Positions 1 to 64,000 of a DNA stretch of 64,000 bases are shown here, piece after piece (positions within the stretch are counted from its first letter, which is position 1; each line of letters begins with the position of its first letter). The DNA lies in NCBI RefSeq assembly GCF_000264945.2, contig NZ_CP013070.1:496001-560000 (forward strand), written 5' to 3'. This DNA comes from Sphingobium indicum B90A. GTDB taxonomy: Bacteria; Pseudomonadota; Alphaproteobacteria; Sphingomonadales; Sphingomonadaceae. Under the pieces are notes generated by a model, which worked only from the letters and a program-made list of their open reading frames with translations, was not told where the DNA came from and made no database searches. A program made the translations under genes and the position numbers.

Positions 1-498
1 CGTGGCCTCCTCCTTCTTCAGGACCAGGAGGAGCTCATGCGCTGAAATCTCGGTAATAGGGCGGCGACCGATTGCGGCGTAGGTTTTGCCCAGTAGCCAT
101 CTAGCTTTTTTGAGGGTGAGCGGCGCGGCGCCCTCTTTTTCGATCTTCTCCAGCCATTCCTCCGCAATCGTCTCGAAGGTGTTGGTTGCAGCCAACGACT
201 TGGCGATTTTGTCCAGCTTCGCCTGCTCGGCCGGATCGACTCGCTTCGCCAGCTTCCGTCGCGCCTCGAGAAGCATCTCCCGTGCTTCGCTCAGCATGAT
301 TTCTGGCCAGCGGCCAAATGACAGGGTGCGCTGCTGTCCGTTGAAGCGATAGTTCATGCGCCAGTACCGGACACCGGTCGGCTTTACGAGCAGGTAAAGG
401 CCATCACGATCGGAGAGCTTGTACGGCTTCTCCTTGGGCCTAGCGTTTTTCACCGCATTTGCGGTGAGGCCTGTTCTGCGGCTGCTGCCTTCTGCCAT
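1..498 (-). CDS. P4-type tyrosine integrase (DUF4102), N-terminal part
   Basis: The minus strand reads open from an ATG at 498 to the window edge, giving 166 residues with no stop. The first ~90 residues match the DUF4102 arm-binding domain of P4-like integrases: a start of the form AEGSSRRTGLTANAVKNARP, then KPYKLSDRDGLYLLV and RYWRMNYRFNGQQRTLSFG. The rest looks like the helical core-binding domain. The catalytic domain with the R-H-R-Y residues lies outside the window. A GGGAGG ribosome site at 505-510 supports this start. The gene begins 163 bases from the 3' end of tRNA-Cys and is transcribed away from it, the usual layout for an integrative element using that tRNA as its attachment site. 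The 3' part is unseen, so intactness is unknown. Confidence 0.9.
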   Translation of the reverse strand, partial: MAEGSSRRTGLTANAVKNARPKEKPYKLSDRDGLYLLVKPTGVRYWRMNYRFNGQQRTLSFGRWPEIMLSEAREMLLEARRKLAKRVDPAEQAKLDKIAKSLAATNTFETIAEEWLEKIEKEGAAPLTLKKARWLLGKTYAAIGRRPITEISAHELLLVLKKEEAT

Positions 499-538
499 GA
501 TGGACCTCCCAAGCGGTGCTCGGCGGGCGGTCCATCAT
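497..538. repeat. 10-bp inverted repeat over the integrase start
   Basis: ATGATGGACC at 497-506 is the exact reverse complement of GGTCCATCAT at 529-538, with 22 bases between. On the integrase mRNA the second arm covers part of the ribosome site and the first two bases of the start codon, so a hairpin could hide both. It could equally be a protein operator. The function is inferred. Confidence 0.55.
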
Positions 539-601
539 CTGTACCCTCATTGTACTCGGAAGAGGATGGAGCCGACCGGATTTGCTTGGCAAGTCTAGCA
601 C

Positions 602-629
602 AAAAAATGGCGGAAATCAGCCATTTTCT
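602..629 (-). terminator. Probable terminator after tRNA-Cys
   Basis: AAAATGGC (604-611) pairs with GCCATTTT (620-627) around an 8-base loop. Read on the minus strand the hairpin ends in a run of T. It lies about 35 bases past the tRNA 3' end and before the integrase, so it should end the tRNA transcript. Confidence 0.6.
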
Positions 630-660
630 GGACGATTGTGGACGTCTCTGGAAGCTGAAA

Positions 661-734
661 TGGAGGCCCGAGCCGGAATCGAACCGGCGTATACGGATTT
701 GCAGTCCGCTGCGTCACCACTCCGCCATCGGGCC
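661..734 (-). tRNA. tRNA-Cys (GCA)
   Basis: The minus strand folds as a 74-nt tRNA with CCA encoded at 661-663. The acceptor arms GGCCCGA and TCGGGCC pair fully, the anticodon loop reads CTGCAAA (anticodon GCA) and the T arm contains GGTTCGATTCC. The integrase lies just beyond its 3' end, so this gene is the likely attachment site of the element entering from the left. The repeated 3' tRNA segment that would mark the other end is outside the window. Confidence 0.97.
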
Positions 735-843
735 TCGTCGTGGGTGGCCGCAAATGTGCGGCTTTTGGTGCAAAGTCAAGCAGGGCTGTGATATTGTGGC
801 GCAAGATTCTGGTGCCAAGGCGCGCAAAGCCGCTTGGCGTGGC

Positions 844-873
844 TTGTCCGCTGATTTAGAGGTCCGATAATAT
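844..873 (+). promoter_or_regulatory. Candidate housekeeping promoter for pcm
   Basis: TTGTCC at 844-849 and TAATAT at 868-873 are 18 bases apart and lie about 60 bases upstream of pcm, pointing into it. Assigned by consensus only. Confidence 0.4.
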
Positions 874-933
874 CTTTGCTGTATTGCTTTCCTAATACAG
901 CTCCCCTAAAGCTATTCCAGTCGAGGAATTGTC

Positions 934-1566
934 GTGACCGAGCAGAATTTTTCATCGATGCGGGCCGCCATGGTCGAAAGCCAGCTTCGCACCAGCGATG
1001 TGGACGATCAGCGCGTGATCGCGGCGATGGCGCATGTGGCGCGCGAGGAATTCGTGCCCGCCGAGCGGCGGGCGATGGCCTATGTCGACCGGCCGGTCCC
1101 GCTCGCCGGCGGGCGCGCGCTCAATCCGCCGCTGGTGACGGGCCGCCTGCTCAAGGAGGCGCAGATCGCCAAGGGCGACAAGGTGCTGCTGATCGGCGCC
1201 GCCACCGGCTACAGCGCGGCGCTGCTCGCAAGGCTGGGCGCTCAGGTCACCGCGGTTGAGGAAGAGGGCGGGCCGGAGATCGCGGTCGACGGCGTGGCGG
1301 TGGTTCGCGGTCCGCTGAACGCCGGTTCCGCCGCCGATGCGCCCTATGATGTGCTGTTTATCGACGGCGCAGTGGAGGAAGTGCCCGCCGCGCTCGTTCA
1401 GCAGCTTGCCGATGGCGCGCGGGTGGTGACGGGTATCGTGGAGCGCGGCGTCACCCGCCTGTGCAGCGGTCGGGTGGTGTCGGGCGTGCTGGGTCTTTCC
1501 CGCCTCGCCGACATGGAAATGGTTGTGCTTCCGGGCTTTGCCGCGCCGGAAGGATTTGTGTTCTGA
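934..1566 (+). CDS. pcm: Protein-L-isoaspartate O-methyltransferase family protein
   Basis: This 210-residue protein belongs to the PCMT family, which methylates isoaspartyl residues in damaged proteins using S-adenosylmethionine. The N-terminal signature RAAMVESQLRTSDV, the aligned HVAREEFVPAERR stretch and a Rossmann-type SAM motif (LLIGAATGYSAA, residues 85-96) support this. It is the alphaproteobacterial form that usually sits directly upstream of a TolC-type gene, as here (20-base gap). I chose the GTG at 934 because GAGGAA lies 6 bases upstream; no ATG fits better. The family call is firm, but activity of this shorter form on isoaspartate is only inferred. It is probably cotranscribed with the next gene. 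Confidence 0.88.
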   Translation: MTEQNFSSMRAAMVESQLRTSDVDDQRVIAAMAHVAREEFVPAERRAMAYVDRPVPLAGGRALNPPLVTGRLLKEAQIAKGDKVLLIGAATGYSAALLARLGAQVTAVEEEGGPEIAVDGVAVVRGPLNAGSAADAPYDVLFIDGAVEEVPAALVQQLADGARVVTGIVERGVTRLCSGRVVSGVLGLSRLADMEMVVLPGFAAPEGFVF

Positions 1567-1586
1567 AAGGGCCTATTGGGGGGGAC

Positions 1587-3068
1587 ATGACGGCAAAAGT
1601 TCGGCTTTCGGGGCGCACCGCCTTCATCCTGTTGCTGTCGATGTCCTCCGCCCTGGGCGGCGCGGCCCATGCGGAAACGTTGCAGGGCGCGCTCGCCAAG
1701 GCCTATCGGTCGAACCCGACCCTGACGGGCGCGCGCGCCGGTCAGCGGGCGACGGATGAGAATGTGCCGATCCAGAAGGCGGCGGGTCGGCCCGCGCTGG
1801 ATGGGACCGGCAGCTATTCCGAAAGCATCCTCAAGCCCACGATCAGCTTCACTTCGCCGCAGCGCACGCTGAACGCGAACGCGCAGTTGAGCGTTCCCCT
1901 CTATGCCGGGGGCAGCGTGCGCAACGCCGTCCGGGCCGCCAAGACGCGGGTCGCCGCCGGTCAGGCCGATCTGCGCGGCACGGAGGCCAGCGTCTTCTCG
2001 CAGGTCGTCGCGGCCTATATGGACGTCATCCGCAACAGCGCGGTCGTCGCGCTCAACCAGGCCAATGTGCGGGCGCTGGAGGTCAATCTGCAGGCGACCG
2101 GCGATCGGTTCGAGGTGGGCGACGTGACCCGCACCGACGTGGCGCAATCCGAATCGCGCCTGGCGCTGGCGCGGTCCGACCTGCAAAATGCGGAGGCCAA
2201 TCTGATCACGGCCCGCGAAAATTACATCGCGCTGGTGGGCGAGGCGCCCGACAATCTGGAGCCGCCGCCGCCCCTGCCGGGCCTGCCCGCGACCCCGGAA
2301 AGCGCCGTGCAGGTGGCGCTCAAGGACAATCCCGACATTCTGGCCGCGCAGAAGCTGAGGGAAGCGCAGCAGTTCGACGTGCGCGCCGCCAAGGGCACGG
2401 TGCTGCCGACGGTATCCGCCTTCACCCAGGCGGGCTACACCAACTATCTGGACACGTTGATGGGCGCTGGTGGTTCTGGCAGCGCCACCGGATCGCAGAT
2501 CAACAAGCAGGCGTCGGCTGGCGTCCAGCTCAACATTCCCTTCTATCAGGGCGGCCGTCCGGCCGCGCAGGTGCGGCGCAACCAGGCGCTGGAATCCCAG
2601 GCTCTGGAGCGAGAGATCGAGGTCGAGCGCGGCGTGATCGCGCAGACGCGGTCCGCCTATGCAAGCTGGCAGGCGTCGCTGGAAAGCATCCAGTCGAACC
2701 AGAAGGCGGTGGAGGCGGCCAACCTGTCGCTCGAGGGGGTGCGGGCGGAAAATTCCGTCGGCAGCCGCACCATCCTGGACATTTTGAATGCCGAGCAGGA
2801 GGCGGTGAACGCCAAGGTTCAGCTCGTGACGGCGCGTCGCAACGCCTATGTCGCGGGTTTCAGCCTGCTGGCCGCCATGGGCCATGCGGAGGCGGACGAT
2901 CTGAACCTGGAAGCGGGCACGCTCTACGACCCGATGGTCAATTACGACCGGGTGAAGGGCAAGTGGTTCGACTGGGATTTCGACCCCGCGCCCAAGGTGC
3001 AATCGACGCGGACCGTTGACTCGCCCGCGCAAAACGCCAATGTGGACCCCGGTTTGGCGCAGCCTTAA
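1587..3068 (+). CDS. TolC-family outer-membrane channel protein
   Basis: This 493-residue protein is an outer-membrane efflux channel. It has a signal peptide (residues 1-29, cleavage after AHA) followed by two repeated TolC/OEP domains with long helical stretches. The N-domain contains QVVAAYMDVIRNSAVVALNQ, and the second half has SRTILDILNAEQEAVNAKVQ, which is typical of TolC. Such proteins form trimeric tunnels for RND or ABC exporters, including type I secretion. No inner-membrane pump is adjacent, so it may serve several pumps. ATG 1587 is preferred because it follows a run of G at 1578-1584 and gives a clean signal peptide; the frame is open upstream to 1461 but overlaps pcm. It sits in the conserved pcm-tolC-popZ order. 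Confidence 0.93.
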   Translation: MTAKVRLSGRTAFILLLSMSSALGGAAHAETLQGALAKAYRSNPTLTGARAGQRATDENVPIQKAAGRPALDGTGSYSESILKPTISFTSPQRTLNANAQLSVPLYAGGSVRNAVRAAKTRVAAGQADLRGTEASVFSQVVAAYMDVIRNSAVVALNQANVRALEVNLQATGDRFEVGDVTRTDVAQSESRLALARSDLQNAEANLITARENYIALVGEAPDNLEPPPPLPGLPATPESAVQVALKDNPDILAAQKLREAQQFDVRAAKGTVLPTVSAFTQAGYTNYLDTLMGAGGSGSATGSQINKQASAGVQLNIPFYQGGRPAAQVRRNQALESQALEREIEVERGVIAQTRSAYASWQASLESIQSNQKAVEAANLSLEGVRAENSVGSRTILDILNAEQEAVNAKVQLVTARRNAYVAGFSLLAAMGHAEADDLNLEAGTLYDPMVNYDRVKGKWFDWDFDPAPKVQSTRTVDSPAQNANVDPGLAQP

Positions 3069-3137
3069 CGCAATTTTAACCCCAAGGGCGTTCCTTTGGT
3101 GCTATAGCGTTAACGGGGACTGGAATAGGGGTTGACC

Positions 3138-3629
3138 ATGGGCGACATGAGCAAGGAACCCTCGATGGAGGACATCCTGTCGTCCATCAAGCGGATCATC
3201 GCTGAAGAGGGCGAGGAGGCGGTGCAGACCCTGCCGCGCCGCGTGCGGGGCGAGGCGGCGCCCAAGGTCCGCGCCGTTCCCGTTGCGGAGGCGATGTCCG
3301 AGCCTGCCAGCGACGAAGTGCTGGAACTGACCGACGAGGTCGCTGTGGAGGAACCCATGCCCGCCCATCGAACGTCCCGCGCCTCCAAGACCGCTGCCGA
3401 GCAGGGGGATGCGTCCATCCTGTCCGTCGAGAGCGAAGTCGCGGCCCGGCATTCGCTGTCCGCTTTGTCCTCAATGCTGGTGACGCCCAAGGATGGGGAG
3501 GACAATACGCTGGACGGGCTGGTCCGCTCGATGCTGAAGCCGATGCTGAAGGAATGGCTGGACGCGCGGTTGCCGCAGATGGTCGAAGATATGGTCGCCA
3601 GGGAAATCGCCCGCATCACCGGCCGTTGA
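3138..3629 (+). CDS. DUF2497 / PopZ-like polar organizing protein
   Basis: This 163-residue protein has the two conserved ends of the DUF2497 (PopZ) family: an N-terminal helix SKEPSMEDILSSIKRIIAEE and a C-terminal helical module around VRSMLKPMLKEWLDARLPQ followed by VEDMVAREIARI. The middle is acidic, Pro/Ala-rich and probably disordered. In Caulobacter the C-terminal helices drive self-assembly of a polar matrix and the N-terminal helix recruits ParB and other clients. The gene lies in the usual tolC-popZ-valS neighbourhood, with an S9 peptidase inserted before valS. ATG 3138 follows a GGGG at 3128-3131; an in-frame ATG at 3147 is the alternative. Polar function in this organism is inferred from the family. 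Confidence 0.85.
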   Translation: MGDMSKEPSMEDILSSIKRIIAEEGEEAVQTLPRRVRGEAAPKVRAVPVAEAMSEPASDEVLELTDEVAVEEPMPAHRTSRASKTAAEQGDASILSVESEVAARHSLSALSSMLVTPKDGEDNTLDGLVRSMLKPMLKEWLDARLPQMVEDMVAREIARITGR

Positions 3630-3848
3630 GCAGGGTGGAGAGGGCTGATTCGGCGGACCGGGGAGGGCGGTTGCTCATCCTGTGCGCGGTTCATGCTTTA
3701 CGCACCCTGATCTGAGCATTCTTGTTCTTTTGTTACGCGTGGATGGTTGATCCTTGCGCGTTGGCGGGATTGCCGCCTACACCCTTGTCCATAGCTGTCG
3801 ACGCCGCCCGCGAGAGAGCGGCGCGACTCGATCCAAGGGTGCTCATCC

Positions 3849-5909
3849 ATGAAATATCTTCTGCAAGCAGGACTTGGCGCTCTGGCCCTGGCCCAATCGG
3901 CGCTGGCCGTCGCGCCCGCCGCTGCCCGGCCATTCACGCCCAGCGACATGGTCAGCCTGAACCGCGTGTCCGCCCCGGCGGTTTCGCCGGACGGGAAATG
4001 GCTGGCCTATCAGTTGCGCGTGACCGACCTCGCCGGGAACAGGGGCCGGACGGACCTGTATCTGCTGGACCTGGGCAAGGCGGGCGCAACGCCGCGCATG
4101 ATTGCTTCGGCCCCGGACAAGAATGAAAGCGCGCCGGCCTTTTCGGCGGACGGGAAATCGCTCTATTATCTGTCCAACCGGAGCGGCGACGACCAGCTTT
4201 GGCGGGTCTCCGTAGCAGGCGGGAGCGCCGAGCAGGTGACGCGGGCGCCCGGCGGAATTTCCGGCTTTCTGCTCAGCCCCACGGGCGACCGGGTCGCCCT
4301 GTGGGCGGACCGGCCCGTGGGGGCGAAGACCCTTGACGACACAAAGCCTGCCGCGCTCCCAAGCGCTGGCACCGGCCGCGTCTACGACCAGCTATTCGCG
4401 CGCCATTGGGACGCATGGTCCGACGGCCAGCGCTCGCAAATCTTCGTGATGCCGCTGTCGGGCGGCAAGGCGGTGTCGGTCATGGGCGCGCTGGTCGGGG
4501 ACAGCCCGTCCAAGCCCTTCGGCGGAGCAGAGGAGATCGCCTGGAGCGCCGACGGCAGGACATTGTTCTTCGCACTGCGCGAAGCGGGGCGGATCGAGCC
4601 ACTGTCGACCAATCTCGACATCTTCGCGGTCCCGGCGGATGGCGGGGCGGCCCCGGTCAACCTGACCGACGCCAATGACGCGACCGACACCATGCCCGCC
4701 GTTTCCCCGGACGGGAAATGGCTGGCCTATGCGGCGATGAAGCGCCCCGGCTATGAAAGCGACCGGCTGGTGCTGATGCTGCGCGACATCGCGACCGGGG
4801 AGACGAAGGCGCTGACCGGGAATTGGGACCGCTCGGTGGCCTCCATTGCCTGGGAGGCGGACGGGAAGGGGATAATCGTCACCGCCGACGATGTGCTGGA
4901 TCATCCGGTGTTCCGCGTGGATGCTGCGTCGGGCAAGGTCACGCGGCTGACGCAGGCGGGCCATGCGGGCAGCGTCGTGCCGCTGCCCGGGGGCGGCTTC
5001 GTCCACGCGCTCGACAGCATCCAGTCGCCCGCCGATTTCTGGAAAATGCCCCCCAATTCCTCCAAAAAGGCGCTGGGCAAGCCGGCGCGCCTTACCGCCG
5101 TCAATGCGGAAAAGCTGGCCGGGATCGATGACGTCTCGGTCCAGCGCTACAGCTTCAAGGGCGCGAACGGCGACACCGTCTGGGGCCAGATCGTGAAGCC
5201 GAAGGGTGTAACAGGCAAGTTGCCGGTAGCCATGCTGGTCCATGGCGGGCCGCAGGGCAGCTTCAGCGATAGCTGGTCCTATCGCTGGAATCCCAAGGCG
5301 TTCGCGGCCCATGGCTATGCTGCGGTGATCGTCGATTTCCACGGTTCGACGGGCTACGGCCAGGCCTTCACCGACAGCATCAACAAAGATTGGGGCGGCA
5401 AGCCGCTGGAGGATCTGAAACTGGGGCTGGCCGCCGCCGCCGCCAAGGATGCGCAGGTCGATGCCGGCAATGGCTGCGCGCTGGGCGCCAGCTATGGCGG
5501 CTATATGATGAACTGGATCGCGGGCAACTGGCCCGACGGGTTCAAATGCCTGGTCCAGCATGACGGCGTGTTCGACGCCCGCGCCATGGCCTATGAAACG
5601 GAGGAGCTGTGGTTCGACGAATGGGAACATGGCGGGCCCTATCATGAGAATCCGCAGGAGTTCGAGAAGTGGAACCCCGTCAATCATGTGACCCGATGGA
5701 AGACGCCGATGCTGGTGGTGACGGGGGAGAAGGATTTTCGCATCCCCTATACGCAAGGGCTGGCGGCGTTCACCGCGTTGCAGCGGCGCGGCGTGCCGTC
5801 GAGGCTGCTGGTGTTTCCGGACGAGAATCACTGGGTGCTGAAGCCGCGCAACTCGCTGCAATGGTATGACGAGGCGCTGGGCTGGCTGGACATGTGGACG
5901 AAGAAATAA
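3849..5909 (+). CDS. Exported S9-family (acylaminoacyl / dipeptidyl) peptidase
   Basis: This 686-residue serine peptidase of the prolyl-oligopeptidase clan probably trims oligopeptides in the periplasm. It has a signal peptide ending near residue 27 (AAARP), a beta-propeller with PD40-type repeats (SPDGKWLAYQL, SADGKSLYYLS, SPDGKWLAYAA), and a C-terminal alpha/beta-hydrolase domain. The catalytic triad is visible: Ser548 in GASYGGYMM, Asp629 in TGEKDFRIPY and His661 in FPDENHW. Its length is normal for the family. The start has AAGGG 9 bases upstream. It stands as a separate unit between popZ and valS, which are neighbours in many alphaproteobacteria. Substrate is unknown. Confidence 0.92.
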   Translation: MKYLLQAGLGALALAQSALAVAPAAARPFTPSDMVSLNRVSAPAVSPDGKWLAYQLRVTDLAGNRGRTDLYLLDLGKAGATPRMIASAPDKNESAPAFSADGKSLYYLSNRSGDDQLWRVSVAGGSAEQVTRAPGGISGFLLSPTGDRVALWADRPVGAKTLDDTKPAALPSAGTGRVYDQLFARHWDAWSDGQRSQIFVMPLSGGKAVSVMGALVGDSPSKPFGGAEEIAWSADGRTLFFALREAGRIEPLSTNLDIFAVPADGGAAPVNLTDANDATDTMPAVSPDGKWLAYAAMKRPGYESDRLVLMLRDIATGETKALTGNWDRSVASIAWEADGKGIIVTADDVLDHPVFRVDAASGKVTRLTQAGHAGSVVPLPGGGFVHALDSIQSPADFWKMPPNSSKKALGKPARLTAVNAEKLAGIDDVSVQRYSFKGANGDTVWGQIVKPKGVTGKLPVAMLVHGGPQGSFSDSWSYRWNPKAFAAHGYAAVIVDFHGSTGYGQAFTDSINKDWGGKPLEDLKLGLAAAAAKDAQVDAGNGCALGASYGGYMMNWIAGNWPDGFKCLVQHDGVFDARAMAYETEELWFDEWEHGGPYHENPQEFEKWNPVNHVTRWKTPMLVVTGEKDFRIPYTQGLAAFTALQRRGVPSRLLVFPDENHWVLKPRNSLQWYDEALGWLDMWTKK

Positions 5910-6025
5910 GGTCGCGCTGAATGCGGCGTGCCTGCGCAGGAGCAGGTTGCCGCATCTGAGCGGGTTTTTCGCCCCTGAGGCGGCGGAAAGTTGACGCCGC
6001 CGCCGCCTTGCGTAAAGGCCAGCCT

Positions 6026-8836
6026 ATGACCGAACTGCCCAAGACCTTCGACCCCGCTGAAATCGAATCCCGCTGGTACGCCCATTGGGAGGAGAAGGGG
6101 CTGTTCCGCCCGGAACGGCCCTCTGCGGAACCCTTCACCATCGTCAACCCGCCGCCGAACGTGACGGGCAGCCTGCATATCGGCCATGCGCTGGACAACA
6201 CGCTGCAGGACATCGTCATCCGTTATGAACGGTTGCGCGGCAAGGATGCGCTGTGGGTGGTGGGCACCGACCATGCGGGCATCGCGACTCAGATGGTGGT
6301 CGAGCGGCAGATGGAGGCGCGGCAGGACAAGCGCACCAACTACACCCGCGAGCAGTTCGTCGAAAAGGTGTGGGAGTGGAAGGCGGAGAGCGGCGGCGCG
6401 ATCACGCGCCAGCTTCGCCGCCTGGGATGCTCCATGGACTGGGCCAATGAGCGCTTCACCATGGACGAGGGCTTTTCGAAGGCCGTCATCAAGGTGTTCG
6501 TGGAATTGCACCGGCGCGGCCTGCTCTATCGCGACAAGAGGCTGGTGAACTGGGACCCGCGCTTCCGCTCGGCCATTTCCGATCTGGAGGTGGAGACGCA
6601 GGAGGTGAAGGGCGGCTTCTGGCATTTCCGCTATCCGCTGGCCGACGGCGTTCGCCTGGCCGATGGCGCGGACCATATCGTCGTCGCGACCACGCGGCCG
6701 GAAACGATGCTGGCCGACATGGCGGTCGCGGTTCACCCTGAAGACCCGCGCTACAGGGATGTGATCGGCAAGGACATCCTCCAGCCGATCACGGGCCGCC
6801 GGATCAGGGTGGTGGCTGACGAGCATGCCGATCCGGAACTGGGGTCGGGCGCGGTCAAGATCACGCCGGGGCACGACTTCAACGATTTCGAAGTGGGCAG
6901 GCGGGCGGGCTTCAAGGCAGCCGACATGCTCAACATGTTCGACGCCGACGCCAATGTGGTCCAGACCGCCGACGGGCTGATCCCGGAGCGGTTCCTGGGC
7001 CTGCACCGCTTCCGCAAGGACGGCGTGGACGGCGCGCGCGAGCTGGTGGTGGCGGAGATGAAGGCGCTTGGCCTGCTGGTTCCGCACGTCACCAAGAACA
7101 AGGAGGGCGAGGAGGTCGTCGCCGATGCCGAGCCGCGCACCATCCAGACGCCCTTTGGCGACCGTTCGGGCGTGGTGATCGAGCCGTGGCTGACCGACCA
7201 ATGGTATGTCGATGCGGAGAAGCTGGCGTTCGCGCCGATGCAGGCGGTGCGCGACGGGCGGATCGAGATCGTGCCCAAGACATGGGAAAAGACCTTCTTC
7301 AACTGGATGGAGAATATCCAGCCCTGGTGCGTGTCGCGCCAGCTTTGGTGGGGGCATCGGATTCCGGCGTGGTTTGGACCCCATACCAATAACGGGGCTA
7401 TCGTTCCTTCGCTCGGCACCCACATCTTCGTTGCGGAAAACGAGGAGGAAATGCTCGCTCAAGCGCGGGAATGTTATGGCGACGGCGTCGAGATCGTCAT
7501 TGCCGGTTCCCGGACCGAAGCGGCGGAAATCGGACATCATCCTGCGAAAGCCGTTCTCTATCGCGACCCCGATGTGCTGGATACCTGGTTCTCTTCCGCC
7601 CTCTGGCCCTTCGGCACGCTGGGCTGGCCGGACGAGACGGAGACGCTCAAGCGCCATTATCCCAATGACCTGCTGATCTCCGGCTTCGACATCCTGTTCT
7701 TCTGGGATGCGCGCATGGCGATGCAGGGCATGGAGTTCATGGGTGACGTGCCCTGGCGCAAGCTCTATCTGCACGGCCTGGTGCGCGCCGCCGACGGGCA
7801 GAAAATGTCCAAGTCCAAGGGCAATGTCGTCGATCCGCTGGGCCTGATCGACAGGTTCGGCGCGGATGCGCTGCGTTTCTTCATGGCGGCGATGGAAAGC
7901 CAGGGCCGCGACGTGAAGATGGATGAGAAGCGCGTCGAGGGCTATCGCAACTTCGCGACGAAGCTGTGGAACGCGGCGCGTTTCCTGCAATCCAACGGCG
8001 TCGCCGCCGCTACCAGCCACGAAGCGCCCCATGCTGAAGCGCCGGTCAATCGCTGGATCGTCGCGGAGACGGTGGCGACCGTGCAGGCGATCGACATCGC
8101 CATGGCCGAACTGCGCTTCGACGCGGCGGCCAACGCCATCTACCACTTCGTCTGGGACCAGTTTTGCGACTGGTATATCGAGTTGACCAAAGGCTCGATG
8201 GATGAAGAAACGAGAGCGGTCGCGGGCTGGGCGTTCGACCAGATATTGGTGATGCTGCATCCCTTCATGCCGTTCATTACCGAAGAGTTATGGAATCTGA
8301 CCGGGACGCGGGAAAACGAACTGATCGTCGCGCGTTGGCCGCAGGCGCTTCATGCCGTGGACAGCGAGGCGCAGGCGGAGATCGATTGGCTGATCCGCCT
8401 GATCGGCGCGATGCGCACGGCCCGCACCGAACTCAACGTGCCGCCGGGCGCGAAGCTGGGCGTGGTCGTGCACGGCGCGTCGGATGAAACCCGCCGCCGC
8501 ATCGACCGCCAGGGGGCCGCACTGGCGCGCCTGGGCAGGGTGGAAAGCCTGTCCTTCGGGGACAGCGTCTCCGGCGGCGCGGCGCAGATCGTGGTCGACG
8601 AGGCGACCTTCATCCTGCCGCTGGAAGGCGTGATCGACATCGAAGCGGAGAAGGCGCGGCTCGCCAAGGCGCTTGCCGGCGCGGAGAAGGAACGGGATTC
8701 GCTGTCCGGTCGTCTTTCCAATCCGAGCTTCGTCGAAAAGGCCAAGCCGGAGGCCGTCGCCAAGGCGCGGGAGGATCATGCCGAAAAGGCGGCCGAGGCG
8801 GAAAGATTGAAGGCTGCGCTGGAACGACTCGCCTGA
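6026..8836 (+). CDS. valS: Valyl-tRNA synthetase
   Basis: This 936-residue class I aminoacyl-tRNA synthetase charges tRNA-Val and edits mischarged threonine. Seen in order: the HIGH motif (residues 51-54, context [13 protein letters not shown]), the CP1 editing domain, the KMSKS motif (593-597), an anticodon-binding domain containing [10 protein letters not shown], and a C-terminal coiled-coil arm rich in Glu, Ala and Lys (about 870-936). The ATG at 6026 has AAAGG 7 bases upstream. A possible promoter (TTGACG at 5991-5996, TAAAGG at 6013-6018) would give an almost leaderless mRNA, which I cannot confirm. Full length, no defects seen. Confidence 0.98.
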
Positions 8837-8921
8837 TCGCAGGTACGTCGGCCGGGGCGCGCCGAGAAAGAACCGGGGACGATGGGTGGTCGCCCCGGTT
8901 TCCATCCGAAAAGGGGGACGC

Positions 8922-10373
8922 ATGGTTGCACGGGAATGGCGCGGCAGGGATCTGACGCAGGGGCCGATCGCATCGGCCCTGTTGCTGTTCGCCATCCCGA
9001 CATTGGCGTCCAACATCCTCCAGTCGCTGAACGGATCGATCAACGCCATATGGGTCGGCCGTTTCCTGGGCGCGCAGGCGCTGGCGGCGACGGCCAATGC
9101 GAACATCACCATGTTCCTGATGTTCTCCGTCGTCTTCGGCTTCGGCATGGCGTCGACGGTGATGATCGCGCAGGCGGTGGGACGGGGCGACCTGGACGCG
9201 GCGCGCCGGGCGTTCGGATCGGCCGTCGGCTTTTGCACCCTGCTGGGGTTGGTCGTGGCGACCGGCGGCTGGATCGGCGCGCCCGCCTTGCTGCGGCTGC
9301 TGGCGACCCCGGCGGAGGCGTTCGACCTGGCGCTCGTCTATTTGCGGGTGATCTTCGTCGCCATGCCCGCCTCTCTGCTCAGCGTCATGATGATGATGGG
9401 CCTGCGCGGGACGGGCGATGCGCGGACGCCGCTGATCTTCATGTTCGTCAGCGTGGGCGTCGACCTGGTCCTGAACCCGGTGCTGATCCTGGGCCTGGGG
9501 CCGATCCCGGCGATGGGCATAGGCGGGTCGGCCGCGGCAACGGCGGCGGCGGGCGTCGTCAGCCTGATCGGCCTTGTCCTTTACACCTATGCGAAGGATC
9601 TGCCGTTGCGCCTGCGCGGGCGGGAACTGGCTTATCTCCGCCCCGCGCCGGACCAGATGCGCGTCCTGTTCGGCAAGGGGTTGCCCATGGGATTGCAGAT
9701 GATCGTCATGTCCGCGTCAGGGCTGGTGATGATCGGCCTCGTCAACCGGGAGGGGTTTCTGGTCACCGCGGCCTATGGCGCGGCCCAGCAGATCTGGACC
9801 TATCTCCAGATGCCGGCCATGGCGATGGGCGCGGCGGTCAGCGCCATGGCGGCGCAGAATATCGGCGCGGGACGATGGGACCGGATCGGCCGGATCACCG
9901 GATATGGCATGGGTTATCTGCTGCTGATCACCGGCATGATGGTGGCGGTGATCCTGCTGTTCCACGCGCCGCTGCTGGCGCTGTTCCTGGGACGGAACGA
10001 AGCCGCCATCGCCGCCGCCTGGCACATGCAGCTCCTGGCGAGCTGGAGCTTCGTGCTGTTCGGCGGGACGATGATCCTGTTCGGCGTGATGCGGGCCAAT
10101 GGCGTGGTGGTGCGACCGCTGCTGATCCTGGTCTTCACCCTCTTCGCGGTGCGGCTGGGCTTCTACCATCTGGGCTATCCGCATCTGGGGGCGGACGCAT
10201 TGTGGCTGAGCTTTCCCGCAGGGTCGGCGTCGTCCTTCCTGCTGGCCGGCCTGGTTTACCTGCAGGGCGGGTGGCGCAAGGCGAAGCTGCTCGTCCCCGT
10301 GGACGAAGAGGAGTGCCGCGAAAGTATCAATGCGGAGAGCGAGCCAGCCGGAAGGATCGTCCCGGCGGGATAA
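8922..10373 (+). CDS. MATE-family multidrug efflux transporter
   Basis: This 483-residue inner-membrane protein has about 12 hydrophobic segments in two homologous halves, as in MATE exporters, which expel cationic drugs or metabolites using a Na+ or H+ gradient. Family features include the start LTQGPIASALLLFAIPTLAS, a second-half counterpart LFGKGLPMGLQMIVMS, and Gly-rich turns such as NIGAGRWDR. ATG 8922 has AAGGGGG 4 bases upstream; an upstream in-frame start at 8886 lacks a ribosome site. It follows valS by 85 bases and ends 4 bases before the converging HerA gene. The polar tail after residue ~455 is probably cytoplasmic. Substrate unknown. Confidence 0.92.
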   Translation: MVAREWRGRDLTQGPIASALLLFAIPTLASNILQSLNGSINAIWVGRFLGAQALAATANANITMFLMFSVVFGFGMASTVMIAQAVGRGDLDAARRAFGSAVGFCTLLGLVVATGGWIGAPALLRLLATPAEAFDLALVYLRVIFVAMPASLLSVMMMMGLRGTGDARTPLIFMFVSVGVDLVLNPVLILGLGPIPAMGIGGSAAATAAAGVVSLIGLVLYTYAKDLPLRLRGRELAYLRPAPDQMRVLFGKGLPMGLQMIVMSASGLVMIGLVNREGFLVTAAYGAAQQIWTYLQMPAMAMGAAVSAMAAQNIGAGRWDRIGRITGYGMGYLLLITGMMVAVILLFHAPLLALFLGRNEAAIAAAWHMQLLASWSFVLFGGTMILFGVMRANGVVVRPLLILVFTLFAVRLGFYHLGYPHLGADALWLSFPAGSASSFLLAGLVYLQGGWRKAKLLVPVDEEECRESINAESEPAGRIVPAG

Positions 10374-10377
10374 TCGC

Positions 10378-12036
10378 TTACCGGCCCTGGCTGCGCCAGC
10401 GCGTGATCGTGCGGTCGAGGATGTCCGCTTCGCCGCCGGACTGGCGCCAGAGTTCCGTGAAGCTCGGATCGCCCGAGGCTGGACGCCGCTCCTCCTCCAG
10501 ATTGTCGAGCGCCACGCGGATCGGGACGGCGACGCCTTCGCCGCAGATGATCGCCTCCCGGTTGCGCAGGGCGGGGATGGAATCGAGGAAGCCGCGCGCG
10601 CCTTCGGGCATGGCGGCCTTCACGAAGGCCTGGTCGCGGTCGTTGTTGAGGCGCATCGAGATGATCGTGCCGCATTGCGACAGCACGCCTTCGGCCAGGT
10701 CCGACGGACGCTGGGTGATGAGGCCCAGCGACACGCCATATTTGCGGCCTTCCTTGGCGATCCGTTCCAGGATGCGGCGCACGGCCTGGCCGCCGCCGCT
10801 GGTGCTGCTGGGGATGTAGCGATGCGCTTCCTCGCAGACGAGCAGGATCGGGCGTTGCGGCTCGTCGCGCGCCCACAGCGCATAGTCGAACACCAGCCGC
10901 GACAGAACCGACACCACCACGGATGTGATGTCGGACGGCATGGACGACACGTCGATGATCGAGATCGGCTTGCCGCCGGAGGGCAGGCGGAAGATCTTGG
11001 CGATGAATTCCTGCATCGAATCCGCGACCAGCATGCCGGAGAACATGAAGCTGTAGCGCGGATCGCTCTTGATCTCGTCGATCTTGGTCTTGAGCCGCAT
11101 ATAGGGCAGCGATCCGGTGCCCTTGTCCAGCTTCCCCATCTCGTTCTGGAGGATGTTGGTAAGGTCCGACAGCAGATAGGGGACGGGCGAATCGACGGTC
11201 AGCCGGCCGATGCTCTCCGCCAGCCGGTTCTTCGACCGCGCGGCCAGCAGGCATTTGGCGAGGATGTCGCAATCCACCGTCCGCTCGGAGCCTTCGGAGG
11301 TGACGAACACCTCGCAATGCTCCTCGAAATTCATCAGCCAATAGGGGAGGGCCAGGTTGTTGACGTCATAGACGGCGCCATTGTGCTGGAAGGCGGCGCC
11401 ATATTCGCCATGGGGATCGATCATCACGATATGCCCCTGCGGCGACAGGTCGCAGATGCGGTGCAGGATGAGGGCGGCGCTGGTCGACTTGCCGGTGCCG
11501 GTCGAACCCAGCAGCGCGAAGTGCTTGCCCAGCATCGAATCGACATAAAGCGCGGCGCGGGTGTCGGACGTGGGATAGACGGTGCCGATCTGCACATGGG
11601 GGCGGTCGTCGGCCGAATAGATCTGCTGCATGTCCGCGCTCGACACCGGATAGACCTCCGTCCCCGGCGTGGGATAACGGGTGACGCCCCGGCGGAAGCG
11701 GTAGATGCGCCCCGTCAGCTTCTCCTCATCGCCTTCGCCCAGAAAGTCGATGTCGACGATGATGTTGTTGCTGTCCTGCCGATCCATGGCCATGGCGCGG
11801 ACGCTGGCGATCAGCCAGACATGGCCGACGCGCATCTTCACCTGGCTGCCGACCTGCCCCGCCATGGCGAGCGAAGGATCGGGATCGCGCGACAGCGCGG
11901 CGATGCGCGTGGCGTCGATGATCAATTGCGAACTGGACCCGGCGATCTGGAAGACCATCCCCATGGCGTCGGCCGGAGGCTGGAAGGCATGCGGCTGCGC
12001 GCCTGCGAAATGGTCTGCACCGTGCATCTGGGTCAT
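10378..12036 (-). CDS. HerA/DUF87-type ATPase (hexameric translocase family)
   Basis: This 552-residue P-loop ATPase is related to HerA and the FtsK/VirB4 superfamily. Visible features: an N-terminal HAS-barrel-like region (about 25-120), Walker A GSTGTGKST (177-185), an MIDPHGEYG segment, Walker B ILLVCEEAH (397-405), and an arginine-finger-like region near LITQRPSDLAEGVLSQCGT. HerA proteins thread DNA and pair with the NurA nuclease in archaea and some bacteria. No NurA, Sir2 or other nuclease gene is adjacent, so this is probably a free-standing housekeeping copy of unknown role. ATG 12036 is chosen; a GTG at 12075 would add 13 residues. The gene converges on the MATE gene. Confidence 0.85.
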   Translation of the reverse strand: MTQMHGADHFAGAQPHAFQPPADAMGMVFQIAGSSSQLIIDATRIAALSRDPDPSLAMAGQVGSQVKMRVGHVWLIASVRAMAMDRQDSNNIIVDIDFLGEGDEEKLTGRIYRFRRGVTRYPTPGTEVYPVSSADMQQIYSADDRPHVQIGTVYPTSDTRAALYVDSMLGKHFALLGSTGTGKSTSAALILHRICDLSPQGHIVMIDPHGEYGAAFQHNGAVYDVNNLALPYWLMNFEEHCEVFVTSEGSERTVDCDILAKCLLAARSKNRLAESIGRLTVDSPVPYLLSDLTNILQNEMGKLDKGTGSLPYMRLKTKIDEIKSDPRYSFMFSGMLVADSMQEFIAKIFRLPSGGKPISIIDVSSMPSDITSVVVSVLSRLVFDYALWARDEPQRPILLVCEEAHRYIPSSTSGGGQAVRRILERIAKEGRKYGVSLGLITQRPSDLAEGVLSQCGTIISMRLNNDRDQAFVKAAMPEGARGFLDSIPALRNREAIICGEGVAVPIRVALDNLEEERRPASGDPSFTELWRQSGGEADILDRTITRWRSQGR

Positions 12037-12174
12037 GAACCTGTTTTTCCCCTCGACCGGACGGGATTCCGGCACGTCGGATCGATTTAACCGGCGACTG
12101 GTAAAGAATCTGCTTATCCCTCGCCCATGTTGAAGGTGCGGCCAGGCCCGCGCCGCGATGGTCAGAGGAAATGC

Positions 12175-13305
12175 GTGTCAGGCTTGGCTTTTGAAACATC
12201 GGCCGGAAATCGGGAAAATCCTGTGTCCCGGGTGCTGACGACCGATGCGGCCCGGCGGTCCGACGCGATTTCCATCGCGCGGGTGATCTGCATATTGGGT
12301 GTGGTGTACGTCCATGCCTGGACGGGCCTGAACGGCCATGACCTGGAAAGCCTGAGGGGCACGGCGCAGGACAGCCTGCGCTGGGGCCTGATGGAGGTTT
12401 TCGGGCGCAGCGCCGTGCCCCTGCTGGGCCTGATTTCCGGCTGGCTGGTGGAGGGGTCGTCGCGGACCCATGACTGGCTGCGCCATGTCGGGCGGAAGGT
12501 GCGGACGATCCTGCTGCCGATGATCCTGTGGAATGCGCTGGCGATCCTGTTCGTGTCCGGCGCGGCCTGGGCGCTGGGCCTGTCGGCGCCGGTGCCATCG
12601 TCCACCGGCTGGATGTTCCAGGAATTGTTCATCGTCAGCCGCAATCCCGACATCAACGTGCAGATGCCGTTCCTGCGCGACCTGTTCCTGTGCATGCTGG
12701 CCGCGCCCCTGTTCGTTCGCCTGCCGGGCTGGGCGTTGGGCGCGGTGGCGGCGATGGCGGCGCTGTGCCAGATCATGGGATGGGGGCCGCCGGTGCTGAT
12801 GCGCGCCTCCATCCTGTTCTTCTTCATCATGGGCATCGTGGCGCGGCGCGAGGGGCTGGCCGACCGGGTGGCTGCGCTGCCCTGGACGGCGGCGGCGGCG
12901 CCCTTTGCGCTGCTGATGAGCGCGCAGCTCTATATGTCCCTGCATCCGGGCGTGTTGCCGCCGGGCATCGGCGCGGCGACGCTGGACATGGCGGTGCGGG
13001 TCGCGGCGGCGCTGTTCTTCTGGCGCTTCGCCTGGTCGCTGGCGGCCAGCGCGGCGCGGGGCATGCTGCTGCGGATCGAGCCCTTCGCCTTTTTCCTCTT
13101 CTGCTCCCACCTCATCCTGATCTGGCTGGGCGGGCCGGTGCTGGGGGTGGTGTTCGGCAAGCTGGGATCGCCCTTTTATCCTGCCTATCTGCTGGTGCAG
13201 CCGCTGCTGGTGCTGGTCGCGGTGATCCTGTTGGGATCACTGCTCAGCCGCGCCGCGCCGGGGCTGGCGAAGCTATTGAGCGGCGGCCGCCTGATGGCTG
13301 CCTGA
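12175..13305 (+). CDS. Acyltransferase 3 family membrane protein
   Basis: The protein has about 376 residues and about 10 membrane helices. It matches the acyltransferase-3 family, whose members add acetyl, succinyl or similar groups to sugars and lipids at the envelope. The early motif [18 protein letters not shown] contains the conserved His of the family (VYVHAW), and WNALAILFV and [12 protein letters not shown] match later helices. The start is uncertain: GTG 12175 has AGAGGAA 4-5 bases upstream; GTG 12223 follows GGGAAA; ATG 12127 has no ribosome site. Its 3' end overlaps the opposing oxidoreductase gene by 33 bases. No glycan cluster is nearby, so its acceptor is unknown. Confidence 0.82.
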
Positions 13306-14292
13306 CGCCACTCGACCGGCCGCCGCCATGGCGATCTCCAGGCTGCGCTTGCGCGCCTCGAAATCATGGATCTGGCCGCCGATGATGACCTCATCCACCT
13401 GGGTGCGGCGGATGAAGGCGGCCAGGTCGCGCTCGACATCGGCCTGGGTGCCGATGGTGGAAGCGCTCAGCACATCGGCCAGCATCGCCTGCGCCTGCGG
13501 CGGCAGGCTTTCATAATAGCCGGCGACGGGTGGTTGCAGCTTGCCCGGCCGGCCGGTGCGCAGGCGCACGAAGGCCTGCTGCATGGAGGTGGCGATCAGC
13601 CGCGCCTCCTCCGCCGTGTCGGCTGCGAAGACATTGTAGCCCGCCATCACATAGGGATGAGCAAGCTGCGCAGAGGGCTGGAAATCGCGGCGGTAGATGG
13701 CGACGGCCTCGTCCAGCGCGCCGGGCGCGAAGTGCGAGGCGAAGGCGTAGGGCAGGCCTAGCGCGGCGGCGAGTTGCGCGCCATAGAGGCTGGAACCCAG
13801 AACCCAGAGCGGCACGTCCTCGCCCGCGCCGGGGGTCGCCTGGAAGCCGAGGCGCGCGTCGCCGGCGAAATAGGCCTGCAATTCCATCACGTCGCGGGGA
13901 AATTCGTCCGGGCCGCCGGACAGCGTCCGCCGCATGGCCTGGGCCACGCGCTGGTCGGAACCGGGAGCGCGGCCAAGGCCGAGGTCGACGCGGCCGGGAA
14001 AGAGCGCCGCCAGCGTGCCGAACTGCTCCGCGATCAGCAGCGGCGCATGATTGGGCAGCATGATGCCGCCCGCGCCGATGCGGATGCGGTCGGTCGCCCG
14101 TCCGATATGCGCCAGCACCACGGCCGTTGCGGCCGACGCGATGCCCGGCATGCCATGATGCTCCGCCACCCAATAGCGGTGGAAGCCAAGGCTTTCGGCA
14201 TGGGCGGCAAAGTCGGCGGCGCGGCCAAGCGCTTCGCCGACGGTGCCGCCTTCGTTGACGGGAACGAGGTCCAGGACGGAGAAACGGGTCAT
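13273..14292 (-). CDS. LLM-class flavin-dependent oxidoreductase (luciferase-like)
   Basis: This 339-residue TIM-barrel protein of the bacterial luciferase-like monooxygenase family, YhbW subgroup, uses reduced flavin to oxidise an unknown substrate. Motifs include [15 protein letters not shown] near residues 44-58, [16 protein letters not shown], and the C-terminal [17 protein letters not shown] followed by [15 protein letters not shown] 14292 aligns with the family start [12 protein letters not shown]; ten upstream residues in the same frame look non-coding. It is the last gene of a minus-strand run and overlaps the end of the opposing acyltransferase by 33 bases. It has no partner flavin reductase here, so reduced flavin must come from elsewhere. 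Confidence 0.88.
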
Positions 14293-14434
14293 GGCCGAAT
14301 ATGGGGGGCGGACTCGTTCCATTTCAATGCCGGTTCGGGGCGGATGGAATGCGGAGGTCTTCGGGAAACTTTGCGCGCTCCTGCCTCAGCAGGCGCACGG
14401 CGCGCCTAACGCCCGCAAATAACGGCCCGAGCAT

Positions 14435-14878
14435 TCAGCCGGCGGCGCGACCGAATCCCTGGGCCGGACTGTCGATGCGGCGGCCGAAACCCTGCGGCCG
14501 GCGCGCCACCAGCGGGTTGGCGTCGCGGTCGAGCAGCGCCATCGTCTCTGTGAAGCAGGGCCGCAGCGCGACCACATCCTCGATCAATTCATCCGGGCCT
14601 TCCCGGCTTTCGACGCAACGGCGGGCGACCATTTCGATCTTCTCGGCCATGGCGCTGAGCCGATAGGCGCCGAACTGGGCCGACTCGCCCTTCAGCTTGT
14701 GGGCCGGCGCGACCAGCGCGGCGGCGTTGCGGGCGCGAAAGGCCTCCTCGATGGCGCCGATCGCCTTTTCGCCGTCCTCGCGGAAATAGCCCAGGATCCG
14801 GAGGAAGGCGGCGCCCAGCTCCGAACGGGATTTGGCAAACTCCGTCCAATTGACCAGTTCGGCCTCTTGATATGACAC
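14435..14878 (-). CDS. Stand-alone Hpt (histidine phosphotransfer) protein
   Basis: This 147-residue helical protein has the Hpt motif PAHKLKGESAQFGA with the phospho-accepting histidine at residue 60. Hpt proteins relay phosphate between hybrid sensor kinases and response regulators. The sequence after about residue 115 is a basic tail rich in Arg and Gly. No kinase or regulator gene is nearby, so it is an orphan relay whose partners are encoded elsewhere. The GTG at 14878 is chosen because GGGAG lies 7 bases upstream and longer forms run into non-conserved sequence. It sits 73 bases after the TusA-like gene and may share its transcript. Confidence 0.8.
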   Translation of the reverse strand: MSYQEAELVNWTEFAKSRSELGAAFLRILGYFREDGEKAIGAIEEAFRARNAAALVAPAHKLKGESAQFGAYRLSAMAEKIEMVARRCVESREGPDELIEDVVALRPCFTETMALLDRDANPLVARRPQGFGRRIDSPAQGFGRAAG

Positions 14879-14951
14879 CCTGACACTCCCTGCTCTGCCG
14901 TGGGGAATATAGAAGAGGAGCGTAAATAGGGGGTTAAGTCGGGTGGGATCG

Positions 14952-15167
14952 TCAAAGCGACCGAGCAAGAGCGAAGAGATGCGGCGCCTTTGCCGTGAAG
15001 GCCCAACCCTGTTGCTTCGCCAGCGCCTCCAGTTCCTTGGCCGCGACGGGATCGTCAGCCTGGATCGTCACGGCGTCGGCGGATCGCATCGCCCGCGCCA
15101 CGCGCAGCGCGGGCCACGGGCATTTCATGCCCCTGGCGTCGATATGCGCCGCTTCACTTTGTGGCAT
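14952..15167 (-). CDS. TusA/SirA-like sulfur carrier protein
   Basis: This 71-residue protein has the TusA signature: a short strand (AAHIDARGMKCPWPALRVARA) with the invariant Cys16 in the CPxP motif. TusA-family proteins carry persulfide sulfur for tRNA thiolation, molybdenum cofactor or other sulfur pathways. It lacks neighbouring tusBCD or yedE-like genes, so its exact role is open. Its start overlaps the 3' end of der by 14 bases, which suggests translational coupling. Confidence 0.88.
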   Translation of the reverse strand: MPQSEAAHIDARGMKCPWPALRVARAMRSADAVTIQADDPVAAKELEALAKQQGWAFTAKAPHLFALARSL

Positions 15168-16524
15168 AGGGGTTCTTGGCGCTGCGCAGCGTCAGCCGCA
15201 CCGGCACGGCGCCGAATCCCAGTTCCTTGCGGATGCCGTTCACCAGATAGCGGCGGTAGCTTTCCGGCAATTCGTCCAGCCGCGTGCCGAACAGCACGAA
15301 GGTCGGGGGACGGGTCTTGTTCTGGGTGATGTAGCGCAGCTTGATCCGCTTGCCGCCGGGGGCGGGGGGCGGATTCGCCTCCAGCGCGCGTTCGAACCAG
15401 CGGTTGAGGATGCCGGTCGATACGCGCTGCGACCAGGCGGTGCGGGTTTCGAAGGCGACGCGGATCAGGTCGTCCAGCCCCTTGCCGGTGGCGGCGGAGA
15501 CGGTCATGATCGGCACGCCGCGTATCTGCGCAAGGCCGTCGGACAGCGCCTGCTTGATGCCCTGATAGAGGGCCGAGCCGTTTTCCACCGTGTCCCATTT
15601 GTTGAGCGCGACGACGAGGGCGCGGCCTTCCTCGATCACCTTGTCGGCGATGCGCAGATCCTGCGCCTCCAGCCCGCGGGTGGAATCGAGCAGCAGCACC
15701 ACCACTTCGGCGAAGTTCACAGCGTTCAGGCCGTCCGAAACCGCCAGCTTTTCCAGCTTGTCCTGCACCTTGGCGCGCTTGCGCATGCCCGCCGTGTCGA
15801 TCAGGCGGACGGGGCGTTCGTTGCCGTCCGGGTCGGTCCATTGCCAGTCGACGGCGATGCTGTCGCGGGTGATGCCTGCTTCGGGGCCGGTCAGAAGGCG
15901 GTTCTCGCCCAGCAGGCGGTTGATCAGGGTCGACTTGCCCGCATTGGGGCGGCCGACGATGGCGAGTTTCAGCGGCGCGGATTCGAAATCGGCCTCGTCC
16001 GGTTCGCCTTCCTCCTCTTCCTCCTCCTCGCGGTCGATATAGGGGAGCAGCGCCTGGAACAGGTCGGCCAAGCCCTGGCCATGTTCGGCGGAAAAGGGGA
16101 CGGGGTCGCCCAGGCCCAGGCTGAACGCCTCCATCACGCCGTCGTCGCCCGCCTTGCCCTCCGCCTTGTTGGCCATCAGCACGACCGGGGCGTCGCCCTC
16201 GCGCAGCCAGCGGGCGATTTCCTCGTCCAGCGGGGTGATTCCGGCGCGGGCGTCGACGACGAACAGCGCGACATCGGCATTTTCCACCGCCGCCTGCGTC
16301 TGCATGCGCATGCGGCCGGGCAGGGTCTGCGGGTCTTCATCCTCATAACCGGCGGTGTCGATGATGGTGAAATCGACGCCCAGCAGGTTCGCCTGCCCCT
16401 CCCGCCGGTCGCGGGTCACGCCGGGCTGGTCGTCGACCAGCGCCAGCTTCTTGCCGACGAGCCGGTTGAAAAGGGTGGACTTGCCTACATTGGGGCGTCC
16501 GACGATGGCAACGGTGGGCAGCAT
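15154..16524 (-). CDS. der: Ribosome-assembly GTPase Der (EngA)
   Basis: This 456-residue protein has the tandem-GTPase layout unique to Der: first P-loop GRPNVGKST (9-17), second P-loop GRPNAGKST (191-199), each followed by DTAG and NK-type motifs (ANKAEG, ALNKWDT), then a C-terminal KH-like domain that binds 50S precursors. An acidic linker with seven consecutive Glu (about 166-172) joins the two G domains. It is essential for large-subunit assembly in other bacteria. It lies downstream of bamB, a widely conserved pairing, but a 66-bp palindromic repeat separates them here. Confidence 0.98.
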   Translation of the reverse strand: MLPTVAIVGRPNVGKSTLFNRLVGKKLALVDDQPGVTRDRREGQANLLGVDFTIIDTAGYEDEDPQTLPGRMRMQTQAAVENADVALFVVDARAGITPLDEEIARWLREGDAPVVLMANKAEGKAGDDGVMEAFSLGLGDPVPFSAEHGQGLADLFQALLPYIDREEEEEEEGEPDEADFESAPLKLAIVGRPNAGKSTLINRLLGENRLLTGPEAGITRDSIAVDWQWTDPDGNERPVRLIDTAGMRKRAKVQDKLEKLAVSDGLNAVNFAEVVVLLLDSTRGLEAQDLRIADKVIEEGRALVVALNKWDTVENGSALYQGIKQALSDGLAQIRGVPIMTVSAATGKGLDDLIRVAFETRTAWSQRVSTGILNRWFERALEANPPPAPGGKRIKLRYITQNKTRPPTFVLFGTRLDELPESYRRYLVNGIRKELGFGAVPVRLTLRSAKNPYATK

Positions 16525-16551
16525 GAGAGGCCCTATTCCTTTAAACTATGA

Positions 16552-16617
16552 GTGCTCCTGCGAAGGCAGGAGCCCAGTTCCAACGCTTGGACTGGGCTCC
16601 TGCCTTCGCAGGAGCAC
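16552..16617. repeat. Palindromic intergenic repeat, family A
   Basis: A near-perfect 66-bp palindrome. The left arm begins GTGCTCCTGCGAAGGCAGGA and continues GCCCAGTTCCA; the right arm is its reverse complement, around a short centre. It lies between bamB and der. A second, longer-looped copy is at 19701-19791. It could fold in RNA and modulate der expression; the shared arms show it is a mobile repeat family. Confidence 0.85.
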
Positions 16618-16640
16618 GGTTACTAACATCATCGATGGCG

Positions 16641-18002
16641 TCAGCGAAACGCCGTCAGCTTGCCGTCATCCGCCAGGATATAGAGCGTGTTGTTCGCGAC
16701 CACCGGCGACAGCGACATCGACCGGTCCAGATCGATTTGGGCCTGTATATTGCCGGTCGCCGGATCGACATAGTTGAGGTCGCCATGGGTCGACACCAGC
16801 ACCAGCCGCCCGCCCGCCAGCACCGGGCCGGTCCAGCGGATCGCCTTGTCCTTCTTCTTTTCCTTTTCCCAGCGGCGAAGCTGGCTGATCCAGCGGATCT
16901 TGCCGGTGGCGCGGGCGACGCAGAGCAGCTTCGCGTCGCTCGTCACCGCGAACACCCATTCGCCCACGACCGAGGGGGTGGAGATGCCCGCAATGTTGAT
17001 TTCCCAGAGCCGCTGGCCGCTCACCAGTTCGTAGCTGGCCATGCGGCCGCCCTGGCCGATGGCGAAGACCCGGCCCCGGTCGATCACCGGATCGGCGTCG
17101 ATGTCGGTCAGCGTCGCCACGGCGGTCGAGATGCTGGTGCGCGACAGGGCGTCGCCCCACAGCGTCCGGCCATTTTCATAGCGATAGGCGGTGAGTTCGC
17201 CCGAACTGTAACCCGCGATCACCGTGCCCTGCGCGGCGGCCGGGGCGGCCACGCCGAAGATGCCGGTGACTTGCAGCGTGCCGCTGTCGGTCCACTGCAC
17301 TTCGCCGTCGCTCTGGTTGAGGGCGAAGATCTGGTTGTCCTGCCCCATCACATAGACATGGCCGTTGGCCAGCGTCGGCGCGCCGCGCAGCGGGCCGCCG
17401 GGGCGCTTCTTCCACAGGATGGCGCCTGTGTTCGCGTCGATCGCCGCGACATCGCCGATGCCGGTGCTGGCATAGAGTTTTCCGTCGACGACGCTGACGC
17501 CGCCGCCGAACAGGGCGCGGCCGCTGCCCGCGGCGGGGAGCGGGGTCTGCCACAGCTTCGCGCCGCTGTTCGCGTCGAACGCGATCACCCGCGCATCGGC
17601 GTCGATCACATAGAGCTTGCCGCCCACCACCACCGGGGCGGAGGCGAGGCGGGCCTGCGGCGTGCTGCCCGCGATGGACACGGTCCAGGCCCGCGCGGGC
17701 GAAGCGCCCAGCGCCAGATTGCCCATGGTCTTGGCGGGGCTGCCGCCCGGCTGCGACCATTGGTCGTTCACATAGGGTTCGGGCAGGGTCACGGGCACGT
17801 CGGCCAGCGTCGGGTCGACCTCCACCCCCTGCTCATTGCTGAGGATCGAGGTGCGCTTGCCGACCACCGGGGTCTTGGGGCCGCCCTTCTTGCCGCCGAC
17901 AATGCCGCATCCCGCAAGCAGGGCGATCATCATGGCAACGGTCACGGCGCGACCGGCGCCCGAAAATTTCGTCATGCTGTGCATTCCCATGCGCCCAATC
18001 AT
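16641..18002 (-). CDS. bamB: Outer-membrane assembly lipoprotein BamB
   Basis: This 453-residue lipoprotein has a lipobox LLAGC with Cys32 and a beta-propeller of PQQ-like repeats, for example GGKLYVIDADARVIAFDANS, DGKLYASTGIGDVAAIDAN and ANNTLYILADDGKLTAF. BamB helps the BamA complex insert outer-membrane proteins. Its start overlaps the stop of the upstream yfgM-like gene as ATGA, so I use ATG 18002; ATG 17990 and 17975 are alternatives that place the signal peptide more typically. The order yfgM-bamB-der matches many proteobacteria. Confidence 0.93.
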   Translation of the reverse strand: MIGRMGMHSMTKFSGAGRAVTVAMMIALLAGCGIVGGKKGGPKTPVVGKRTSILSNEQGVEVDPTLADVPVTLPEPYVNDQWSQPGGSPAKTMGNLALGASPARAWTVSIAGSTPQARLASAPVVVGGKLYVIDADARVIAFDANSGAKLWQTPLPAAGSGRALFGGGVSVVDGKLYASTGIGDVAAIDANTGAILWKKRPGGPLRGAPTLANGHVYVMGQDNQIFALNQSDGEVQWTDSGTLQVTGIFGVAAPAAAQGTVIAGYSSGELTAYRYENGRTLWGDALSRTSISTAVATLTDIDADPVIDRGRVFAIGQGGRMASYELVSGQRLWEINIAGISTPSVVGEWVFAVTSDAKLLCVARATGKIRWISQLRRWEKEKKKDKAIRWTGPVLAGGRLVLVSTHGDLNYVDPATGNIQAQIDLDRSMSLSPVVANNTLYILADDGKLTAFR

Positions 18003-18697
18003 TCCTGTCCCGCCGCGACCGGCGTTTCGACTGCATCCACACCCAATAAGCCCGCCATCTGTCGCGCGCGCGAACGGATCGACTGGGGCACGTCCTTGTC
18101 CTTCGCCATGGCGGCGAACAGCGGCCCGGCGAGGTCGGGCTTGCGCATCTTCATATAGGCGATCGCGACCAGTTCCCCGGCGCTGCCGAACCAGGGCGCG
18201 CCCTCCACGGCAAGGGGCTTCAGCCGGTCGACCACCTGCTGCGGCTGGAGGGTTTCGAACTCCAGCGTGGTCTGGCGGATCAGCGCCAGATCGCGATAGG
18301 GCCGGTCGAGCGAAGCGTCGTCGGCCATCGCCTTATAGGCGGCGATGGCGACCTTGCTGTCGCCCTTGCGCGCCGCCGTGCCCGCCTTCACCAGCAGGGC
18401 GGAGGCGCGGAAGCCGGGCTGGCTGGCCTGGGTCAGCTTGTCCAATTCCTTCGCGTCCGGAGCGCCGCCGCCGATTGCCGTGGAAATCGCCTTGTCCATT
18501 TCCTCCGACACGGCCTGCGATTGCGTCTTCGTGTAATGCTGCCAATAAAGCCAGCCGGCGAAGGCCGCGAGGCCGATGATCACCGCCGCCACGATCCAGC
18601 GGCCGAAGCGCTGCCAGAAGGTCAGCAACTGGTCCTGCCGAACGGCCTCGTCCACCTCGCGCATGAAGGCTTCGCTATTTTGCGGCGTCAGGGCCAC
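17999..18697 (-). CDS. YfgM-like tetratricopeptide membrane protein
   Basis: This 232-residue protein has a cytoplasmic N-terminus with the family pattern REVDEAVRQDQLLTFWQRFG, one membrane helix (about 34-52) and a periplasmic TPR-like helical domain. In E. coli, YfgM sits at the Sec translocon with PpiD and helps hand over outer-membrane proteins. Its position just before bamB, with overlapping stop and start codons, fits that role. The N-terminal family pattern and gene order make the call good; function here is inferred. Confidence 0.85.
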   Translation of the reverse strand: MALTPQNSEAFMREVDEAVRQDQLLTFWQRFGRWIVAAVIIGLAAFAGWLYWQHYTKTQSQAVSEEMDKAISTAIGGGAPDAKELDKLTQASQPGFRASALLVKAGTAARKGDSKVAIAAYKAMADDASLDRPYRDLALIRQTTLEFETLQPQQVVDRLKPLAVEGAPWFGSAGELVAIAYMKMRKPDLAGPLFAAMAKDKDVPQSIRSRARQMAGLLGVDAVETPVAAGQE

Positions 18698-18771
18698 TTG
18701 GGTCTCCAGAAATTCGTCAGAAAAGGCACGCGGAAGGCGCGATCTTTAGCGGCGCGGGCTTCCCGCGCAAC

Positions 18772-19644
18772 TCACTTTTTGGGCCGATAGACCTGATCTT
18801 CGGTCGGAAAGTGCCGGTTCCGGACATCCGCCGCATATTGGGCGGCGGCGTTGCCGATGGTTTCCGCGATATTTTCGTAGCGTTTCACGAAACGGGGCAC
18901 CCGTTCGAACATGCCCAGCATGTCCTCCGCCACCAAGACCTGCCCGTCGCAATGGGCCGATGCGCCGATGCCGATCACCGGCACGTCGACGCTGTCGGTG
19001 ACGGTGACGGCGATCTCCTCCATCACCCCCTCCAGCACCATGCCGAAGGCGCCCGCCTGCGCCACGGCGCGGGCGTCGGAGACGATCTTGTCATGCTCCT
19101 CCCGGCTCTTGCCGCGCGCGCCATAGCCGCCCAGCGCGTTCACCGCCTGCGGGGTGAGGCCGATATGCGCCATCACGGGAATGCCGCGCTGGCTGAGGAA
19201 GGCGATGGTTTCGGCCATCGCCGCGCCGCCCTCCAGCTTCACGCCCGCGCAGCCGGTTTCGGCCATGACGCGGCTGGCGCTGGCGAAGGCCTGTTGCGGG
19301 GAGGCTTCGTAGCTGCCGAAGGGCATGTCGACCAGCACGACGCTGTGATAGCTGCCCCGCACCACGGCCGCGCCATGGGCGATCATCATGTCCAGCGTGA
19401 CGGCCAGGGTGGAGGGGAGGCCGTAGATCACCTGCCCCAGCGAATCGCCCACCAGCAGCATGTCGCAATGCGGGTCGAGCAGTTGCGCCTGCCGCGCCGT
19501 ATAGGCGGTCAGCATCACCAGCGGCTGTTCCGTCCTGCCCCCGGCCTTGCGGCGCTGGATGGCGGGCACGGTCAGGCGCTTCATCGGCACGGGCGTGGGA
19601 TTGGCGCGGCTGGTCGAGGTGTCGAGCGTGAAGGTCGTGGACAT
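18772..19644 (-). CDS. panB: 3-methyl-2-oxobutanoate hydroxymethyltransferase
   Basis: This 290-residue enzyme makes ketopantoate from 2-oxoisovalerate and methylene-tetrahydrofolate, the first committed step of pantothenate and CoA synthesis. PanB motifs are clear: MLTAYTARQAQLLD, LLVGDSLGQVIYG, a metal and substrate region around LVDMPFGSY, VKLEGG, and AHIGLTPQAVNALGGYG. The N-terminus is about 20 residues longer than in E. coli. It heads the minus-strand run panB-yfgM-bamB-der, though coexpression with envelope genes may be incidental. panC is not in the window. Confidence 0.97.
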   Translation of the reverse strand: MSTTFTLDTSTSRANPTPVPMKRLTVPAIQRRKAGGRTEQPLVMLTAYTARQAQLLDPHCDMLLVGDSLGQVIYGLPSTLAVTLDMMIAHGAAVVRGSYHSVVLVDMPFGSYEASPQQAFASASRVMAETGCAGVKLEGGAAMAETIAFLSQRGIPVMAHIGLTPQAVNALGGYGARGKSREEHDKIVSDARAVAQAGAFGMVLEGVMEEIAVTVTDSVDVPVIGIGASAHCDGQVLVAEDMLGMFERVPRFVKRYENIAETIGNAAAQYAADVRNRHFPTEDQVYRPKK

Positions 19645-19700
19645 GGCTGCGCTCTACCGTAGAGCGGCGGCGGGCGCAAATCGGGCGATATGTTGGAAGT

Positions 19701-19791
19701 GACGTGCTCCTGCGCAGGCAGGAGCCCAGTCCCGTCCTTAGTGGATCATCGCACCGTCCGAACTGGGCTCCTGCCTGCGCAGGAGCACGTC
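19701..19791. repeat. Palindromic intergenic repeat, family A, second copy
   Basis: Arms of about 30 bp at 19701-19731 and 19761-19791 are reverse complements (GACGTGCTCCTGCGCAGGCA and onward) around a 29-base loop. The arm sequence matches the copy at 16552-16617 except for a few bases. It lies between the starts and ends of panB and the TonB receptor genes. Confidence 0.85.
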
Positions 19792-19870
19792 ATCCTGACA
19801 TCGAACCCGAAAAATACGGGGAGCGACAGGGCCGTGCCGCTCCCCGCAGGGGTGAACCTCTTTCAAAAGG

Positions 19871-22354
19871 TCAGAAGGAGAATTTGATCGTTCCGCCCCA
19901 GGTCTGCGGGTCGCCGGGCTGGCCGGCGATCAGGCCGGTATTGCCCGGCGCGACCTGGAGATTTTCGATATAGTTCACGTCGAAGGCGTTGCGGACCCAG
20001 CCGAAGATGTCGAACCCTTCGCCCCGGAAACCGGCGCGGAAGTTGGTCAGCGCATAGCCCTTAACCTCCGTGTAGATGGACGGCGAGGCGTTGGAATTCC
20101 AGTGCGAGCGGTAATTGCCGTCGACGCCCAGATAGAGCTGGCCATCCTTGTCCAGCAGCGTGACCGGAATGTTATATTCCGCGCCGTAGGAGAAGGCCCA
20201 TTTCGACACGCCGGGCAGGCGGTCGCCGGAGATGTCGCATGCCCGCGGGCTGAGGGTGTTGGGAACACCCGCATTGGAATAATCGGCGGGCTGATTGGCC
20301 GGCTGCAACGTGCCCCCGGACAGTTCGGGCGGGCAGGGGGCATTGGTGAACTTCTTGTACTTGGCGTCGGTGTAAGCGCCGTTCGCATAGGCGGTGAAGC
20401 GATCGCTGACGACGACCTTGAAGTCCGCCTCTATGCCCTGCGACCGCACCTTTTCCGCATTGGCGAGGTAGCCGCGCACCGTGCCGAACTGGCCGCCATT
20501 CACCGTCGCCTGGAAATTCTTGATCTCCGTGCGGAAGGCGGTGAGGTTGAAGGTGGCGCGGCGGTTCCAGAATTGGGTCTTGAGGCCGATTTCATAGTGG
20601 TTGACTGACTCAGGCTTCACCGTGCCCGCATCGAAATTCACTGTATTGTCGGCGTTGAGCGGCAAGCCGTTCTGGTTGATGCCCAGCGTCTTGAAGCTCT
20701 TGGCATAGGTCGCATAGGCCAGGATGTCCTGCGCGATCTTGTAATTGACGTTGAAGTCGTAGGTGAAATTCCAGGCGCTGTCCGAAGGGGCGCTGATCTG
20801 CGGCTGGTAGACGCCGCACTGGGCCGCCAGCACCGGCGGTAGGGGGTTGCCCGGCGTCGTGACGCACGAAATGGCCTGGCCTTGGCCGTTCGTGACAATC
20901 CGCTGATAGAAGCCCGACTTCTTGTCGTAGTTCAGGCGGGCGCCGGGCTGGATGGTGAGGGCGTCGGTCACCTTCCAGCTTAGCTGGCCGAACAGCGCCG
21001 CGCTGGTGCTCTTGAGCCATTGCGTGTTGCTGGCGGTCAGCCCTTGCAGGATGCTCGGATTCCCGGCATTCGCGCCGGTCAGGCTCCAGCGGCTGGCGTC
21101 CGCGCCCTGCTGTTCGGTGCCCTGGGTGTCGATCCGCTGCTTGAAGCCGAACAGGCCGACCACGAAGTCGATCTTCTGGCTTTCGTAATTATAGCGGAAT
21201 TCCTGGCTATACTGGTCCTGCTGCGAAGGGTTCTGCGATTTGGACACGATCGACAGGCCGGTGAAGTCGCGGTCATTCTCCGGCTTCCAGTCCCAGAAGC
21301 GCCAGGCGGTGACGGAGGTCAGCGTGCCGGGGCCGACATCCCATTTGATCCGCGCCGATACGCCGCCGATCTTGTTGCCCGCGTTCAGGCTGCTGTCGAG
21401 GTCGGTCAGCCGGTCATAGGGATTGCGGCTGGGCACCGCATAGTTGCGGCCGGGGAAGGCGGGGTTGGGATTGGCGTTGATCGCCTTGACCAACTCATCA
21501 TATTGGCGCGTGATCGGCCGCTGGGTCGTGCCGACGCGCACGAACACGGTGCCGCAGCATTCCGGGTCCTGCTTGCTGTAGTCGCCCGACAAAGTGATGC
21601 TGAAATCGTCGTTGGGCTTGAACAGCAATTGGCCGCGAATGCCCAGATTGTCCTGCTCGTTGATCCAGCGCTGGCTCGTCACATTGTACAGCGTGCCCCG
21701 GCGGCTGGTCGCGGCCACCGCGATGCGGGCGGCGACGGTGTCCGACAGCGGGCCGGAAATGGCGGCCTTCGCCTGCTTGTAGTTGAGGTTGCCGACCGTC
21801 AGTTCGGCGCGCCCTTCGAAATCGAAGGTCGGCTGGTTGGTCGTGATGTTGATCGCGCCCGCCGTGGTGTTCTTGCCGTAGAGCGTGCCCTGCGGGCCGC
21901 GCAGCACTTCGACCTGGGCGACGTCCAGGAAGTCGAAGGTCGCGGCGGCGACGCGGCTGTTATAGACGTCGTCGACATAGATGCCGACGCCCTGTTCGAA
22001 CCCGTCGCTGGTCAGGCCGAAGGGAACGCCCAGGCCGCGGATGTTGACCGACGTGTTGCGCGGATTGGTGGTGTAGACCTGAAGCGTCGGCGCCAGTTGC
22101 TGGAGCTTCACGACGTTGAAATTGCCGGTCGCCTCTATGCTGTCGCCCCGGATGACGGAGATCGCCAGCGGCACTTCCTGCGCGGTTTCGGCGCGGCGGC
22201 GGGCGGTGACGATGATCACTTCGCCCCGGCCGGTGGCTTGTTCGGCGCTTTCGCTATTGTCCGCGGCGGGCTGGGGCGCGTCCTGCGCGGACGCGTTGGA
22301 CGCAATGATGGATGCGCTCGCCACGCCGGCGAGCCACAGAAAACGCGCAATCAT
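19871..22354 (-). CDS. TonB-dependent outer-membrane receptor
   Basis: This 827-residue protein has a signal peptide ending near SNASAQ (residue ~24), a plug domain with VIVTARRRAETAQEVPLAIS and LRGPQGTLYGKNTTAGAIN, and a 22-strand-type beta-barrel ending in the terminal Phe signature (TIKFSF). Such receptors take up siderophores, vitamins or, in sphingomonads, many organic substrates. ATG 22354 has a GGAAGGGGAA site just upstream; the frame is open further up but without a signal peptide. It lies downstream of yezD and an RBBP9-like hydrolase in the same direction, a grouping I associate with organosulfur uptake. The substrate itself cannot be read from sequence. Confidence 0.95.
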   Translation of the reverse strand: MIARFLWLAGVASASIIASNASAQDAPQPAADNSESAEQATGRGEVIIVTARRRAETAQEVPLAISVIRGDSIEATGNFNVVKLQQLAPTLQVYTTNPRNTSVNIRGLGVPFGLTSDGFEQGVGIYVDDVYNSRVAAATFDFLDVAQVEVLRGPQGTLYGKNTTAGAINITTNQPTFDFEGRAELTVGNLNYKQAKAAISGPLSDTVAARIAVAATSRRGTLYNVTSQRWINEQDNLGIRGQLLFKPNDDFSITLSGDYSKQDPECCGTVFVRVGTTQRPITRQYDELVKAINANPNPAFPGRNYAVPSRNPYDRLTDLDSSLNAGNKIGGVSARIKWDVGPGTLTSVTAWRFWDWKPENDRDFTGLSIVSKSQNPSQQDQYSQEFRYNYESQKIDFVVGLFGFKQRIDTQGTEQQGADASRWSLTGANAGNPSILQGLTASNTQWLKSTSAALFGQLSWKVTDALTIQPGARLNYDKKSGFYQRIVTNGQGQAISCVTTPGNPLPPVLAAQCGVYQPQISAPSDSAWNFTYDFNVNYKIAQDILAYATYAKSFKTLGINQNGLPLNADNTVNFDAGTVKPESVNHYEIGLKTQFWNRRATFNLTAFRTEIKNFQATVNGGQFGTVRGYLANAEKVRSQGIEADFKVVVSDRFTAYANGAYTDAKYKKFTNAPCPPELSGGTLQPANQPADYSNAGVPNTLSPRACDISGDRLPGVSKWAFSYGAEYNIPVTLLDKDGQLYLGVDGNYRSHWNSNASPSIYTEVKGYALTNFRAGFRGEGFDIFGWVRNAFDVNYIENLQVAPGNTGLIAGQPGDPQTWGGTIKFSF

Positions 22355-22530
22355 GGTAATTCCCCTTCCGGATGTCCGGTGAATGTTGATCGCGGCCTCT
22401 GCGGTGGTCCGCTCAAAGCCGTTGGTCTGGGAATGGAAAATGTGGCCCACCCCTTGCCACCTGTTATTCGGCCCCTTGTTGCAGGCCTTGTTCAGCAACC
22501 CTGAATCTTCCTTGCGCCCCCGCTATTGCT

Positions 22531-22722
22531 TCAGGCGGTGAGGCGCGTCTTTTCCGTCACGTCGATCTGCACGACGCGCGCGTCGTGCACGGTCAGCGTG
22601 ACGGACCCGAAACGAAGCGCCTCCAGCACGCTGCGCACCTTTTCGATGCTGGCGGCGATGTCGTGGCGCTGCCCGTCGCTGCGGCCGTTGCGGGCGAATT
22701 CAATGGATCGGTTTTCACTCAT
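22531..22722 (-). CDS. YezD-family (DUF2292) small protein
   Basis: This 63-residue protein has the DUF2292 core, a helix followed by ALRFGSVTLTVHDARVVQID and a charged end TEKTRL. YezD-like genes are found in sulfur-assimilation loci of several bacteria; the biochemical role is unknown. ATG 22722 is supported by AAGAGG 5 bases upstream. It sits between the hydrolase and the TonB receptor, all on the same strand. The promoter region carries a motif like that of the hydrolase (22752-22767). Confidence 0.85.
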   Translation of the reverse strand: MSENRSIEFARNGRSDGQRHDIAASIEKVRSVLEALRFGSVTLTVHDARVVQIDVTEKTRLTA

Positions 22723-22751
22723 AAACACCTCTTAGCCGCTCTTTATCTCAA

Positions 22752-22767
22752 CTATATTGATAGACAA
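22752..22767 (-). promoter_or_regulatory. Candidate regulator site upstream of yezD
   Basis: Read on the minus strand this is TTGTCTATCAATATAG, containing the palindrome CTAT-N4-ATAG, 30 bases before the yezD start. The hydrolase promoter carries a similar TTGTCTACCA followed by ATAG (23580-23597). Two similar sites in one locus suggest a shared regulator, but two copies is weak evidence. Confidence 0.4.
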
Positions 22768-22872
22768 AAAAGCAAATATAAGGGGCGCTCAAGTTTCTCT
22801 TGTCGCGCCCCGGAAGCATCGTGCGAAAAGTCTGTCGAAGGGCCGGTTTTCCGCGGAAACGATGCGATAACT

Positions 22873-23541
22873 TCAGCCGTTGACCTGCAGCGCCGCCCAT
22901 CGCCGCTCCTGATGCGCCAGCGGGATGGCGGGGCGTAACTGGCGCATTGCAGAGGCCTGCTCATGCGCATTGTCGATCAGTTTTTCCAGCAGCGCCTGGC
23001 CGAAGCGCCATTCGCCCAGGCCCGATTCCGCGTTGATGTGGCCGCAATAGCCGGCGTCGACGAAGCTGCTGCCCCAATTCTTGCCGATGCTGTGGGCGCG
23101 TTCGAAGAAGATATAGGGATCGTTGCGGCTCGCCACGACGATCGAGGGAAAGGGCAGTTGGGCGCGGGGCGTGGGGCCGAAGCCGCCGATCGTCTCCGGC
23201 GTTTCCATGCGGTCGCAATCGGGCGGCGCCACCAGCAGCGCGCCCGTCACCGGCCAGCCATAGGCCTGGCTCTGCAAAGCGCCCCACCATGCGACGGCCA
23301 GGCAGCCCAGGCTGTGCGCGGCCAGCACGATCGGCCCGTCCGCCGCCCGGATCGCCGCGTCCAGCCGCGTGACCCAGCTGTTGCGGTTGGGGCTGGCCCA
23401 GCTTCCCAGATCGACCCGCTCGCAATCGCCGCGCGTTTCTTCCCACAGCGTCTGCCAATGGCCCGGCCCGCTATTGTTGAGACCGGGGATGGTCAGCACG
23501 ACCGGCTGGCGCGCATCTCCCGAATGTCCGAATCGCTCCAT
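22873..23541 (-). CDS. RBBP9/YdeN-family alpha/beta-hydrolase
   Basis: This 222-residue serine hydrolase resembles RBBP9 and YdeN. It has the opening TIPGLNNSGPGHWQTLWE, a nucleophile Ser77 in AAHSLGCLA, an Asp near 141 in SRNDPY and His168 in GHINAESGLG, giving a plausible triad. It has no signal peptide, so it is cytoplasmic. The substrate is unknown; members are often linked to sulfur-starvation loci, which fits the yezD neighbour. ATG 23541 has GAGGA 7 bases upstream; a TTG at 23547 would add two residues. It is the first gene of the probable hydrolase-yezD-TonB receptor group. Confidence 0.88.
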   Translation of the reverse strand: MERFGHSGDARQPVVLTIPGLNNSGPGHWQTLWEETRGDCERVDLGSWASPNRNSWVTRLDAAIRAADGPIVLAAHSLGCLAVAWWGALQSQAYGWPVTGALLVAPPDCDRMETPETIGGFGPTPRAQLPFPSIVVASRNDPYIFFERAHSIGKNWGSSFVDAGYCGHINAESGLGEWRFGQALLEKLIDNAHEQASAMRQLRPAIPLAHQERRWAALQVNG

Positions 23542-23576
23542 GGTCAAATCCTCGTCCTATTGTCGAGGGAGAGTTA

Positions 23577-23605
23577 ATTCTATTCATCTGGTAGACAATA
23601 GGCAA
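23577..23605 (-). promoter_or_regulatory. Candidate promoter for the RBBP9-like hydrolase
   Basis: On the minus strand TTGCCT (23605-23600) and TAGAAT (23582-23577) are 17 bases apart, a good housekeeping match. The spacer holds the TTGTCTACCA motif shared with yezD. A regulator bound there would overlap RNA polymerase. Confidence 0.5.
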
Positions 23606-23714
23606 GCGACAAAATGTGTCGAAATCTGGGCAACCCGATTCATCTGGGGTTCATATAGCCGAAAGGGTCGCGGAGGCGCCGCCTTTGCGCAGCCCGGGAC
23701 CGCCGGAACGCTCC

Positions 23715-24080
23715 TCACCAGGGGTAGATCAGCCCATAATAGTGGAAGACGCTGCGGCCATAGGCGTCGTCATAATCGGGGCGCTCGTCCGGCAGGTGGC
23801 GGGGCGCCTGGTCCAATATGTCCTTGGCCAAGTCCACCACATAGCCGCCCTTTTCCGTGTCGTAGTTCAGCATCGACCAGGGCAGCGGATAATGATCGCT
23901 GCCCATGCCCAGGAAGCCGCCGAAGGACAGCACGGCATAGCGGACCTGCCCGCTGCGCTTGTCCACCATGAAGTTCGAGATGTGGCCCAGCCGCTCCCCC
24001 TGTCGGTTGTAGACGGTGGTGCCCTCGACCCGGTCGGATGCGATCAGGTCGCCATGATTTTCCCTCGCCATGTCAGACAT
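23715..24080 (-). CDS. PRC-barrel domain protein
   Basis: This 121-residue protein has a PRC-barrel core (residues ~10-80) with VEGTTVYNRQGERLGHISNFM and RYAVLSFGGFLGMGSDHYPLPW, typical of small stress-related PRC proteins. The C-terminus is acidic and aromatic (DYDDAYGRSVFHYYGLIYPW). PRC domains bind protein or RNA partners; no enzyme activity is known for this type. ATG 24080 follows AGGAGAG. It is divergent from osmC with 89 bases between, so the pair may share stress regulation, although no operator is obvious. Confidence 0.85.
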   Translation of the reverse strand: MSDMARENHGDLIASDRVEGTTVYNRQGERLGHISNFMVDKRSGQVRYAVLSFGGFLGMGSDHYPLPWSMLNYDTEKGGYVVDLAKDILDQAPRHLPDERPDYDDAYGRSVFHYYGLIYPW

Positions 24081-24169
24081 CGTCACTCTCCTGCGAAAAA
24101 ATCGCGTTATGATGATGAACCATGGGGAACCGGCCGGGTTCCCCACGGCAGGCGAACAGGAGGACGGTC

Positions 24170-24601
24170 ATGAAGATCAATCGCAGCGGATCGGCGGTAT
24201 GGAGCGGCGGCCTGAAGGACGGCAAGGGCGCGATCTCCACCCAGAGCGGCGCGCTGGACGCGCATCCCTATGGTTTTGCGACGCGCTTCGAAGGGGTGCC
24301 GGGCAGCAATCCCGAAGAACTGATCGCGGCCGCCCATGCATCCTGCTTCACCATGGCGCTGTCCCTGATTCTTGGCGAAGCGGGGCTGACGGCGGAGAAG
24401 ATGGAGACGAACGCCGTCGTGACGCTGGAACAGCAGGAGGGCGGCTTTGCCATCACGGCGAGCAGGCTGAGCCTGAAGGCGACCATCCCCGGCGCGGACG
24501 AGGCCCGTTTCCAGGAACTGGCGGCCAAGGCGAAGGCCAATTGCCCGGTGTCGAAGCTGCTGAACGCGGAGATCAGCCTGGACGCGGAACTGCTAGGCTG
24601 A
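24170..24601 (+). CDS. OsmC-family peroxiredoxin-like protein
   Basis: This 143-residue protein belongs to the OsmC/Ohr family, thiol peroxidases that reduce organic hydroperoxides. The two redox cysteines are present: Cys59 in AAAHASCFTMAL and Cys125 in KANCPVSKLL. The start MKINRSGSAVWSGGLKDGKG matches OsmC rather than Ohr. AGGAGG lies 5 bases before ATG 24170. Its 3' end overlaps the converging EamA gene by 9 bases. It is divergent from the PRC-barrel gene. Confidence 0.92.
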   Translation: MKINRSGSAVWSGGLKDGKGAISTQSGALDAHPYGFATRFEGVPGSNPEELIAAAHASCFTMALSLILGEAGLTAEKMETNAVVTLEQQEGGFAITASRLSLKATIPGADEARFQELAAKAKANCPVSKLLNAEISLDAELLG

Positions 24602-25498
24602 AGGCGGGGGCGGGGCGCGGACATGTTCGCGCCAAGCGATGTACAGGCCGCTCCCGACGATCAGCGCCGCGCCGATCCAGGTCGTCGCCATCGGCCAATT
24701 GCCCCAGATCGCCCAGCCGAGCAGCGTGGTCCAGACGATGGAGCTGTAGTCCATCGGCAGCACCACGGAAACGGGCGCCCGGCGCAGGGCGGCGGTCATG
24801 CAGATCTGCGCGATGCCGCCCGACAGGCCGATCAGCAGCAGCAGGCCCCATGTCGCGGCGTCATGGGCCTGCCCGTGGAACAGCATCGCCGCGCCCAGCG
24901 GCGGCAGGGAGAGGAGGGTGAACCAGAAGACGATCACCCCGGCGCTTTCCGTGCGGCCCAGTTCGCGCAGGACCAGGCTGACGCAGGCGGTGACGAAGGC
25001 GGCGGACAGCGCGACCGCGACGCCGACGGCGGGGAAATGCCCCGCATCCGGCCGGACCATCACGATCACGCCCAGAAAGCCGATGAGCACCGCGGTCCAC
25101 CTGTGGATGCCGGTCGCCTCCCGCAGGATGAGCGCGGACAACAGGGTGCCGAAGATGGGCATGGTGAAACCGATGGTCACCGCCTCCGCCGGCAGCAGCA
25201 GGATGTAGGACAGGAAATTGAGCAGCATGCCGGTCATGCCGATGACCATGCGGGTGGCGTGGACGCCGATGCGCCGGGTGCGGATCGATCCCGCGCCGGT
25301 CGTGGTCGCGATCCAGGCGAACACCACCGGCAGCGCCAGCGCCTGGCGGTAGAACAGCGATTCGACCACATGGACCCCGCGCGCATCGGCCAGCCGGACC
25401 GTCACGAACATGACCGACAGGCAGATCACCGCGACCAGCCGCAGGCCGATGGCGGCGAGCGGACGATGCGGGTTGTTGGATGGGGATGGGGGCGGCAT
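24593..25498 (-). CDS. EamA-family (DMT) transporter
   Basis: This 301-residue inner-membrane protein has about ten hydrophobic helices in two EamA repeats, the layout of drug/metabolite exporters such as RhtA or S-adenosylmethionine carriers. Characteristic segments are EAVTIGFTMPIFGTLLSALILRE in the first repeat (residues ~105-127) and VVLPMDYSSIVWTTLLGWAIW in the second. A SAM carrier function is possible because this subgroup often carries that label, but the sequence does not decide it. The gene stands alone and ends opposite osmC. Upstream of it lies a 500-base repeat-rich gap. Confidence 0.88.
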   Translation of the reverse strand: MPPPSPSNNPHRPLAAIGLRLVAVICLSVMFVTVRLADARGVHVVESLFYRQALALPVVFAWIATTTGAGSIRTRRIGVHATRMVIGMTGMLLNFLSYILLLPAEAVTIGFTMPIFGTLLSALILREATGIHRWTAVLIGFLGVIVMVRPDAGHFPAVGVAVALSAAFVTACVSLVLRELGRTESAGVIVFWFTLLSLPPLGAAMLFHGQAHDAATWGLLLLIGLSGGIAQICMTAALRRAPVSVVLPMDYSSIVWTTLLGWAIWGNWPMATTWIGAALIVGSGLYIAWREHVRAPPPPSA

Positions 25499-25600
25499 GC
25501 AACCGCCTTAGCCCCGCTGCGCGATGACGCAACCGTCCAAGGGGGATGGGCGGGTCCGGGTGGGCGCGACCCCGGACTTGATCCGGGGGAGCTTCCGGCT

Positions 25601-25705
25601 CTGTTTGGAAATGCGCCTTTCGGCGCACCGCATCATATGGGTGGCCGGGTGGGGGAGAGGGCTGGTGCCGCCTCGAAATGCGATCTTCCGCGCGTTTCCA
25701 AACAG
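25601..25705. repeat. MITE-like element with 16-bp terminal inverted repeats
   Basis: CTGTTTGGAAATGCGC at 25601-25616 is the reverse complement of GCGCGTTTCCAAACAG at 25690-25705 with one mismatch. The 105-bp unit has no ORF. Its centre (GGGTGGCCGGGTG...GTGCCGCCTC) matches the sequence at 56737-56773. It lies in the 522-base gap 25499-26020 between the EamA gene and the secreted hypothetical. Confidence 0.7.
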
Positions 25706-25710
25706 ACTCT

Positions 25711-25786
25711 TAGCCGTTGCAAAACAACGCTGATGTCGCGCCGGCCCACCCCCTAGCCCCCTCCCGCCTGCCGGAGGGGGAATGAC
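25711..25786. repeat. Dispersed repeat, family E
   Basis: The segment reads TAGCCGTTGCAAAACAACGC, then TGATGTCGCGCCGGCCCACC and CCCTAGCCCC, and ends in a C/G-rich hairpin. It matches 45892-45940 almost base for base, and more loosely 58141-58200. Just upstream (25566-25589) is half of a family C repeat. The following bases to 26020 are AT-rich and hold the promoter side of the next gene. Confidence 0.75.
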
Positions 25787-25794
25787 GGCTCTCC

Positions 25795-25833
25795 ACCCAA
25801 AATCGGTTGTCCAAACCCAAAATCGGTTGTCCA
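25795..25833. repeat. Tandem duplication of a 20-bp unit
   Basis: ACCCAAAATCGGTTGTCCA occurs at 25795-25813 and again at 25815-25833, a period of 20 bases. Part of this unit (ACCCAAATCGGTC) also appears near 51901. No function seen. Confidence 0.7.
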
Positions 25834-26020
25834 AGCCGCCCGCCATGAAATACCGAACGGAAAATACCCATTTGATCGCCGGAGATCGATGAAAGGACGC
25901 AATTCCGCCATGCTTCCGGATGCGTCATTAATGTCACTGTCAACAAATAATTAATGGCATTTTTATGGCAAAATGTTAATGTTGTATTTGCGGGGTCCAG
26001 TCGATTCTGCGAGGTCCATC

Positions 26021-26761
26021 ATGTCCAGGTTGAGGATGGCGGCGGGTGCCGCCAGTTGCTTTGTCGCGCTCTTTTTCGGCGGTGCCGCGTCTGCGGGGGA
26101 GGCACGGTGCTGGCAAGGCTATGAAATCGAAGCGGCGCGAGTCAGGGATTTACAGATCATGTTGATGCTGGGATCGCTGAAATGCCGGTCGACCAATAGC
26201 GAGATCACGGCGAAATACGATAAATTCCACGAGAAGATGGGAAATGCCGATAAATATAATAATGCGTTGAAACTGCGCTTCATGCGCGAAAACGGCATAG
26301 CTGACGGACAGCGTGCCTATGATGATTTCATAACCAGACTGGCCAATAGTCATAGCGATGGCGTCCAGACGGCGGGTTTCTGCCAGATGGCCGACACGCT
26401 GCTGAGCTTGGCGACCGACGCCGGTGCGAATGAACTGCCGATGCTGGCCCGGAATTTCTCGGAAAAACCGGCCGGGGTCGGAGATGTGTGTGAAGTGACG
26501 GCCGCTGCGGCGGCGGCTCCGGCAAGCGATCCGGTGACGCTGGCGACAACGGCGGCGGCAGTGGCGGAGACGGCAGCGCCCGTCACGCCGCAATCCGTCA
26601 CGCCGCAATCCGCTGCGGCGGCGCTGGAGGCGGCCGCGGTCGCGCTTCAGTCGGCCGCGGCGAGCCTCAAGACCCAGCCCGGTGCGGCCGGCGCGGCGAC
26701 GAACGACGCCGCGGCGGATGCGCAACCGACGCTGGTGGCGGTGGCGAAGCCCGTAAGCTGA
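26021..26761 (+). CDS. Secreted Ala-rich hypothetical protein
   Basis: I do not recognise this 246-residue protein. It has a signal peptide (residues ~1-25, ending ASAGE), a folded region (26-160) that is helical and contains cysteines near positions 29, 53, 123 and 156, and then an Ala/Thr/Pro-rich low-complexity tail (160-246) with a PQSVTPQS repeat. The even cysteine number suggests disulfides in the periplasm. ATG 26021 has GAGG 6 bases upstream. The upstream 100 bases are clearly richer in A and T than the rest of the window, and the first half of the gene uses more A/T codons than its neighbours. Confidence 0.75.
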   Translation: MSRLRMAAGAASCFVALFFGGAASAGEARCWQGYEIEAARVRDLQIMLMLGSLKCRSTNSEITAKYDKFHEKMGNADKYNNALKLRFMRENGIADGQRAYDDFITRLANSHSDGVQTAGFCQMADTLLSLATDAGANELPMLARNFSEKPAGVGDVCEVTAAAAAAPASDPVTLATTAAAVAETAAPVTPQSVTPQSAAAALEAAAVALQSAAASLKTQPGAAGAATNDAAADAQPTLVAVAKPVS

Positions 26762-26896
26762 GAGTGGGAGAGGTGCCGCGCCTTTGGGGGAGCGCGGCAT
26801 GGGGGCGATGTTCAGCCCCGGAACGCTTTTTTAGTCCCCGCCGCGTTCCCTTCGTTTCCGCTCCGGCTTGCCGGTCGACCCGTCGGCGGTGAGTGC

Positions 26897-27526
26897 TCAG
26901 CGCTTTTCATATTTCCAGTTGCGGCCCTTTCCTTCCGCGATCCATTCGATCGCCTGGGCGATGCGCTTGTCGCGCGTGGCGTCGGTCTTCGCCTCATTGA
27001 TCCATTCGCAATAGTCGCGGATCTTGCCGGGCGGGAAGCCTGCCCAGATCGCCGCGGCGGCGGGATCGGCCTCTATCGCGGCGGCGAAGGCGGGATGCGG
27101 CGGGAGCGGCGCGCGCGCCTCCCTGGTCCCGGCGCGGGGTTTGTCGCCCGCGTCGATCAGCGCCATGGCCTTGGCCAGCAAGGCCGTCAGTTCCGCGTCG
27201 GCGGGCAGGTCCTCCAGACTGGCGATCCGGCCGAATTGGCCCATGGCTTCATCGCTGGCGCCGGCCCGCGCCATCTTGTCATGCCAGAAGCCGAAGGCGA
27301 CATGCCGCCGGAAGCCCGCCATGTTGCAGAGATTCTGCCCCCGATAGGTGAAGAAGGGCATGCTCCATTTCATAGTCTCCCCGATCTCCGGCCCAATCTC
27401 CGGCCCAATCTCCGGCCCAGTTTCCGGCGAGGCGGCGTGAATCAGGGCGCGCAGATGGGCGAGGATGGGCCGGGCGAAATCGGCCTGTCTGGCAATATAG
27501 GCGTCGATGCGGGAATCGGCCGCCAT
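26897..27526 (-). CDS. YdeI/OmpD-associated family protein (DUF1801 plus OmdA)
   Basis: This 209-residue protein combines an N-terminal DUF1801-type domain (MKWSMPFFTYRGQNLCNMAGF, residues ~52-72) with a C-terminal OmdA domain (PADAELTALLAK, then ARAPLPPHPAFAAAIE and GKIRDYCEWINEAKTDATRDKRIA over residues ~165-190). Members are called bacteriocin-protection or YdeI proteins; the mechanism is unknown. A 12-bp tandem repeat makes GPEI three times at residues ~38-49, lengthening the loop before the DUF1801 core. It follows ubiG by 6 bases on the same strand, so they are probably cotranscribed. Confidence 0.85.
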   Translation of the reverse strand: MAADSRIDAYIARQADFARPILAHLRALIHAASPETGPEIGPEIGPEIGETMKWSMPFFTYRGQNLCNMAGFRRHVAFGFWHDKMARAGASDEAMGQFGRIASLEDLPADAELTALLAKAMALIDAGDKPRAGTREARAPLPPHPAFAAAIEADPAAAAIWAGFPPGKIRDYCEWINEAKTDATRDKRIAQAIEWIAEGKGRNWKYEKR

Positions 27527-27532
27527 CGCCTT

Positions 27533-28270
27533 TTATCCCTGCCGATGCCGGGCGGTCAGCAGATAGTCGATTGCCTGGTTGGGCGAGAGGATGAAGCCCC
27601 TGCCGGGCGTGAAGCTGATGCCGGCGCTGTCGATGACTTCCAGGCCTGCATCCTCCAGCAGCTTCGTCAGTTCCTCCGGATTGATGAATTTATGCCAGTC
27701 ATGCGTGCCCTTGGGGATGCCGCCGACGCTTTCGCCGATGGTGATCATGGCCAGCCGGGACAGCGGCGTGCGGTTGGGCGTGGAGAGGATCAGCAGGCCG
27801 CCGGGCGCCAGCTTTTCCGCCAGCGCGGCGACGAAGGCGGCCGGGTCCGCCACATGCTCTATCACCTCCATCGAGGTGACGAGGTCGAAGCCGCTTTCCT
27901 CCAACTGCTCCACCGGGGTGGCGCGATAGTCGATGGCGAGGCCTTGTCCGGCGGCATGGCTGCGCGCCACGGCGATATTCTCCTTCGCCGCGTCCAGCGC
28001 CGTCAGCGCCGCGCCCATGCGGGCCAGCGGTTCGGAGAGCAGCCCCGCGCCGCAGCCGACATCCAGCGCCCGCCTGCCCGCGAGCGGACGGAAGCTCCGG
28101 TCAAGCCCCGGCCAGTGCCGGTCGATAGCGTCGCGAATATAGCGCAGCCGCACGGGATTGAGCTTGTGCAGCATGGCGCTGCTGCCCTTGGGATCCCACC
28201 AGTCGGCGGCCATGCCGCCGAAATGCGCGGCCTCGCGGGGGTCGATGGTGCTGGAAGCTGTGTTCGCCAT
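27533..28270 (-). CDS. ubiG: Ubiquinone O-methyltransferase UbiG
   Basis: This 245-residue SAM-dependent methyltransferase performs both O-methylations of ubiquinone synthesis. The SAM site LDVGCGAGLLSE (69-80), the family opening EAAHFGGMAADWWDPKG and the region ISTPNRTPLS-type (LILSTPNRTPLSRL) fit UbiG. ATG 28270 has AGGAC 5 bases upstream; the open frame extends to 28384 but into lysC's control region. It is divergent from lysC with 148 bases between, a common alphaproteobacterial arrangement. Confidence 0.95.
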   Translation of the reverse strand: MANTASSTIDPREAAHFGGMAADWWDPKGSSAMLHKLNPVRLRYIRDAIDRHWPGLDRSFRPLAGRRALDVGCGAGLLSEPLARMGAALTALDAAKENIAVARSHAAGQGLAIDYRATPVEQLEESGFDLVTSMEVIEHVADPAAFVAALAEKLAPGGLLILSTPNRTPLSRLAMITIGESVGGIPKGTHDWHKFINPEELTKLLEDAGLEVIDSAGISFTPGRGFILSPNQAIDYLLTARHRQG

Positions 28271-28418
28271 GACCGTCCTGCTACCAGCGTCCGCCGCTCC
28301 GCGCCATATGCGCTTTGCGGCCAAGGTTGCCATATTCGCCGCTGCTGCTAATAGGAGCGCCGTTTTCGCGCCCCCATGGGGCATTTATTTCTTTTCAGCA
28401 GGCAGGCTCGACAGGCAA

Positions 28419-29684
28419 ATGGCGCGCATCGTGATGAAATTCGGCGGCACCTCCATGGCGGGGATGGAGCGAATTCGCAACGTGGCCGCGCGCGTCAAGC
28501 ATGTGGTCGAGCAGGGCCATGAAGTCGCCGTCGTCGTGTCCGCCATGGCGGGCGAGACGGACCGGCTGGTGGGTTTCTGCAAGGAAGCCTCGCCGCTCTA
28601 CGACCCGGCGGAATATGACGTCGTCGTCGCCAGCGGCGAGCAGGTGACGAGCGGCCTGCTGGCCATGACGCTGAAGGCGATGGGCGTCGACGCGCGAAGC
28701 TGGCTGGGCTGGCAATTGCCGATCCGCACCAACGAAGCCCATGCCAAGGCGCGCATCGGGGAGATCGACACGGTCGACCTGCTGGCGTCGATGGGATCGG
28801 GCACCGTGGCGGTGATCCCCGGTTTCCAGGGCATGATGGAGGATGGCCGCATCTCGACTTTGGGCCGGGGCGGTTCGGATACCTCTGCGGTGGCCGTGGC
28901 GGCGGCGCTGAAGGCGGATCGCTGCGACATCTATACCGACGTTGACGGCGTCTACACCACCGACCCCCGCATCGTGGCGCGGGCGCGCAAGCTGGACCTC
29001 GTCACCTATGAGGAGATGCTGGAACTGGCCTCGGTCGGGGCGAAGGTGCTCCAGACCCGCTCGGTCGGCCTCGCCATGAAGGAAGGCGTGGTCGTGCAGG
29101 TGCTTTCCTCCTTCGACGATCCCACGCAGGACGACCTCCCCGGCACGCTGATCGTCAGCGAGGAGGAACTGGAAGCCAAGCTCAAGGAAGACAAGATGGA
29201 ACGTCAGCTCATCACCGGCATCGCCCATGACAAGAATGAGGCGAAGATCACCCTGACCCGCGTGCCGGACCGTCCGGGCGCGGTGGCGCATATCTTCGGG
29301 CCGCTGGCCGATGCCGCGATCAACGTCGACATGATCATCCAGAATGTCGGCCGCGACAAGGGCGAGACCGACGTGACCTTCACCGTGCCGGGCGCGGACC
29401 TGGCGCGCGCGCTGGACGTGCTGGAGGGGCAGAAGGACGTGATCGGCTTCAACCGGATCATCCCGGACACGAAGGTGGCGAAGGTGTCGGTCGTGGGCGT
29501 CGGCATGAAGAGCCATGCGGGCGTGGCGTCGGCCATGTTCCAGGCGCTCGCCGATCGCGGGATCAACATCCTCGCCATCTCCACCAGCGAGATCAAGGTG
29601 TCGGTGCTGATCGACGAGGATGAGACCGAACTGGCGGTGCGCGTGCTGCATACCGCCTATGGCCTGGACGCGCCGGTCGCGTAA
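28419..29684 (+). CDS. lysC: Aspartate kinase
   Basis: This 421-residue enzyme phosphorylates aspartate, opening the route to lysine, threonine, methionine and diaminopimelate. The N-terminal KFGGTSMAG nucleotide motif, ISTLGRGGSDTSAVAVAAAL and DVDGVYTTDPR are diagnostic. Two ACT domains (about 265-335 and 345-415) give feedback control by lysine or threonine. The start at 28419 is set by the conserved MARIVMKFGG; the frame is open upstream but not conserved. No riboswitch-like structure was seen upstream. A palindromic repeat follows the gene. Confidence 0.97.
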   Translation: MARIVMKFGGTSMAGMERIRNVAARVKHVVEQGHEVAVVVSAMAGETDRLVGFCKEASPLYDPAEYDVVVASGEQVTSGLLAMTLKAMGVDARSWLGWQLPIRTNEAHAKARIGEIDTVDLLASMGSGTVAVIPGFQGMMEDGRISTLGRGGSDTSAVAVAAALKADRCDIYTDVDGVYTTDPRIVARARKLDLVTYEEMLELASVGAKVLQTRSVGLAMKEGVVVQVLSSFDDPTQDDLPGTLIVSEEELEAKLKEDKMERQLITGIAHDKNEAKITLTRVPDRPGAVAHIFGPLADAAINVDMIIQNVGRDKGETDVTFTVPGADLARALDVLEGQKDVIGFNRIIPDTKVAKVSVVGVGMKSHAGVASAMFQALADRGINILAISTSEIKVSVLIDEDETELAVRVLHTAYGLDAPVA

Positions 29685-29704
29685 GCGAACCTCTTTACTA
29701 AGGT

Positions 29705-29792
29705 CGTCATTCCCGCGAAGGCGGGAATCCATCTCCAACCCCATCCCCGGTCGCAACGTCGGGAGATGGATCCCCGCCTCCGCGGGGATGAC
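29705..29792. repeat. Palindromic intergenic repeat, family B
   Basis: The left arm CGTCATTCCCGCGAAGGCGG plus GAATCCATCTCC pairs with the right arm GGAGATGGATCCCCGCCTCC plus GCGGGGATGACG around a loop of about 25 bases. Its right edge runs into the ribosome site of the next gene (GGGAAAGA at 29793-29800). Confidence 0.85.
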
Positions 29793-29804
29793 GGGAAAGA
29801 ACGA

Positions 29805-30815
29805 ATGAGCAAGTCGAAACTGCAATCCCTGATGGCCCGCGGCACCGATTTCCTGGGTTGCGAGGTCGCGATCCTGTGCGGGGCGATGAGTTGGGTGTCG
29901 GAGCGGCATCTGGTCGCGGCCATCTCCAATGCGGGCGGCTTCGGCGTGATTGCCTGCGGGGCGATGACGCCCGACCTGCTCGACAAGGAGATCGCGGCGA
30001 CTAAGGCGCTGACCTCCAGGCCGTTCGGCGTCAACCTCATCACCATGCATCCGCAGCTTTTCGACCTGATCGACGTCTGCGCGAAACATGAGGTCGGCCA
30101 TGTGGTGCTGGCAGGCGGGCTGCCGCCCAAGGGCAGCATAGAGGCGATCAAGCAGAAGGGCGCGAAGCTGATCTGTTTCGCCCCGGCGCTGGCGCTGGCG
30201 AAGAAGCTGGCCCGTTCCGGCGTCGACGCGCTGGTGATCGAGGGGATGGAGGCGGGCGGCCATATCGGCCCGGTGTCGACCAGCGTATTGGCGCAGGAAA
30301 TCCTGCCCGAAATGGCGTCGCAGTTGCCGGTGTTCGTCGCGGGCGGCATCGGGCGCGGGGAGCTGATCGCGGGCTACCTGGAGATGGGCGCGGCGGGCGT
30401 GCAGCTTGGCACCCGCTTCGCCTGCGCGACCGAGAGCATCGCCCATCCCAATTTCAAGAAGGCCTTTTTCCGCGCCTCCGCCCGCGACGCCATCGCCAGC
30501 GTGCAGATCGACCCGCGCCTGCCGGTCATCCCCGTGCGCGCCCTGAAAAATGCCGGGACGGAGGCCTTCACCGCCAAGCAGCGGGAGGTCGCCAACCTGC
30601 TGGACAGCGGCGCGGTCGACATGGGCGAGGCGCAGTTGCAGATCGAACATTATTGGGCGGGCGCGCTGCGCCGCGCCGTGATCGATGGCGATGTCGAGGG
30701 CGGGTCGCTGATGGCCGGGCAGTCGGTCGGCATGGTGTCGAAGGAAGAGCCGGTGGCCGACATCATCGCCCAGTTGATGGACGAAGCCGCCGTGGCGCTG
30801 GAGCGGCGCGCCTGA
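29805..30815 (+). CDS. Nitronate monooxygenase / FMN-dependent oxidoreductase family
   Basis: This 336-residue TIM-barrel protein of the NPD/nitronate monooxygenase family probably oxidises nitronates or related substrates using FMN. Seen: ILCGAMSWVSERHLVAAISNAGG near the start (residues ~23-45), VIEGMEAGGHIGP with the family His, and FVAGGIGRGELIAGYLEMGAAGVQLGTRF in pieces around residues 178-205. FabK-type enoyl reductases share this fold and cannot be excluded. The ATG 29805 uses a ribosome site at the very edge of a family B palindrome. Confidence 0.85.
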   Translation: MSKSKLQSLMARGTDFLGCEVAILCGAMSWVSERHLVAAISNAGGFGVIACGAMTPDLLDKEIAATKALTSRPFGVNLITMHPQLFDLIDVCAKHEVGHVVLAGGLPPKGSIEAIKQKGAKLICFAPALALAKKLARSGVDALVIEGMEAGGHIGPVSTSVLAQEILPEMASQLPVFVAGGIGRGELIAGYLEMGAAGVQLGTRFACATESIAHPNFKKAFFRASARDAIASVQIDPRLPVIPVRALKNAGTEAFTAKQREVANLLDSGAVDMGEAQLQIEHYWAGALRRAVIDGDVEGGSLMAGQSVGMVSKEEPVADIIAQLMDEAAVALERRA

Positions 30816-30876
30816 AAACAGGACAGGGTGAATCCGTGACCCGATGAGCCGAACCCCGGCGCGCTCGTCAGGAACG

Positions 30877-30891
30877 CATGGCTTTGCCATG
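30877..30891 (+). terminator. Small hairpin after the nitronate monooxygenase gene
   Basis: CATGGC-TTT-GCCATG at 30877-30891 is followed by AGTTTGTTCT. The stem is only 6 bp and the T run is broken, so termination would be weak. Confidence 0.3.
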
Positions 30892-30929
30892 AGTTTGTTC
30901 TGTCCTGACAATGATCAAAGGATTTCGGG

Positions 30930-31742
30930 GTGCCGTTGCGACCCGTCGTTCGCCGTTTTTTCGAGCTTGCATCCGTAACCGCGCTCGCGCTGGTCGCGGG
31001 CTGTTCCACCCCGGAAAAGGCGCCGCCCACGCCCCCGCCGCCGGTGGTGCCGACCATCAAGCCGCTGCCGCCCATGGGCGCGGTGGAGGATATGAGCATT
31101 CCGGAGGTCGCGACGGACGGCAGCTATCTGACCCCCAATCGCGGCGTCACGGCCAATACCGCGCTCTGGCATGTGCGCATGGCGCTGAACGTGGCGGCCC
31201 TGTCCTGCCATGGCGTCAACGAACCGGCGCGCATCCAGTATAACCGGATATTGCATGTGCATCAGGCGGCGCTGCGGGAGGCCAATGCCGCGGTCGACCG
31301 CAATTATCTGGCCGCCTATGGAACGGGCGGGCTGAAGGCGCGGGAGTTGCTGAACACCGTCGTCTATAATTTCTTCGCCCTGCCGCCCGTGACGAAAAGC
31401 TTTTGCCCGGTGGCGATCGATGTCGGCGCGAAGATATTGGCCATGCCGTCCGACCAGTTGCTGGCCTATGCGCCCGAAGCGCTGATCGCGCTGGAAAAGC
31501 CGTTCCAGGATTTTTACGCGGCCTATGCCGACTATCTGCGGCGGCTGGCGGAATGGCAGTCGCGCTTCGGCGGAACGGTGACGGTGGTGGCGTCGCCCAC
31601 CCCTTTGCCGCCGCCGCCGATGGCCCCCAGGGAAGTCGCGTCGGGTTTCACGCCCGTCAGGGTGCCGGGCGCGCCGGTGCTGGTCGAGGTGCCGACCTTT
31701 CCCCTGACGCCCATGCGCGAGACGTTCGTGCCGGTGGAATAG
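30930..31742 (+). CDS. Predicted lipoprotein of unknown function
   Basis: I do not recognise the family of this 270-residue protein. It has a lipobox LVAGC with Cys25, then a Pro-rich tether (TPPPPVVPTIKPLPP), a helical central region (75-215) containing cysteines in LSCHGVN and SFCPV, and a Pro-rich C-terminus. It should be anchored in a membrane facing the periplasm. The GTG at 30930 has AAGGA 8 bases upstream and gives a good signal peptide. It is preceded by a monocistronic gap and followed at the stop codon by a palindromic repeat. Confidence 0.75.
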   Translation: MPLRPVVRRFFELASVTALALVAGCSTPEKAPPTPPPPVVPTIKPLPPMGAVEDMSIPEVATDGSYLTPNRGVTANTALWHVRMALNVAALSCHGVNEPARIQYNRILHVHQAALREANAAVDRNYLAAYGTGGLKARELLNTVVYNFFALPPVTKSFCPVAIDVGAKILAMPSDQLLAYAPEALIALEKPFQDFYAAYADYLRRLAEWQSRFGGTVTVVASPTPLPPPPMAPREVASGFTPVRVPGAPVLVEVPTFPLTPMRETFVPVE

Positions 31743-31816
31743 CTCAGGACAGGCTTGTCGAAGGGTCGTACTTCTCGTCAAGAAGGAGTGGGCTTCGACA
31801 GGCTCAGCCCGAACGG
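31743..31816. repeat. Palindromic intergenic repeat, family D
   Basis: CTCAGGACAGGCTTGTCGAAG pairs imperfectly with CTTCGACAGGCTCAGCCCG around an inner hairpin (ACTTCTcgtcAAGAAGgAGT). The start of the repeat touches the stop codon of the preceding lipoprotein gene. The CTTCGACAGGCTCAG arm is common in many proteobacterial genomes. Confidence 0.75.
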
Positions 31817-31827
31817 GGAGGGGGTGT

Positions 31828-32262
31828 TTAGTCGCGCGCGTCGAAGCGGCGGCGGGCATCTTCCACCGCTTCCAGATGGCGTTCCGCCCAGACCCAGACG
31901 CCGCAAAAGGCGGCGCTCAAACTGTTGCCGAGGGGCGTCAGCGCATAGTCGACGCGGGGCGGGACCACCGGATGGACGGTGCGGGTGAGCAGGCCGTCGC
32001 GCTCCATCTGGCGCAGCGTCTGGGTCAGCATCTTCTGGCTGATCCCCTCCACCTGCTCGGCGATGCGGGTGAAGCGCAGCGTGCCCTTCTCCTCCAGCAG
32101 TTCCAACACCAGCAACGTCCATTTGTCGGCGATGCGGCCGATCAGCTCGTTCACCAGCCGCTCGATTCGCGGGTCCAGCGGCGCTTCGGGATTAGCCTCG
32201 ATAAAGGCCTCCGCTTCAGAAATTTCATCGGGAGCGAAGCGCTTGGCCAGCGGATTTTCCAT
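31828..32262 (-). CDS. HxlR-family transcriptional regulator
   Basis: This 144-residue winged-helix protein has the HxlR pattern: RIADKWTLLVLELLEE, LRFTRIAEQVEGISQKMLTQ and LRQMERDGLLTRTVHPVVPPRVDY followed by LTPLG. HxlR regulators respond to electrophiles or other small molecules and often control a divergent oxidoreductase. Here it faces an SDR gene across 102 bases that contain two direct repeats (32268-32299). The first repeat overlaps its own ribosome site, so it probably represses itself. An acidic N-terminal extension (residues 1-30) precedes the domain. Confidence 0.93.
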   Translation of the reverse strand: MENPLAKRFAPDEISEAEAFIEANPEAPLDPRIERLVNELIGRIADKWTLLVLELLEEKGTLRFTRIAEQVEGISQKMLTQTLRQMERDGLLTRTVHPVVPPRVDYALTPLGNSLSAAFCGVWVWAERHLEAVEDARRRFDARD

Positions 32263-32267
32263 TTCTT

Positions 32268-32299
32268 ACTTTCCGGTACCTATGGAACTTTACGGTGCC
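32268..32299. promoter_or_regulatory. Candidate HxlR operator, direct repeat
   Basis: ACTTTCCGGTACC (32268-32280) and ACTTTACGGTGCC (32287-32299) differ at two positions and start 19 bases apart, about two helical turns. They lie between the divergent hxlR and SDR genes, the expected place for the regulator's binding sites. Confidence 0.5.
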
Positions 32300-32364
32300 T
32301 TCTTTCCAAAAGAGAGTAAAGGCATAAATTGTCGCTCACATCATCGCTTCAAAGGAGAAAACCC

Positions 32365-33105
32365 ATGGACAAGAGCGGCAACACCATCCTCATCACCGGC
32401 GGCGGATCGGGCATCGGCGCGGCGCTGGCGCATGAATTCCATGCGGCGGGTAATCGGGTGATCGTCGCCGGGCGGCGGCAGGCGGCGCTGGACGCCGTCG
32501 TGGCGGAGCATCCCGGCATGGCGGCGATGACCGTCGACATGGGGGATGCGGCGGCCATCGCGGCCTTCGCCGACAGGCTCGTCGCGGACTTCCCGGCGCT
32601 CAACGTCGTGGTCCACAATGCCGGGATCATGGTGGTGGAGGAGCAAATCGACCTGGCCGTGGCGGAAGCGACCGTCGCGACCAATTTGCTGGGGCCGATC
32701 CGGCTGACCCATGCCCTGCTGCCGCACCTGCTGGCGCAGCCCGCCGCGACATTGATGACGGTGACGTCGGGTCTGGCCTTCGTCCCGCTGGCGGCGACGC
32801 CGACCTACAGCGCGACCAAGGCGGCGCTGCATAGCTGGTCGCAGTCGATGCGGCATCAGCTCAAGGATACGGGGATCGAGGTGATCGAACTGGCGCCGCC
32901 GGGCGTGCAGACCGACCTGATGCCCGGCCATGCGGAAAATCCGCAGATGATGCCGCTGGACGACTATATAGCGGAGGTCATGGGGCTGCTGCGCCAGCAG
33001 CCCGCGCTGGAGGAAATCTGCGTCGAGCGGGTGAAGTTCCTGCGCGAGGCGGAACGGCGCGGCGATTTCGACCAGGTGTTCGAGGCGCTGAACGGCGCGC
33101 ATTGA
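32365..33105 (+). CDS. SDR-family oxidoreductase (DltE-like)
   Basis: This 246-residue classical short-chain dehydrogenase has TGGGSGIG (11-18) for NAD(P)H, NNAG-type HNAG (84-87), and the catalytic Ser135, Tyr148 and Lys152 (YSATK). It resembles DltE-like SDRs that reduce unknown carbonyl compounds. AAAGGAGA lies 6 bases before ATG 32365. It is divergent from an HxlR regulator that probably controls it. Substrate unknown. Confidence 0.92.
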   Translation: MDKSGNTILITGGGSGIGAALAHEFHAAGNRVIVAGRRQAALDAVVAEHPGMAAMTVDMGDAAAIAAFADRLVADFPALNVVVHNAGIMVVEEQIDLAVAEATVATNLLGPIRLTHALLPHLLAQPAATLMTVTSGLAFVPLAATPTYSATKAALHSWSQSMRHQLKDTGIEVIELAPPGVQTDLMPGHAENPQMMPLDDYIAEVMGLLRQQPALEEICVERVKFLREAERRGDFDQVFEALNGAH

Positions 33106-33184
33106 ACGGGACGCCCGGCTCCGCTTGCAGAGGCGGAGCCGGCCCCCTATCCTGCACCGGCCAGGGGGCATGAGGAGAGACGTC

Positions 33185-33547
33185 ATGAGCTATATGGACG
33201 GTTTCGTGATCCCGGTGCCCAAGGGCAATAAGGAACGGTACAGGGAAGTCGCGGCCTATGCCGCACCGATCTTCATCGAGCATGGCGCGCTGCGGATCGT
33301 GGAATGCTGGGCGAACGACATCAAGCCGGGCAAGGTCAACGATTTCCGCACGGCCGTCATCGCGGAGGAGGATGAGGAGGTCGTCTTCTCCTGGATCGAA
33401 TGGCCCGACAAGGAAACACGGGACGCGGGCGCGGAGAAGGTCATGAACGACCCCCGGATGCAGCCGCAGGAGGGGGAGGACATGCCCTTCATCGGCGCGC
33501 GGCTGATCTACGGCGGGTTCGAGGTGCTGCTCGACGCCAGGGCGTGA
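33185..33547 (+). CDS. DUF1428 (YbaA-like) protein
   Basis: This 120-residue protein matches DUF1428: the opening YMDGFVIPVPKGNKERYREVA, the ECWANDIKPGKVNDF region, FSWIEWPDKETRDAGAEKVM and the MPFIGARLIYGGFE end. The fold is a dimeric ferredoxin-like barrel of unknown function. AGGAGAG lies 5 bases upstream of the ATG. It is the first gene of a four-gene same-strand group of small-molecule-type folds and starts 79 bases after the SDR gene, so it may belong to the same HxlR-controlled transcript. Confidence 0.9.
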   Translation: MSYMDGFVIPVPKGNKERYREVAAYAAPIFIEHGALRIVECWANDIKPGKVNDFRTAVIAEEDEEVVFSWIEWPDKETRDAGAEKVMNDPRMQPQEGEDMPFIGARLIYGGFEVLLDARA

Positions 33548-33559
33548 GGGAGAGGGACG

Positions 33560-34354
33560 ATGACCGACCTGAACGGCAAATTCTTCTGGTATGAACTGAT
33601 GACCGGCGATCCGGCGGCGGCCATGGCCTTTTACGGCGATGTCGTCGGCTGGACCTTCCAGCCCTTCGGGGCCGATCACGGCTATCATGTGGTTTCGGGC
33701 AGCGCCGGGCCGACGGGCGGGATCATGGCGATCCCGGCCGACGCCGCCGCCCATGGCATGAGGCCCTGGTGGGGCGGCTATGTCGGGTCGCCCGACGTGG
33801 ACGCCGATGCGAAGCGGCTGGCCGAGGCGGGCGGCAGCGTGCAGCGGGCGCCGGAGGACATAGCGGGCGTCGGGCGCTTCGCGGTGATGGCCGGTCCGGG
33901 CGGGGCGCCGTTCATGCTGCTCAAGGGCTCCAGTCCGGAGGGGATGGACCCGCCGCCGCCGATGGCGAACGGGCATGTCGGCTGGCATGAACTCTATAGC
34001 GGCGATTTCGACGCCGACCTGGCCTTCTACACGTCCATGTTCGGCTGGGCGAAGGGCGAGGCGATGGATATGGGCGAGATGGGCAGCTACCAGCTATTCT
34101 CGCAGGATGGATCGACAAGCTTCGACGGCATGAGCGGCGGCATGATGGCGCTGCCGAAGGAAATGCCCGCGCCGCTGTGGCTGTTCTACTTCGTCGTGCC
34201 GGACATCGACGCCGCGACGGAGAAGGTGAAGGCGGGCGGCGGAACGGTGCTGAACGGGCCGATGGAGGTGCCGGGCGGGGCCTGGATCATCCAGGCGACC
34301 GACCCGCAGGGCGCGATGTTCGCGCTGGTGGGCATGCGCGCAGCCGGGGAGTGA
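33560..34354 (+). CDS. VOC-family protein with two glyoxalase-like domains
   Basis: This 264-residue protein contains two vicinal-oxygen-chelate domains (about 4-122 and 134-262). The first opens GKFFWYELMTGDPAAAMAFY and the second HVGWHELYSGDFDADLAFY, so they are an internal duplication. VOC proteins act as lyases, dioxygenases or drug-binding proteins. The 27-kDa two-domain type is often called a glyoxalase or hydroxylase without proof. It is 12 bases after DUF1428 and 25 before the PhnB-like gene, clearly one operon. Confidence 0.9.
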   Translation: MTDLNGKFFWYELMTGDPAAAMAFYGDVVGWTFQPFGADHGYHVVSGSAGPTGGIMAIPADAAAHGMRPWWGGYVGSPDVDADAKRLAEAGGSVQRAPEDIAGVGRFAVMAGPGGAPFMLLKGSSPEGMDPPPPMANGHVGWHELYSGDFDADLAFYTSMFGWAKGEAMDMGEMGSYQLFSQDGSTSFDGMSGGMMALPKEMPAPLWLFYFVVPDIDAATEKVKAGGGTVLNGPMEVPGGAWIIQATDPQGAMFALVGMRAAGE

Positions 34355-34379
34355 CGGCCGAAGGATAAGGAGAGGAACC

Positions 34380-34871
34380 ATGTCCAGAATTTCACCCTGC
34401 CTGTGGTATAATGGGCAGGCGGAGGAAGCGGCGCGTTTCTACGTGTCGATCTTCGGCGGGTCGGTGGATTTCATCAACCGCTTTCCGCAGGACCAGCCCA
34501 CGCCCGCTCCGTTCAAGGGTGGGGACGTGCTGATGGTCGAATTCACCCTGTTCGGCGAGAGCTATCAGGCGCTGAACGGCGGGCCGAAATTCGGCTTTAC
34601 CGAAGCGGTGTCGCTGTCCGTCGCGTGCAGGGACCAGGCGGAGATCGACCGCTATTTCGACGCCCTGACCGCCGATGGCGGATCGCCGGGGCCGTGCGGC
34701 TGGCTGAAGGATAAATATGGCCTGTCCTGGCAGTTGGTGACGCAGGAGATCATGGACCTCTACAAGACGGGCGACGGGCCGGGCATCCAGCGGATGATGA
34801 CGGAGATGATGACCATGCAGAAGCTGGACACCGCCCGGATGAAGGCGGCCTTCGAAGGGGCCGCGTCATGA
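34380..34871 (+). CDS. PhnB-like VOC-family protein
   Basis: This 163-residue protein has the PhnB/3-demethylubiquinone-like VOC pattern: ISPCLWYNGQAEEAARFYVS, FGGSVDFINRFP, LNGGPKFGFTEAVSLSV and CGWLKDKYGLSWQLV. Despite the historical database label it is not a ubiquinone methyltransferase; no SAM site is present. Its role is unknown. Its stop overlaps the start of the SRPBCC gene (ATGA at 34868), so the two are translationally coupled. Confidence 0.9.
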   Translation: MSRISPCLWYNGQAEEAARFYVSIFGGSVDFINRFPQDQPTPAPFKGGDVLMVEFTLFGESYQALNGGPKFGFTEAVSLSVACRDQAEIDRYFDALTADGGSPGPCGWLKDKYGLSWQLVTQEIMDLYKTGDGPGIQRMMTEMMTMQKLDTARMKAAFEGAAS

Positions 34872-35335
34872 GCGCCGCCATATTCGAACTGTCGGTGACA
34901 TGCCATGTCGCCGCGCCGCGCGAGATTGCGTGGAAAGTGTGGACGGACCTGAAGGATCAATGGTTCTGCCCAAAGCCCTGGCGCGCCGAGGTGATCGAGG
35001 AGGATCTGCGCCCCGGCGGGCGGAGCGCGGTGCGCATGTTCGGTCCCGATGGCGAGGATACGGGGCCGATGGAGGGCGTGTTTCTGGAGGTCGTGCCGGG
35101 CGAGAAGGTGGTGACGACCGATGCCTATGCCTCCGGCTGGATACCGCAGACGCCGTTCATGACCGCGATCTGGAGCTTTGCCGACGAGGGGGAGGGGACG
35201 CGCTTCACCGCGACGGCACGGCATTGGGATGCCGAGGCGATGGAGAGGCACAAGGAAATGGGCTTCCATCCTGGGTGGGACCAGATGGCCGAGCAGTTCA
35301 AGACATTGTGCGAGGCTTCGACGGCGAGCGCGTAG
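34868..35335 (+). CDS. SRPBCC / AHSA1-type protein
   Basis: This 155-residue protein has the AHSA1 START-like fold: VTCHVAAPREIAWKVWTDLKDQW, DLRPGGRSAVRMFGPDGE, EVVPGEKVVTTDAY and FHPGWDQMAEQFKTL. These domains bind hydrophobic ligands or partner chaperones. As the last gene of the DUF1428-VOC-PhnB group it probably takes part in the same small-molecule process. A hairpin repeat (35366-35420) and a strong terminator (35532-35566) follow. Confidence 0.9.
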   Translation: MSAAIFELSVTCHVAAPREIAWKVWTDLKDQWFCPKPWRAEVIEEDLRPGGRSAVRMFGPDGEDTGPMEGVFLEVVPGEKVVTTDAYASGWIPQTPFMTAIWSFADEGEGTRFTATARHWDAEAMERHKEMGFHPGWDQMAEQFKTLCEASTASA

Positions 35336-35365
35336 GGAAGCGGCCAAGAGCGGGCCTATCCTGTT

Positions 35366-35420
35366 CCTCCCCATCGGGAGATGGGGAGGGGGACCGCCGC
35401 TGAAAGCGGTGGTGGAGGGG
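35366..35420. repeat. Palindromic intergenic repeat, family F
   Basis: CCTCCCCAT (35366-35374) pairs with ATGGGGAGG (35381-35389), followed at once by a second hairpin ACCGCCGCTGAAAGCGGTGGT. The remaining bases to 35530 show no gene. Confidence 0.65.
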
Positions 35421-35531
35421 AATGGGGCACAACCTGCGTATTTCCCCTCGACCATCGGCTGCGCCGACGTCGAAGAGAGTCAGTGCCACGCTGCGCGTAG
35501 GGAGGAATTGGCGTAAGTTTCGGTGCACAAG

Positions 35532-35566
35532 AAAAGGGCGCCCGGCTTGCACCGGACGCCCTTTTC
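35532..35566. terminator. Bidirectional terminator
   Basis: AAAAGGGCG-CCCGG pairs with CCGG-ACGCCCTTTT around CTTGCA, with A and T runs at the two ends. It serves both the SRPBCC operon (plus) and the aminotransferase gene (minus), whose ends face each other here. Confidence 0.85.
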
Positions 35567-35584
35567 TTTACCCTTCGGAAGCGA

Positions 35585-36754
35585 TCAGGCCTTGTAGACC
35601 TTCTCCACCGCCGAGCGGAATTTCGCCATGTCGTCGGCCGAACCCACGGTGACGCGGGAAACGGTGGGCCAGATCGGCCAGGCGCGGCCGATCTGCACCT
35701 TTTCCGGCGTGGCGAGCAAGGCGGCCTGCATCTCCTTCGCGGGCTTGGTCTTCCAGTCGACCATGAACATGTTGGCCTCGCTGCCGGCGTGCACCTCTAT
35801 GCCCTTCTTGGTAAGCCAGGCGATGGTTTCCTCCCGGTTCGCGATCATTTCGGCGCGGCGGGCCTTGATCAGGCCCGCTTCGGGATAGACCGCGTTGCCG
35901 CAGGCCATGGCGGTGATCGACAGGCCGCCCGCCGTGGGACCGAACAGGCTGATGCGCTTCTGCACTTCCGGATCGGCGAAGGTCAGGCCCAGCCGCACGC
36001 CCGCCATGCCGAACAGCTTGGAGAAGGTCCGCATGACGATCAGGTCCTTGCGGCCCGCCACCAGCTTCGCGGCGTTGGGGCCGTCATACCAGTGGATATA
36101 GGCTTCATCGACCAGCAGGAAGGAATCCTTGGGCTTGTTCGCCAGCAGCCATTCGATGTCGGCCATCGGCGTGATGGTGCCGGTCGGGTTGTTGGGCGTG
36201 CAGATATAGTAAAGCCCGGCATTGGGGTTGGCGGCCAGCATCGCCTTGACGTCATGGCCCTTGCCGATGGCCTGCGGCGCCTTCGCGATGGGGGCCTTCA
36301 GATAATCGGCGGTGCGCCAGGCGGATTCGAAGGTCGGATCGGCGGTGACCAGCCCCTTGGTGGGCGAGCAGAAGGCCGCGACCGTGCTGACCAGCGGGCC
36401 GCCCGAACCGGGCCACAGCATGATGTGGGATTCAGGAATGCCCTCCACCTTGGCGATGGTGGCGATCAGGTCGCCCTTGTAATTGTCCGGATCATACCAG
36501 TTGCCGACCGCGGCGGCCTTCGCGGCGGCCTGCACGCCCGGCTCGAACGGGCCGGTCCAGCATTCGTTGGCGCCGATGCGCACCGCGCCCTTGATCCCGC
36601 GGGAGGCCTGCTGCTGCGCGAAGGCGGGTTGGATCAACAGGTTGCCGGCCGCCGCGCCGGCAGCCATCAGGGCGGAAATCCTGCCGATCGTGCGGCGGGA
36701 ATAGCCCCGCTCCAGCAGGTCTTCGCGGGCGTCCTTTTCCAACATCATGGTCAT
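35585..36754 (-). CDS. Tat-exported PLP-dependent aminotransferase, copy 1
   Basis: This 389-residue class I/II aminotransferase resembles histidinol-phosphate aminotransferases. The PLP lysine is K246 in RTFSKLFGMAG; TPNNPTG (187-193) and LVDEAYIHW (Asp216) are also present. Unlike cytoplasmic relatives it begins with a twin-arginine signal: SRRTIGR at residues 19-25, a hydrophobic stretch, and PAFA before QQQ (cleavage near 46). Tat exports folded proteins, so a cofactor-loaded enzyme in the periplasm is plausible. ATG 36754 has GGGGAA 8 bases upstream. A paralogue with the same layout lies just upstream on the same strand. HisC function is unlikely because histidine synthesis is cytoplasmic. 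Substrate unknown. Confidence 0.87.
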   Translation of the reverse strand: MTMMLEKDAREDLLERGYSRRTIGRISALMAAGAAAGNLLIQPAFAQQQASRGIKGAVRIGANECWTGPFEPGVQAAAKAAAVGNWYDPDNYKGDLIATIAKVEGIPESHIMLWPGSGGPLVSTVAAFCSPTKGLVTADPTFESAWRTADYLKAPIAKAPQAIGKGHDVKAMLAANPNAGLYYICTPNNPTGTITPMADIEWLLANKPKDSFLLVDEAYIHWYDGPNAAKLVAGRKDLIVMRTFSKLFGMAGVRLGLTFADPEVQKRISLFGPTAGGLSITAMACGNAVYPEAGLIKARRAEMIANREETIAWLTKKGIEVHAGSEANMFMVDWKTKPAKEMQAALLATPEKVQIGRAWPIWPTVSRVTVGSADDMAKFRSAVEKVYKA

Positions 36755-36811
36755 GTCGTCTGTTCCCCTAATTGTTCCACCAACTGCGCATATTCCACGG
36801 GGAGAAACGAA

Positions 36812-36844
36812 GGAGGCGGCGCATTTCCGCAATGCGCCGCCTCC
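36812..36844. terminator. Strong hairpin between the two aminotransferase genes
   Basis: GGAGGCGGCGCATT (36812-36825) pairs perfectly with AATGCGCCGCCTCC (36831-36844) around a 5-base loop. The T run after it on the minus strand is poor, so it may be an attenuator or stability element that lowers expression of copy 1 from a shared transcript. Confidence 0.55.
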
Positions 36845-36876
36845 CGATTTCCGAAATTTTGAGCGGTCAGGCCGGA

Positions 36877-38034
36877 TCAGGCCTTCCACACCCTGTCGAC
36901 GGCGTCGCAAAAGGCCTTCATCTCCTCGGCGGAGCCGACGGAGACGCGGGACACGTTCGGCCAGATCGGCCAGTTGCGCCCGATCTGCACCTTTTCGGCC
37001 AGGAGCGCGGCCTGCATTTCCTTGGCGGGCTTGCCCCAGTCGACCATGAACATGTTGGCATGGCTGCCCGGAATGACCTTGATCCCCTTCTTCTTGAGAT
37101 GGGCGACGGCCATTTCGCGGTTGGCGTTCATTTCGGCGCGGCGCGCCTTGATGAGGTCGGCCTGGGTCACCGACACCGTGCCGCAGGCGACGGCGGTCAT
37201 CGGCAGCATCGCCGTCACCTGGCCGCCGTCATAGCGCATCATCTTTTCCATGATGGCGGGGCTGGAGAAGGTGAGGCCCAGGCGCATGCCCGCCATGCCG
37301 AACAGCTTGGAGAAGGTGCGCAGGATCAGCACGTCGTCGCGGGTCGCCGCCATCTTCGCGGCGTTGGGGCCGTCGAACCAGTGGATATAGGCTTCGTCGA
37401 CGACCAGGATCGCGTCCTTGGGCTTGTTGTCGGCCAGCCACTGGATGTCGGCGAGCGAGGTCATCGTGCCGCTGGGGTTGTTGGGCGAGCAGATGTAATA
37501 GACCCCCGCATTGGGGTCCGCCGCCAGCATCGCCTTCACGTCATGGGCGTAATCCTTGGTCAGCGGCACCTTCGTCACTTTCGCGCCCAGCCACTCGCCG
37601 GTGCGCCAGATGGCTTCATAGGTGGGATTGCCGGTCACGATGCCGCGCGTGGGCGAGGCATAGGCGACGGCGACGCGGCTCAACGGATCGCTGGAGCCGG
37701 GCCAGGCGGTGATGCGGTCGGCGGGAATGCCCTCCACCGAGGAGACGGCGGCGAACAGCTTGGCATGTTCGTCATTGGGTTCGTAGCGATTACCTTCCTG
37801 CACCAGCTTGAAGGCGGCTTCGGCGGCGACGGGGAAGGGGCCGGTCCAGCATTCATTGGCGCCGATGCGCACGGCGCCCTCGACCGCCTTGGCGGCCTGC
37901 TGCGCCATGGCGCCGGTGACGCGCAGGGCGGCCGCGCCCGCGCCCAGCAGGGCAGCGACCTTGCCCATCTGACGGCGGGAATAGCCCCGCTCGATCAAAT
38001 CCTGTTCGAAGGCCTTGTTTTCGATTTCTGCCAT
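36877..38034 (-). CDS. Tat-exported PLP-dependent aminotransferase, copy 2
   Basis: This 385-residue paralogue of the next gene has the same parts: twin-arginine motif SRRQMGK (19-25), hydrophobic core, AMA before QQ (cleavage near 44), SPNNPSG, VVDEAYIHW and the PLP lysine K243 in RTFSKLFGMAG. The two proteins share long blocks such as VRIGANECWTGPF and PNVSRVSVGSA versus PTVSRVTVGSA, so they arose by duplication. It differs mainly around residues 75-120, in the region that usually sets substrate choice. It is the promoter-proximal gene and is divergent from ptsP. Substrate unknown. Confidence 0.87.
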   Translation of the reverse strand: MAEIENKAFEQDLIERGYSRRQMGKVAALLGAGAAALRVTGAMAQQAAKAVEGAVRIGANECWTGPFPVAAEAAFKLVQEGNRYEPNDEHAKLFAAVSSVEGIPADRITAWPGSSDPLSRVAVAYASPTRGIVTGNPTYEAIWRTGEWLGAKVTKVPLTKDYAHDVKAMLAADPNAGVYYICSPNNPSGTMTSLADIQWLADNKPKDAILVVDEAYIHWFDGPNAAKMAATRDDVLILRTFSKLFGMAGMRLGLTFSSPAIMEKMMRYDGGQVTAMLPMTAVACGTVSVTQADLIKARRAEMNANREMAVAHLKKKGIKVIPGSHANMFMVDWGKPAKEMQAALLAEKVQIGRNWPIWPNVSRVSVGSAEEMKAFCDAVDRVWKA

Positions 38035-38140
38035 ATGCTCATCTCCCTGAATCCTGAGATTTTACGGCTGTAAACGAAAGCATCGTTCATTTCCGCCATG
38101 TCCGTCCAGGGAAAATCCGCCGGAACCGCACATATTCGCC

Positions 38141-38169
38141 TTGGAAAGCGGCGGCGCGATCTGTTAGCG
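38141..38169 (+). promoter_or_regulatory. Candidate promoter for ptsP
   Basis: TTGGAA at 38141-38146 and TTAGCG at 38164-38169 are 17 bases apart, ending 8 bases before the ptsP start, so the mRNA would be nearly leaderless. Consensus match only. Confidence 0.3.
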
Positions 38170-38177
38170 CTTGACCC

Positions 38178-40454
38178 ATGCCCAGCACGCCCGCCGCCGC
38201 CGCCCGCCAGATCCTCACCCGCCTGCAGGAGGTGATGGCGGCGCGCACCAGCGCGCAGGCGAAGCTGAACAAGGTGGTGGAGATCATCGGGCAATCGCTG
38301 TCGAGCGAGGTCTGCTCCATCTATCTGGTGCGCGAAGGGCTGCTGGAACTGTTCGCGACGCGGGGCTTGAAGCAGGAGGCCGTCCACGTCACCCGCATGG
38401 CGATGGGCGAGGGGCTGGTCGGCATGATCGCCACCAATGTCGAGACGCTGAACCTGGACGAGGCGGCCTCGCACCCCGACTACAGCTATCGCCCGGAAAC
38501 GGGGGAGGAACTGTTCCACAGCTTTGCCGGCGTGCCCATCGTGCGGCGGGAACGCGCCATCGGCGTGCTGTGCGTCCAGCATGTCGAGCCGCGCCGCTAT
38601 GAGGAGGTGGAGATCGAGGCGCTCCAGACCGTGGCGATGGTGCTGTCCGAACTGATCGCCAATGCGGAACTGGCCGATGACGGCCCGCTGGACAGCCGGG
38701 TGCAGGACACGGGCAGCACGGTGCTGCACGGATTGCAGCTCGTCATGGGCATGGCGCGGGGGCATGCCGTGTTCCACCAGCCGCGCGTCCATATCGAACA
38801 TACCGTCGCCGAGGATACGGAGGCGGAGCGCGCCCGCGTCATTTCCGCCTTCGCCAAGATGCGCGAGCAGATCGACCGCATGACGGGGGCGGCCGAATTC
38901 GGCACGGAGGGCGAGCATCAGGAGGTGCTCGAAACCTACAAGATGTTCGCCTATGACGAAGGGTGGATCAGGCGGATCAACGAGGCGATCGACAGCGGCC
39001 TGACCGCCGAGGCCGCGATCGAGCGCGTGCAGCAGCGCACCCGGATGCGCATGCGGCAGATCGACGATCCGCTGCTCCAGGACCGGATGCACGACCTGGA
39101 GGACATGGCGAACCGCCTGCTGCGGATCGTGTCGGGGCAGCTGGGGACGGCGGCGCAACTGGGATTGCGGCAGGACGCCATATTGATCGCGCGCAACCTG
39201 GGGCCTGCGGAACTGCTGGAATATGACCGGCGGCGGCTGAAGGGCGTGATCCTGGAGGAAGGATCGCTGACCGCCCATGTCACCATCGTCGCCCGCGCCA
39301 TGGGCGTGCCGGTGCTGGGCCGCGTGCGCGACATCCGGCATCAGGTGAACGAGGGCGACCTGATCCTGATGGACGTGGGCGCCAACGCCCTGCTGATCCG
39401 CCCGACGTCCGACATGGACGAGGCGTTCGAGAACAGGCTGCACGTCACGCAGAAGCGCCGGGCCGAATTCGCGGCGATGCGCGACCTGCCGTCCGTCACC
39501 ATCGACGGCCAGCGGATCGAATTGATGGTGAACGCCGGCCTGCGGGAGGATGCGCAGGCGCTGGACCTGGTGGGCGCGGACGGCATCGGCCTGTTCCGCA
39601 CCGAATTCCAGTTCCTGGTTTCCGCCACCCTGCCGCAGCGGGAAAAGCAGCAGCGGCTCTACCGCGACGTGCTGGACGCGGCGGGCGACCGGCCGGTCGT
39701 CTTCCGCACGGTCGACATCGGCGGGGACAAGGCATTGCCCTATATGGCCCGCGACGCGGAGGAGGAGCTGGAGGACAATCCCGCCATGGGCTGGCGCGCG
39801 CTGCGGCTGGCGCTGGACCGGGATGGCCTCATGAAGGCGCAGGCCCGCGCCCTGCTGGAGGCGGCGGCGGGCAAGGTGCTGCACGTCATGTTCCCGATGG
39901 TGTCGGAACCCTGGGAATATGAGCAGGCCCGCGCCCTGGTGGAACATCAGCGCGAATGGCTGGTGGCGCAGAAGAAGAAGCTGCCGGTCGCCGTGCGTTA
40001 CGGCGCGATGCTGGAGGTGCCCGCTTTGGCGGAGGTGCTGGACCTGCTGCTGCCCAGGCTGGATTTCCTGTCCATCGGCACCAACGACCTGACGCAGTTC
40101 CTGTTCGCCGCCGACCGCGCCCACCCACGGCTGGCGGAGCGCTACGACTGGCTGAGCATCGCCATATTGCGTTTCCTGGACCGCGTGGTGCGCGCCTGCG
40201 AAGACCATGAGGTGCCGGTGGGCGTGTGCGGCGAGATGGGGGGGCGCACGCTGGAGGCGATGGCGCTGATCGGCCTGGGCGTGCGGCGCCTGTCGATCAC
40301 GCCGGCCTCGGTCGGACCCGTGAAGGCGATGATCCGCACCGTCGACGCGGCGGAATTGCGCCGGTTCATGCGCGATCTGCTGGACAAGGGGGTAACGGAT
40401 ATTCGTTCGGCGCTGGTCGACTGGGCCGGCGAACATGCTATTGAATTGAATTAA
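38178..40454 (+). CDS. ptsP: Nitrogen-PTS enzyme I (PtsP)
   Basis: This 758-residue protein has an N-terminal GAF domain (about 20-165) followed by the full enzyme I architecture: swivelling His domain with the phospho-His367 (GSLTAHVTIVARAMG), then the PEP-binding barrel with GLFRTEFQFL, GGDKALPY, IGTNDLTQF and Cys684 in GVCGEMGG. It transfers phosphate from PEP to NPr and on to EIIA-Ntr, a regulatory relay for nitrogen, potassium and carbon state, not sugar uptake. The GAF domain is the sensory input. NPr and EIIA genes are not in the window. Confidence 0.96.
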   Translation: MPSTPAAAARQILTRLQEVMAARTSAQAKLNKVVEIIGQSLSSEVCSIYLVREGLLELFATRGLKQEAVHVTRMAMGEGLVGMIATNVETLNLDEAASHPDYSYRPETGEELFHSFAGVPIVRRERAIGVLCVQHVEPRRYEEVEIEALQTVAMVLSELIANAELADDGPLDSRVQDTGSTVLHGLQLVMGMARGHAVFHQPRVHIEHTVAEDTEAERARVISAFAKMREQIDRMTGAAEFGTEGEHQEVLETYKMFAYDEGWIRRINEAIDSGLTAEAAIERVQQRTRMRMRQIDDPLLQDRMHDLEDMANRLLRIVSGQLGTAAQLGLRQDAILIARNLGPAELLEYDRRRLKGVILEEGSLTAHVTIVARAMGVPVLGRVRDIRHQVNEGDLILMDVGANALLIRPTSDMDEAFENRLHVTQKRRAEFAAMRDLPSVTIDGQRIELMVNAGLREDAQALDLVGADGIGLFRTEFQFLVSATLPQREKQQRLYRDVLDAAGDRPVVFRTVDIGGDKALPYMARDAEEELEDNPAMGWRALRLALDRDGLMKAQARALLEAAAGKVLHVMFPMVSEPWEYEQARALVEHQREWLVAQKKKLPVAVRYGAMLEVPALAEVLDLLLPRLDFLSIGTNDLTQFLFAADRAHPRLAERYDWLSIAILRFLDRVVRACEDHEVPVGVCGEMGGRTLEAMALIGLGVRRLSITPASVGPVKAMIRTVDAAELRRFMRDLLDKGVTDIRSALVDWAGEHAIELN

Positions 40455-40557
40455 AGGGGATAGGGGCGGCGCGGCCGGCGCTTTTGGGGCCGGCGCGGCG
40501 TTGACAATCCCCGTCCCGCAATGAGACAAGGCCAGCCTTCAAAGGTCGCGGAGCAGC

Positions 40558-41439
40558 ATGGCAGAAGAACCCGAACTGGAATCCGGCGCCGCGCCGGAAC
40601 GGCAGCCCGATACTCCGGGCGCGCGCTTGCGCGCCGCGCGGGAGGCGCAGGGCCTGTCGATACAGGATGTCGCCACCCGGACGCGCATCGCCCAGCGGCA
40701 GTTGGAGGCGATAGAGCGCGACGATTATGCCGCCCTGCCCGGCATTCCCTATGCGGTGGGCTTTGCCCGCGCCTATGCCCGCGCCATCGACGTGGACGAG
40801 GTGGCGATTGCCGCCGACGTGCGCAGCGCGGTGCATAATTCGGACCTGGGCAGCAACCGCTACGAGGCGTTCGAGCCGGCCGATCCGGCGCGGGTGCCCT
40901 CCCGCGCGCTGGCCTGGACGGCGGCGGCCATCGTCGTGCTGCTGGTCGCCGGTTTCGCCGTCTGGCGCACGCAGGTGATGACCCCGCCGACGGGGGAGGA
41001 GATCGCCGCGCAGCAGGCCGCGCCCGCGCCTGCCGCTACGAAGCCGGCGGCGGGCGCGCGCCCGGCGGCGCCGGTGGTGCAGACGGTCGTGTTCACCGCC
41101 AATGACGATGTCTGGCTGCGCATCTATGACGAGACGGGCGAGCGGTTGAAGGACGGGCTGATGAAGAAGGGGGAGAGCTTCACCCTTCCCGCCAATGCCC
41201 GCAATCCGATGATCCTGACGGGTCGGCCGCAGGCGCTGGCCGTGACGGTCGGCGGCAAGCCGATCGCGCCGCTGGGACCGCCGGACCGCACCATCGCCGA
41301 CGTGCCGGTCAATGCGGAAGCCCTGCTGGCGCGGGCGGCGCCCGCCGCGGGACAGGTGCAGGGGCGGTCGGCTCCGGCCGCGCCTGAGCCCGTCGCTCCG
41401 GCGTCTGCGTCGGGGCCGGCTCCGGCCGCCGCCGACTGA
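40558..41439 (+). CDS. RodZ-like cytoskeletal HTH membrane protein
   Basis: This 293-residue protein has an N-terminal helix-turn-helix of the RodZ type (GARLRAAREAQGLSIQDVAT, residues 21-80), a membrane helix (118-136), an Ala/Pro-rich linker and a C-terminal DUF4115 beta domain with DDVWLRIYDETGERL and MKKGESFTLP. RodZ links MreB to the cell wall machinery and sets rod shape. An additional Ala/Pro tail ends the protein. A TTGACA at 40501 may be its -35 element, but the -10 is poor. It precedes cpoB, another envelope gene. Confidence 0.88.
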   Translation: MAEEPELESGAAPERQPDTPGARLRAAREAQGLSIQDVATRTRIAQRQLEAIERDDYAALPGIPYAVGFARAYARAIDVDEVAIAADVRSAVHNSDLGSNRYEAFEPADPARVPSRALAWTAAAIVVLLVAGFAVWRTQVMTPPTGEEIAAQQAAPAPAATKPAAGARPAAPVVQTVVFTANDDVWLRIYDETGERLKDGLMKKGESFTLPANARNPMILTGRPQALAVTVGGKPIAPLGPPDRTIADVPVNAEALLARAAPAAGQVQGRSAPAAPEPVAPASASGPAPAAAD

Positions 41440-41538
41440 TCCGTTCAGGGGCGATTCAGCGGAATTTGGCGCAAAGTCGCGCTTTACCGGGCGGATTATA
41501 ACCTTATGGTTAAGGCCGGATATAAGTCGGGGATCATC

Positions 41539-42450
41539 ATGCGTAACGCTTTTTTCGCGACGGCCGCACTGGCGCTGGTCGCGCTCGCGCCGCCGCTATC
41601 GGCGCAGAATGTCAGCGTCGACGTGCGCGTCGACCGTCTGGAGAAGGAAATGCGCGCCGTGCAGCGCAAGGTGTTCCCGGCCGGCGCGCCGCTGGAGGCG
41701 GAGATCGCCCGCCCCGCCGCCCCGGCGGTGGTGCCGGGGTCGCCCGCGTCCACGCCGGTTGCCGACCTGACGGCGCGGGTGAACGCGCTGGAATCGCAAC
41801 TGGCCTCCATCACCGGGCAGGTCGAGGAAAACGCCTTCAAGCTCAAGCAGTTGGAAGAGGCGTTCAACCGCTACAAGGCGGAGCAGGAAAGCCGCGCAGC
41901 GCCTGCCGTGGTGCCGCCGACGGCGCTCGGCCCCTCCGCCTCGTCCGCTCCGGCGACCGGCGCATCGGCCCGGCCGGCCGCGCCGCGCCCCGCCGCCAAT
42001 GGCGCGAGCGAGGAACGCAAGATCGCCGTCGCCGCGATCGAGCGGCCCTCCACAGGCAATGAGGCGGACGATGCCTATACCTATGGCTTCCGCCTGTGGG
42101 ACGCGAAATTCTATCCGGAGGCGCAAGCGCAGCTCAAGGCGACCGTGGACAAATATGGCGCCAGCCCCGTCGCCAGCAAGGCCGCGAACCTGCTGGGCCG
42201 CGCCTATCTGGACGACGGCAAGCCCGCCTTGGCCTCCGTCGCCTTCTACGAAAATTACCAGAAGCGGCCCAAGGGTGACCGCGCCGCCGACAGCCTGGCC
42301 TATCTGGGCGAGGCGCTGATCCAGCTCAAGAAGCCCGCCGATGCGTGCAAGGTCTATGCGGAACTGGAGCAGGTCTATGGCGCCAGCCTGTCGAACGGCC
42401 TGCGCGGGATGATGGACAAGGGCCGGACCAGGGCCAAGTGCACGGCCTGA
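41539..42450 (+). CDS. CpoB/YbgF-like cell-division coordinator
   Basis: This 303-residue periplasmic protein has a signal peptide (cleavage near LSAQ, residue 23), a coiled coil (32-120) that would trimerise, a Pro/Ala linker, and three TPR repeats at the C-terminus (DAYTYGFRLWDAKFYPEAQA, ASKAANLLGRAYLDDGKPAL, AADSLAYLGEALIQLKKP). This is the CpoB layout, which joins the Tol-Pal system to peptidoglycan synthesis at division. ATG 41539 has GGGG 6 bases upstream. tol-pal genes are not in the window. It is 7 bases before tilS, an alphaproteobacterial pairing. Confidence 0.9.
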   Translation: MRNAFFATAALALVALAPPLSAQNVSVDVRVDRLEKEMRAVQRKVFPAGAPLEAEIARPAAPAVVPGSPASTPVADLTARVNALESQLASITGQVEENAFKLKQLEEAFNRYKAEQESRAAPAVVPPTALGPSASSAPATGASARPAAPRPAANGASEERKIAVAAIERPSTGNEADDAYTYGFRLWDAKFYPEAQAQLKATVDKYGASPVASKAANLLGRAYLDDGKPALASVAFYENYQKRPKGDRAADSLAYLGEALIQLKKPADACKVYAELEQVYGASLSNGLRGMMDKGRTRAKCTA

Positions 42451-42457
42451 GGGCCGC

Positions 42458-43402
42458 ATGGCTGAGGGCGATCTTGAAACGCAGTTGAAGCAGGCCATCG
42501 GGGCGCTGGCGGAAAATGCCGCCAGCGCCCGTTTCGGCGTGGCGGTGTCGGGCGGGCCGGACAGCATGGCCCTGCTCGATCTGGCGGCGCGGGCCTTTCC
42601 GGGGCGGGTCGAAGCGGCGACGGTCGATCATGGCTTGCGTGAGGCTTCGGCGGCGGAGGCGGCGATGGTCGCGGACTGGTGCCGCGATGCCGGGATCGCG
42701 CATGCGACGCTGCATCCGCAGGGCGCGGTGCGGGGCAATGTGCAAAGCTGGGCGCGGGCGCAACGCTATGCCCTGTTGGAAGAATGGCGGGCGGCGCGCG
42801 GCTTGGACTGGCTGCTGACGGCGCATCATGCCGACGACCAGTTGGAAACGCTGCTGATGCGGCTCAACCGGTGCGCGGGCGTGGGCGGGCTGGCCGGCGT
42901 GCGGGCGCGGCAGGGCGCGGTGCTGCGGCCGCTGCTGGGCAAGCGCAAGGCGGATTTGCTGGCCTATGCGCTGGAACGCGGCCTGCCCTATGTCGACGAT
43001 CCGTCGAACGGCGATGCGCGCTTCGACCGGGCGGCCCTGCGCGCGGCGTTGGCGGGCGTCGACTGGATCGACGCGGCGGCGGCGGGGCGCAGCGCGGCGG
43101 CCCTGGCGGAGGCGGAGGAAGCGCTGGACTGGATGGTCGACGATCTGGAGGCGCGCCATGTGCTGCCCGATGGCGGCGGGCTGGCGCTGGACCGGACCGA
43201 CCTGCCTCGCGAACTGCTCCGCCGCCTGATCCTGCGCATGGTGGCGCGCTTGCAGCCCGATGCCGTTCCCCTCCGCGGGGAGGCGGTGGACCGGCTGATC
43301 GCGGCGGCGCGCAGGGGCGGGAAGATGAGCATCGGCCGCCTCGTCCTCAAGGGCGGGGTGCGCTGGACGCTGATGGCGGCGCCGCAGCGACGTTGGCAAT
43401 GA
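42458..43402 (+). CDS. tilS: tRNA(Ile)-lysidine synthase
   Basis: This 314-residue enzyme makes lysidine at C34 of tRNA-Ile(CAU), needed to read AUA codons. The PP-loop motif SGGPDS lies at residues 31-36, and the conserved HHADDQLETLLMRL and RPLL segments follow. The C-terminal half is short, as in other alphaproteobacteria that lack the E. coli C-terminal domain. It is translationally close to cpoB (7-base gap) and lies upstream of ftsH, a well-known pairing. Confidence 0.95.
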   Translation: MAEGDLETQLKQAIGALAENAASARFGVAVSGGPDSMALLDLAARAFPGRVEAATVDHGLREASAAEAAMVADWCRDAGIAHATLHPQGAVRGNVQSWARAQRYALLEEWRAARGLDWLLTAHHADDQLETLLMRLNRCAGVGGLAGVRARQGAVLRPLLGKRKADLLAYALERGLPYVDDPSNGDARFDRAALRAALAGVDWIDAAAAGRSAAALAEAEEALDWMVDDLEARHVLPDGGGLALDRTDLPRELLRRLILRMVARLQPDAVPLRGEAVDRLIAAARRGGKMSIGRLVLKGGVRWTLMAAPQRRWQ

Positions 43403-43530
43403 TCGTTACGGAAAGGTTCCGCGGCTTGGCGCATGCGATGAACAATCCGTCGATTTGACCGGGCGCAATGACCTTTCCTTAACGCCTATGCTGGTTAATG
43501 AAGCCGATTGAGCGTGGGAATTTTCGATTC

Positions 43531-43722
43531 ATGTTTGAATTTGCGGCGGTGACCTATGGCCTGCTGGCCAGCGTCATTCTTTCGGCGGCGCAGCGCAATC
43601 ACCGGATGGAACGGCCCCATCCGCCGATGCTGCTCTATACCGGCTATATGCTTTGCGGTCTGTCGGCGGGGGTCGCGGTGATCCTGGCCTATATCGCCCT
43701 GTCGCAATTTGCCGGCGGTTGA
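43531..43722 (+). CDS. Small two-helix membrane protein
   Basis: I do not recognise the family. The 63-residue product has two hydrophobic segments (residues ~3-19 and ~38-58), separated by a polar, basic stretch QRNHRMERPHPP, so it should be a hairpin membrane protein. An upstream ATG at 43498 would add 11 polar residues but has no ribosome site; GTGGGAA lies 10 bases before 43531. A TTGACC/TTAACG pair at 43455-43484 could be its promoter. It sits between tilS and ftsH, where a membrane partner of FtsH would be convenient, but that is speculation. Confidence 0.65.
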   Translation: MFEFAAVTYGLLASVILSAAQRNHRMERPHPPMLLYTGYMLCGLSAGVAVILAYIALSQFAGG

Positions 43723-43739
43723 CCTCAGGCGGGGGGCGC

Positions 43740-43767
43740 TTGCGATTTTGCTGCGGCACCCTATCTT
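43740..43767 (+). promoter_or_regulatory. Candidate promoter for ftsH
   Basis: TTGCGA (43740-43745) and TATCTT (43762-43767) are 16 bases apart, 22 bases before the ftsH start. It resembles a housekeeping promoter; no heat-shock consensus is evident. Confidence 0.4.
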
Positions 43768-43789
43768 GCCGGGTGAAAGAGAGTGGTGA

Positions 43790-45739
43790 ATGAACGACGA
43801 GAAAGACCCGCAGGGCAACCCCTGGATCAAGAGCGCGATGATATGGGCCGGGGTGATCGTCGCCCTGTTGCTGTTCGTCTCGATGTTCGACAGCCGCACG
43901 GCGTCGAGCGCGGGGGCGGGCATCGCCTATTCCGAATTCCGCGCCAAGGTGCAGGAAGGCCAGGTCAAGGACGTCGCCATCGCCGCCGACCGGATTTCCG
44001 GCACGCTGACCAGCGGGCAGAAATTCAGCACCGTTCCGGTGAACGATCCGGGCCTGACCGGCCTGCTGGACGATTATAACGTCAAATATTCGGGCCAGGC
44101 GGAGGAGCAGCCGAGCTTCTGGATGATCCTGATCTACCAGTCGCTGCCGTTCCTGCTGATCCTGGGCATCGCCTTCTTCGTGCTGCGCCAGATGCAGAAG
44201 GGCGGCGGCGCGGGCGGGGCGATGGGCTTCGGCAAGTCGAAGGCCAAGCTGCTGACCGAAAAGCATGGCAAGGTGACGTTCGATGACGTCGCGGGCATCG
44301 ATGAAGCGCGGGAGGAATTGCAGGAAATCGTCGAGTTCCTGAAAGACCCCAGCAAATTCGCCCGCCTGGGCGGCAAGATCCCCAAGGGCGCGCTGCTGGT
44401 CGGTTCGCCCGGCACCGGCAAGACGCTGCTGGCCCGCGCCATCGCGGGCGAGGCGGGCGTGCCCTTCTTCACCATTTCGGGTTCGGATTTCGTCGAGATG
44501 TTCGTCGGCGTCGGCGCGAGCCGCGTGCGCGACATGTTCGAGCAGGCGAAGAAGAACGCGCCCTGCATCGTCTTTATCGACGAAATCGACGCGGTCGGTC
44601 GCCATCGCGGCGCGGGCCTGGGCAACGGCAATGACGAGCGCGAGCAGACGCTGAACCAGCTTCTGGTCGAGATGGACGGTTTCGAGGCGAATGAGGGCAT
44701 CATCATTGTCGCGGCGACCAACCGCCCCGACGTGCTGGACCCTGCGCTGCTGCGTCCCGGCCGCTTCGACCGTCAGGTCGTGGTGCCGCGCCCCGACATC
44801 GAAGGCCGCGAGAAGATCCTGGCCGTGCACATGAAGAAGGTGCCGCTGGCGCCGGACGTCAATCCGCGCACGATTGCGCGGGGCACGCCCGGTTTCTCCG
44901 GCGCCGACCTTGCGAACCTCGTCAACGAAGCGGCTTTGATGGCCGCTCGCCGGGGCAAGCGTCTGGTCGCCATGGACGAGTTCGAGGCCGCCAAGGACAA
45001 GGTCATGATGGGCAGCGAGCGCCGCTCCATGGTCATGACCGACGATGAAAAGAAGATGACCGCCTATCATGAGGCGGGCCATGCCATCGTCGCCGTCCAT
45101 GAACCGGCGTCCGACCCGATCCACAAGGCGACGATCATCCCGCGCGGCCGCGCTTTGGGCATGGTGATGCGCCTGCCGGAGCGGGACAGCTACAGCTATC
45201 ACCGCGACAAGATGCACGCGAACATGGCCGTCGCCATGGGCGGGCGCGTGGCGGAGGAGATCATCTTCGGTTACGACAAGGTGTCCAGCGGCGCGTCGGG
45301 CGACATCCAGTACGCCACCAAGCTGGCCCGCGACATGGTCACGCAATGGGGCATGTCCGACAAGCTGGGTCCGCTGCAATATGAGGAGCAGCAGGGCGAA
45401 ACCTTCCTCGGCTATTCGCAGAGCCAGCGCGTCCACATGTCGGACGAGACGGCGAAGCTGATCGACAAGGAAATTCGCGGGCTGGTCGAGCAGGGCTATG
45501 CGCGGGCGCAGGAAATATTGAAGGGTCATGAGGACCAGCTTCACCTGCTCGCCAACGCCATGCTGGAATATGAGACGCTGAGCGGCGAGGAGATCAAGAC
45601 GCTGCTCGACAAGGGCGAGATCACCCGCGACGACGGCACGACGATCAAGCCCTCCACGATCCCGGCGGTCGGATCCTCGATCCCGAAGACCCGGCGGCGC
45701 AAGGGGCCGTTCGGCGATCCGTCGCCTGCCGGCGCCTGA
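43790..45739 (+). CDS. ftsH: ATP-dependent zinc metalloprotease FtsH
   Basis: This 649-residue membrane protease degrades misfolded membrane proteins and regulators. Two membrane helices (about 14-33 and 113-132) flank a periplasmic domain; the AAA module has Walker A GSPGTGKT (205-212), the pore motif FVEMFVG and Walker B IVFIDEID, and the SRH arginines (RPGRFDRQ). The zinc site HEAGH is at 427-431. The basic tail ends near [10 protein letters not shown] good terminator follows. The ribosome site is GAGAGTGG. Confidence 0.98.
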
Positions 45740-45757
45740 CCGGCGTTATGGATTGGG

Positions 45758-45789
45758 AAAGGGCGCTGCCGGGAGGTGGCGCCCTTTTT
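45758..45789 (+). terminator. Rho-independent terminator after ftsH
   Basis: AAAGGGCGC (45758-45766) pairs with GCGCCCTTT (45779-45787) around 12 bases, and the stem runs into TTTTT. It begins 19 bases after the ftsH stop. Confidence 0.9.
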
Positions 45790-45829
45790 CATGGGTTGCC
45801 GGGCAGGGTGGCTTTTGGCCAGGCCAAGT

Positions 45830-45990
45830 CATTCCCCCTCCCGCAGGCGGGAGGGGTTAGGGGGCGGCGCGAGCGAAGCGAGCTTCCAGGTTAGCGGTTG
45901 CAAAACGACGCAGATGTCGCGCCAGCCCACCCCCTAGCCCCTTCAAACGAGTCACGTGCCGCGTTTGAACGCCTGCGGGAGGGGGAAATG
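45830..45990. repeat. Composite nested palindrome, family E, with an inserted hairpin
   Basis: The unit begins CATTCCCCCTCCCGCAGGC and ends with the near reverse complement GCCTGCGGGAGGGGGAAATG, the shape of a miniature inverted-repeat element. Its centre (TTAGCGGTTGCAAAACGACG, then CAGATGTCGCGCCAGCCCAC) matches 25710-25755. The right arm is broken by a 29-base insert (45942-45970) that is itself a hairpin, TTCAAACG...CGTTTGAA. No ORF. This explains the 284-base gap between ftsH and the M20 gene. Confidence 0.75.
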
Positions 45991-46023
45991 AGGGGCTTCC
46001 CATCCCGATCCCACTTCTCCGCC

Positions 46024-47376
46024 TCAATCCCGTTTCAATATGTGCATCGCCAGCACCGTCATGGCTTCGCTGGCGGTGGCGATGACCTTGTCGGCCTCCG
46101 GCGCCCAGAAGGGGCTGTGCAGCGAGGGCAGGCTGATCTCGCCCGCCGCGGCCTTCGCCATCCGGTCCGCCGGCACGCCGCCGACCCAGAAGATGAAGCT
46201 CTCGATGCTCTTGTCGGCGCGGTAATAGCGGCCGAAATCCTCCCCGGCCATGGAGGGTCTGGTTTCGCTGACCGTGCCTTCGGGGAAATGGCTTTTCAGC
46301 ACCTCCGCCATCCGGTTGGCGAAGGCGGGCGGATTGTAGGTGGAAGGCGTGAATTCGTCCTTGACCGAGAGCAGCGGCATCCTGTCGTCCGGCACGCCCG
46401 CGGCAATGGCCTCGCCCCGGGCGATGCGTTCTATGCCGCGGATCAGCCTTTCCCGCGTTTCGTCGGAATAGCTGCGCACGGTAAGCAGCATCTTCGCGTC
46501 GTCGGGAATGACATTATGCTTGGCGCCGCCGGCGAAACTGCCGACTGTGACCACGGCCGGATCGAACGGATCCTGTTCCCGGCTGACCAGCGTTTGCAGC
46601 GCGGTCACGATCCGCGCGCCCAGCACGATCGGGTCGCGGGTCGTCTGCGGATAGGCGCCATGGCCGCCCGCGCCGCGCACCAGCAGGTCGACGCTGTCCA
46701 CATTGGCGAGCGCGAAACCCGGCGTATAGCCGATTTTCCCCGCCTCCAGATTGGCGGCGTCGTGGAAGGCGATGGCATGGGTCGGGCGCGGGAAGCGGGT
46801 GTAGAGTCCATCCTCCAGCATCAGCCGGGCGCCGCGTCCCACTTCTTCGGCGGGCTGGAGGATCATCACCAGCGTGCCCTTCCAATCCTCCTTCATCGAT
46901 GACAGGAGCCGCGCCGTTTCGATGAAGGCGGTCATGTGCGTGTCATGTCCGCAGGCATGCATCACGCCGGTTTCGGCGCCGTCGGCGGTCTTCGCCTTCA
47001 CCCTGGAGGCGAATTCCAGGCCGGTCTGCTCGGTCACGGGCAGCCCGTCCATGTCGGCGCGGATCAGCAGCACCGGGCCGGACCCGTTCTTCAGCACCGC
47101 GACCACGCCCGTTCCGCCGACCTTTTCGGTGACGGCGAACTTCATCGCCTTCAACCGCCGGGCGAGCTTGGCGGCGGTGGCGCTTTCCTGTTCCGACAGT
47201 TCGGGATTGGCGTGCAGGTCGCGATAGAGCGTCATCAGCCCGTCCATGTCCTTCGCGATGGTCGCCGCGATGGCACTGGATGGCGTCGCCCCTTGGGCGG
47301 ACGCGCCGGGGGGCTGGGCATGGGCAATGGAGATAAGGCTGGCGGCGGCCATGACGGCCGTCAACGCATAACGCAT
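46024..47376 (-). CDS. Exported M20-family amidohydrolase / carboxypeptidase
   Basis: This 450-residue zinc hydrolase has a signal peptide (cleavage near AHAQ, residue 20), the first metal motif with Asp109 in RADMDGLPV, Cys142 and His144 in HACGHDTHMTAF, QPAEEVGRG with Glu177 and Glu178, and a C-terminal ligand in LHSPFWAPEAD. It fits IAA-amino acid or N-acyl-amino acid amidohydrolases (M20D). Export to the periplasm is unusual compared with cytoplasmic hydrolases but common in sphingomonads. GGGAG lies 8 bases upstream of the ATG. Substrate not readable. Confidence 0.92.
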   Translation of the reverse strand: MRYALTAVMAAASLISIAHAQPPGASAQGATPSSAIAATIAKDMDGLMTLYRDLHANPELSEQESATAAKLARRLKAMKFAVTEKVGGTGVVAVLKNGSGPVLLIRADMDGLPVTEQTGLEFASRVKAKTADGAETGVMHACGHDTHMTAFIETARLLSSMKEDWKGTLVMILQPAEEVGRGARLMLEDGLYTRFPRPTHAIAFHDAANLEAGKIGYTPGFALANVDSVDLLVRGAGGHGAYPQTTRDPIVLGARIVTALQTLVSREQDPFDPAVVTVGSFAGGAKHNVIPDDAKMLLTVRSYSDETRERLIRGIERIARGEAIAAGVPDDRMPLLSVKDEFTPSTYNPPAFANRMAEVLKSHFPEGTVSETRPSMAGEDFGRYYRADKSIESFIFWVGGVPADRMAKAAAGEISLPSLHSPFWAPEADKVIATASEAMTVLAMHILKRD

Positions 47377-47468
47377 CGATGGGTCTCCCTGATGGAGGGG
47401 GGACCATAAGCGGATTCAACCCGGCTTTTAAGGGGCCTTCGGCATGCCCTGCCCCCTTTGGGCATGAC

Positions 47469-47500
47469 AGGAGCGCCCGCCATTGCCGACGGGCGCTCCT
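47469..47500. terminator. Hairpin between the beta-barrel and M20 genes
   Basis: AGGAGCGCCCG (47469-47479) pairs with CGGGCGCTCCT (47490-47500). It lies just past the stop of the beta-barrel gene on the minus strand. It lacks a T run, so termination is only probable. Confidence 0.5.
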
Positions 47501-47519
47501 GCCGATGCCATGGGAGGCG

Positions 47520-48074
47520 TCAGAAGTGGAAGATCACGCCGGCCGTGGGCCGGAAGCTGTCGAAATCATAGGTTTCGGTCTGGAAGCGCAGGCGGATGCC
47601 GCTATTTCCGGTGATGCCGCCCAGGCCGATGTCCTTGGGGCCGACTTCCACGCCCAGGCCGTACATCCAGTCCTTGCGGTCCGGCCAGCCGCCCTTGCCG
47701 TTCACCCACTGATAGCCGGCCGACGCGAAGATCATGCCGCTTTCCCCGGCCCGCGCGCCGAAGCGTCCCTTCACGCCATATTCCCAGTCGATGTCGCTGA
47801 AACCCTTGGTCGCATTGCCCTCGACGCCGACGAAGACGGGGCCGAGCGGCACGTTGACGCCCGCGACGCCGCTGATGATCGCGCCGTTCATGATCGTCTC
47901 GCCCGGAACGCTGCCGAATTCGGTGCGCCGGTCGAAGCTGTGATAGCCGCCCAATATGCCGACATAGGGTTCGACGCCGAAGGCCTGGGTGCCGTCGGGA
48001 GCGGCTTCCTCCTGCGCCGACGCGACCGAGGGCAGGGCCGCAACCAGTGCGGCCGCAACGAGATATTTCTTCAT
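47520..48074 (-). CDS. Small outer-membrane beta-barrel (opacity-like) protein
   Basis: This 184-residue protein has a signal peptide (cleavage near SASA-Q, residue 20) and an 8-strand-type beta-barrel with alternating residues, e.g. VEPYVGILGGYHSFDRRTEF, GPVFVGVEGNATKGF, and a terminal aromatic FHF. It resembles OmpA/opacity-like porins of sphingomonads. Function unknown; such proteins often help adhesion or envelope stability. A 160-base gap separates it from bdhA. The ribosome site AAAAGGGA is weak. Confidence 0.82.
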   Translation of the reverse strand: MKKYLVAAALVAALPSVASAQEEAAPDGTQAFGVEPYVGILGGYHSFDRRTEFGSVPGETIMNGAIISGVAGVNVPLGPVFVGVEGNATKGFSDIDWEYGVKGRFGARAGESGMIFASAGYQWVNGKGGWPDRKDWMYGLGVEVGPKDIGLGGITGNSGIRLRFQTETYDFDSFRPTAGVIFHF

Positions 48075-48234
48075 GAGGAGTCCCTTTTCCAATTTCGCCG
48101 CTTGGCGTGTCGGAGGGGATAACCTGCGCCGACCGCATCGGGTTTCCTCAATGAATACAAATCCTTCCAGCTGTTCCCAATATGACACGATCCATGTTAG
48201 GAAACAGCCGCCATTGGCGGTCGGACACCCATGG

Positions 48235-49041
48235 CTATTGCGCGGTCCAGCCGCCGTCGATGCTCATATTGGCGCCGGTGATGTTGGCGGCGGCATCGCT
48301 GCACAGATAGAGCGCCATGGACGCCACCTGCTCGACCGTCACGAACTGCTTGGTCGGCTGCCCGGCGAGCAGCACGTCGTTCATCACCTGCTCCCGCGTC
48401 ATGCCGCGCGCCTTCATCGTGTCGGGAATCTGGTTTTCCACCAGCGGCGTCCAGACATAGCCCGGCGAGATGCAGTTCGCCGTGATGCCGAAGGTCGCCA
48501 GTTCCAGCGCCAGAGTCTTGGTGAAGCCCGCCAGCCCGTGCTTGGCCGTCACATAGGCGCTCTTATAGGGGGAGGCGGTCAGCGAATGCGCCGATGCCGT
48601 CTGGATGATGCGCCCCCATTTCTTCCGCTTCATATAGGGAATGGCGAGGCGGGAGGTGTGGAAGGCGCTGTTGAGGTTGAGCGCGATGATGAGGTTCCAT
48701 TTGTCGACCGGAAACTCCTCGACCGGGGCGACATGCTGCATCCCGGCATTGTTGATGAGGATGTCGACGCCGCCGAAGGCGTCGGCCGCCTCCTGCATCA
48801 TCGCCTCGATCTGGTCGGTCCTGGTCAGGTCGTGCCCGCTGTAGAGCGCCTTGGCCCCGCTCAGCGCCTCCAGCCCGGCGCGCTCCTTCTCGATCGCGTC
48901 CGCATCGCCGAAGCCGTTGATGACGACATTCGCGCCTTCTCCGGCCAGCGCCTTGGCATAGGCGAGGCCGATTCCGGAGGTCGATCCGGTGATGAGGGCG
49001 GTCTTTCCAGCGAAGTTCTGGCCGGACAGGGACTTGCTCAT
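48235..49041 (-). CDS. 3-hydroxybutyrate dehydrogenase (SDR)
   Basis: This 268-residue SDR oxidises 3-hydroxybutyrate to acetoacetate, the last step of polyhydroxybutyrate (PHB) use. TGSTSGIG (18-25) binds NAD, NNAG is at 97-100, and Ser150, Tyr163 and Lys167 form the catalytic set. The residues ASAHSLTASPYKSAY and the terminal SIDGGWTAQ match bacterial 3-hydroxybutyrate dehydrogenases. Its ATG overlaps the stop of the upstream patatin gene by 4 bases, so they form one operon. Confidence 0.92.
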   Translation of the reverse strand: MSKSLSGQNFAGKTALITGSTSGIGLAYAKALAGEGANVVINGFGDADAIEKERAGLEALSGAKALYSGHDLTRTDQIEAMMQEAADAFGGVDILINNAGMQHVAPVEEFPVDKWNLIIALNLNSAFHTSRLAIPYMKRKKWGRIIQTASAHSLTASPYKSAYVTAKHGLAGFTKTLALELATFGITANCISPGYVWTPLVENQIPDTMKARGMTREQVMNDVLLAGQPTKQFVTVEQVASMALYLCSDAAANITGANMSIDGGWTAQ

Positions 49042-50216
49042 GCCTGCTTCTCCTTGAGATGGTCGGGCGCGTCGAGGTCGAAGGTGGAGCTTTTCCCGTT
49101 GACGATGTTGCGGGCGATGAGGTCGCCCTGGTGCATCACTTCCTCCACCGCGTCGCGGCCCTGCGACCAGTGATCCAGCATGGTTGAGCGGGAAAATTCG
49201 AAGTCCCGCGCCCCGCTTTCCCAGGCGCGGCTGCGATAGATGAGGTGGACGATGTTGACCGACCCGACGTCCAGCAACTGGCGCAGCCGCTGCGCGTCGG
49301 CGTCCTCCTGCAATTCGGGCGGCAGCTTGTCCAGCAGGGCGCGGATCGCCTTGTGCTCCTTGCGCAGCCGCAGATACTGGTCGGTCACCTGGCGGGTGCG
49401 GCTGGAATATTGAATGTCCTTGGTCCGGGAATAGACGTCGGTCATCTGCCGGGGCATCGGCCCTTCGGCGGGGAACAGGTCGACCTGGAACACCAGCATG
49501 TCGGCGCTCTGATGGTCCAGCACATGGGCGAGCGGCGTGTTGGACACGATGCCGCCGTCCCAATACCAGCGCCCGTCGATCTCGATCGGCGGCAGGCCGG
49601 GGGGCAGGGCGCCCGACGCCATGATGTGGCGCGCGTCGATCCGGGTGTTGCCGCCCCGGCCGCGCGTGTCCCAATAGGCGAAATTGCCGCTTTCCACGTC
49701 CACCGCGCCCACCGACAGGCGCACCGGCCCGTCGTTCAGCAGATCCCAGTCGACGCAGGCGTCCAGCGTGTCCTTGAGCGGCGCACTGTCGTAGAAGCTG
49801 ATCGCGCCCGGCGTCCCTTCCGGCATCAGCGTCGCGGGCCACAGGCGCGGGCGGAACATGCCTGGCACGCCGAAGGTGGCGACCGAACCCGCCGCCATCA
49901 GATGGGCGGCCTCCCGGATATGGTCGATTTCCGGCAGCACGACATTGGGCATGCCGCCCGACACGGTCAGCCAGAATTTCTTGAGCCGGGCGAGGCGCTT
50001 GTGCGGCGGATTGCCGGCGATGATGGCGGCGTTGACCGCGCCGATGGAGATGCCCGCGACCCAACTGACGTCGATTCCCAGCTCGTCCAGCCGTTGATAG
50101 ACCCCCGCCTGGAAGGAGCCGAGCGCTCCGCCGCCCTGCAGCAACAGGGCGACTTCGCGGGGGAGGGGCAGCGGCATGTTGGCGCGGCGGCGCGGCTGGG
50201 ATTCGGTATCGGCCAT
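49038..50216 (-). CDS. Patatin-like phospholipase with DUF3734
   Basis: This 392-residue serine lipase-like protein has GGGALG (28-33), the nucleophile Ser57 in GISIGAVN and the catalytic Asp220 in WYWDGGIVSNTP, followed by a DUF3734 C-terminus (RTRQVTDQYLRLRKEHKAIR, then SRAWESGARDFEFSRSTM). Such genes pair with 3-hydroxybutyrate dehydrogenase in many sphingomonads and rhizobia, hence a suspected role in PHB granule turnover. Start uncertain: ATG 50216 or 50249. No signal peptide. Confidence 0.88.
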   Translation of the reverse strand: MADTESQPRRRANMPLPLPREVALLLQGGGALGSFQAGVYQRLDELGIDVSWVAGISIGAVNAAIIAGNPPHKRLARLKKFWLTVSGGMPNVVLPEIDHIREAAHLMAAGSVATFGVPGMFRPRLWPATLMPEGTPGAISFYDSAPLKDTLDACVDWDLLNDGPVRLSVGAVDVESGNFAYWDTRGRGGNTRIDARHIMASGALPPGLPPIEIDGRWYWDGGIVSNTPLAHVLDHQSADMLVFQVDLFPAEGPMPRQMTDVYSRTKDIQYSSRTRQVTDQYLRLRKEHKAIRALLDKLPPELQEDADAQRLRQLLDVGSVNIVHLIYRSRAWESGARDFEFSRSTMLDHWSQGRDAVEEVMHQGDLIARNIVNGKSSTFDLDAPDHLKEKQA

Positions 50217-50373
50217 GTCGCACCGCAATATAGAATAGTCTTGTCGCATTCCAACTGAATGTCTCGTTACAATCTCGTCATGCGACAGCGCGCCCGCCGC
50301 AACCCGCAGGGCATCGGGACGTTTCCACCGGCGGCGGAATGGAATAGGCAGGGCGGGGAAAGAGAGGGACGAG

Positions 50374-51242
50374 ATGCGGCTCGACGACGAACGGGAAAGC
50401 GCCAATTTCGAGATTCAGGACGGTCGCGGGGGGCCGGGCGGGGGGCTGGGCGGGGGGCTGGGTCTGTTGCTGCCGCTGATCGGCAGCCGGTTCGGCTGCG
50501 GCGGCATCGTGGTGGTGCTGATCATTCTTGTCGTCATGGGCGTCAATCCCCTGAGCCTGATGGGCGGCGGCGGCCAGATGCCGCAGGGCGGGCAAGTCAG
50601 TCGCGACGCTTCCCGGCTGAGCGACGTGCAGCACTGGTCCCTGAAGGTGCTGGGATCGACCGAGCGCGTCTGGGGGCCGCTGTTCCAGCAGGCCGGCCGG
50701 CAATATCAGCCGACGGTCCTGTCCTTCTATTCCCAAAGCGGCGTGTCGGGATACGGCGCGGCGCAGAGCGCCATGGGGCCATTTTACTGCCCCAATGACG
50801 GGAAAGTCTATCTCGACACCGACTTCTTCAACGAACTGCGCCAGCGCTTCGGCGCGCCCGGCGATTTCGCCCAGGCCTATGTGATCGCGCATGAGGTCGG
50901 CCATCATGTGCAGGATCTGGAGGGGACGTTGGGCAGGTGAACCAGCGCCAGCGCGCCGTCAGCGAGGAACAGGGCAATGCGTTGCAGGTGCGGGTCGAAT
51001 TGCAGGCGGACTGCTATGCGGGCGTCTGGGCCAAGCGCACCGGCCTGATGGAGCCGGGCGATCTGGAGGAGGGGATGAAGGCGGCGCAAGCCATAGGCGA
51101 CGACACGCTGCAAAAGGCGGCCGGTCGCCGTCCCGTGCCGGAGAGCTTCACCCATGGCACCAGCGAGCAGCGAATGACCTGGCTGCGCAAGGGGCTGGAC
51201 AGCGGCGACCCCGCGCAGTGCGATACGTTCAAGGGAATGTGA
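50374..51242 (+). pseudogene. Neutral zinc metallopeptidase (YpfJ-like), frameshifted
   Basis: Two adjacent frames encode one protein. The first (50374-50940, 188 residues) has a Gly-rich N-terminus, a membrane helix (43-56) and the zinc motif HEVGHH (173-178), then stops at TGA. The second (50937-51242) restarts in another frame with QRQRAVSEEQGNALQVRVELQADCYAGVWAKR, which carries the family's second half and a further zinc-ligand region. Family members read LGQVNQRQ across the join; adding one base near 50934 gives 289 residues without stops. So a single C is missing, by mutation or assembly error. The membrane-anchored metallopeptidase would otherwise act in the periplasm. No slippery heptamer supports programmed frameshifting. 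Confidence 0.85.
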
Positions 51243-51250
51243 GGCCGGCC

Positions 51251-51568
51251 TTATCGGGGCGTCTCGTCCGACGGCTGCGCGTCCTCGACCGGCGTCACGT
51301 TCGATGCCGGCGCGGCGGGCAGCCCGGCGCCTGGAGCGAGGAAGGGCTTTCCCGCCTCCGGCATGGGCTGGCCGAAGTCGGCGGCGCCCGACATTGGGGC
51401 CGGCGGCGGGGAGGGCATGGCCTCGGCGGGCATCACCACAGGCGCTGGAGCCGGGGCGACCGCGGCCGTCGGCACGGCATGACTGGCGCGGGGCGCGAAG
51501 CTCTGCACCGTCAATACGATGACCGGAGCGGCGATCAGGGTCACGGCGGCGAAGGCCTTGTAGATCAT
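51251..51568 (-). CDS. Pro/Ala-rich hypothetical membrane-anchored protein
   Basis: I do not recognise this 105-residue protein. A hydrophobic helix (residues ~5-24) is followed by low-complexity sequence rich in Pro, Ala and Val, with VAPAPAPVV and PSPPPAP. It is likely a single-pass protein with a disordered periplasmic tail. It ends 8 bases from the 3' end of the frameshifted peptidase gene, on the opposite strand. The coding potential rests on a long ORF with normal codon use in a GC-rich genome, so the call is tentative. Confidence 0.6.
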   Translation of the reverse strand: MIYKAFAAVTLIAAPVIVLTVQSFAPRASHAVPTAAVAPAPAPVVMPAEAMPSPPPAPMSGAADFGQPMPEAGKPFLAPGAGLPAAPASNVTPVEDAQPSDETPR

Positions 51569-51786
51569 GGGGCGCGTCCATTCATGATCGCGCCATCATA
51601 GGTGCGGATGGTAAATAAATGCTGTCGGCGGCTGTGGAATAGCGGACGGTCAGATTACGGGGTCTCCCCACGGCGCGCCTTGCTCCTGGGGAGGCGCTCG
51701 AACGAGACAGGTGGCTCATGAGAGCCTGGGCGGAGGGGGCGCATTCGAAAATGCCGGGAAGTGGCCAGTGGCGGTCATTAGTTTCC

Positions 51787-51878
51787 CGTCACCCCGGACT
51801 TGATCCGGGGTCCCGCTGCCTTGGGCTGGGCGCGGACTCAGAAAGAAAGCGGGACCCCGGGTCGAGCCCGGGGTGACG
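51787..51878. repeat. Palindromic intergenic repeat, family C
   Basis: CGTCACCCCGGACTTGATCC plus GGGGTCCCGC pairs with GCGGGACCCCGGGTCGAGCC plus CGGGGTGACG around a 32-base loop. A half copy is at 25566-25589. It lies within 51569-52074, a gap of about 500 bases. The left part of that gap holds a family E-like remnant (51689-51741); I see no gene in the rest, 51879-52030. Confidence 0.8.
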
Positions 51879-52074
51879 AAAGGGGGAATGGCGGGAATTC
51901 ACCCAAATCGGTCAGTCTCCGGTACCTGTCCACGTCGCCTAACACCTTTGCCCCTTGCACCTGTCCCGATGCGCCGGTGCGCTCGCCGCTACGGGCTTTA
52001 TCACCAATGCCTGCCCGCCAAGTCCCTAAAACAGGGAGGAAAAGAGCATCGCCGCCAGCATATCCTGTTCCGCT

Positions 52075-54087
52075 TTGCCCGTCGGCGAAGCCTGTCCATC
52101 AACCGCCTATCGGCGCGACATAGACGGGCTGCGCGCCCTGGCGGTGCTGCCGGTGCTGTTTTACCATGTCGACCTCTGGCCCTTTTCCGGCGGCTTCGTC
52201 GGCGTCGACATCTTCTTCGTCATCTCCGGCTATCTGATCGCCTCGATCATCGGCCGGGAACTGGCGGAAGGCCGGTTCAGCCTCACCGACTTCTATGTGC
52301 GGCGCATCCGCCGGATATTCCCCGCGCTGTTTGCGACCATCGCCGTCACCATCATCGTCGGCAGCCGCATCCTGCTGCCGCTGGACTATCGCGCGCTTGG
52401 CCTGAGCGCGGCGGCGACGGTGCTGTTCGCCAGCAACCTCCATTTCGCGCGGCACAGCGGCTATTTCGGCAGCGCGGCGGAGGAAGCGCCGTTGCTGCAC
52501 ACATGGTCGTTGGCGGTGGAGGAGCAATTCTACATCCTCTTCCCGCTGCTGATGCTCTGCGCCGTCCGGGCGGGAGGGCGGACGAGGCTCCTGCTGGGGG
52601 CGGTGGCGCTCCTGTCCTTCGGCACGGCGCTGCTGCTGGTCGACCGCGCGCCGGTGCTGGCCTTCTACCTTCCCTTTCCCCGCGCCTGGGAGCTGCTGGC
52701 GGGCGCGTTGCTGGCGACCGGGCTGTTGCCGCCGCTGCGGAGCCGATGGGCGGCGCAGCTCTGCGCGCTGGCCGGCCTGGCGTCGATCGGCTGGGCGCTG
52801 TTCGGCTTTTCCGGCGCGACCGTCTTTCCCGGCCTGAACGCGCTTTACCCGGTGCTGGGCGCGATGCTGATCCTGCATGCGGGGCAAGGCGGGTCGGCGG
52901 TCAGCCGAATGCTGGCCGGAGCGGCCCCGGTGGCGGTCGGCCGCATCTCCTATTCGCTCTATCTGTGGCACTGGCCGCTGGTCGTCTTCTGGACCTATCG
53001 GACGGACGGCGACTGGCGGTTGCGGGAGCAACTGTTCATCATCCTGCTCTCGCTCCTCCTCGCCGCTCTATCCTGGCGCTTCATCGAGGAGCCGTTCCGC
53101 AGGGCGCGCCGCTTCACGACCGGCCGCGCCTTTGCCCTCGCCGGCGCGATGATGGCGGCGGGGTGCGGGGCGGGCGCGCTGCTCTATCTGTCCGGCGGCC
53201 TGCCCGCGCGGGTGGCGCCCTCCGTCGCGGCGCTCGATGCGGCGAGCGGGAGCATGGCCTATCTGCCGGAGCGTTGTTCGGGCATGGCGGCGGTGCGGCA
53301 CCGGGCGCTGTGCGCGGTGGGCGCGCATAACGGCACGCCGCCCAGCTTCCTGCTGTGGGGCGATTCCCACGCCCATGCGCTGAAACCCGCGTTCGACCAG
53401 GCGGGCGATGCGCTGGGCCTGTCTGGCCGGATAGCATCCTATCCCGCCTGTCCCACCCTGCTGGGGCTGGACCGGCTGGACCAGCCCGCCAGCCATGACT
53501 GCAGCGCCTTTAACGCCCAGGTGCTGGCGATGCTGCGCGACAGCCCGACCATCCACACCGTCTTCCTGGTGTCCCGCTGGGGCCTGTGCGCCAATGGGCG
53601 CCGTCCCGAAGGCGGGACGCCCTGCTATCTGGGCCGGGACGCGGATGACGACAGGAGCCTCAGCCGCGACGCCCTGCTGTTCCGCGCCGGGTTGAGGGAG
53701 AGCGTGCGGGCGCTGACCGGCATGGGCAAGCGGGTCATATTGGTCGCGCCCATTCCCGAATTCCGCCGCAACGTGCCGGAAAGCCTGGCGCGGGCGGAAC
53801 TCTACAGCGAACCGGCGCGACTGGACCTGTCGCTGGCGGATTACCTCCGGCGGCAGCGCGGCGTGTTCGGCGCCTTCGACGAGATGCGGCGGCGTTTCGC
53901 GGCGGGCATCGTCTATCCGCACCGCCTTCTTTGCCGCAGCGGCCATTGCGCGACCATGATGCATGGCGTGCCGCTTTATTCGGACGACGACCATCTGTCG
54001 CGGCAGGGCAGCCTGCTGCTGAGCGGCATGGTCTATCAGGCCATGCGGCCGATCCGGGATCGCGCCGATCACCAGGAAAAGCGCTGA
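52075..54087 (+). CDS. OafA-type acyltransferase with C-terminal SGNH domain
   Basis: This protein of about 670 residues joins a membrane acyltransferase-3 domain of ten or so helices (residues ~10-365) to a periplasmic SGNH hydrolase domain (about 400-665). Motifs: YRRDIDGLRALAVLPVLFYH, VGVDIFFVISGYLIA, HTWSLAVEEQFY, RFIEEPFRRARRF, and Ser431 in LLWGDSHAHAL with DDDHLSRQG near the end. Such enzymes O-acetylate LPS, exopolysaccharide or peptidoglycan. Start codon problem: TTG 52075 has no ribosome site, but AGGGAGGA lies 7 bases before an ATC at 52048 in the same frame. Ends 14 bases before tRNA-Arg. Confidence 0.9.
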   Translation: MPVGEACPSTAYRRDIDGLRALAVLPVLFYHVDLWPFSGGFVGVDIFFVISGYLIASIIGRELAEGRFSLTDFYVRRIRRIFPALFATIAVTIIVGSRILLPLDYRALGLSAAATVLFASNLHFARHSGYFGSAAEEAPLLHTWSLAVEEQFYILFPLLMLCAVRAGGRTRLLLGAVALLSFGTALLLVDRAPVLAFYLPFPRAWELLAGALLATGLLPPLRSRWAAQLCALAGLASIGWALFGFSGATVFPGLNALYPVLGAMLILHAGQGGSAVSRMLAGAAPVAVGRISYSLYLWHWPLVVFWTYRTDGDWRLREQLFIILLSLLLAALSWRFIEEPFRRARRFTTGRAFALAGAMMAAGCGAGALLYLSGGLPARVAPSVAALDAASGSMAYLPERCSGMAAVRHRALCAVGAHNGTPPSFLLWGDSHAHALKPAFDQAGDALGLSGRIASYPACPTLLGLDRLDQPASHDCSAFNAQVLAMLRDSPTIHTVFLVSRWGLCANGRRPEGGTPCYLGRDADDDRSLSRDALLFRAGLRESVRALTGMGKRVILVAPIPEFRRNVPESLARAELYSEPARLDLSLADYLRRQRGVFGAFDEMRRRFAAGIVYPHRLLCRSGHCATMMHGVPLYSDDDHLSRQGSLLLSGMVYQAMRPIRDRADHQEKR

Positions 54088-54101
54088 ACTGAAAGGGGAG
54101 A

Positions 54102-54178
54102 TGGCGACCCCGACAGGATTCGAACCTGTGACCATTCGCTTAGAAGGCGAATGCTCTATCCAGCTGAGCTACGGGGCC
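54102..54178 (-). tRNA. tRNA-Arg (TCT)
   Basis: A 77-nt tRNA on the minus strand with encoded CCA (54102-54104). The acceptor stem GGCCCCG/CGGGGTC, anticodon stem TTCGC/GCGAA with loop CTTCTAA (anticodon TCT) and T arm GGTTCGAATCC are all present. No integrase lies next to it. Confidence 0.97.
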
Positions 54179-54264
54179 GTCGGCGCGTTCGATAGCGGGG
54201 CTTCGCCCAGCTTGCAATCATGGGCGGCATTGCATTTGCGCGTCGGCCCGATATGCAGGGGCGC

Positions 54265-54984
54265 ATGAGCGATGCGGGGGTCAGGAAAATCGATGCCTAT
54301 GCGCTGGGCGGGCGGCCCTTGCGCTATTTCGATTTCTGCATGGCGGGCTTCGTCGCGATCCTGCTGCTGTCCAACCTGATCGGCGCGGCGAAGCTCTCGA
54401 CGCTGGGCGGCTTCACCTTTGGCGCGGGCATCCTCTTCTTTCCTTTGGGCTATGTGCTGGGCGACGTGCTGACCGAAGTCTATGGCTATGCGCGGGCGCG
54501 GCGTTGCGTCTGGGCCGGCTTTGGCGCGATGCTGTTCATGGCGCTGATGAGCTGGGTGGTGGTGAAGCTGCCCCCGGCGGAGGGCTGGCCGGACCAGAAG
54601 GCCTATGAGGCGGTGTTCGGCAGCACATGGCGCATCGTCTTCGCCTCCGTCGCCGCCTTCTGGGCGGGGGAGTTCGCCAACAGCTTCGTCCTCGCCAAGA
54701 TGAAGCTGCTGACGCAGGGCAGGCATTTGTGGATGCGCACCATCGGTTCCACCGTGGTGGGGCAGGGGGTGGACAGCCTGCTTTTCTATCCGCTCGCCTT
54801 CTACGGCGACTGGACCAGCGCGCAGGTGGCGACGGTGATGGTCACCAACTGGCTGATGAAGGTCACCTGGGAAGCGGTGCTGACGCCCGTCACCTATGTG
54901 GTGGTCGGCCGCCTCAAGCGCGCCGAGGGGCTGGACGTGTTCGACGAGGGCACGAATTTCACGCCGTTCCGGACGAGCCTTTAA
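54265..54984 (+). CDS. Queuosine-precursor transporter (YhhQ-like)
   Basis: This 239-residue membrane protein has six or more helices and the YhhQ/DUF165 signature, e.g. FDFCMAGFVAILLLSNLIGAA near the start, FFPLGYVLGDVLTEVYGYAR, FWAGEFANSFVLAKMK and a C-terminal TNWLMKVTWEAVLTPVTY. It imports 7-cyano-7-deazaguanine or related queuosine precursors. The start ATG 54265 has AGGGG 4 bases upstream; ATG 54253 is an alternative. It converges on truA, also a tRNA-modification gene, with 23 bases between. Confidence 0.92.
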   Translation: MSDAGVRKIDAYALGGRPLRYFDFCMAGFVAILLLSNLIGAAKLSTLGGFTFGAGILFFPLGYVLGDVLTEVYGYARARRCVWAGFGAMLFMALMSWVVVKLPPAEGWPDQKAYEAVFGSTWRIVFASVAAFWAGEFANSFVLAKMKLLTQGRHLWMRTIGSTVVGQGVDSLLFYPLAFYGDWTSAQVATVMVTNWLMKVTWEAVLTPVTYVVVGRLKRAEGLDVFDEGTNFTPFRTSL

Positions 54985-55007
54985 CCGCATTCCCGCCCGC
55001 GCGCGTT

Positions 55008-55754
55008 TCACGCGTTGGGATAGTGCGCGCTCACGAAATACAGCCCGTCCGGCGGCGCGTTCAGCCCCAGGGCCGCCCGGTCCTTCGCATCCCGCGCCGC
55101 TTCCAGATCGCCGAGGGACCAGCGCCCCATGCCGACCATGACGAGGCATCCCACCATCGACCGCACCTGATGGTGCAGGAAGGATCGCGCCTCCGCATGG
55201 ATGGCTAGGCGGTCGCCCGCGCGCTCCACGTCCAGCCGGTCGAGCGTCTTCACCGGGCTTTCCGCCTGGCAATGGACCGAGCGGAAGGTCGTGAAGTCGT
55301 GCCGACCGACCAGCAGTTGCGCGGCCCGCTGCATCGCCTCCGCATCCAGCGGCTGGATCACCCGCCAGGCCAGTCCGCTTTCCCAGGTCAGCGGGGCGCG
55401 GCGGTTGACGATGCGATAGACATAGGAGCGGCCGGTGCAGGAGAAGCGCGCATGCCAGTCGTCCGGCACGGTCTCGCAAGCGAGGATCGCGACCGGCGCT
55501 GGTCGAAGGCGCGCATTCAGCGCCTCCATCAGGCGGAACGGCGTCATGTCCTTCGCAATGTCGGCATGGGCGCGCATGCCAAGGCCGTGGACGCCGGCAT
55601 CGGTGCGGCCCGCCGCATGCACGGCGACCCGTTCGCCGGTGACGGAGAAGATGGCGTCCTCCATCGCCTGCTGCACGCTCGGTCCATGGGCCTGCCGTTG
55701 CCAGCCCATGAAGGGGCGGCCATCGAATTCGACGGTGAAGGCGAAACGGGCCAT
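55008..55754 (-). CDS. truA: tRNA pseudouridine(38-40) synthase
   Basis: This 248-residue enzyme makes pseudouridine at positions 38-40 of tRNA anticodon arms. The opening [16 protein letters not shown] and the catalytic Asp52 in GRTDAGVHG are diagnostic, with HDFTTFRS and [13 protein letters not shown] later. Stop-to-start spacing from fmt is 4 bases, so fmt and truA are one operon. Confidence 0.97.
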
Positions 55755-55758
55755 GGGT

Positions 55759-56667
55759 TCAGGCGTCGACCCGGCTGCCCGCCGGCATCTCATAGCCGCG
55801 CAGCAATTCGCCCGCCGACATGGCGCCCTTGCCGGCGCGCTGGATCAGCGTCGGGCGGATGCTGCCATGGCCGCAGCCGATCAGCAGGCTGTTGTCGAGC
55901 AATTCGCCCGCCGGGCCTTCATCCCCCTCGACATGGGCGGCAAGGATGCGGAAGCGCTCGCCGCGATATTCGAAGAAGGCGCCGGGCACCGGGTTGAAGG
56001 CGCGCACCTGCCGTTCGACCTGATGCGCGTCGCGGCCGAAATCGATCCGCGATTCCGCCTTTTCGATCTTGGAGGCATAGGTGACGCCTTCCTCCGGCTG
56101 GGCGACGGGGGGATGGAGGGCGATGTCGTCCAGCACCTCGACCATCAGTTCCGCGCCCGCATCGGCCAGTTCCCGCGTCAATGCCCCGGCGGTCTTGTCC
56201 TCTATGGGCGTCACATGCTTGGCGCGCATCGGGCCGGTGTCCAGCCCTGCCTCCATGTCCATGATGGTGACGCCCGTGACATTGTCGCCGGCGAGGATGG
56301 CGCGCTGGATCGGCGCAGCGCCGCGCCAGCGGGGCAGGAGGGAGGCGTGGATGTTCATGCAGCCCAGGCGCGGCGCATCCAGGATCGGGCGGGGCAGGAT
56401 CAGCCCATAGGCGGCGACCACCGCGACATCGGCGTTCAGCGCGGCGAAGGCGGCCTGCACGTCCGCATCCTTCAGCGAAACCGGCGTGCGCACCTCTATG
56501 CCCATCTCTTCCGCCTTCGCATGCACGGGGGAGGGGCGCAGCGCCTTGCCGCGTCCGGCGGGGCGAGGCGGCTGGCTGTAGGCGGCGACGATCTCATGCC
56601 CCGCCTTGGCCAGCGCGACCAGGGCCGGAACGGCGAAATCGGGGGTTCCCATATAGACGATACGCAT
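55759..56667 (-). CDS. fmt: Methionyl-tRNA formyltransferase
   Basis: This 302-residue enzyme formylates initiator Met-tRNA using 10-formyl-tetrahydrofolate. Motifs: [15 protein letters not shown] at the start, the catalytic N-x-H region [22 protein letters not shown], and the [15 protein letters not shown] segment. The C-terminal OB-like domain follows from about 205. The operon fmt-truA is divergent from recR and def, so two formyl-methionine genes (fmt and def) sit on either side of a palindromic repeat instead of in the usual def-fmt operon. Confidence 0.98.
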
Positions 56668-56696
56668 GGCGGGCCTTTTGTTGGGTCTCGGCGCCG

Positions 56697-56763
56697 GCCC
56701 GCTCCCCCACCCGACCACCCAAATGATATTGCCGTTGGGTGGCCGGGTGAGGGAGCGGGCCCG
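56697..56763. repeat. Long hairpin repeat between fmt and recR
   Basis: GGCCCGCTCCCCCACCCGAC plus CACCCAA pairs with TTGGGTGGCCGGGTGAGGGA plus GCGGGCC, leaving a 13-base loop. The right half continues into GTGCCGCCTC and matches the core of the 25601-25705 element. It fills most of the 187-base gap between the divergent genes. Confidence 0.75.
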
Positions 56764-56854
56764 TGCCGCCTCCGAAAAGCGCTGAGAGACGCATTTTCAA
56801 AGACGCTCCTCAAACCCCTTGTGTCCACGACTTGCAAGCCCTTATTCCGGTTCC

Positions 56855-57451
56855 ATGGCTTCTCCAGAGATCGAAGCGCTGACGCAGGCGCTGTCCCGCC
56901 TGCCCGGCCTTGGCCCGCGTTCGGCGCGGCGCGCCGTGCTGCACCTGCTCAAGAAGCGGGAATCCGCGCTGGAGCCGCTGCTGCGCGCCCTGGACGCGGT
57001 GAACGAGCGGCTGGTGACGTGCGGCCTGTGCGGCAATGTCGACACCGTCGATCCCTGCGGCATCTGCGCCGATCCGCGCCGGGATGCGCGGGCGCTCTGC
57101 GTCGTGGAGGATGTGGCGGACCTCTGGGCGCTCGACAAGTCGCGGCTGTTTCCGGGCCGCTTCCATGTGCTGGGCGGCCGGCTGTCGGCGCTGGAGGGCG
57201 TGCGGCCGGAGGATCTGTCCATCGATGCGCTGGTGGCGCGGGTGGAGGCGGGCGGCATAGACGAGGTGGTGCTGGCGATGAACGCGACGCTGGAGGGACA
57301 GACCACCGCCCATTATCTGGCCGAACGGCTGGAGCGCTTTCCCGTGCGCCTGACGCAACTGGCGCATGGCGTGCCCGTGGGCGGCGAACTGGACTATCTG
57401 GACGAGGGCACGTTGGCGCAGGCGCTTCGGGCGCGGCGGCCGCTGGGGTGA
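56855..57451 (+). CDS. recR: Recombination protein RecR
   Basis: This 198-residue protein of the RecF pathway forms rings that load RecA at gaps. It has an N-terminal HhH region ([17 protein letters not shown]), the zinc finger C-x2-C...C-x2-C-type [16 protein letters not shown] (residues ~54-69), and a Toprim domain ([30 protein letters not shown]). Full length. dnaX and the YbaB gene, often next to recR, are not here. The def gene follows after 48 bases. Confidence 0.96.
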
Positions 57452-57499
57452 CTGTGGCGGTCGCTTGAAATTTTCCGGCCGCCCGATTATTTTGACGCC

Positions 57500-58030
57500 A
57501 TGGCCATTCTTCCCATCCTGGAGGCGCCCGATCCGCGCCTGCGCACCATCTCGTCTCCGGTGGAGGCGATCGATGACGATTTGCAGCGCCTGATCGACGA
57601 CATGTTCGAAACCATGTACGACGCGCCGGGCATCGGTCTGGCCGCGATCCAGGTGGGCGTGCCCAAGCGGGTGCTGGTGATCGACCTGCAGGAACCCGAA
57701 TCCGACGAGGAAGGCGCGCCGCCGGTCAAGAAGCCGATGGTGTTCATCAATCCGGAAATCCTGGATGGGTCGGAGGATCTGTCGGTCTATAATGAAGGCT
57801 GCCTGTCCGTCCCCGACCAGTTCGCGGAAGTGGAGCGGCCGGCGAGCATCCGGGCAAGCTGGATGGACAGGGACGGACGCATCCATGAGGAGCGGCTGGA
57901 AGGGCTGCTGGCCACCTGTCTCCAGCATGAGATGGACCATCTGCAGGGCGTGTTGTTCATCGACCATCTGTCCCGGTTGAAGCGGGACATGCTGATGAAG
58001 AAGCTGACCAAGGCGCGCAAGGCGGCCTGA
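57500..58030 (+). CDS. def: Peptide deformylase
   Basis: This 176-residue metallo-enzyme removes the formyl group from nascent proteins. All three motifs are present: GIGLAAIQ (44-51), EGCLS with Cys101, and HEMDH with His143 and His147. The Cys-His-His iron/zinc site is complete. A strong terminator follows. It pairs functionally with fmt on the opposite strand. Confidence 0.98.
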
Positions 58031-58051
58031 ACCGGGCGGCAGAGATGAAAA

Positions 58052-58086
58052 GAAATGCCCCGGCCGTCGCCGGGGCATTTCTTTTT
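58052..58086 (+). terminator. Rho-independent terminator after def
   Basis: GAAATGCCCCGGC pairs with GCCGGGGCATTTC around CGTC and is followed by TTTTT. It starts 22 bases after the def stop. Confidence 0.92.
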
Positions 58087-58140
58087 CGGGCCGGAGGCTG
58101 AGGGCGAGCGCGGCCAGCTTCCGGCCTGGCCGCCGGGAAT

Positions 58141-58200
58141 CGCCGCTGATGTCGTGCTGGCCCACCCCCTGAACCCCTGCCGTCTGCGGGAGGGGGGATG
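58141..58200. repeat. Dispersed repeat, family E, divergent copy
   Basis: GCTGATGTCGTGCTGGCCCA then CCCCCTGAACCCCTG resembles 25731-25760 and 45911-45940, followed by GTCTGCGGGAGGGGGGATGG. Diverged relative to the others. Confidence 0.65.
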
Positions 58201-58229
58201 GCTGGATTCATCCAAAAGGGGTCATTCGA

Positions 58230-58661
58230 TCAGCGCGCGGGCGTCCATGTCTGGGTCTTGCAGAACATCATGATGCAGCCCTGCACCTTCAACGTGCCGT
58301 CGCCGTTGCGGCTGACCTTGCTGTTATAGGTCTTGCCGCTTTCGGGGTCGTAGATCGACCCTTTCCACAGATCGCCCGCATCGGCAAAGCCGGTGAGCAG
58401 CGCCAGCCCGGTGAGCGGCTTGCCGCGCTGGGCCGGATCGGGGTTCTTGATGTCGGTCGGGGGGCGGCCGGGGGTGGGCTTCACGATCTTCTCTATCCGC
58501 CCGCAGAGCGTCTTGCCGCAAGGGGCGATCTGGACGATGGCCTTGCCGTCGACCGTGGCCCAGCGGCCGGTGATGGGCTGCGCGGCCTGCGCTGGCAGGG
58601 CGGCGAGCAGGGGCGGGATGAGCAGCGCGGCGCGGGCGGCGATGCGGGTGAAGGCGACCAT
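58230..58661 (-). CDS. DUF2147 secreted protein
   Basis: This 143-residue protein has a signal peptide (residues ~1-26, ending AQAA) and the DUF2147 domain: ITGRWATVDGKAIVQIAPCG, LTGLALLTGF, WKGSIYDPESGKTYNSKVSR and LKVQGCIMMFCKTQTW. It is a lipocalin-like periplasmic domain of unknown function, with paired cysteines likely forming disulfides. It stands alone between def and the Tad cluster. Confidence 0.88.
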   Translation of the reverse strand: MVAFTRIAARAALLIPPLLAALPAQAAQPITGRWATVDGKAIVQIAPCGKTLCGRIEKIVKPTPGRPPTDIKNPDPAQRGKPLTGLALLTGFADAGDLWKGSIYDPESGKTYNSKVSRNGDGTLKVQGCIMMFCKTQTWTPAR

Positions 58662-58744
58662 GGACCTCTCCGGATTTGCGTCTTTGCAAAAGGGGATAGG
58701 GCAGGATCGGCCGCTTCGCCAAGGCGGAAAATCAGCGGCCTTCA

Positions 58745-58789
58745 GGGGCGCAGCAAGGGACGCTACGGCAGCGCCCCTTGCTGCGCCCT
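58745..58789 (-). terminator. Large hairpin after tadC
   Basis: GGGGCGCAGCAAGGG pairs with CCCTTGCTGCGCCC around about 15 bases. It lies 8 bases past the tadC stop. No T run, so it may protect the 3' end of the mRNA instead of ending it. Confidence 0.6.
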
Positions 58790-58796
58790 CCAGAAT

Positions 58797-59789
58797 TTAG
58801 AAGGCCTGGCTGATCGAGCAGGCGGCCGGACCCAGAATGACGACGAAGAGGGTCGGCAGGATGAAGAGAATCAGCGGCACGGTCATGATCGCGGGCAGGC
58901 GCGCGGCCTTTTCCTCGGCGCGCATCATGCGTTCGTGGCGGAACTCGGCGGACAGGACGCGCAGGGCCGAAGCCAGCGGCGTGCCGTATTTTTCCGTCTG
59001 GATCATGGTCGTGACCACGCCCTTGATCGCGTCCAGCTTGACGCGGGTGGCCAGATTCTCGAACGCCATGCGCCGCTCGGTAAGGAAGCTGAGTTCAATG
59101 GCGGTCAGGTGGAATTCGTCGCCCAGTTCCGGATAGGCCTTGCCGAGTTCGCGGGCGACGCGGCTGAAGGCGGCGTCGACGGTCAACCCGGCCTCTGCGC
59201 AGATCACCAGCAGGTCGAGCGCGTCGGGCAGCCCCTTGCGGATCGCGGCGGAACGCTTCTGAATCTTGTTGTCGATGAAGATGTCGGGCGCCTTGTAGGA
59301 GAGCAGCAGCGCGCCGGCGAACGCCATGAAGCGCTTCGCGCCCCCCCATTCCGGGTAGATGCCCACGGCATAGAGCAGCAGCGCCGCCATGCCGCCGATG
59401 ACGATGGGCAGGATCAGCCGGCCGAAGATCACCGCGACCGCCCAGTCCTTCGACCGGATGCCCGCCTGCGCCAGCTTGATCTGCGCTTCCTTGAGCTGAT
59501 CGTCCTGCAGAACCTTCAGGTTGGAAAGAAACGACCGCATCTGGTCGGTCGCCTGGTTCTTCTTCACCAGCTTGGCGCGGCGGCGGGCGGTGGAGGCGGT
59601 GATGCCCGCCTTCAACTGCTCGCGCCGTTCGTTCAGCGCCTTGACGCGCTTGGCCATCGGATCGCGCACGGTCATGACCGCATAGAGGGCGAACAGCGTC
59701 GCAAGCGTCGCCAGGGCGGCGAGCAGCGTGCCGAAATCCGTGGCGGTCAGGCCGAAAAGGGTGCCGGCGGGGACGGGTGTGCTTTCCAT
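58797..59789 (-). CDS. tadC: Tad pilus inner-membrane protein TadC
   Basis: This 330-residue protein has a T2SSF (GspF-like) domain with membrane helices near residues 12-40, 118-165 and 300-330 and the family core KGLPDALDLLVICAEAGLTVDAAF and MIQTEKYGTPLASALRVLS. TadB and TadC form the platform on which Flp pilins are assembled. It is the last gene of the pilus operon in this window, 13 bases after tadB. Confidence 0.94.
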   Translation of the reverse strand: MESTPVPAGTLFGLTATDFGTLLAALATLATLFALYAVMTVRDPMAKRVKALNERREQLKAGITASTARRRAKLVKKNQATDQMRSFLSNLKVLQDDQLKEAQIKLAQAGIRSKDWAVAVIFGRLILPIVIGGMAALLLYAVGIYPEWGGAKRFMAFAGALLLSYKAPDIFIDNKIQKRSAAIRKGLPDALDLLVICAEAGLTVDAAFSRVARELGKAYPELGDEFHLTAIELSFLTERRMAFENLATRVKLDAIKGVVTTMIQTEKYGTPLASALRVLSAEFRHERMMRAEEKAARLPAIMTVPLILFILPTLFVVILGPAACSISQAF

Positions 59790-59802
59790 CTTGTCGGCTT
59801 CC

Positions 59803-60801
59803 TCAAATCTCGAAGTTGATCATCTGCGCCATGATGAAGGCGCCGATGCTCATCCAGCACATGCCGCCTATGCCGATCACCTGCATGGTCGAAAGGCCGA
59901 ACAACCCCGCCGGATCGGGCGTGAAGAAGGGCGACATGTAATCATAGTTGATGTAGCAGATCAGGCCGAAGACCGTGAACGGCAGCACGCCGATGATATA
60001 GGCCGACGCCTTGGATTCGGAGGACATGGCGCGGATCTTGAGCTTCATCTGGGCGCGCTGGCGCAGCACGGTGGCAAGGTTGGACAGGGTTTCCGCCAGG
60101 TTGCCGCCGGTTTCCCGCTGGATCGCCAGGCTGATCACGAAGAACTGGAATTCGGGCGTGCCCAGCCGGTCGGCGGTTTCCTGCAACGCCTGGTCCATGG
60201 TCTTGCCGATCTTGATGCGTTCGGTGATCAGCTTGAATTCCTCCCCCACCGGACCGGGAACCTCGTTCGACACGACGTTCAGCGTCTCTGCGATGGGAAG
60301 GCCGGAGCGCAGGCCGCGGGTCAGCAGTTCCAGCGCATCGGGGAATTTGGCATTGAACTTCAGCACGCGGCCCTTGATCAGACGGCTGACCCACATATGC
60401 GGCAGGCCCAGGCCCGCGGCCAGGCCCAGCATCACCGCGAACAGCGGCGGGAATCCGCGCAGCATCAGCAGGGCGCACAGAGCCAAGAATATGACAGCGC
60501 AGGCCGTCATATACTGGCTGACCGTCCATTTCTTGCCGGTCATGCGGATGCGCTTGGCAAGGTTTTCCGGGTTGGGCACCAGGGACACCAGCATCGAGGC
60601 TTCATTGCCGGCAGGGCGGTTCGAAATCGCCTTGCGCATGCGCGCTTCCAATATGGCGTCGGTGGAATCGCTGTGCCGGCCGCGGATCAGTTCCATGCGG
60701 CGCTTCTGCGCCTTTTCGGGCGACGGGCCGCTGAAGGCCATGACGACCAGGCCCAGCATGGTTGCGAGCAGCACCGCCATCAGGATGATATTGCCGTTCA
60801 T
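59803..60801 (-). CDS. tadB: Tad pilus inner-membrane protein TadB
   Basis: This 332-residue T2SSF-domain protein pairs with TadC. The domain core reads FPDALELLTRGLRSGLPIAE and later QRETGGNLAETLSNLATVLR, with membrane helices at the N-terminus, about 90-125 and at the C-terminus. In most Tad clusters cpaF (the ATPase) precedes tadB, but here only 71 bases separate tadB from cpaE. Confidence 0.94.
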   Translation of the reverse strand: MNGNIILMAVLLATMLGLVVMAFSGPSPEKAQKRRMELIRGRHSDSTDAILEARMRKAISNRPAGNEASMLVSLVPNPENLAKRIRMTGKKWTVSQYMTACAVIFLALCALLMLRGFPPLFAVMLGLAAGLGLPHMWVSRLIKGRVLKFNAKFPDALELLTRGLRSGLPIAETLNVVSNEVPGPVGEEFKLITERIKIGKTMDQALQETADRLGTPEFQFFVISLAIQRETGGNLAETLSNLATVLRQRAQMKLKIRAMSSESKASAYIIGVLPFTVFGLICYINYDYMSPFFTPDPAGLFGLSTMQVIGIGGMCWMSIGAFIMAQMINFEI

Positions 60802-60872
60802 GTGCCTGCCCGTTTCCCGTCCGGTTCCATCAAAGTGGACGCGCCGCCCTCAGGCGGCACGCCCCGTCCTGT

Positions 60873-62159
60873 TCAGGCCGAAGCCTTGTCCTTGCGGCGC
60901 GAAGGGATCATGCTCTTGAGATCGCTGATCTTGCCCAGCAGGGAATCGCCCTTCTTCGACGCGGTCGGGCGACCTTCATCGGCCTCCGCATCCTCCGCCG
61001 CGCCCACCACCGCATCCATCAGGGTGTTGCAGGCGGCGCCGACCTTGCTGCCCTTGGCCGTTTCCGCCAGAGTCTTGCCCAGTTTCGCCGCCTGCGAAGC
61101 GACCTTGAGGTCGAAGGGGATCAGCACGTCGACCTTGCGCTCGATCGACTGTTCGAAATCCTTGCGGCTGATTTCCGGGGCGCCGGGATGGACGCGGTTG
61201 GCGACCACCAGCACGCGCGATTGCGGGGCATTGGTCTTGAGCCAGGACAGGATGCGGATCGAATCCCGCGCCGCCGCCAGGGTCAGTTCGGTGACCACGA
61301 CGGTGACGTTCACGTCGCTCATCAGGTGCGGATGCTGGATCAGCATGGCGCGCGGCAGGTCGATGACGCTGCATTCGAAGGCGGCGCGGAACTCCTCCAG
61401 CAACTGGTAGAAGGCGCCGCCGTCGGTCAGCAACGGCTGGCTGATCGGCGCTTCGGCCGACAATATGGCCAGCGTGTCGCTTGCGCGCACCATGGCGCGT
61501 TCGATGAACAGCCCGTCGATGCGGCTGGGATTTTCGATGGCGTCGGTCAGGCCGCGGCCCGGCTCCAGGTCCATCGCCAGCGCATTGGTGCCGAAATGGA
61601 CGTCCAGGTCCAGCAGGGCGGTCGGGCGCTTCTGCTTGTCGCTGAGCAGCCAGGCGAGCGAGGTGGCGATGCTGGACGCGCCCACGCCGCCGCGCGTGCC
61701 GATCACCGCCGCCGTCATATGCGGACGTTCGGGGCCGGCGTCGCGGGGCGCGAAGAACACCGCCTGCGCCTGGGCCAGCGCATCGCGCAACTGGTCGGCG
61801 CCGAAGGGCTTGAGCAGATAGTCCTGGATGCCGCTGGCCAGCAGGTCGCGATAGAGGCGCACGTCATTGACCTGGCCCGCCGCGATGACGACGGTGCCGG
61901 GTTCGCACACTTCGGCCAGGCTGTTGATGTCATTCAGCGGATCGCCGCTTTCCGACATGTCGATGAACAGGATCTGGGGCGAGGCGGTGATCGACAGGGA
62001 CTGCACGGCGTTACGCATGCCGCCCTTGTTCACCTTTTCCGGCGCCCAGCCCATTTCCGCCGCGACGACGCGCAGCAGGTCGAAACTGTGATCGTCGCAG
62101 ACGAAGGCATGGAAGGGGTCACGCTGGCCGGATGCGCCGGGTTTCCAGGGTGCGTTCAT
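60873..62159 (-). CDS. cpaE: Pilus-localisation ATPase-like protein CpaE/TadZ
   Basis: This 428-residue protein has an atypical receiver-like domain (about 14-128; acidic CDDH, IDMSESGD and LLKPFGADQL match), then a MinD/ParA-like domain with a deviant Walker A GTRGGVGAS (154-162) that lacks the usual P-loop lysine pattern, as known for TadZ. A basic tail (KSMIPSRRKDK) ends it. CpaE places the pilus machine at the pole, which would fit the PopZ homologue in this window. One base separates it from cpaD. Confidence 0.93.
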   Translation of the reverse strand: MNAPWKPGASGQRDPFHAFVCDDHSFDLLRVVAAEMGWAPEKVNKGGMRNAVQSLSITASPQILFIDMSESGDPLNDINSLAEVCEPGTVVIAAGQVNDVRLYRDLLASGIQDYLLKPFGADQLRDALAQAQAVFFAPRDAGPERPHMTAAVIGTRGGVGASSIATSLAWLLSDKQKRPTALLDLDVHFGTNALAMDLEPGRGLTDAIENPSRIDGLFIERAMVRASDTLAILSAEAPISQPLLTDGGAFYQLLEEFRAAFECSVIDLPRAMLIQHPHLMSDVNVTVVVTELTLAAARDSIRILSWLKTNAPQSRVLVVANRVHPGAPEISRKDFEQSIERKVDVLIPFDLKVASQAAKLGKTLAETAKGSKVGAACNTLMDAVVGAAEDAEADEGRPTASKKGDSLLGKISDLKSMIPSRRKDKASA

Positions 62160-62160
62160 G

Positions 62161-62817
62161 TCAATTGCCTCCCGACAGGGTCTTAAGGTCGCCGGAGCCG
62201 GTCGGCGCCTTTTCGCGATAGGTCGAAATCGCCCGGTTGGACGTGGCGGTGCGCAGGTCGCTGTCGGTGGTCTGGCCGCGCACCAGATCCTCCGGATTGG
62301 CGATCATCGCCGCCAGATTGCCGTTCACGCCGCAGCCGAAATTGGTCGACGCGCCCAATTGCTGGTCGGTTTCCGGCTTGTCCGACCAGTCGGGGCAGCC
62401 GGGCACGCTGGCGGTGGCGCGGCGCACGATCAGGCGCACGGCCCCCTGCGGCGCGGCGCCGGCGACGGCGGTGCCGTCTTCGCCCACCAGCATGCCGTGG
62501 CGCGCCACCACATCGGCTATGCCTTCGCGCAGCGCCGGGCTGTAATAGCCCGCGTCCGTCGCGATGGCGACCTGGTCGCCATAGCCAAGGCCGATGGAAA
62601 CGAACCAGTCGTCCAGCCGGCGGGCCTCCGATGCGGTGAGGCCGCCATCGGGGCCTGCCTGCACGTCGTAGGTGAAGGCAGCGTTGCTGACGACCGGCTG
62701 ATGGATCGACTGCACGCCGCGATTGGCGGCCTGGTCGGTCTGGCAGGCGGAGAGCGGCAACGCCATCAGGGCGAGCGCACCGATGCGGACGATGTTTTTG
62801 CGAGACTGGAAAGTCAT
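62161..62817 (-). CDS. cpaD: Tad pilus lipoprotein CpaD
   Basis: This 218-residue lipoprotein has a lipobox LSAC (Cys25) and the CpaD domain: GLTASEARRLDDWFVSIGLGYGD near residues 60-82, and GASTNFGCGVNGNLAAMIANP followed by DLVRGQ. It helps the CpaC secretin assemble. It is 17 bases after cpaC and one before cpaE, the standard order. Confidence 0.92.
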   Translation of the reverse strand: MTFQSRKNIVRIGALALMALPLSACQTDQAANRGVQSIHQPVVSNAAFTYDVQAGPDGGLTASEARRLDDWFVSIGLGYGDQVAIATDAGYYSPALREGIADVVARHGMLVGEDGTAVAGAAPQGAVRLIVRRATASVPGCPDWSDKPETDQQLGASTNFGCGVNGNLAAMIANPEDLVRGQTTDSDLRTATSNRAISTYREKAPTGSGDLKTLSGGN

Positions 62818-62834
62818 GTCTTTCGTCCTTCGGA

Positions 62835-64000
62835 TCAGAAGCTGAAGCCCGGCGCGGCGTCCTTCGAACGCTTGCCGATGTCACGGGAGGCGACGGGCGG
62901 CAGAGCGGCCGATGCCTGCGGGCCGGGCGTGGGCGCCGGGGCGCCGGGCGCGCGGCTCGGCATCGGCGCGCGCGCGCCGCTGACGCCGTCATGGCCCTGT
63001 TGCAGGAACAGGCCCTGGCCCTCATTGGCGTTGCGGAAGCCGTCGGTCGGCAGGCGCACGTCGGATGCGTTCATCGGCTTCACCAGATAAGGGGTGACGA
63101 CGATGACCAGTTCCGTCTCATGACGCTGGAAGTTGCGCGACTTGAACAGGCTGCCCAGGATCGGCAGGTTGCCGATGCCCGGAACCTTGCTGATGCTGTT
63201 CGCGGTGTCGTTGTTGAGCAGGCCGGCGATCATGAACGCCTGGCCCGAACCCAGTTCCACCGTGGTTTCGGCCGTGCGGCTCCTGAGCGCGGGCACGCTG
63301 GAGTCGACGGAGAAGTCGAGGCTCGACACCGTCGGGCGGACGCGCAGCGAAATGCGGCCATCGGCCAGCACGGTCGGGGTGAAGGCCAGTTGCACGCCAT
63401 ATTGCTTGAATTCGATGCTGTTGCCCTGCGTGCCGTTGCTGACAGTATAGGGATATTCGCCGCCCGCCAGGAAGCTGGCGGTTTCGCCGGACAGCGAGGT
63501 CAGGTTGGGCTGGGCGAGGGTGGTGGCAAGGCCGCTCGATTCCGCCAGGTCCAGCACCGCGCCGATGTCGAGGCCCAGCACGCGTGCCACGCCGCCAAGG
63601 CTGTAACCGCCGTCCGCTGTGAAGTTGAACGTTCCCCCGCCGCCGCTGTTGAAGGTGATGGCGTCCCGGGTGCCGCCGCCGATGCCGCCGGCCCATTTGC
63701 CGCCGGTCAGATCCTGCGATTTCCAGTTCATGCCGATCTTGTGCCCGACATCGCGGGACACTTCGGCAATCTTGACCTGCAGGTTGACCTGAAGCGGCGT
63801 CGCGGTGCGCAGGCGGCTGACCACGGTCACTTCCTTGCCGACGAAGGCCTGGGTCAGCCTTTCGGCCTCCGCCGCGTCTTCCGGCGCGGCGATGGTGCCG
63901 GTCAGCAGGACCATGCCGTTCATCTTGTTGACCGCGATGTCCGCGTTCGGCATCGCCAGCTTCAGCATGTCGTCGATGCTGGTCAGGTTGTTGCCGACCC
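62835..64000 (-). CDS. cpaC: Tad pilus secretin CpaC (RcpA), 5' end cut by the window
   Basis: The frame is open to the window edge, giving at least 388 residues of the C-terminal part. A BON-like domain (PNADIAVNKMNGMVLLTG) precedes the secretin domain with VNLQVKIAEVSRDVGHKIGMNW, SGETASFLAGGEYP, EFKQYGVQLAFTPTV and MIAGLLNNDT. The C-terminal Pro/Ala-rich tail (from about residue 330) is long. Secretins form the outer-membrane pore of the Flp pilus. The start codon and the N-terminal domains lie beyond 64000. Confidence 0.94.
   Translation of the reverse strand, partial: VGNNLTSIDDMLKLAMPNADIAVNKMNGMVLLTGTIAAPEDAAEAERLTQAFVGKEVTVVSRLRTATPLQVNLQVKIAEVSRDVGHKIGMNWKSQDLTGGKWAGGIGGGTRDAITFNSGGGGTFNFTADGGYSLGGVARVLGLDIGAVLDLAESSGLATTLAQPNLTSLSGETASFLAGGEYPYTVSNGTQGNSIEFKQYGVQLAFTPTVLADGRISLRVRPTVSSLDFSVDSSVPALRSRTAETTVELGSGQAFMIAGLLNNDTANSISKVPGIGNLPILGSLFKSRNFQRHETELVIVVTPYLVKPMNASDVRLPTDGFRNANEGQGLFLQQGHDGVSGARAPMPSRAPGAPAPTPGPQASAALPPVASRDIGKRSKDAAPGFSF

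Follow-up and report, generated by a model that had tools for sequence, protein, structure and literature searches.

A conserved tandem of predicted periplasmic transaminases in Sphingobium and its association with an unlinked TauE/SafE permease gene

Two adjacent genes of Sphingobium indicum B90A, here called B and A, encode related PLP transaminases that begin with Tat-type export signals, and across the genus they are, with few exceptions, kept or lost together with the gene for a TauE/SafE permease that lies 2.2 Mb away. Joint keeping and loss with so distant a gene suggests that the pair and the permease work as one functional unit. We propose a periplasmic transamination-plus-transport module, in which the Tat-exported enzymes B and A would depend on the TauE/SafE permease and A would act on a different but related substrate, and we put the probability of this reading at about 0.55, somewhat better than even. 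The proposal draws on what can be read from the sequences themselves, namely the export signals, the active-site residues, the conserved tandem, the adjacency of permease and transaminase in relatives, and the repeated absence of the transaminases together with the permease. What is new here, and what a specialist would not expect, is the link to an unlinked permease together with the derived nature of the second enzyme.

Results

The gene pair and its family

The window, a stretch of 64,000 nucleotides (G000:C1:496001-560000) from a genome (G000) of 3.9 Mb, carries both genes on the minus strand, where the preliminary description had located them (Table 1). Gene B starts at ATG 38034. For gene A, the ATG at 36754, which has AGGGG about 10 nt upstream, is preferred over the TTG at 36910 of the mechanical open reading frame. 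Beyond the AHSA1/SRPBCC gene, on the same flank of the pair, lies a glyoxalase gene. The ptsP and AHSA1 genes mark a conserved site, and ptsP itself is outside the proposed function.

Table 1. Features of the gene pair and its flanks, in window coordinates.
Feature	Position	Strand	Description
AHSA1/SRPBCC gene	34868..35335	+	PF08327; neighbour on the gene A side
Terminator-like hairpin	35537..35553	-	Follows gene A; 5 pairs, matching the consensus weakly
Gene A	35585..36754	-	Tat-signal PLP transaminase, 389 aa; NF006580 512.3 bits, PF00155, signal; loops GSGGPLVS and LFG, derived type and fixed differently from B
Conserved hairpin	36811..36845	-	B-A intergenic, leader of A (or terminator of B); 15 pairs
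Gene B	36877..38034	-	Tat-signal PLP transaminase, 385 aa; NF006580 512.6 bits, PF00155, signal; loops GSSDPLSR and RYDG, ancestral type
ptsP	38178..40454	+	Divergent neighbour of gene B; PEP-utilising enzyme and GAF domains

Both proteins match PF00155 (class I/II PLP transaminase) and pass the 444-bit cut-off of NF006580 (PRK09105), in agreement with the paralogy first claimed for them. The NF006580 model names no substrate, location or partner, and the tandem arrangement, the TauE link and the derived loops of A are not part of it. The earlier label 'HisC-like' is correct for the fold only: the nearest solved structures are of the HisC type (3ly1 and others), but as to family both A (158.5 bits) and B (198.3 bits) fall below the HisC cut-off of TIGR01141 (276.55 bits), and the genome has a better HisC candidate (L004/L011), in which no Tat signal is seen by eye. 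The 500-bit cut-off of NF051461, the PtaA equivalog model, is likewise missed (A 298.4, B 311). Among gene B's best protein matches, those bearing an organism name come from Sphingobium, at 92-93% identity.

Export signals and active site

The preliminary description had recognised Tat signals on both proteins, and the motifs are indeed present. B carries GYSRRQMGK and A carries GYSRRTIGR, and in both proteins a stretch free of charged residues and then an Ala-x-Ala site come next. Chance does not account for the signals: one of Tat type was flagged in 153 of 156 homologous hits from the fetched loci by a permissive regular expression, which flagged the one cytosolic HisC control too; several of these loci overlap, so that the hits represent fewer independent genes. 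Orthologues that all start after the signal region had been named as the observation that would speak against export, and this is not what is found, nearly all relatives carrying the signal. Among the 13 other PF00155 matches in the genome, the eight N-termini inspected lack a Tat-like signal by eye. TatC is encoded at G000:C1:158108-158755 (PF00902, 240 bits). An S-R-R motif, a hydrophobic stretch, an Ala-x-Ala site and a host TatC are the marks of a Tat substrate, and as these marks are present for both proteins, their export is predicted.

The PLP active site had been described as complete. In an alignment of 24 sequences that includes PtaA, the residues N60, Y84, G113-S114, N185, D213, Y216, S242-K243 and R251 (B numbering) are invariant, and R363 is conserved in at least 90% of the 24 aligned relatives. 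Catalytic activity of both A and B is predicted from this intact site.

Distribution of the tandem

A homologue at E<=1e-40 occurs in 68 of the 94 genomes of the genus. A gene B orthologue (at least 76% identity) is present in 51 of the 94, each time together with an A-type gene, and in 50 the A-type gene comes directly after B on its strand, the matched parts being 134-382 bp apart; in G170 they lie on different contigs. The other 17 of the 68 genomes with homologues have no B. In the tandem loci fetched, the pair sits beside ptsP, for which there is one match in 92 of the 94 genomes, a match in two pieces in one and none in one. The tandem is old and has been kept.

Outside the genus the distribution is patchy: the NF006580 cut-off is passed in 8 of 149 genomes of the family, and matches at E<=1e-75 are found in 7 of 196 genomes of the order and 5 of 398 of the phylum, each of these counts including the window's own genome. 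Periplasmic transamination had been called rare, a statement that stands across the phylum and does not stand within the genus.

A TauE/SafE permease gene adjoins related transaminases

At 20 of 73 non-tandem loci, a gene for a TauE/SafE permease (PF01925) adjoins the transaminase gene. The neighbourhood gene calls were crude, with some genes mis-framed, and the TauE counts were taken from tblastn instead. Nineteen of the 20 came from an adjacency script and L309, also among the 73, was added separately; the count left out L144 (short), L011 (the HisC control) and the loci below L087. Of the 36 loci in the B/A group, 11 show this adjacency; among the 37 remaining loci the figure is 9, chiefly from a sister subfamily whose members likewise bear Tat signals. 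Permease and transaminase genes share a strand in 18 of these 20 cases, the matched parts being separated by 9-152 bp, whereas L119 and L120 have them on opposite strands at a distance of 289-296 bp. Not all of these loci are independent: L111 and L143 share a neighbourhood, and L123 and L309 encode transaminases with 97% identity. Seven of the 11 TauE-linked B/A loci also contain a match to a TonB-dependent receptor (L106, L107, L111, L119, L120, L139 and L143). There was no TauE match within the fetched stretch at 53 of the 73 non-tandem loci, and none beside the transaminase at any of the 19 tandem loci or at L193-L197, the five loci whose PtaA exceeds the cut-off.

In the genome of the window itself, the permease gene is at G000:C1:2711987-2712814, beside a gene for alanine dehydrogenase; of 30 TauE loci examined, 20 have this dehydrogenase as neighbour of the permease gene. 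The encoded permease is 60% identical to the TauE protein of L107 and scores 137.5 bits against PF01925, for which the cut-off is 32.6; the permeases of four relatives, scored in the same way, also reach it. A search of open-licence papers found no literature linking TauE to a periplasmic transaminase, or on these Sphingobium genes.

Several other genes were seen in these neighbourhoods. In G559, a TatC-like gene recognised by eye (L209:4033-4794, minus strand) is found some 2.5 kb away from TauE and a Tat transaminase of the sister subfamily. Downstream of TauE in the genome of the window, a gene at L192:7420-7920 (minus strand) encodes a small, probably secreted protein with no Pfam match, which is kept beside alanine dehydrogenase in G164, where TauE has been lost. 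In three genomes, the sister-subfamily transaminases (L147, L148 and L150) follow an alpha/beta hydrolase-like gene and a larger conserved gene (both by eye) and not TauE.

Joint inheritance of the pair and the distant permease gene

Across the 94 genomes of the genus, TauE (E<=1e-50) was found in 69 and the transaminase in 68, such that 67 genomes have both, 24 have neither and 3 are discordant (Fisher p 5.4e-19). The discordant genomes are G185, which has the transaminase only, and G144 and G174, which have TauE only; in the latter two, a sister-subfamily Tat transaminase adjoins that TauE (L123, L309). G185 is also without the alanine dehydrogenase that flanks TauE, and its missing TauE may reflect a gap, which is only one possibility, or a larger deletion; G186, G197, G202 and G212 lack the dehydrogenase too, yet have TauE.

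Since the species are related, a ptsP tree was built for 88 of the 94 genomes. The six outside it, all with both genes, are G210 (no ptsP match), G186 (ptsP in two pieces), G225, G227, G238 and G239. Fitch counts on this tree give 6 changes for the transaminase and 8 for TauE. Within a core clade of 62 tips, the transaminases are missing in four places, namely G164, G201, G235 and a clade of four, and TauE is missing in those same four places and in G185; next to G164, to G201 and to G235, the sister tip carries both genes in each case (support 0.996-1.0). For this coincidence of losses, the hypergeometric p is 5.7e-7 over 122 branches, on the assumption of an equal chance of loss per branch.

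In all seven genomes of co-loss, the site between ptsP and AHSA1 has closed to 77-239 bp and the two genes abut, and at the six TauE sites fetched from co-loss genomes, alanine dehydrogenase is kept and TauE is gone. The dehydrogenase is present in all seven co-loss genomes of the core clade, so that general decay is not what is seen. Having been kept in all seven genomes without TauE and the transaminases, alanine dehydrogenase was rejected as a member of the unit and serves as a control; alanine is a possible amino donor. Co-loss can also mean that the genes share a wider pathway without direct contact.

Gene A is the copy that changed

Mean identity is 84% within A and 85% within B, compared with 59% between them (33 A and 32 B distinct sequences). 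In the tree, A and B belong to two older clades, each of which holds TauE-linked single relatives (L106, L107, L121 and L137 in the B clade; L119, L120 and L139 in the A clade), the inner support of the A clade being partly low. The pair is therefore not a recent local duplication, and duplication for dosage is ruled out by these identities together with the separate clades.

Under a 95% rule, 34 alignment columns are fixed differently in A and B, including 4 in which one of the two has a gap. Many of these differences lie at 115-126, where B has GSSDPLSR and A has GSGGPLVS, and at 267-276, where RYDGGQVTAML in B faces LFGPTAGGL in A. By analogy with HisC, we take the loops to be near the PLP phosphate and the active-site entrance. 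In the inspected relatives outside the Sphingobium A group, the TauE-linked ones among them, the older state of GS[SG]DPL with RYDG is found wherever both motifs are readable, with L131 as an exception at the second loop; L142 is readable at the first loop only. The A gene of L101 also retains GSGDPLVR and RYDG. Thus, A is the copy that changed. The fixed loop changes support two different enzymes over dosage copies, and we think that they signify a substrate shift in A. Where A stands without B, the A-type gene with changed loops remains in all five loci inspected (L124, L125, L126, L138 and L145), and the genomes of these loci (G199, G192, G169, G186 and G150) have TauE.

A conserved hairpin between B and A

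A strong hairpin between the copies had been noted from the start and is borne out here, the intergenic RNA folding with z = -3.56 (Table 1). Of the 19 tandem loci, 16 (all but L100, L101 and L146) have its core motif ahead of gene A, as do two of the five loci with A but no B (present in L125 and L138; absent from L124, L126 and L145). When a single genome of each species was scanned with the pattern, 37 stretches came up. Twenty-eight of them are at transaminase genes more than 70% identical to A or B, in records titled either Sphingobium or as bins with no name or one of higher rank, and the other nine, from unrelated taxa, have no such transaminase gene.

The stem shows base-pair exchanges, and its covariation score exceeds that of all 500 shuffles. 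Measures of covariation are nevertheless mixed: cells changed on both sides number 10 against 5.0 in shuffles, but the pairs changed on both sides number 3, no more than in shuffles (3.1). The hairpin was not recognised as a known RNA, there being no Rfam match at gathering level in 35300-38300. It is possibly a terminator of B, for which its T-tract is weak, and a role in the expression of gene A is possible as well. A second helix, which would mask the ribosome-binding site of gene A, is paired in no more than 65% of cells and is not claimed. In L096, the region between the two genes holds, in addition to the leader hairpin, a very long, near-perfect inverted repeat (predicted energy -157 kcal/mol for 234 nt), perhaps an inserted repeat.

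Discussion

We envisage that B and A are folded, loaded with PLP and exported to the periplasm by Tat, as their signals, the TatC of the host and the precedent of PtaA suggest. Judging by their family and intact active site, they would catalyse amino-group transfer there, with an alpha-amino compound and a 2-oxo acid as partners. The TauE/SafE permease of the inner membrane would carry one of the small organic anions involved, importing the oxo-acid product or exporting the amino acceptor; it is adjacency in relatives and joint loss that point to this partner. A TonB-dependent receptor, where one stands beside the enzymes in relatives, may bring the substrate across the outer membrane. The altered loops of A lead us to propose a different but related substrate for that enzyme, and the leader hairpin may set its expression apart from that of B. 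It is tempting to go further and to see a hitherto undescribed system for scavenging amino compounds, with a TonB-dependent receptor in some of the species, in which the amino group would be removed before the carbon skeleton enters the cytoplasm, the carrier closing an oxo-acid cycle, with the second enzyme of Sphingobium switched in substrate and under the control of its own leader RNA; this elaboration is possible but tentative.

Periplasmic transamination has a precedent, since PtaA of pyoverdine-producing Pseudomonas is exported by Tat; PMC6206403 describes it as a periplasmic PLP transaminase that converts a glutamate residue of pyoverdine to alpha-ketoglutarate. PtaA and the pair have in common the PLP superfamily, all catalytic residues in the alignment and a Tat-type signal. 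They differ in that L193 and L197 are only 36-39% identical to gene B, and in that PtaA is a single-copy gene in its five loci. PvdN belongs to another PLP class than A and B. It resembles what is predicted for them in being, according to PMC6206403, a folded PLP enzyme of pyoverdine maturation that is exported by Tat and acts in the periplasm. As for the partner permease, it passes the Pfam cut-off of the TauE/SafE (TSUP) family, of which the characterised members move sulfite, sulfoacetate or sulfate (PMC11535334).

The resemblance to PtaA raises the prospect of tailoring, whereby one amino acid within a peptide or siderophore would be converted during periplasmic passage and TonB-dependent receptors would retake the finished product. 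PtaA is the nearest characterised family (298-311 bits) and is said, in PMC6206403, to occur in species making no pyoverdine, and TonB-dependent receptors stand beside part of the relatives. Yet both A and B score below the PtaA cut-off, no peptide synthetase was noticed next to the loci among the part of the neighbours run against Pfam, and the TauE link would go unexplained, the five PtaA loci having no adjoining TauE; we consider tailoring unlikely. A different objection concerns the permease link itself. Pair and TauE might have been lost together merely as members of dispensable, niche-related gene sets, with no joint work, a reading consistent with their distance from one another in tandem genomes, and co-loss alone fits it as readily as it fits cooperation. 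What tells against it is that TauE adjoins the transaminase in 20 of 73 loci, mostly closely and on the same strand, that both are found side by side in G197 and in G144/G174 amid genomes without both, and that the genes flanking both loci are kept where pair and TauE have been lost. Mere dispensability thus appears very improbable.

Two further proposals concern the substrate. Because characterised TauE-family proteins move sulfur oxyanions and a sulfonate (PMC11535334), a sulfonated amino acid such as cysteate may be regarded as a serious candidate, and TauE would then carry the sulfonated oxo acid, a special case of the transamination-plus-transport module. However, sulfur-metabolism genes were not noticed to recur in the neighbourhoods, for which the gene calls were crude, and in so diverse a family the name of the permease does not fix its substrate, such that this particular route seems decidedly unlikely. 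Least probable of all is a 'hidden overflow pathway', in which phenylpyruvate or 4-hydroxyphenylpyruvate, formed by exported chorismate mutase and cyclohexadienyl dehydratase, would yield phenylalanine or tyrosine. A route with an exported aromatic aminotransferase has been proposed for P. aeruginosa, according to PMC10520331, and one source names the relative P0114 a 'periplasmic aromatic amino acid aminotransferase beta precursor', but neither chorismate mutase nor cyclohexadienyl dehydratase was noticed to recur among the neighbours of the loci.

We return to a transamination-plus-transport module as the preferred reading, under which the TauE/SafE permease is the best clue to the needs of a periplasmic transaminase. 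To our knowledge, how such an enzyme gets and recycles its oxo-acid partner has been a standing question ever since PtaA was described. The permease, lost time and again along with the enzymes despite the distance of its gene, provides a concrete test gene for this question, and L107 and L123, in which enzyme and permease adjoin, offer compact units for expression. The pair is also a natural experiment on substrate change, for the loops of A are altered and B and most inspected single-copy relatives keep the older state.

Some Sphingobium genomes possess extra transaminase copies (L127-L130 and L133-L135), whose signal ends in ...WAQRNDGP and which are not near TauE. They lie near an asparaginase-domain protein (PF00710) and pyrroline-5-carboxylate reductase (PF14748), as named by a Pfam scan of L129 only.
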